A DNA stretch of 20,982 bases from a virus. The translations under genes were made by a program, and so were the position numbers. The stretch covers positions 1 to 20,982 of IMG/VR virus record IMGVR_UViG_3300025120_012988. One strand, written 5' to 3'. Every line of letters starts with the position of its first letter. Positions within the stretch are counted from its first letter, which is position 1. The notes below the pieces were generated by a model. That model saw nothing but the letters and a program-made list of their open reading frames with translations, ran no database searches and was not told the origin of the DNA. Shown here one piece after another: positions 1-20,982 of this stretch.

Positions 1-59
1 AATCCATTTTCTACTTCGCCAATATCTTCAAAGATATTACCACCTAATATACCACACAT
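1..59 (-). CDS. Class II glutamine amidotransferase, N-terminus (partial, leaves window)
   Basis: The ATG at 59 opens a frame that stays open to base 1, giving 19 codons that begin MCGILGGNIFEDIGE. A Met followed by Cys-Gly-Ile is the hallmark of class II (Ntn-type) glutamine amidotransferases. After removal of the Met, Cys2 becomes the N-terminal nucleophile that releases ammonia from glutamine. Family members include asparagine synthase AsnB, GlmS and PurF. The Leu-Gly-Gly that follows fits AsnB-like proteins best, but so few residues cannot decide it. A promoter-like site lies just upstream at 78-109, so the gene probably has its own transcript with a leader of about a dozen bases. It follows the thioredoxin gene on the same strand. 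The class call rests on the motif seen; the enzyme name is inference. Confidence 0.62.
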   Translation of the reverse strand, partial: MCGILGGNIFEDIGEVENG

Positions 60-77
60 ACATAACTATTTATTTTA

Positions 78-109
78 CTAATATACAACTTTTTTTTGAA
101 TTAGCCAAA
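78..109 (-). promoter_or_regulatory. Bacteroidota-type promoter P1 (TTTGG-N19-TATATTAG)
   Basis: On the minus strand a TTTGG box (105-109) is followed after exactly 19 bases by TATATTAG (78-85). This fits the Bacteroidota -33 TTTG / -7 TAnnTTTG consensus with one mismatch in the -7 box. It sits between the thioredoxin stop (112) and the amidotransferase start (59). It is one of six sites in the window with identical spacing. Confidence 0.6.
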
Positions 110-111
110 TT

Positions 112-351
112 TTATCTAACTTCATTTAGATAAATCTGTTTCTGTTGTACTCCCACAAATCTTTTAACTTCAGTAACTCCATCTATTAACACAACTGTTG
201 GTATATTCCTAACACCATATTGTTGTGCTTTTTCATAATCTAAATCAACATCAATCTTTTCTACTGAAATTTGAGCTGATACTTCATTCATAATTGGTGA
301 TAAGGTCTTACAAGGCCCACACCACGCTGCTGAAAAATACAAATACTTCAT
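112..351 (-). CDS. Thioredoxin-like protein, short form
   Basis: This is a 79-residue dithiol reductase of the thioredoxin fold. The active site WCGPC is at residues 10-14 and the cis-proline is in IPT at 50-52, both canonical. At 79 residues it lacks the N-terminal beta-alpha unit of typical thioredoxins (about 105 residues), so it is closer in size to minimal phage or glutaredoxin-sized forms. It starts 24 bases after the ribonucleotide reductase large-subunit stop. The likely partner is that enzyme, whose C-terminal CISC dithiol needs re-reduction after each turnover. A purine-rich GGAAAG lies just upstream of the ATG at 351, one of the few Shine-Dalgarno-like sequences here. The motif is seen; the electron-donor role follows from family knowledge plus adjacency. 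Confidence 0.9.
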   Translation of the reverse strand: MKYLYFSAAWCGPCKTLSPIMNEVSAQISVEKIDVDLDYEKAQQYGVRNIPTVVLIDGVTEVKRFVGVQQKQIYLNEVR

Positions 352-375
352 TTTCTTTCCTTTATTTAATTTAAA

Positions 376-2148
376 TTACCCATCACAACTTATACAATCC
401 GGGTCCATCGCTTGTGCTGCAATATCACCTCTTAGAACCGATTCGGTTCTTGTATAATACAAAGTTTTTACACCTTGTTTCCAAGCCTCCAAATGAACTG
501 TATTCATCCACTTCGGAGTTGCCTCTGAAGGGAATGCTAAGTTCAATGAAACTGATTGGTCGATGTATTGTTGTCTAACACCAGCCTGTCTAACCAACTC
601 TAATTGATTAATCTCTTTGAATGTTTTAAACACATCTTTGACCCTATCACATTTGGTAGTATCTATATCACTATCTAATTGAGTTAATTTTCCATCACAA
701 TAAACCCAAGTATCTAATTCTTTGATATCTTGTACAGAACCACCATCTGCCATAATCTTATCCCAAGTATCTTTATTATTGATACCCACTTTTCTTAATG
801 CTTTTTCTAATTCTCTATTTTTTCTAATGAAAGTACCTTTTGCAGTTTGTTCCGTAAATACGTTTGCCGCCCAAGGTTCAATACCTGGTGAAACGTTACC
901 TGCCAACTTAGAGTTGGATACAGTTGGTGCAACTGCTCTTAGGTGAGTATTTCTCATACCACTATCTTTACACCACAATGGTTCACCTAATTCAGATGCC
1001 ATATCTCTACTTGCTCTTTCAGATTCAATTTTTAGTTGAGAGAATATCTTTCTAGTTTCGAACTGAGCTGGAAGTGAATCAAACGGAATACCTTTTTGTT
1101 GTAAATAAGTATGCCATCCTAATACACCTAATCCTAATGCTCTACCTTTTTCCGCCGAACGTACTGCGTTTTCGAATCCTCTCATATTCTTAGCTCTTTG
1201 TAAGAACTCTGATAGAATACCATCTAAGAACCAAGTTGCCGTATAAACTAAATCTGTATGTTTCCACTCATCATACTTTGATAGATTCAATGAAGATAAA
1301 CAACATACGAATGAATGATTTTCATCTGTATGTAAAGTAATCTCAGAACAGATGTTAGTCATATGAACTTTCAATCCATTATTTTTGTATTGTTCAGGAT
1401 TCTGTTTATTAACATTACCCTTATACATTACATATGGTTCACCAGTAGCTTTTCTCTTTTGAAGTACTTTACCCCATCTTCTACGAGCTTCGTTATCACC
1501 TTCATCTAACCTTCTCATAAATTTATCACCAACAACCACACATTGATGTAAATTCAAACATTGTCTGTTTACATCACCTTTAGGTTCTCTAATTTCAATC
1601 CACTCATCAAAATCATCATGTTCGATGTTGAGGTTAACTGATGCAGCTCCTCTTCTTACACTTCCTTGATTGGTTGCAAGAATAGTAGAATCGTAAATCT
1701 TAGCGAATGGTACAACACCATCGGATGTTCCATTTTGTGTAATGTTAGAACCAGCTGGTCGAATCATATTAATACCAACACCTACTCCACCACCATGTTT
1801 GGCGAGTAACATCATTTCTAAATTCTTAGTACCTATATCTTGGATTGAATCAGCTACATCGATTCCGAAACAACTGATTGGTAATCCTCTATCAGTACCA
1901 GTATTTGATAATACTGGCGTTGCGAGATTCAACCAACCCTTCCATATATAATCGAAGAACTTTGTTGCCATTTGAGGTTTACCTAATCTTCGAGCAGCTG
2001 TTGTTGCTACTCTCCAATAAGCATCTTTAGGTTTTTCACCTTCCAATAGATACCCCTTTGATATTGTCTTAACGTAGATTTCTGTGTTTGCCCAAGATGG
2101 AAAATCTACGTCTATTTCCCAATCAAATTCAGCTCCGTAATTTTTCAT
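376..2148 (-). CDS. nrdA: Ribonucleoside-diphosphate reductase large subunit (class I)
   Basis: This catalytic subunit reduces ribonucleotides to deoxyribonucleotides. All the key residues are visible. They are the redox Cys93 in PISCFG, the N265-I-C267-S-E269 catalytic triad, the second redox Cys282 or Cys283, the radical-relay tyrosines Y564-Y565, and a C-terminal tail CISCDG (C585, C588) that shuttles electrons from thioredoxin. At 590 residues it is shorter than E. coli NrdA (about 760) because the N-terminal ATP-cone is absent, so dATP inhibition through that domain is not expected. The start at 2148 overlaps the MazG stop as ATGA, indicating translational coupling. The order nrdB, mazG, nrdA, thioredoxin makes a compact nucleotide-supply operon. 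Host expression of dNTPs is presumably limiting for this phage, which is inference. Confidence 0.96.
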   Translation of the reverse strand: MKNYGAEFDWEIDVDFPSWANTEIYVKTISKGYLLEGEKPKDAYWRVATTAARRLGKPQMATKFFDYIWKGWLNLATPVLSNTGTDRGLPISCFGIDVADSIQDIGTKNLEMMLLAKHGGGVGVGINMIRPAGSNITQNGTSDGVVPFAKIYDSTILATNQGSVRRGAASVNLNIEHDDFDEWIEIREPKGDVNRQCLNLHQCVVVGDKFMRRLDEGDNEARRRWGKVLQKRKATGEPYVMYKGNVNKQNPEQYKNNGLKVHMTNICSEITLHTDENHSFVCCLSSLNLSKYDEWKHTDLVYTATWFLDGILSEFLQRAKNMRGFENAVRSAEKGRALGLGVLGWHTYLQQKGIPFDSLPAQFETRKIFSQLKIESERASRDMASELGEPLWCKDSGMRNTHLRAVAPTVSNSKLAGNVSPGIEPWAANVFTEQTAKGTFIRKNRELEKALRKVGINNKDTWDKIMADGGSVQDIKELDTWVYCDGKLTQLDSDIDTTKCDRVKDVFKTFKEINQLELVRQAGVRQQYIDQSVSLNLAFPSEATPKWMNTVHLEAWKQGVKTLYYTRTESVLRGDIAAQAMDPDCISCDG

Positions 2149-2447
2149 TCTTTTATAAACACTCCATTTTGTGTTTTCCCTTTTCTATCTTTTATTTCGT
2201 TCCACGCAGCTTCTAAACACTCTGATGGGTGTAATCCTAACTGCATTGATAGTATGATTAGTGTAACGAAAGAATCTCCGATTCCATCTACTAATTCTAC
2301 TCTATCATCTTTAAGGAGAGCTCCTGCAGTTTCACCCACTTCTTCCACAACCTTTAACATCTGTTTGGGGGCGTTATCTTCTACTAAGATACCTTTATCA
2401 TCTGCCCATCCGATTACGTTTGTAATCAATTCATCAAAATTCTTCAT
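2145..2447 (-). CDS. MazG-like nucleotide pyrophosphohydrolase
   Basis: This 100-residue all-alpha protein shows the MazG/dUTPase-type metal-binding signature. The E-x2-E motif is in EEVGE (residues 35-39), followed by E51-x2-D54 and D58 in ELVDGIGD. The family hydrolyses NTPs or dNTPs to monophosphate and pyrophosphate using Mg2+. Phage MazG proteins are usually proposed to clean the nucleotide pool or recycle host nucleotides. The substrate here cannot be read from the sequence. The gene lies between the two ribonucleotide reductase subunit genes and its stop overlaps the nrdA start by ATGA, which supports a nucleotide-metabolism role. The ATAAGTTATG start context recurs at the 623-residue tail gene. 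The length fits the short single-domain MazG-like class, not the two-domain bacterial MazG. Confidence 0.82.
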   Translation of the reverse strand: MKNFDELITNVIGWADDKGILVEDNAPKQMLKVVEEVGETAGALLKDDRVELVDGIGDSFVTLIILSMQLGLHPSECLEAAWNEIKDRKGKTQNGVFIKE

Positions 2448-2469
2448 AACTTATTTTTTTATTATTATT

Positions 2470-3465
2470 TTACCAAATATCGTTGAAATCTTCACCTTCG
2501 TTTGCCTTACTATAATCAGTAGGTCTTACTGCGAAGAAATCTGTATGTGTTGTTCCACCAGTTAAATGATAGAACCAGTCTAAATTAGATGCTTTAGTAT
2601 CATCAAATTCAAATGTAGGTTCGTAACCTAATTCTTTTAATTTCTCATTACCTCTTTTAGAGATAAATTCTTTTAGATTATCTGATTTTAGATTTTCTAA
2701 ATCACCCTGCTCAAATATCATATCAATGAATTTATGTTCCATTTCTACCATATATTTTGCTGCCTGATGTACATCATCTTTAACTTCATTATGAAGTTCT
2801 GGATATTCATTACACATTTCTCTGAATAGTTCACATCCCATTTTAGAATGTAGAGATTCATCTCTTACACTCCATTTCATTTGCTGTCCTATTCCCTTCA
2901 GAAGATTTCTCATCTGAAAAGAATATAGAACCGCAAAACTACTATATAGAGATACACCTTCTGCAAATGCCGAGAATATTGCTAATGACCTAGCTACTTC
3001 TTTTCGTGCTATAGGATTTGTTTGTAAATCCGTATGTGTCCATTCAGCAGTAGTAGATGTTAGAAAATCAAATTTTTGTGCAATTGCAGGTTCGTGTAGG
3101 AAAGCTTCAAAATCTTCTAAACCTAATGATTCGTTTAGATATGAGTAAGCTGTAGCGTGTATTGTTTCTTGTGAACCAAACATCATCGCCATTTGTTTGA
3201 TTTCATGTTTAGGAAACCATTTGGTTACCATTGTTGTCCAATAATCGGATACTGCACATTCTGTTTGTGCAAATCCTAAAAGGATATTTCCAACTAAATG
3301 TTTTTCAGATTCATCAAGATTCTCATTCCAATCTTTTAAATCACCCTGCATTGGTATTTCTGTATGTAACCAAAATGCTTGAGCTTGTTTTAACCAACCT
3401 TCGGTATAATATTGTGGGTACTCAAATGGTTTAAATGGGACTCTTTCTGTAAATAGTTGTTTCAT
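2470..3465 (-). CDS. nrdB: Ribonucleoside-diphosphate reductase small subunit (class I)
   Basis: This 331-residue ferritin-like radical-generating subunit partners NrdA. The expected di-metal ligands can be assigned as E69, E100, H103 (in SQETIHATAY), E169, E203 and H206 (in RDESLH). Tyr107 occupies the radical tyrosine position. The first ligand is Glu where E. coli has Asp, a substitution known from other small-subunit lineages. The tail ending in DFNDIW fits the C-terminal peptide that docks on the large subunit. The start at 3465 is preceded by AATTACAAAGATATG, a context nearly identical to that before the exonuclease gene. The gene follows the helicase after 53 bases; no promoter with the TTTGG-N19 pattern was found there, so it is probably transcribed from the helicase promoter. 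Assignment is firm; metal content is unknown. Confidence 0.95.
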   Translation of the reverse strand: MKQLFTERVPFKPFEYPQYYTEGWLKQAQAFWLHTEIPMQGDLKDWNENLDESEKHLVGNILLGFAQTECAVSDYWTTMVTKWFPKHEIKQMAMMFGSQETIHATAYSYLNESLGLEDFEAFLHEPAIAQKFDFLTSTTAEWTHTDLQTNPIARKEVARSLAIFSAFAEGVSLYSSFAVLYSFQMRNLLKGIGQQMKWSVRDESLHSKMGCELFREMCNEYPELHNEVKDDVHQAAKYMVEMEHKFIDMIFEQGDLENLKSDNLKEFISKRGNEKLKELGYEPTFEFDDTKASNLDWFYHLTGGTTHTDFFAVRPTDYSKANEGEDFNDIW

Positions 3466-3518
3466 ATCTTTGTAATTTTTTTATTATTTGTATTGTTGTG
3501 GGTTATAATATATATGGA

Positions 3519-4877
3519 TTAAAAATCAATATCTTTATTCATTTCATTATATTTTTGTAACAAATTCTTTCTCACTAACTCACCCCCTTTATTCATATCA
3601 CTTTGGGTTTTTTTACCATCAATGGAATCATCATTGTAAATATTGATTCTACCATTACTCATATTGGCTTTTGATGGTAGAGTCATCCCATCTGGTCCAA
3701 ATCTATTTTTTATTACGTGCCACCTACCTGTACCTGCTAATTTATCCTCAATCTTCCTACTAAGTGATACTACAAAATCTGCAGTCATCAGTTTTGAGAA
3801 TGAACCAGCTATAGAAGTACCAGTAATAACATCATCATTTGCTCCACTACGATTTATCTGAGATGCTGTAAATAATGGAACTTCATATTCACCTGCAATA
3901 CCTCTCAATCCCTCAACAATCTCTTCTAACTCTTCGTGTCTTTCTTTTCTACTATTACCCTTTAATAAATCAGCGTAATCTACGATAATCAAATCAGGTG
4001 ATTTTCCTTGTAGTTTAAGTTTATCTAATGATGCTCTCATTGTGTTTAATCCTGCAGATTTAGTGGGCCAATGTTTTACAACAATATTACCACTCAAACC
4101 TTCAACTTGCTTTCTAACATCATCTAAATTAAATTTAAGATTAGGAACTGCGATACCAGTTAATACTGAATCGTATCTCTGTCCTACATATCCCTCATTT
4201 AATTCTAATGTATAATGAACTACAGTCTTACCAGCTTTAGCAGCTGCCATACCAACATTCACCAATGCCCAAGATTTACCAATACCAGGAGGAGCAGCGA
4301 ACATAATCAATTCACCTTTACCAAAACCACCATCTACTAATTCATCAATTGCATCCCAACCACAAGAAACTACATTTCTAACAGTAGATTCATATCTTTC
4401 AATGATGTTTTCTTTATACTCATGTCCAACATCAGTATCTTGTCCAGCTTTCATTGCATCATCAATCTTCGATTTAATTACATCGAATTTACCATCACTT
4501 AATAAATCTACAGATTCTAATATTGCATTCTTAAAGGTTTGATTCTTACAGAATTCTAAAGATTGTTCTTTAACATACTCTAAATCGTCTGATTCTAAAC
4601 CATTCCAAACTTGTTTTAGGTTATCTACTATAGATTGTTTGAGAACATCTCTCTCAACCTTATCTACTTCGTTTTTAAACACATCTAAAGTTGGTAGTTG
4701 TGAAAACACATCAAAGTGAGATAATGTTTTTGTTACTATCCATTCATTTGCCTCTGAATCAAACATCTCAGGTTTAAGAATATCATACATCTGTTGTAAG
4801 AATATCCTATCTGATAATAGAGATGAAAGTATCTTTATCTGAAATGATGTACCAAATTTGTTTCCGAATTTATCCAT
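3519..4877 (-). CDS. Replicative DNA helicase, DnaB / T4 gp41 type
   Basis: This 452-residue protein has an N-terminal helical region (about 1-170) and a RecA-type hexameric helicase core. Walker A APPGIGKS is at 195-202, Walker B LIIVDY at 296-301, the sensor-like SQINRS at 339-344, and KNRFGP near 390 is the probable arginine-finger or loop region. This matches DnaB/gp41 helicases that unwind DNA 5'-3' at the fork and contact primase. No primase domain is fused. The start at 4877 lies only 8 bases beyond the -7 box of a strong promoter-like site (4884-4915), so its mRNA would be leaderless or nearly so, and no Shine-Dalgarno is present. The C-terminal end (about 405-452) is polar and poorly conserved in appearance. 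Confidence 0.9.
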   Translation of the reverse strand: MDKFGNKFGTSFQIKILSSLLSDRIFLQQMYDILKPEMFDSEANEWIVTKTLSHFDVFSQLPTLDVFKNEVDKVERDVLKQSIVDNLKQVWNGLESDDLEYVKEQSLEFCKNQTFKNAILESVDLLSDGKFDVIKSKIDDAMKAGQDTDVGHEYKENIIERYESTVRNVVSCGWDAIDELVDGGFGKGELIMFAAPPGIGKSWALVNVGMAAAKAGKTVVHYTLELNEGYVGQRYDSVLTGIAVPNLKFNLDDVRKQVEGLSGNIVVKHWPTKSAGLNTMRASLDKLKLQGKSPDLIIVDYADLLKGNSRKERHEELEEIVEGLRGIAGEYEVPLFTASQINRSGANDDVITGTSIAGSFSKLMTADFVVSLSRKIEDKLAGTGRWHVIKNRFGPDGMTLPSKANMSNGRINIYNDDSIDGKKTQSDMNKGGELVRKNLLQKYNEMNKDIDF

Positions 4878-4883
4878 ATTGTA

Positions 4884-4915
4884 CCAATATACGATTTATT
4901 ATTGTAACTACCAAA
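4884..4915 (-). promoter_or_regulatory. Bacteroidota-type promoter P2 (TTTGG-N19-TATATTGG)
   Basis: TTTGG (4911-4915) follows directly on the exonuclease stop codon, and the TATATTGG -7 box is at 4884-4891 with a 19-base spacer between TTTGG and TATATT. The helicase ATG begins at 4877, so initiation 4-7 bases past the box would give a leader of 0-4 bases. It probably drives helicase, nrdB, mazG, nrdA and thioredoxin. Confidence 0.65.
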
Positions 4916-5926
4916 TTATTTTCTAGTTTGTTTTGAATATTTATCCAAATCACCCCAAGAGTTTACTAACCACGTTTCTACATTCTTAAATGCAGTATAT
5001 AGTTTATCAACCATAAACTCTTTTTTGAATCCAAAAGAATTTAATCCGTTGATTGGTGAATCAATGATATTTCGTACATTTGATGTAATCGATGAACCCA
5101 TTATTGGTTCTGATAACTGCATTAAATCATAGTTTAATTTCAAAGTATCGGTATGTTCCAATATTTTGTTTTTCAGTTTCTCATCATCCAATTGAGATAC
5201 CCTTTCGAATAAGGTATCTAATGTTAATCCATCTGATTGAAGGAAATCTAATTTATTTATTAGTGTTTTAGGCCCGATTCCTTTTACGCCAGGAATATTA
5301 TCGGATTTATCACCATCAAAAATTCTATAATATACTAAATTCTTTGATGGAACTCCATATAACTCTTTTACATCCTCTTTGTGCATAAGTTTCTTTTTAG
5401 TTGGTAGATATACTGAAATTCTATCATCCACTAATTGTAAGAAATCCTTATCAGAGGAAATTATCATAACTTCTTTTTTAAATATATGTCTGGCAGCGTA
5501 TGCCATAATATCATCTGCTTCGATGTAATCAATATAACACAAATCAACAGGTAAGAACTCTAAGTATTTGATTAAAGTGTTAAAGTTACGTTTCATAGAT
5601 TCTGCCTGGTCCTCTAAATCTTCGTAACCAACCAATCTATTAACTTTAGTTAATCCTGTTCTACCTTCTTTGTACCCTTTATACATCTTCTTTCTACGAT
5701 GAGAACCACCCTTACCATCAAAAACTACCAACACTCTAGTTGGTTTGTTCTTACGAATAAGAGCGCCGAGAGATAACAGACAACCTGTTACCCCACCGAC
5801 ATGCTCTCCATCATCATTCAGAGTTGGAACTGCTCCAAAACACCTGATGAACAAATTCAATCCATCTACAATCATTACTTTATCATTAACATCCTTTGTA
5901 GGTGTTTCTGATAAGTTATTAAACAT
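4916..5926 (-). CDS. 5'-3' exonuclease / RNase H of the FEN family (T4 Rnh-like)
   Basis: This PIN-fold flap nuclease would remove RNA primers and flaps from lagging-strand fragments. Numbering from the longer frame opened at 5956, the acidic metal ligands are D31 (IVDG), D80 (VVFDG), E146/D148/D149 (EADD), D169/D171 (SSDKDF) and D216/D219 (DGDKSDN). They are followed by the helix-two-turn-helix GVKGIGPKT (223-231) typical of T5/T4 flap nucleases. I prefer the ATG at 5926 (Met11 of the longer frame). It comes 10 bases after the recombinase stop, and AATTACAAAGA before it exactly matches the sequence before the nrdB start. The longer form would overlap the recombinase gene by 20 bases. The 5'-3' nuclease family is clear; primer removal is the expected role by family. 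Confidence 0.9.
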   Translation of the reverse strand: MFNNLSETPTKDVNDKVMIVDGLNLFIRCFGAVPTLNDDGEHVGGVTGCLLSLGALIRKNKPTRVLVVFDGKGGSHRRKKMYKGYKEGRTGLTKVNRLVGYEDLEDQAESMKRNFNTLIKYLEFLPVDLCYIDYIEADDIMAYAARHIFKKEVMIISSDKDFLQLVDDRISVYLPTKKKLMHKEDVKELYGVPSKNLVYYRIFDGDKSDNIPGVKGIGPKTLINKLDFLQSDGLTLDTLFERVSQLDDEKLKNKILEHTDTLKLNYDLMQLSEPIMGSSITSNVRNIIDSPINGLNSFGFKKEFMVDKLYTAFKNVETWLVNSWGDLDKYSKQTRK

Positions 5927-5937
5927 TTCTTTGTAAT
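5927..5937 (-). promoter_or_regulatory. Non-Shine-Dalgarno translation start context shared with nrdB
   Basis: The minus strand here reads AATTACAAAGA then AATG, overlapping the recombinase TAA stop. The same 11-mer stands directly before the nrdB ATG (AATTACAAAGATATG). The match selects the inner start of the exonuclease gene. It lacks pairing potential for a normal anti-Shine-Dalgarno, as in many Bacteroidota genes. Confidence 0.4.
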
Positions 5938-7061
5938 TAGATTTCGTGCGTATCATTCAATTGTGTTGTATCTGTATTTGCGTTTTCCGTTGCTTCTTTA
6001 TATCCTAAGATATATGCATCACAGATTTGTTTATACATTTGTTCCTTTACCTCTGGTCTTTCTTCTAAGAGTTTTGTAAACCCTTTTGCTTGAAATTTGA
6101 TTTCTTCTCCAGTTGATTCATCAACCCAAGTATACCAAGCTCCAGCTATCTGTATTAATTTATACGTTTTCATAGTATTCAACCACGAACCATATCTATC
6201 AATACCTCTATCAAAATAGATTTCAAAATCAACTGCTCTTAATGGTGGGCCCATTCTGTTCTTTATAACCTGTACTCTGGTTTTAATACCAACAGTTTGG
6301 TCAACACCACCTACTTTAGAATTAAGTTTACCCATTTGTTTCATTCTTAATCTACAACTAGCGTGAAAACCTAATGCTTTCCCACCTGATGTAGTGTAAG
6401 GGTCTCCAAAGGATACTCCTAATCTAACTCTAAGTTGATTTGTAAATACAACCAATATTCTCTCTCTACCAATAAGATTTGTAATCTTTCTCATTGCCTT
6501 TGAGATAATGATTGCTTTTTGAGTAGCATAACCCGCCTGGTCATAATCAGCTGACATTTCTACTTTAGTAGTGGCCGCCGCAACGGAATCTACTACTATA
6601 GTTACCAATCTATCTTTATTAGTTTTTCTAATTGATTCGATAATTGAATCCATAGCATCAAAGATATCTTCTACCGCTTCTAAAGGTACATAAAGTAACT
6701 TTTTGGTATCAACACCTAATGCTTCTAAGAATTCTTGATTGATTGCGTTCTCTGTATCGATATACACTGCCATTCCACCCTTCTTTTGGGTATTTGCTAA
6801 TGTATGTGCTGCTAACAGAGATTTACCACTCGCTTCTAGTCCCGTAACCTCAACAATCCTTCCGACAGGAAATCCACCATTTGGTCGATTCGATATAGCT
6901 AAATCTAACATATCGTCTCCAGTCGACACCCACTCTGTTAAATCGGTGGGTGTCTGTTCGGAGCCATCTAGGAAGTAAGCTACTTTGGATTGTCCTTTGA
7001 ACTTTTTATTAAGGTTATCTGCTAAAATCGATGATAATTCATCTCGATTTGTTTTAGCCAT
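5937..7061 (-). CDS. RecA/UvsX-type recombinase
   Basis: This 374-residue strand-exchange ATPase has a RecA core. Walker A GLEASGKS is at 74-81, the catalytic glutamate is in DTEN (E104), Walker B TIVVDS ends at about 159, the FTNQL sensor (N208-Q209) follows, and GDPYTTSGGKALGFHAS is the conserved DNA-binding loop 2 and downstream strand. The sequence resembles bacterial RecA more than T4 UvsX in this loop, but the gene context (binding protein, FEN nuclease, DnaB-type helicase) is that of T4-like recombination-dependent replication. A polar C-terminal tail extends beyond about residue 355. It lies 12 bases after the single-stranded DNA-binding protein gene and is probably co-transcribed with it. 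The context before its ATG (ATAAGTTATAAATG) resembles that of mazG. Confidence 0.94.
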   Translation of the reverse strand: MAKTNRDELSSILADNLNKKFKGQSKVAYFLDGSEQTPTDLTEWVSTGDDMLDLAISNRPNGGFPVGRIVEVTGLEASGKSLLAAHTLANTQKKGGMAVYIDTENAINQEFLEALGVDTKKLLYVPLEAVEDIFDAMDSIIESIRKTNKDRLVTIVVDSVAAATTKVEMSADYDQAGYATQKAIIISKAMRKITNLIGRERILVVFTNQLRVRLGVSFGDPYTTSGGKALGFHASCRLRMKQMGKLNSKVGGVDQTVGIKTRVQVIKNRMGPPLRAVDFEIYFDRGIDRYGSWLNTMKTYKLIQIAGAWYTWVDESTGEEIKFQAKGFTKLLEERPEVKEQMYKQICDAYILGYKEATENANTDTTQLNDTHEI

Positions 7062-7073
7062 TTATAACTTATT

Positions 7074-7865
7074 TTAATTATTGAATAAATCTTCAAATGC
7101 ATCTTTTACATCTGAATTTGTTGAATTACTCGCAACTGCCTGTGGTTGTGGAGTTGATTGAGTATTGTTTTGAGTTGGTGTAGATTCTTCTTCTTTAGAA
7201 TCATCCCCTACTTGACCAGTTTCCATCCAAGTTTCCAATAAACCTTTCATATCATCATAAGTATATTTCTTAAACATACCTGGTAATTCAATTTGGTCTT
7301 TTACAGATTCTAAAACGTTTTTATCTTCTGTAATTGGAGTTTGGTTTGGTTTAACTCTGATATAAGTTTCAGGATAGTTCTTACCTAACTCTTTAGCGGT
7401 TTTAAACTCAACAGTAATATCTCTACCACTAGTCGGGTCTGTTAAATCACCATAATCTGGGTCTGCGAAGAAAGCAAGTAGTTCTTGATACACAGTTTTA
7501 CCAAATCCCCAAAATTTGATTCCTTCAGATTCTTCACCTCTAACGATAACAGGAACATAAGTTCTCATTTTCGGAGTAAGTTGTTTTGAAAGATTCCAAT
7601 CGTTTCTATCACCAGTCGATTTCAATTGGTCAGCGAACTCCACTAATGGGTCTGCCTCACCATGTGTTTGAGGTGATAGAATATTCTTACCACCAAAATT
7701 GTAGTGGAAAAATAATTCGATAAATGGATTTGATGGATTGTGAACGTAAGGTACTATTCTTACTTGTTGTTTACCAGGTTTTGGTTTCCATAGGTTGTCA
7801 GTCTTTGTAGTTTTCGTTTGTAGACTGTCCAAACGGTTTCGGATTGCATTTAAGTCAATTGCCAT
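7074..7865 (-). CDS. Single-stranded DNA-binding protein (gp32-like)
   Basis: This 263-residue protein has a central OB-fold-like region (about 25-190) rich in aromatic residues suited to stacking on bases, for example in FFHYNFGGKN (52-61) and GIKFWGFGKTVYQ. A flexible acidic C-terminus ends DVKDAFEDLFNN, the tail used by such proteins to recruit replication partners. Unlike T4 gp32 it contains no cysteine, so the gp32 zinc site is missing. It is directly upstream of the recombinase and exonuclease genes, the arrangement expected for a T4-type replication core. Translation starts at 7865 after AAAAAAGGTAAATT, and the same AAGGTARATTATG context precedes the 214-residue tail gene. Two tandem promoters lie upstream. 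The family call is by overall features and context, not by a single diagnostic motif. Confidence 0.8.
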   Translation of the reverse strand: MAIDLNAIRNRLDSLQTKTTKTDNLWKPKPGKQQVRIVPYVHNPSNPFIELFFHYNFGGKNILSPQTHGEADPLVEFADQLKSTGDRNDWNLSKQLTPKMRTYVPVIVRGEESEGIKFWGFGKTVYQELLAFFADPDYGDLTDPTSGRDITVEFKTAKELGKNYPETYIRVKPNQTPITEDKNVLESVKDQIELPGMFKKYTYDDMKGLLETWMETGQVGDDSKEEESTPTQNNTQSTPQPQAVASNSTNSDVKDAFEDLFNN

Positions 7866-7904
7866 AATTTACCTTTTTTTAGTTATTATTAATTATTTAT
7901 TTAA

Positions 7905-7936
7905 CAAATATACGAAAGTTTTTTCAAACTTCCAAG
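7905..7936 (-). promoter_or_regulatory. Bacteroidota-type promoter P4 (CTTGG-N19-TATATTTG), proximal to the binding-protein gene
   Basis: The -33 box is CTTGG (7932-7936) and the -7 box TATATTTG (7905-7912), with 19 bases between CTTGG and TATATT. The -7 box is an exact match to TAnnTTTG. The transcript would have a leader of roughly 35 bases made almost wholly of A and T before the ATG at 7865. Confidence 0.62.
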
Positions 7937-7955
7937 TTATATTTCACTTTTTATT

Positions 7956-7985
7956 TCAACACCACTATTTAATCCCATGTGTTGA
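7956..7985 (-). other. Inverted repeat near the 5' end of the longer binding-protein transcript
   Basis: TCAACAC (7956-7962) and GTGTTGA (7979-7985) form a perfect 7-base inverted repeat around a 16-base loop. It lies just downstream of the -7 box of promoter P3 (7993-8000), so it would fold near the 5' end of that mRNA, about 90 bases before the ATG. T4 gene 32 is autoregulated through a structured leader; a similar role here is only a suggestion. Confidence 0.35.
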
Positions 7986-7992
7986 TATGGTA

Positions 7993-8024
7993 CTAATATA
8001 CAAAAAATATTTTAAACTACCAAA
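7993..8024 (-). promoter_or_regulatory. Bacteroidota-type promoter P3 (TTTGG-N19-TATATTAG), distal
   Basis: TTTGG (8020-8024) begins one base after the stop codon of the cysteine-rich mini-gene. The -7 box TATATTAG is at 7993-8000, again with a 19-base spacer between TTTGG and TATATT. It is in tandem with P4, 88 bases further downstream, giving the binding-protein, recombinase and exonuclease genes two start points. Confidence 0.62.
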
Positions 8025-8025
8025 T

Positions 8026-8121
8026 TTATTTACAACAATCACATTGATTGTTCGAACCACAAGATGAGCTACACTCTACTTTTGATTCACAAATACATTC
8101 GGTACAATTACATTCTTTCAT
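8026..8121 (-). CDS. Cysteine-rich 31-residue metallothionein-like peptide
   Basis: A short frame runs from ATG at 8121 to TAA at 8026-8028. The peptide has 31 residues of which nine are cysteine, at positions 4, 6, 9, 11, 17, 21, 27, 29 and 30, giving C-x-C, C-x2-C and CC spacings as in metallothioneins and other thiolate metal binders. There are no aromatic residues and only one aliphatic residue besides Val15. It begins 22 bases after the stop of the 129-residue gene and ends one base before the -33 box of P3, filling the gap neatly. No Shine-Dalgarno is seen. Such a cysteine density is unlikely by chance in this AT-rich DNA. Metal binding is inference; a redox or zinc-reservoir role is equally possible. 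Confidence 0.6.
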   Translation of the reverse strand: MKECNCTECICESKVECSSSCGSNNQCDCCK

Positions 8122-8143
8122 ATACTATAAATATTAAAATTTT

Positions 8144-8533
8144 TTACTTAACATCAACTATTCGGAACAATTTTGTATTTAAAATCTTATATCCTTCACC
8201 ATCTGTTAAGATTACTGAATTACGATAATCATTCCAATTTACCTGATATGATTTATCAACTACTCCACTATTTAAATCACTAATCAATCTGTTTAATGCA
8301 TTGATTGTATATATTGTGTTCGATTCTTTCTTTCTATGTACCATAATGGTATTAGGTAAGAATCTATGTTCTTTATTTGGTACTATATTATAACTAATCA
8401 CCAATTCTTTAGATGGTTCTAATTTCAATATGAATATTTTTCTACTGAATAGTTCGTGTCCATCGAATATCTTAGTTAATAAATCCTCAAACGAAGATTC
8501 TGTTGTAAAAGTACATAATAGTTGCGTTCTCAC
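8144..8533 (-). CDS. Conserved-looking phage protein of unknown function (129 aa)
   Basis: I do not recognise a named family. The 129-residue product is a mixed alpha/beta soluble protein with no membrane segment, rich in charged and aromatic residues, with a central FLPNTIMVHRKKESNT and a single cysteine at position 7. It probably starts at a GTG (8531-8533): an in-frame TGA stands immediately upstream, and GGAGAG five bases before the GTG gives one of the best Shine-Dalgarno matches in the window. The ATG at 8537 is in another frame and soon stops. It follows the 736-residue gene after 18 bases and precedes the cysteine-rich mini-gene. The position between a polymerase-like gene and the DNA-binding protein suggests an early role in DNA or RNA metabolism, which is inference. 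Confidence 0.72.
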   Translation of the reverse strand: MRTQLLCTFTTESSFEDLLTKIFDGHELFSRKIFILKLEPSKELVISYNIVPNKEHRFLPNTIMVHRKKESNTIYTINALNRLISDLNSGVVDKSYQVNWNDYRNSVILTDGEGYKILNTKLFRIVDVK

Positions 8534-8551
8534 TCATTCTCTCCGTATTTA

Positions 8552-10762
8552 TCAAACACCTAATTTTCTTCGTTCTTTAGAAGAAATTTCAGGTTCAGGT
8601 GGATATAATTCCTTATTTGCATCATACAACTCTTTACCAAAATCTGTAGCTATTTGAAATTCTAAACCAACACTTGATGCGTAACCCTGTCCTTTTTGTC
8701 TACACTTAACTTCTGCTATTCTAACACTTTTAGCGGGTTCTTTAGATTCATAGACGAGATAGTTATCACCATTCTCATCCTCTTTCATAGTTAAACCTGC
8801 TTTAAAATCTTTATAGTTATTAATACCAAATATATTTTCTAAAGTTTTTGGGTCTGCGGATAACCCACCTATAGCCATCTTTTCTTCACCCTCTAGTAAA
8901 GATTTCATTGGTAGTTTTTCTGCTAAGGCATTTAAACATCCCTCTTTTGCATCTTCATCTTCAACTAAAAATTGTATCGTATCGTTTTGGTATCTTTTAA
9001 TTGAACCTTCTGGATATTTACCATCATCACCCTTTTCATAACCTAAATGATTATTTAAGAATTCACTTGATTGTGTTTTACCCTCAGTACCACTTGCTAT
9101 TTCATTAGCTCTTGTAACAGCCGCGTGCATAAGACTATATTTTTTAAATCTATCTGCTGCACCTGTACCCATTACTTCTTTAAATCTCTTTGCATCTATT
9201 GGTGGTGGTACATCCATCGATGATAATTTATTTAAAATCTTTTCTGCTTTAGGTTCTATTTTATATCCTTTTTTTGCATCACCTGATACAACACCTAATG
9301 CAGCTAAACTATTTTTTAAGTTTTTATCTTTTAATACATTTTTATTAAGTAGATTATTTTTTTTGTAATCTAAAGTTTTAGTATTTTCAAAATATTTTTT
9401 AGGTCTTTCAATTTCACCTTTTTTATATTGTTTAATATCAGCACGAGGTGGGACATTAGGTGACCATTTATCAATATCAGTTACAACTCCATTATATATG
9501 TTTGCGGTTGTATCTTTTTTAAGTGATATTTCATCTAAAACAGGCTTTCCTTCAACTTCTAATTTAACATACATATCACTTGAAAATCCTTTATTAGCAT
9601 TATAATCATCGTTACCTAATGCTTCAAATTCATTTGGTACATCCCACGCAGAATTACTAATTTCCCAATTACCTTTTCCAAATTGTTCATCATACCTTTT
9701 ATTAGTAACAGCTCTTACATTTTTTACCGATTCTAACCAGTCTTTTGTTACAACCCCACCTTTACCTTTAGGATATTTATCAACTTGACTATTTAATGTA
9801 TCAATAAACCCATTAAACTCATCATCATTCATCCCTATACTTGCCATTGTAATTATTTCACCAGCTTGTGATTGTAATTGTCCTGCACCAACACCACTCA
9901 TATACTCTGTAATACTTTGTTTACCATTTTTAGTATTCATTAATCTAGTAATTACTTTTTGGTATTTTTTGGGTATCTTACCACTTTTAAAATAATCATC
10001 TAATTGTGATTCTTGTAATGCATCTTTAGGATTCTCATATGGGGAAGATAATCCTTTTTCTTTGAATTCATCATCAGATATACCTGTTTCTGATTCTGTA
10101 TAAACTTTAGATTCAGATGTGTTCACATCTTTTAGTGATTTATCTTTTTGACCTGGTTCACCAGTTTTTAATTCTTTTGATGTTTTTGAGATATCATCAG
10201 TAGATTTATCTGATTTATCATCCTCTTTAGCCTTCTCAATATCATCTTTTGATGGAGTTGTATGGTTTTGTGGATTTGCTTTCTTTACTGTGTAAACCGA
10301 ACCTGATTTCTTATTCTTAACGTAAACATCTTCTTTTTTTAACTTGTCTTTTTCGAGAGCAGTGAGAGCACCTTTTTTGAGATTTTTGATAACTTTTTCT
10401 TTATCACCCCCACTATCAGGTCTTTCTTTATCTGTTGAATCTTTTTCTTCATCGTTTTCTTCCTCTTCGTTTTCGTCTACTAAATCTTCTTCTTCATCAT
10501 CATCACTATGTAGATGTGCAGATACTGCCGTATCATTTGTACCTACTACGATACCTGATGTTCTATCACCACCTAAATGAAAATTAGTAGGAGTTTTAAC
10601 TGCTGATTCAATGATGTATTCTATTACCTCATCATCGAAATTGTATTCTTCTTTTAATATTTTTCGTAAACCATCAATGGATTGCTCCGATAACGGATTT
10701 GTAAGGTCTGTTCCAACCTCTACCCACCATAACCTGGCTAATTCGTTAAGAAATTCTTTCAT
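8552..10762 (-). CDS. Large acidic phage protein of unknown function (736 aa)
   Basis: The function is not recognised. Residues 1-55 form a helical start with LARLWWVEVGTDL. Residues 86-110 are a very acidic run of Asp and Glu. Residues 110-250 are a Lys/Ser/Asp-rich, probably disordered linker. Residues 250-736 look folded, with DEISLKKDT (410-418) and a C-terminal stretch around 678-703 that includes EVKCRQKGQG. The DEISLKK segment resembles the SLK-type core strand seen in some phage nuclease-like (PD-(D/E)xK) proteins, but the acidic residues do not line up convincingly, so I make no enzyme claim. Translation is coupled to the polymerase gene by an ATGA overlap at 10759-10762. The acidic arm could be a DNA mimic or a protein-binding tail. 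It could also be a virion protein. Confidence 0.75.
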   Translation of the reverse strand: MKEFLNELARLWWVEVGTDLTNPLSEQSIDGLRKILKEEYNFDDEVIEYIIESAVKTPTNFHLGGDRTSGIVVGTNDTAVSAHLHSDDDEEEDLVDENEEEENDEEKDSTDKERPDSGGDKEKVIKNLKKGALTALEKDKLKKEDVYVKNKKSGSVYTVKKANPQNHTTPSKDDIEKAKEDDKSDKSTDDISKTSKELKTGEPGQKDKSLKDVNTSESKVYTESETGISDDEFKEKGLSSPYENPKDALQESQLDDYFKSGKIPKKYQKVITRLMNTKNGKQSITEYMSGVGAGQLQSQAGEIITMASIGMNDDEFNGFIDTLNSQVDKYPKGKGGVVTKDWLESVKNVRAVTNKRYDEQFGKGNWEISNSAWDVPNEFEALGNDDYNANKGFSSDMYVKLEVEGKPVLDEISLKKDTTANIYNGVVTDIDKWSPNVPPRADIKQYKKGEIERPKKYFENTKTLDYKKNNLLNKNVLKDKNLKNSLAALGVVSGDAKKGYKIEPKAEKILNKLSSMDVPPPIDAKRFKEVMGTGAADRFKKYSLMHAAVTRANEIASGTEGKTQSSEFLNNHLGYEKGDDGKYPEGSIKRYQNDTIQFLVEDEDAKEGCLNALAEKLPMKSLLEGEEKMAIGGLSADPKTLENIFGINNYKDFKAGLTMKEDENGDNYLVYESKEPAKSVRIAEVKCRQKGQGYASSVGLEFQIATDFGKELYDANKELYPPEPEISSKERRKLGV

Positions 10763-12021
10763 ATTGTTCCGTTTATTTCTAAATCGATAGATTTCATCTC
10801 TGAATAACTATCTCCGATTTCTACCTTTGTAGGAAAACCATTCCCTTCTATAAGTATCTGAAAATCTTTTAAAAGTTTATTTTCAGTTGGATGTATATCT
10901 AATAAGTATGAATCATAAGTATATAAAACTATTTTTGATTGTTTATCTTCCAAAAACCCAACTAATTTACTTAATATCTTCATATTTAACTCTGTTTCGG
11001 TAGCTTGTAACATATAGTTGAATAATTTGTTAGCATTCATATCTCTAAGGTTAGATTTTGATAGTTTTCTACCCAATGGAGTTTCAACCCAACCCCTACG
11101 ATTAAATTCCATCCACATTTTATCAATTTTGTGTGAAACTTTTGAGAATAAAGGAATATGTAGATATTCCTCTTGTACTCCACCATATAATTGTCGGAAT
11201 GTTATTCCTTTTGAATCTCCATAAGATACTCCATACATATCTGCTAAGGTTTGGTGTCCACTCACATCCAATGGAATTGGTTCACCTACCATCTTACCAA
11301 TAATACGTGGGTGATAAGCATCGTAATCGAATTGTACCAATTTACCCCCATCGAACCTACTAATAAATCTATCCCTACTACCATCATCTTTATTAAGTGC
11401 AGCATAATTTACACCACCGTAATTGTTTGAAGGACGAGATGTTGTTGTGAATGGATGATACTGAGTCCACTCTAACCCATTTGTAGTATGTATCCCATTT
11501 CGTTCCACTAAGTGTAATGGCTTTATATAGAAATTTTCAAATTTCTTCACACAATCGAAGATTTCCCCACCCAAATCGTAATACTGTAGGAATTCATCTT
11601 TCACATCTCTTATTGATTCTATGTGTTTTGATGTAGGAATAAGATTATTAACACCTTTGAGAGTATTGAATCTACGATGATAAAAAAGATGTGTTGGTGT
11701 TAGATTAGATTCTAGTGGGGAATTCGATTGTAAATATTTTACTAAACTCGCATCATATGAGTTTGGTATCTGAAGAATGTTTAAGAACGATTTGTTATCG
11801 TATATATATGATTCTTTGAAATTAAACGTAAACTTATCTAATGTGGTTGTATGGTTGTCAATATTTTTTAAGTTGATTAGAACCTCTGTATCGTTGGTTA
11901 TATCGTATATATACAACATAGATAACCCATCATTATGTGGGTGCACAGATATACTCTCCCATATTGGGTGAATATATACCTTATCCATTGTGATATTACC
12001 ACTACTTAGAAATTTAACCAT
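10759..12021 (-). CDS. Short, divergent family A DNA polymerase (no exonuclease domain)
   Basis: The C-terminal half carries the family A polymerase palm and fingers. The TTTSRPSNN...NYAAL stretch (192-209) corresponds to the T-G-R-L-S-S...NLQN motif. Motif A is FDYDAYHPR (231-239, catalytic D232), motif B is KGITFRQLYG (271-280, with K271, F275 and Y279 in place) and motif C is LYTYDSYLL (366-374, D370). Two usually invariant positions differ: the motif A glutamate (E710 in E. coli Pol I) is His237, and motif C HDE is Tyr-Asp-Ser. At 420 residues there is no room for a 3'-5' or 5'-3' exonuclease, and the first 190 residues are unrecognised. The ATG at 12021 lies 5 bases from a -7 box, so the mRNA is probably leaderless unless Met12 is used. 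It could be a repair or accessory polymerase. Confidence 0.78.
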   Translation of the reverse strand: MVKFLSSGNITMDKVYIHPIWESISVHPHNDGLSMLYIYDITNDTEVLINLKNIDNHTTTLDKFTFNFKESYIYDNKSFLNILQIPNSYDASLVKYLQSNSPLESNLTPTHLFYHRRFNTLKGVNNLIPTSKHIESIRDVKDEFLQYYDLGGEIFDCVKKFENFYIKPLHLVERNGIHTTNGLEWTQYHPFTTTSRPSNNYGGVNYAALNKDDGSRDRFISRFDGGKLVQFDYDAYHPRIIGKMVGEPIPLDVSGHQTLADMYGVSYGDSKGITFRQLYGGVQEEYLHIPLFSKVSHKIDKMWMEFNRRGWVETPLGRKLSKSNLRDMNANKLFNYMLQATETELNMKILSKLVGFLEDKQSKIVLYTYDSYLLDIHPTENKLLKDFQILIEGNGFPTKVEIGDSYSEMKSIDLEINGTI

Positions 12022-12024
12022 ATG

Positions 12025-12056
12025 TAAATATACGAATTTATTTTGAGTTATCCAAA
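12025..12056 (-). promoter_or_regulatory. Bacteroidota-type promoter P5 (TTTGG-N19-TATATTTA)
   Basis: TTTGG (12052-12056) lies inside the last codons of the zinc-ribbon mini-gene and TATATTTA at 12025-12032, with 19 bases between TTTGG and TATATT. The polymerase ATG at 12021 is so near that the transcript should start at or within a few bases of it. The -7 box has one mismatch to TAnnTTTG. Confidence 0.6.
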
Positions 12057-12214
12057 CAAACCGTACATTCTTTTCCTAAATGTACTTTTGTGTTTTTACA
12101 AACTCCACAATCAGTAACCTTACCTGCGGTTTTAGCGAACACTAACATTTCATCTAAAATTGTGTTAATTTTTTCTACTGGGTTTCCCCCAAACATATTA
12201 TCTAAACTACTCAT
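12038..12214 (-). CDS. Small zinc-ribbon protein (58 aa)
   Basis: A frame from ATG at 12214 to TAA at 12038-12040 encodes 58 residues. The N-terminal 30 residues are helical in character (NPVEKINTILDEMLVFAKT). The C-terminal part carries two knuckles, CGVC at 36-39 and CTVC at 50-53, ten residues apart, a classical C2-x2-C2 zinc ribbon. Such small ribbons usually bind nucleic acid or RNA polymerase, so a regulatory or replication-accessory role is plausible but unproven. The start context TAAGATATGAGT is identical to that of the 33-residue gene just upstream, from which it is separated by 3 bases. Its end overlaps the -33 box of the polymerase promoter P5. The paired CxxC and the tight packing argue that it is a real gene. 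Confidence 0.7.
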   Translation of the reverse strand: MSSLDNMFGGNPVEKINTILDEMLVFAKTAGKVTDCGVCKNTKVHLGKECTVCLDNSK

Positions 12215-12217
12215 ATC

Positions 12218-12319
12218 TTATTTTTTAAAATCATCCATTATAGAAGGTGAATTTTCATCCTCTTCCATTTCTTTTTGAATATTAACCCACTCCCATGATT
12301 GATATTTATCGTAACTCAT
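12218..12319 (-). CDS. Very small acidic protein of unknown function (33 aa)
   Basis: ATG at 12319 to TAA at 12218-12220 encodes 33 residues with a Trp-rich start (YQSWEWVNIQ, residues 6-15), a central acidic EMEEDE (18-23) and a lysine-rich end. No family is recognised. Support comes from context: it fills the space between the 88-residue gene (gap 3 bases) and the zinc-ribbon gene (gap 3 bases), and its start carries the same TAAGATATGAGT sequence as the ribbon gene. No Shine-Dalgarno is present. It could be an anti-host or adaptor peptide typical of phage early regions, but that is a guess. Confidence 0.5.
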   Translation of the reverse strand: MSYDKYQSWEWVNIQKEMEEDENSPSIMDDFKK

Positions 12320-12322
12320 ATC

Positions 12323-12589
12323 TTAACTACAAAATAGGTTAGTAGGAACTTCGATTCCTTTTTGTTTTTTGATTTGGTAGAAAACGTTGAAGAATGCTTT
12401 GTAAACTTTACCAGCGTGTTCTAAATAATCTGAATATGGAGATTTCCACATCATTTCACCACCATTCATTCGGTGTTTGTTAACAACTTTGATTTCATAT
12501 CCTTTAAGGATTAAATCAACAATCTTTTTTTGAGCTGGAGTGAACTTAACACCCTCAATTGATTTTTGGAACTTTTCTATTTTTGTCAT
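12323..12589 (-). CDS. Small basic protein of unknown function (88 aa)
   Basis: This 88-residue, lysine-rich product (for example KFTPAQKKIVDLILKGYEIKV near residues 15-35) has probable helices and a short beta segment. The spacing of TPAQKKIVDLILKGYE is reminiscent of helix-turn-helix or winged-helix DNA-binding proteins, but I cannot place it in a family. It ends in a cysteine (NLFCS). It is the first gene after the tail block and is preceded by its own promoter (12635-12666) and a structured leader, so it heads the early-type cluster with the two mini-genes and the polymerase-like gene. A regulatory DNA-binding role would fit this position but is inference. Confidence 0.7.
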   Translation of the reverse strand: MTKIEKFQKSIEGVKFTPAQKKIVDLILKGYEIKVVNKHRMNGGEMMWKSPYSDYLEHAGKVYKAFFNVFYQIKKQKGIEVPTNLFCS

Positions 12590-12600
12590 TTTTTAATTAT

Positions 12601-12634
12601 TAGTGGGGTTAAACTCTCAACCCTTATTACACTA
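12601..12634 (-). promoter_or_regulatory. Two-tier hairpin at the 5' end of the 88-aa gene mRNA
   Basis: An outer stem of 5 pairs (12601-12605 with 12630-12634, TAGTG/CACTA) encloses an inner stem GGGTT/AACCC (12606-12610 with 12619-12623), an 8-base loop and a 6-base one-sided bulge (12624-12629). It begins just past the -7 box of promoter P6, so it would cap the mRNA 5' end. No U-tract follows, which argues against a terminator. Confidence 0.5.
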
Positions 12635-12666
12635 CTAATATACGACTTTTATTTGGATTTACCAAA
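12635..12666 (-). promoter_or_regulatory. Bacteroidota-type promoter P6 (TTTGG-N19-TATATTAG)
   Basis: TTTGG (12662-12666) and TATATTAG (12635-12642) have a 19-base spacer between TTTGG and TATATT. It sits in the 115-base gap between the tail block and the early-type cluster and would drive the 88-, 33- and 58-residue genes. Three phased TTAACA repeats lie immediately upstream. Confidence 0.65.
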
Positions 12667-12670
12667 TTTT

Positions 12671-12701
12671 AATGTTAAGAAATTGTTAAATTTTTGTTAA
12701 A
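12671..12701 (-). repeat. Three TTAACA direct repeats at 11-base spacing upstream of P6
   Basis: On the plus strand TGTTAA occurs at 12673, 12684 and 12695, exactly 11 bases apart, each in a TnTTAA(A/G) context. They fall between the tail-gene stop (12705) and the -33 box of P6. Spacing close to one helical turn places all three on the same DNA face, as expected for a bound activator or repressor. No other promoter in the window has them. Confidence 0.45.
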
Positions 12702-12704
12702 GTT

Positions 12705-13349
12705 TTATTCAGAGTATTCAGTTAAATTTACAAGAATATTAGATATATGGGGATATTTTTCTGCAATTAGTGCTATCGTTCTACGATTGGTATCGACTAT
12801 ACCACTTTGAGTTAGTATTCCACTCTTTTTATCAATTATATCAAATTCTGGTCCTGATACTTTCCATCTAAATTCAAATAGTTCCCAAAGATGTTTATCC
12901 AATCCACCATCTTTACCCCATTCACTCTTTTTATCTCTATCCAATTCAATTATAATATCATCATTTACTTTTTTAGCAAAATATCTAATCATATATCCTC
13001 TACCAAAATCTTTATCAGTAGGAGTTACTATTGTGTCGTTGGGAGTAAGAGATTTTTTAAATTTTATTTCTTTAATCTGGTCATATACATAATTTTTTGC
13101 TACATCAAACGGAATTCCACCTAATTTAACTGTATCTGAAGTGCCGATTGGTGGAACATATGGAATTAACATACGAGATTTATCTTTTACAAAATTTGGT
13201 TCTGAAAATGTTTCTTCTGTGGTGTATGTATGATACTGTCCTATATATTCTGTACCATCCATAAACATAAACTCTTCACCCTCTGTAACCAATCCTGTTT
13301 TGATTTGAGCTTTTGTGTAATATATTCTTTTTCTTTTAAATTCAGACAT
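12705..13349 (-). CDS. Probable tail/baseplate virion protein (214 aa)
   Basis: No named family is recognised. The 214-residue soluble protein has a tyrosine- and glycine-rich N-terminal part with EYIGQYHTYTTEETF (residues 34-48), a pattern I associate with small unnamed virion proteins of large phages. A charged alpha/beta middle and a C-terminal segment TNRRTIALIAEKYPHISNIL follow. It is the last gene of the tail block, 8 bases after the hub-like gene, and ends just before a promoter, so it belongs to the late transcription unit. Translation begins after AAGGTAGATTATG, almost the same start context as the single-stranded DNA-binding protein gene. A structural role is inferred from context. 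Confidence 0.65.
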   Translation of the reverse strand: MSEFKRKRIYYTKAQIKTGLVTEGEEFMFMDGTEYIGQYHTYTTEETFSEPNFVKDKSRMLIPYVPPIGTSDTVKLGGIPFDVAKNYVYDQIKEIKFKKSLTPNDTIVTPTDKDFGRGYMIRYFAKKVNDDIIIELDRDKKSEWGKDGGLDKHLWELFEFRWKVSGPEFDIIDKKSGILTQSGIVDTNRRTIALIAEKYPHISNILVNLTEYSE

Positions 13350-13357
13350 AATCTACC

Positions 13358-15229
13358 TTACTTTTTCATCATAGTCATTACAGTTTTTAAATTTGTAGTC
13401 CAACCACCCTGTCCATCGAAAGAATGTTCAACTGCAGTAACTAAAAACTTTACATTATTTCTAAATCTTGATGGTAATCTATCCGCAGTTACAGGTGCTA
13501 AAAAGTTAATACCCTCTACTCCATCTAAGGTTACTCCTAACTTTAATTGAAATGGTAATATTGCTTGTGGTGACTCTTCAGGTTCACCAGCAAGTATTTT
13601 TTGCATTGTTGCTGCAAGTGCATTTGCTTTAGTATCATCAATACCATCTTTACCAATACTCGCTTTAGTTGGGTTTTCTGTTTTAGCTTTTTCTTCGGCC
13701 GCCTTTTTTGGTGGGTCTGGTTCAATATTTGCTATTCTTGGATATGTTGATTTTATTGTATCTAATTTAATATTTCCGTTTTTAACATTACCAACGGTCA
13801 TATATAACATTATATCTGCATCAAACTCTGTATCAATACTTATATCTCTTACCATAGATTCTTCACCAATTGTTTTGAATTGAAAAGGTGATTTAGATTC
13901 TTTTTTCTGAGTCTTTAGCATTTCTGTTTTATTTAATATTAAATATTTTCCAGATGCTTCTGATGAAACATCATTACCTTTAACATCTGGTTTAATATCT
14001 AATTGTACCATTCCACCAGTTGCTTCTGATAATCGTTTGGATAAGTCTTGAAAAACATCAACTACCTTTGGTGGTTGAAATTGGTCGTTTACTGTACTAC
14101 CTTTACCTTTTACAATTTGTGATATCACATCTATTGATATTAATATTTCACCAATTTCAAGAGAATCAGAAATTGTACTTTGGTATTCTATTTTCTCACC
14201 ATAATCTGCAAAAATACCAGGAAGTATAAACTTACGTGGGTCTGCAGAACCTAATGTTTTTTTAGCTGGAGCTATTTTTTTAAACTTTTCATCAGTTGTG
14301 ATTTTAAATGTTTCATTCGCAGAACCACCTGAAAGTTGGTTTACCAATTTTACTAAAGATTTTAAATTTGTAAATGGAGTTCTAATAGGGTCATCACCCA
14401 TAAAAGGAACACTTGATTCCGATTCACCCACATTCATTATAGCCCCCATAAAAAGTTCTATTTCACCACTTTCATCTGTTTTTTTAATAAGTTTTCCATC
14501 TGATACACCACTGTCGGAAGCTTCCTCATCTGCATCTAATCCAAATGCTGCCTTATACTTAGCCATTAATGCCATTGATAAATCAGCTGGGTTTGATTCT
14601 TCATCACCTAACGCCTTAGCCTCATCTCCTTCCAACAACATCAAACCACCCATTCTATTTGCACCAGGAAAAACATCACCTGCAAGTCCTTTTAGATTAC
14701 AATCAAAAGAACCATCTGAATTCATTGAGAATCCAAAGTTATAAACAGACATAAATATTTCACCTGTTTCTGCGGTGTTTATTGGGTCTAACCATCCGTA
14801 ATTAATTTTACACTCAGAGCCTAATCTAAAAAAGTTTTCTTCAATACCTTCTAATTGACTTAATGAGTAACATTTAAATTGAATTTCCACTTCCCTTATG
14901 TATGAATTGTAGATATCACCACCACCATCTTGATTAATACTAACCGATGTTATTTGTGGTTTTAACCTTCTAACTCCACCTTCATTATCATATAAATCTA
15001 AATGGCCGCCCTTTGGAACTTGCCCAATTACAATTTCATCTTTAGGATATGTATCAAATAGTGATGTAGTATCATCTTCTGTTGATTTGGCACCAGATTT
15101 TTTAGAAGTTAAATAAATATATGCATATCTACGATAGTTAAAATCTAACTGTCTACCTGCAATATATTTTTTACGTTTATTTAAACACTCTTTAACTTTT
15201 CCATCAAATGGTGGGTTTAATTGTATCAT
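13358..15229 (-). CDS. Baseplate hub-like tail protein (623 aa)
   Basis: This large, mostly beta protein has features of phage baseplate hub / gpD-like components. Early residues include SVSINQDGGG and REVEIQFKCYSLSQLEGIEENF (about 98-130) followed by GSECKINYGW, a pattern of tail hub proteins. The end reads FRNNVKFLVTAVEHSFDG then GGWTTNL, like the closing strands of gpD/gp27-type hubs that surround the spike. The middle (about 180-520) contains acidic, lysine-rich and probably flexible stretches, for example 505-545. The gene sits between the LysM gp53-like gene and a small virion gene, in the order expected for a baseplate module. The start context ATAAGTTATG equals that of mazG. The hub assignment is by pattern and context; a structure comparison could correct it. 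Confidence 0.68.
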   Translation of the reverse strand: MIQLNPPFDGKVKECLNKRKKYIAGRQLDFNYRRYAYIYLTSKKSGAKSTEDDTTSLFDTYPKDEIVIGQVPKGGHLDLYDNEGGVRRLKPQITSVSINQDGGGDIYNSYIREVEIQFKCYSLSQLEGIEENFFRLGSECKINYGWLDPINTAETGEIFMSVYNFGFSMNSDGSFDCNLKGLAGDVFPGANRMGGLMLLEGDEAKALGDEESNPADLSMALMAKYKAAFGLDADEEASDSGVSDGKLIKKTDESGEIELFMGAIMNVGESESSVPFMGDDPIRTPFTNLKSLVKLVNQLSGGSANETFKITTDEKFKKIAPAKKTLGSADPRKFILPGIFADYGEKIEYQSTISDSLEIGEILISIDVISQIVKGKGSTVNDQFQPPKVVDVFQDLSKRLSEATGGMVQLDIKPDVKGNDVSSEASGKYLILNKTEMLKTQKKESKSPFQFKTIGEESMVRDISIDTEFDADIMLYMTVGNVKNGNIKLDTIKSTYPRIANIEPDPPKKAAEEKAKTENPTKASIGKDGIDDTKANALAATMQKILAGEPEESPQAILPFQLKLGVTLDGVEGINFLAPVTADRLPSRFRNNVKFLVTAVEHSFDGQGGWTTNLKTVMTMMKK

Positions 15230-15241
15230 AACTTATATTTT

Positions 15242-15541
15242 TTATTTATTAAGATTATTATATTCGTCTAGGATTCCTAAATAATTTTCTGGTATTCTAA
15301 TTTGTTTTCCGATTGGAATTGATAAATCACCCTTACCTAAATAATTAGCTCTTGCTAAAATCCACCATAATCGTGCATCCCCATAATATTTATGAGCTAA
15401 GTTATCTAACCTATCTCCTTGTATGGCAATTATATATCTATCATCTACAGTTTTAGCCATTTTAGGATATACTACACTTTTTTTGTATCGTTTACCCTTT
15501 TCAGTTCTTAATATATCTATATCTTCGTATCTATTTTCCAT
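15242..15541 (-). CDS. LysM-domain baseplate wedge protein (gp53-like)
   Basis: This 99-residue protein has one LysM domain at about residues 35-84. It contains RYIIAIQGDRLDNLAHKYYG, then DARLWWILARAN and the closing IPIGKQIRIP, all typical of phage tail LysM proteins such as T4 gp53, which joins the baseplate wedge. The RLWWILARAN variant is characteristic of the tail group, not of secreted cell-wall LysM proteins, and there is no signal peptide. Its ATG (15539-15541) touches the upstream stop codon (TAAATG), so translation is probably re-initiated by the same ribosomes that make the 1046-residue baseplate protein. The stop lies 12 bases before the hub-like gene. Confidence 0.82.
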   Translation of the reverse strand: MENRYEDIDILRTEKGKRYKKSVVYPKMAKTVDDRYIIAIQGDRLDNLAHKYYGDARLWWILARANYLGKGDLSIPIGKQIRIPENYLGILDEYNNLNK

Positions 15542-18500
15542 TTATTGTCTCCACCCTAAATCATAAACTTTACCGTCAAACTCTGGTCGTACCGTATCTA
15601 ATACTTTAAATCCAATAGCAACATCAATTCCCATTGGTCTTACTCCTAAATCAGATTTATCTAAATTTACATCCCAAGGTGCATCATCTGAGAATGTGTA
15701 TGTTAATGAATCTATAAAGGATAGTTTATTTTTATATAAATCACCTAATGTAAATTTAACTAACATTCCTTGATATCCCTTAGAACCTGCATACTCAGGC
15801 ATTGTAAATGTTGAAAGTGCTTCTAATTTTTCATACATTGGTTTCATTTCGATACGAGATGTTGCCCACATTTGAAAATTAAAAGATACACTTCTTTCAA
15901 ATGTACCATATTTGTATCCTTGGTCTGCTCTACCACTAAATTTAATAGAATCCCAAGATGGTGAGAATGTTTCTGTTAATCCTGTTATAGTTCCTCTAAA
16001 TTGATAAAACTTACCATCTGTACTTCCTATTGGTTGTATATAGAACTTAACTAAGTCATCTTTTAGTTCACCTTCACTTGAAACAGGTCTCAATGCGTTT
16101 ACTACATCCCATCTTGTATTACCAGCATGTGAATCTGTAGGAGTATAATCAACTCTATCTTCACCTACAATGTTTTTTGCAGGATTACTAAATTTTTGAT
16201 TATATTCTAAATTATTTTCTGTATAATTTGATTTTTCTGAACGTTCTTTTTCTTTTCCAGTTAGTAAACTTCTAAAATCATTTACTTGAGTATCACCTGC
16301 ACCTCTTGTTGGTATGTTACCATATGCAAGAGTTTCATATTGTTTTATAACATCAGATGTTTCTAGTTTTTCTATAGGATGTGATTCACCATCTGTATTT
16401 TTATTACCAGGATTATATCCCTTATTGGCCTTTTTACCTAAATCAGTTCCATCTGCAAATTCTTTTAAATCACCTGGTTTACTACTTCCTTCATAATACT
16501 TTTCTTCAGTATTATATACTCTACCAGCTGGTGATGTTGGAAGTTCTAATTCTTTTGGTAATTTTTTATCTAAATAATCTTTTTTATCAACATCAGATGG
16601 AGTAGATATTTCGTTCTTATCTGCTAATTGGGTTTTATCTCTATCAAATGGAACACCCTCATCTGGTTTGTATTGTTTTTGATAAGTGTTTCCTTCAAAT
16701 TTGGTTTTTAAGGTATTTTCTCCTAATGAGTTTGCACCCAAACCTACCGCTAATCCGTATAATGATTGAGGTCCACCACTAAATGCACTTTTTAATTTAG
16801 CAAGTCCTTTTACTGCTTCATCTACACCCTTTGTTATACCAGCAGTTGTTGAGAATGTATTTGCCCATAAATTTCCTAATCGATTTGCTAAAGGGCCTTT
16901 GGTTAAGGTTATATCATCTATTTGGGCCACCTTTTTTATATTTTGAACTTCTGTATAACCACCTGTTAATGGGTCGAATGGAGTAATACCATGTCTCCTA
17001 TGTCTAATACCCGTATGTTGTGTTAGAACATTTGCTAATAAGTTTACAGGTGTCCATATTTTTGTAAGTCTTGGCCCTACATTAAATGGTAATGCAGTTT
17101 CTACATTTGGATTCGATGCCTGTAAACCTAATTGTTTAACACCCCATAATAAACCTTCTACAGATGCCATCCATGCACCGATTCGTGCGGCATCTACTGC
17201 TGCTCTTACGGTAGATGTAACCACACCACCTCTGATTAATCCTTCATCATATGCAAAACCACCAATACCCCATCTTTGTGGTTCTCCTTTAGATATACCT
17301 TTTCTTTGAATACCTCTTAGTATCAATGGATGTCTAAATAATCCTAATCCTGTATTAAACGAATCTTCTTTTAGATTGAATTTATTATACATTTCATCTA
17401 AGAAAGATGGTGATTTTCTTTTGGCATGTCCCATACCAATTCCAAATCCTTCTTCACCTGAATTAATACCACCTGCATCATTATATGAACTACCATATGT
17501 TTTACCTAAAGTAAATGTATTATTAGATATATTAGAGTACAATGAGTTTGCACTATCAAATACGGTATTATTAGGATTTACTCCAATAAATTTAGTTGCC
17601 TCAACACCACCAAACTTAGAGGTAAATCCCTTTGAGTGAATATCTAACAGATTGTTTACTTCTTTAAAATCCTTACCTTCTGATTCTAACTTCTTTTTAA
17701 ATGAAAAATCAGTTGGTGTTGTCTCACCTAAAAATTGAGTTGAAGGTTCTGCAGAATTAGGTGTTGTTTCACCTAAGAACTTAGAACTTCTATCTGATTC
17801 ATTAGGTGTTGTTTCTCCTAAGAATCTTGATTCATTATTTGCAGGATTTGGTGTCGTTTCACCTAAGAATCTTGATTCATTATTTGCAGGGTTCGGTGTT
17901 GTTTCTCCTAATGCCTTTTCTCCATTTGGAATGTTCATAGGATTAGGTGTTGTTTCACCTAAGAATTTAGAACTTCTATCTGATTCATTAGGCGTTGTTT
18001 CACCTAAGAACTTTTCACCCGTCTGAGGATTCATTTCTGTTGGGGTTGTTTCACCTAAGAATTTAGAACTTCTATCTGATTCATTGGGTGTTGTTTCACC
18101 TAAGAACTTTTCACCACTCTGTTTACTCATCTCATTAGGAGTGGTTTCTCCTAAGAACTGAGATTGATTATTCATTTCCGATGGAGTAGTTTCTCCTAAG
18201 AATTGTACCCTATTATTAGCTTCTTTTGGAGTAGTTTCTCCTAAGAATTGTTCAGAGTTGTTCATTTCAGTAGGTGATGTTTCACCTTTGAACTTTTCTG
18301 ATTGGTTAACTAATGTGGGTGATGTTTCACCTTTAAACTTTTCCGATTGGTTAACCATCGTTGGGTCTGTTTGCCCTAAATATCTTTCTACTAAACTCAT
18401 TGGTTTAGGAGTTGTCTCACCTTTGAACTTTTCTGAGTTATCCATAGGTTGAGGTGAAGTTTCACCTTTAAACTTTTCTGATTGATTTACTTTTTGAGGA

Positions 18501-18682
18501 TTTACACCTTCTTTATTAACTGTAGTAGTAGAGCGTGGAATCTTAGGAGCAGATTCTGCTAAAGAACTCAAAGGAGTTTTATTTAAATTTTTGTTTATAC
18601 CAGGATTTTCTTTAGATTTCAAAGGTTCTTTCTTTGGCATCCTAAACTTAGATAAATCCGATTTCATGTCTTTTAGTGCCAT
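15542..18682 (-). CDS. Large baseplate/tail protein with N-terminal LGETTP repeat array (1046 aa)
   Basis: Residues 1-64 are basic and disordered. Residues 66-325 are 17 short repeats with core F-L/K-G-E-T-T/S-P. Residues 390-660 hold a region with RHPLILRGIQRKG and GIRHRRHGITPFDPL, and some hydrophobic helices. Residues 670-855 are polar linker. Residues 861-1046 form a compact domain with the pattern FSPSWDSIKFSGRADQGYKY, then ERSVSFNFQMWA, PEYAGSKGYQGM and PWDVNL...IDVAIGFKVL. This last pattern recurs in baseplate or tail proteins of many large myoviruses. The gene lies between the tape measure and the LysM gp53-like gene, with 3- and 0-base gaps. A baseplate role is therefore likely. The repeat array is unusual; see the separate entry. 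The exact T4 equivalent is uncertain. Confidence 0.72.
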   Translation of the reverse strand: MALKDMKSDLSKFRMPKKEPLKSKENPGINKNLNKTPLSSLAESAPKIPRSTTTVNKEGVNPQKVNQSEKFKGETSPQPMDNSEKFKGETTPKPMSLVERYLGQTDPTMVNQSEKFKGETSPTLVNQSEKFKGETSPTEMNNSEQFLGETTPKEANNRVQFLGETTPSEMNNQSQFLGETTPNEMSKQSGEKFLGETTPNESDRSSKFLGETTPTEMNPQTGEKFLGETTPNESDRSSKFLGETTPNPMNIPNGEKALGETTPNPANNESRFLGETTPNPANNESRFLGETTPNESDRSSKFLGETTPNSAEPSTQFLGETTPTDFSFKKKLESEGKDFKEVNNLLDIHSKGFTSKFGGVEATKFIGVNPNNTVFDSANSLYSNISNNTFTLGKTYGSSYNDAGGINSGEEGFGIGMGHAKRKSPSFLDEMYNKFNLKEDSFNTGLGLFRHPLILRGIQRKGISKGEPQRWGIGGFAYDEGLIRGGVVTSTVRAAVDAARIGAWMASVEGLLWGVKQLGLQASNPNVETALPFNVGPRLTKIWTPVNLLANVLTQHTGIRHRRHGITPFDPLTGGYTEVQNIKKVAQIDDITLTKGPLANRLGNLWANTFSTTAGITKGVDEAVKGLAKLKSAFSGGPQSLYGLAVGLGANSLGENTLKTKFEGNTYQKQYKPDEGVPFDRDKTQLADKNEISTPSDVDKKDYLDKKLPKELELPTSPAGRVYNTEEKYYEGSSKPGDLKEFADGTDLGKKANKGYNPGNKNTDGESHPIEKLETSDVIKQYETLAYGNIPTRGAGDTQVNDFRSLLTGKEKERSEKSNYTENNLEYNQKFSNPAKNIVGEDRVDYTPTDSHAGNTRWDVVNALRPVSSEGELKDDLVKFYIQPIGSTDGKFYQFRGTITGLTETFSPSWDSIKFSGRADQGYKYGTFERSVSFNFQMWATSRIEMKPMYEKLEALSTFTMPEYAGSKGYQGMLVKFTLGDLYKNKLSFIDSLTYTFSDDAPWDVNLDKSDLGVRPMGIDVAIGFKVLDTVRPEFDGKVYDLGWRQ
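17705..18487 (-). repeat. In-frame repeat array, 17 units of 45 or 51 bp
   Basis: The repeats code for residues 66-326 of the 1046-residue protein. The cores begin at residues 71, 86, 101, 116, 131, 146, 161, 176, 193, 208, 225, 240, 257, 272, 287, 302 and 317, so the period is 15 residues except for three units of 17. Early units read FKGETSP; later ones FLGETTP. Variants are YLGQTDP and ALGETTP. All periods are multiples of three bases and synonymous codons vary, so selection acts on protein. Confidence 0.9.
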
Positions 18683-18685
18683 TTA

Positions 18686-20982
18686 TTATCCCCCAAAATA
18701 ACCAGCTGACCTGGTACTTAATTTTCTTGATTGAACTTTTGTTATCTCACTTACCACTTTACCATCTACATTAATCATAATTGGTTGATTTTGTATATCT
18801 TGTCGTAATCCTTTAATCTCATCTACTACTTCTGCCATTGATGAAGAATCACCACCACTACTTTCACTATCTCCACCACCACCTAATGCATCTGATATAA
18901 GAGGTAATGCGAATGCAAGAGCAAATAGAGTTGGAAGTAATAATGTTACTATTGCCAATCCACCACTTAGAGCTACTAACGATGCTGATAAAATTAGGAA
19001 TGAAGCAGATAGTGCAATTAATCCTGGAACTAACATAATCATTGCGGCCATCATCGGCATTACTCCTAAGAACGCCGTTAAGTTTGGCATCAATCTTTCT
19101 ATTGAGTTTGATAAAGCTGATAATGATAAAGCCCACATATTTGTTGCAATTGATGATATTAACATTGCAGGTACTAATGCTAACACCCCTAACGTTGTTG
19201 CGGTAAATGTTGGGAAGAATGGAATCATTGCTGCCGTTGTAGCCAATAGAGCTCCACTAAATACCATAAATGCAGAACCTACTGTAATTAGATTAGGAGC
19301 TTGTTCTACTAATTTTGTTACACTTTCAACAAATGATGGTAATACCGCGGCCAATGCTGTTATACCAGCAACAAATGGTATCATTGCCAATCCAAACATT
19401 AACATTGGTGGAGTTGCAATTAGTAATCCTAATGCAAATGGTATTAAAGCATATCCAAACGCCATTAAAGGAATAACCGCACCTAACATCATTGGAGCTA
19501 TTGAAATTAGTTCAGCCATTTTCTCAACGAATAGTGAAATATTATCTCCTAATCCACCAACTCCTTTATTGAATAAAACTACACCTGCACCTAATACAAT
19601 TAATGCGGCTCCTAATGCTAATAATGCCAATACACCAGCTCCGAATATCATCGCTCCTATACCACTAAACATTACTAAACCTAACCCCATTATAATTCCT
19701 GTAAATATAAGGATTCCGGCCGCAACCGCTAAGATTGCACCTATACTAATATCACCAATTAGATTCATTGCGAATGCAAATGGAATTAATGATACACCAA
19801 CCACTGCTAATGCGAGTGCTCCTTTTAATAAATCTGCAGTTGGGAATTTAGCAAGAAGATAAAGTGCTCCTAACATTAATCCCAATCCAACCGCCATTCC
19901 TAAGTATGGAGCTGGGTCTGTTGGCATTTTTGAAATCGCCATTGCCATAACAAACATACTCGCCGCAACTAATAACATAGCCGCCGCTCCTTTAAGAACA
20001 TCACTACTTCCAAATTTACCTATAAAGTTTGCTATAGGGTTTGAACCTTTTTTGGATTGAAGAAATTTAGGTGTTGGTAGTTTCCCCATCAACAATAAAA
20101 TACCATATACAACTAAACCACCTGCTGCGATTGCAGCTAATACTGTTACAACAGTTCCTAATGTGCCTAATGCATCTGAAGGGCCTGCATCTAATTCTTT
20201 TCCACTATTTACAGCTTCAGCGGTTGCGTTTTGCATACTCATCATTTCATCAACAGATAATCCTGTTGCTTCTGAAATTTGTCTTTGAAGTTGTAAGTTA
20301 CTACCTAATGATGGCCCTACCGAATCAATTAATGCTTTTTGTTCTTTGGCCATTGCCAATGCATCACCAGATGCTTGTGCTGCTCTAATTCCATCGAAAC
20401 TGATATTTTTACCTGTTATCATTCTCAACTTCATTTCATCCTTCATAGATTTTTCGATATCTAAAGATTCAGATGCTAAATCTTTCATCTTCTTCATATC
20501 AATACCCATCTTTTTCAGTTGGATTACTTCGGTAGCTCTTTGTTTAAGTTGGTCTTTTGTTAAAGTTCTAACTAATGCTTGATTATCTGCGAAATATTCC
20601 ATCGCAGGGCCTGCATCTTGTCCTAAACTTTGACCTATTTCTTTTACTTCGTTTGCTAAATCACCCGCATCAATTCCAGCATTTTGTAATGTTCTGGTTA
20701 ATGATGTTGCCGCTTTAGGGTCTGATAATAATGCATTTACTTCTGTAATATCTGCAAGTAATGATGCAGGTGGATTGATTTGACCTGTTGCATCTCTAAG
20801 TGCTTTTGCGGATTCGGCAACTTCTTCAAAAGAATATAAAAATGGATTTAAGGATAATTGTGCACCTTTGATAGAACCTTCTAATTCCATCGCTTGAGAT
20901 GCTGATGCACCTGTTTCTTTGGATAAATCTTTCATCCTCTTAACAGCATCACCAATAAAACTTGCTATTTCTTTAAAGATTG
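18686..20982 (-). CDS. Tail tape measure-like protein (partial, start outside window)
   Basis: The reading frame is open to the right edge. The first in-window Met is at 20935, but the codons upstream (reading ...SFIGDAVKR) continue without a stop, so the true start lies beyond 20982. At least 764 residues are present. The N-terminal part is helical and amphipathic. The middle, roughly residues 255-690, is a long alternation of hydrophobic stretches rich in Ala, Gly, Leu and Ile, the usual look of tape measure proteins, which span the tail tube and enter the host membrane during injection. The C-terminus has a Gly/Ser linker and ends in KLSTRSAGYFGG. It precedes the baseplate genes, as tape measures do. 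The coiled-coil length and peptidase domains could not be judged because the N-terminus is missing. Confidence 0.8.
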   Translation of the reverse strand, partial: IFKEIASFIGDAVKRMKDLSKETGASASQAMELEGSIKGAQLSLNPFLYSFEEVAESAKALRDATGQINPPASLLADITEVNALLSDPKAATSLTRTLQNAGIDAGDLANEVKEIGQSLGQDAGPAMEYFADNQALVRTLTKDQLKQRATEVIQLKKMGIDMKKMKDLASESLDIEKSMKDEMKLRMITGKNISFDGIRAAQASGDALAMAKEQKALIDSVGPSLGSNLQLQRQISEATGLSVDEMMSMQNATAEAVNSGKELDAGPSDALGTLGTVVTVLAAIAAGGLVVYGILLLMGKLPTPKFLQSKKGSNPIANFIGKFGSSDVLKGAAAMLLVAASMFVMAMAISKMPTDPAPYLGMAVGLGLMLGALYLLAKFPTADLLKGALALAVVGVSLIPFAFAMNLIGDISIGAILAVAAGILIFTGIIMGLGLVMFSGIGAMIFGAGVLALLALGAALIVLGAGVVLFNKGVGGLGDNISLFVEKMAELISIAPMMLGAVIPLMAFGYALIPFALGLLIATPPMLMFGLAMIPFVAGITALAAVLPSFVESVTKLVEQAPNLITVGSAFMVFSGALLATTAAMIPFFPTFTATTLGVLALVPAMLISSIATNMWALSLSALSNSIERLMPNLTAFLGVMPMMAAMIMLVPGLIALSASFLILSASLVALSGGLAIVTLLLPTLFALAFALPLISDALGGGGDSESSGGDSSSMAEVVDEIKGLRQDIQNQPIMINVDGKVVSEITKVQSRKLSTRSAGYFGG

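Follow-up and report, generated by a model that had tools for sequence, protein, structure and literature searches.

A tail protein of a marine virus carries, ahead of a C-terminal domain resembling that of tail-tube initiators, an array of short repeats whose number follows the length of the tape-measure protein (TMP) encoded next door. Across some 60 relatives this coupling suggests that the tail contains a second, ring-matched strand, apparently undescribed so far. Our preferred reading, to which we assign a probability of roughly 60%, is that arms anchored at the initiator run along the tail tube beside the TMP, with one repeat unit for each ring of the tube. Phage tails are the textbook example of a length set by a molecular ruler made of one protein; here a second protein, the tube initiator, would bear a countable repeat that follows the ruler ring by ring.

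The array and its gene

The window, by which we mean the whole stretch of 20,982 bases analyzed here, is a viral contig and probably a fragment. Its array-bearing tail protein, P0001, has 1046 residues (15542..18682 on the minus strand, stop codon included). The protein begins with an N-terminal segment, residues 1-62 (MALKDMKSDLSKFR...; 18497..18682, minus strand), which is conserved in relatives: M1, L3, K7, S8, L10 and R14 are invariant among the 38 that were aligned. The array occupies residues 63-323 (17714..18496, minus strand) and consists of 17 units of 15 or 17 residues ending in FLGETTP or FKGETSP. The motif of these units, [F/Y/A][L/K]G[E/Q]T[T/S/D]P, starts at residues 71 to 317, and the spacing from one unit to the next is 15 residues in thirteen cases and 17 residues in three. 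The initial annotation of the window had described just such an array at 17705-18487, which agrees with ours to within a few bases, and the gradient from FKGETSP to FLGETTP that it reported along the array is real. Between the array and the C-terminal domain lie residues 324-860 (16103..17713, minus strand), a region with conserved alignment columns, including a conserved stretch at residues ~428-563 in the alignment of relatives, and with no confident fold according to AF2. The C-terminal, tube-initiator-like domain itself, as delimited by AF2 and by structure matches, comprises residues 861-1046 (15545..16102, minus strand).

The strict form of the motif, [FY][LK]G[EQ]T, is found 16 times in P0001, compared with at most once in 2000 shuffles of its residues. 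At the level of DNA, all 16 core matches in the window (16/16) fall inside the array, and the reversed-pattern control yields 0. The proposal that the array grew by local duplication and homogenization holds in part. Blocks such as NESDRSSK do recur within the array, but the codons for the Gly, Thr and Pro of the motif differ synonymously between units, which suggests that the units are alike through selection on the peptide and not through recent copying of the DNA. When the whole protein is folded without a partner, AF2 predicts no structure for the array (pLDDT about 29-45), as expected of the disordered arm that had been suggested.

Distribution among viruses

A protein search with P0001 retrieves 43 related viral loci. 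A search for the DNA pattern alone, which asks for two units at a distance of 45 bases and for no further part of the protein, retrieves at least 119 viral stretches; among the matches listed, every array-bearing open reading frame matches the P0001 family in its N-terminal, middle or C-terminal region, or in more than one of these. Thus the array is neither missing from close relatives nor an artefact of assembly, the two outcomes that would have spoken against the initial annotation: relatives carry it, and it occurs in many independent contigs.

The number of units varies across the family from about 4 to 25, and it rises with TMP length. Among 48 non-redundant members the spacing is exactly 15 residues in 524 of 558 cases (94%) and 17 residues in 22 of the 558, and the array starts at residue 61-63 in nearly all of these members. 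The linkers between units vary but draw on a limited vocabulary. The arrays of L068 and of L036/L044 are interrupted by other types of repeat (LESNFSNQSPIVGTG; TPITPxYxGYY).

In 84,980 prokaryote genomes, one per species, the array pattern gives a single isolated match, in Saccharothrix, which is likely due to chance; we therefore reject the idea of a mobile or host-shared motif. Within eight long viral records, matches to the array are confined to the array gene, except for one lone match in Mel-JY01.

A tube-initiator-like domain in a contractile tail

Neither Pfam nor PHROGs assigns a function to P0001, and a sequence search of the PDB returns no matching chain. Because the AF2 model of the whole protein is poor (pLDDT 43), the C-terminal domain was folded separately, and the last 206 residues (841-1046) then reach a pLDDT of 83.7. 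According to Foldseek and VIA, the best matches of this model, with Z about 10-12, are chains at the junction of baseplate and tube in P1, PVC, AFP, T4, A-1(L), phiCD508 and Mu; general tail-tube proteins score lower, with Z of 7-8. The model thus indicates a domain with the fold of a tail-tube initiator, and it supports the earlier placement of the motif in a baseplate protein with a conserved C-terminal domain. In T4, gp48 and gp54, each in six copies, occupy the junction of baseplate and tube and there form the platform on which the tube polymerizes (PMC3004832).

The gene also has the position of an initiator gene, between tape-measure and baseplate genes. Directly upstream of the array gene is the TMP gene (18686..20982, minus strand), which runs off the end of the contig, leaving the last 764 residues, and which is recognized by its identity to the TMP of L010. 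Directly downstream, as the next gene in the operon, is a gene of 99 residues for a tail protein X / LysM-type baseplate protein (15242..15541, minus strand; PF05489 over the cut-off, and phrog_7145, baseplate wedge subunit). The window's copy of the TMP has no family match of its own in Pfam or PHROGs; in relatives, 4 of 40 upstream neighbor proteins match phrog_167 (tail length tape measure). The window contig ends short of the sheath and tube genes. All eight long records, however, have a sheath gene that exceeds the Pfam cut-off, and all eight have gp19-like tube matches with E of 1e-5 to 5e-7, which fall below it. Therefore, the tails of these phages are contractile.

As for the other genes of the window, directly downstream of the tail genes is a set of replication and nucleotide genes (376-7865, minus strand), with both subunits of ribonucleotide reductase, a DnaB-type helicase, a 5'-3' exonuclease, a RecA-like recombinase and a gp32-like protein. 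For a protein of 420 residues (10759-12021, minus strand), the match to family A DNA polymerase (phrog_17) is confined to the C-terminal part of the polymerase, and this protein is followed by a protein of 736 residues without a family match (8552-10762, minus strand).

Unit number follows tape-measure length

We use TMP length as a proxy for tail length. Degenerate units were counted by register, and profile-based counting was used in the set of 48 non-redundant genomes. Across this set, unit number and TMP length are correlated with r=0.956, a slope of 25.7+/-1.2 residues per unit and an intercept of 462. Thirteen non-redundant genomes from a later scan, held out from this fit, give r=0.84, a slope of 24.8 and an intercept of 459. 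One genome, L149, was excluded from the later fits because the start of its TMP looks misassigned; the combined set without it (n=60) gives r=0.948 and a slope of 24.7 (bootstrap interval 22.4-26.7), with a reduced-major-axis slope of 26.0 and a median error of 0.84 units.

The coupling persists under independent contrasts on a tree built from the non-array part of the protein, where the floor placed on branch lengths moves r between 0.81 and 0.95: with almost no floor we obtain r=0.81 and a slope of about 17-17.5, and with a floor of 0.05 we obtain r=0.94 and a slope of 24.4. The control, which sets TMP length against the length of the protein outside the array, stays below r=0.1 under contrasts. 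Without tree correction, the rest of the same protein gives r=0.09 and the hub-position gene r=0.25.

Some genomes depart from the line. L056, L156, L195 and L233 lie off it by 3 to 5 units (L233 has 18 units versus 12.7 predicted, and L195 has 16 versus 12.8), and the close relatives L056/L114 and L030/L032 are one unit apart at equal TMP length. In addition, the intercept leaves about 460 TMP residues without matching units.

The TMPs contain repeats of their own. In their hydrophobic C-terminal half, tandem repeats have a length of 80, 52 or 56 residues (L012:2787-5993, L016:2462-5437, L056:4535-7234), and other TMPs of the family repeat at 62 or 65 residues. It is possible that these tandem repeats are a unit of tail-length evolution. 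A Fourier search for a 26-residue period in the TMPs gave nothing clear, and a lag search gave mixed periods.

Since the coupling is with TMP length, the units might pair with the TMP itself, one for each helical segment of roughly 26 residues, keeping its hydrophobic helices covered or apart until injection, with the tube ring playing no direct part. The variable C-terminal half of the TMP is indeed strongly hydrophobic, and repeats of 52 and 80 residues are near 2 and 3 times 26. The repeats of 56, 62 or 65 residues in other family members, however, are not multiples of 26. Moreover, when the two parts of the TMP are fitted separately, the non-repetitive N-terminal part counts about as much as the hydrophobic C-terminal part (0.046+/-0.007 and 0.038+/-0.002 units per residue, respectively). 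Therefore the array follows total TMP length, for which R2 is 0.937, as against a weaker 0.874 for the C-terminal part alone. We regard direct pairing with the TMP as unlikely.

Probably one unit per tube ring

Individual differences between close relatives tell the same story as the regression. The TMP of the window (764 residues present) aligns without gaps to the last 764 residues of the 913-residue TMP of L010, at 92% identity, and the window and L010 both have 17 units, several of which differ in sequence from the tenth onward. Between the TMPs of the window and of L012, the sole gap is an insertion of 160 residues, in a region of 80-residue tandem repeats; alongside this insertion L012 has six more units than the window, or 26.7 residues per unit.

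The TMP of TP901-1 extends by about 0.145-0.15 nm per residue (PMC5099701). At 1.45-1.5 A per residue, slopes of 24.7-26.7 residues correspond to about 36-40 A per unit, and the 26.7 residues that separate the window from L012 correspond to about 39-40 A. Published values for the rise of a tube ring are 39 A for phiCD508, a contractile phage (PMC11948020), and 40.6 A for T5 (PMC8718954). From this agreement we infer about one array unit per tail-tube ring, which would explain why the length of the units is fixed while their linkers drift in sequence. A unit of 15 residues can span the distance between rings at about 2.6 A per residue, and the limit for an extended chain is roughly 3.5 A per residue.

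The fixed spacing, together with a unit number coupled to TMP length, suggests that the partner of the array recurs periodically along the tail. The multivalent binding proposed in the initial annotation is thus retained in part: the many copies probably bind one repeating partner, but a free arm that serves a chaperone or a packaged effector does not fit the fixed spacing and the coupling with the TMP.

According to the ring-by-ring reading that we prefer, the C-terminal domain of P0001 would join the initiator ring on the baseplate, and the N-terminal arm of the initiator subunits would run up the tail along the tube, around or beside the TMP. Each 15-residue unit would occupy one hexameric ring of the tube, with the FLGETTP core binding the same site on every ring and the 8-residue linker spanning to the next. 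Given one unit per ring, the number of units would have to match the number of rings set by the TMP. The 460 or so TMP residues of the intercept may lie alongside parts of the arm outside the repeats, or have no arm beside them. The arm may set tail length, proofread it, or only stabilize the tube and the TMP, and sequence does not discriminate among these roles. We offer, tentatively, the stronger proposal of a second ruler borne by the initiator, in which unfolded arms anchored at the baseplate, one unit per ring, set or proofread the number of rings together with the TMP. If this is true, then arm and TMP must co-evolve in ring-sized steps.

The arm might instead follow the outer face of the tube, between it and the sheath, with one unit per sheath-tube ring, where it would tie the sheath to the baseplate or prime sheath assembly. 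These phages have a sheath, and the extended tail has the same ring periodicity and hence would yield the same regression. But the sheath shortens on contraction and the tube does not, so that a bound arm would have to detach; and the neighbors of the initiator domain, as well as the TMP with which the array is coupled, would sit at the tube axis. We prefer the lumen, where the TMP lies and where an arm, unlike one on the sheath side, would not have to cope with contraction, and we consider the outer route quite improbable. We give very little credence to a free disordered arm whose many short linear motifs bind by avidity to some partner, in the host or the virion, that has nothing to do with tail length, and whose coupling with the TMP would be a by-product of shared ancestry. 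In favor of such an arm are the lack of predicted structure in the array by itself and the fact that tandem repeats commonly change in number. Against it, the coupling survives the contrasts and the hold-out set, the rest of P0001 is uncoupled from TMP length, the spacing stays fixed as linkers drift, and the window and L010 keep 17 units and a gapless TMP alignment despite several replaced units.

Under the preferred reading of one unit per ring, the array count offers an estimate, from sequence, of relative ring number in uncultured phages. Through the array one may also examine the register between the rings of the tube and what the tube contains, a matter that symmetrized cryo-EM maps rarely resolve. 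The copy number is a prediction that can be checked by one virion structure.

Comparison with known systems

The initial annotation knew of no described system with this motif, and we likewise found no counterpart of the coupling between array and tail length in the open-access literature. Among the closest comparisons are relatives of P0001 itself. In the Microcystis phage Mel-JY01 (PP395634) the homologue has 2255 residues (L052:4693-11460). Like P0001, this protein and those of L169-L174 have homologous middle and C-terminal regions, an N-terminal arm of tandem repeats, and an adjoining gene in the TMP position. Unlike the window, they have a different unit of 44 residues, VNYFDxxxxxTxxGFHTFAQLYDTKYIPESSIFDWDGKREQAP, present in 15 to 22 copies (about 22 in Mel-JY01). 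In four of these genomes the upstream gene is complete, and its length correlates with the length of the whole protein (r=0.9997, n=4) and with the length from its start to the middle domain (r=0.98, n=4), which is suggestive of coupling in a second lineage. We reject one 44-residue unit per ring, since the counts do not fit TMP length.

Conversely, the Flavobacterium phage immuto resembles the window in its C-terminal domain and in its gene order, with the homologue adjoining an annotated tape measure, but it has no LGETTP array. Its homologue (L053:7690-9840) has 716 residues and keeps the C-terminal domain. More generally, the homologues in immuto phages and L175-L177 have 446-716 residues, with the C-terminal domain and without the array, and despite this absence their upstream TMP-position genes encode 1006-1186 residues. 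Thus a long tail does not in general require the array, and in these phages the TMP alone probably suffices for tail length. From the immuto relatives one might guess at a flavobacterial host for members of the array family.

Beyond these relatives, T4 gp48/gp54 and the junction chains of PVC, AFP, P1, A-1(L), phiCD508 and Mu share with P0001 both the C-terminal fold and a gene position between tape-measure and baseplate genes. To our knowledge, none of these initiators bears an extended arm of tandem repeats or has repeats whose number tracks the TMP.

Tape measures such as lambda gpH, T4 gp29 and the TP901-1 TMP are length-bearing elements that follow tail length, and the array resembles them in following TMP length; the TP901-1 TMP, with repeats of 11/18 residues (PMC5099701), also holds short repeats. 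We do not class the array as a tape measure, as it has no predicted helix in a low-confidence model of the protein alone, without its partner. Unlike the tape measures, P0001 has an initiator domain and 15-residue units, and it exists in addition to an ordinary TMP, encoded by its own adjacent gene, whose length the array tracks.
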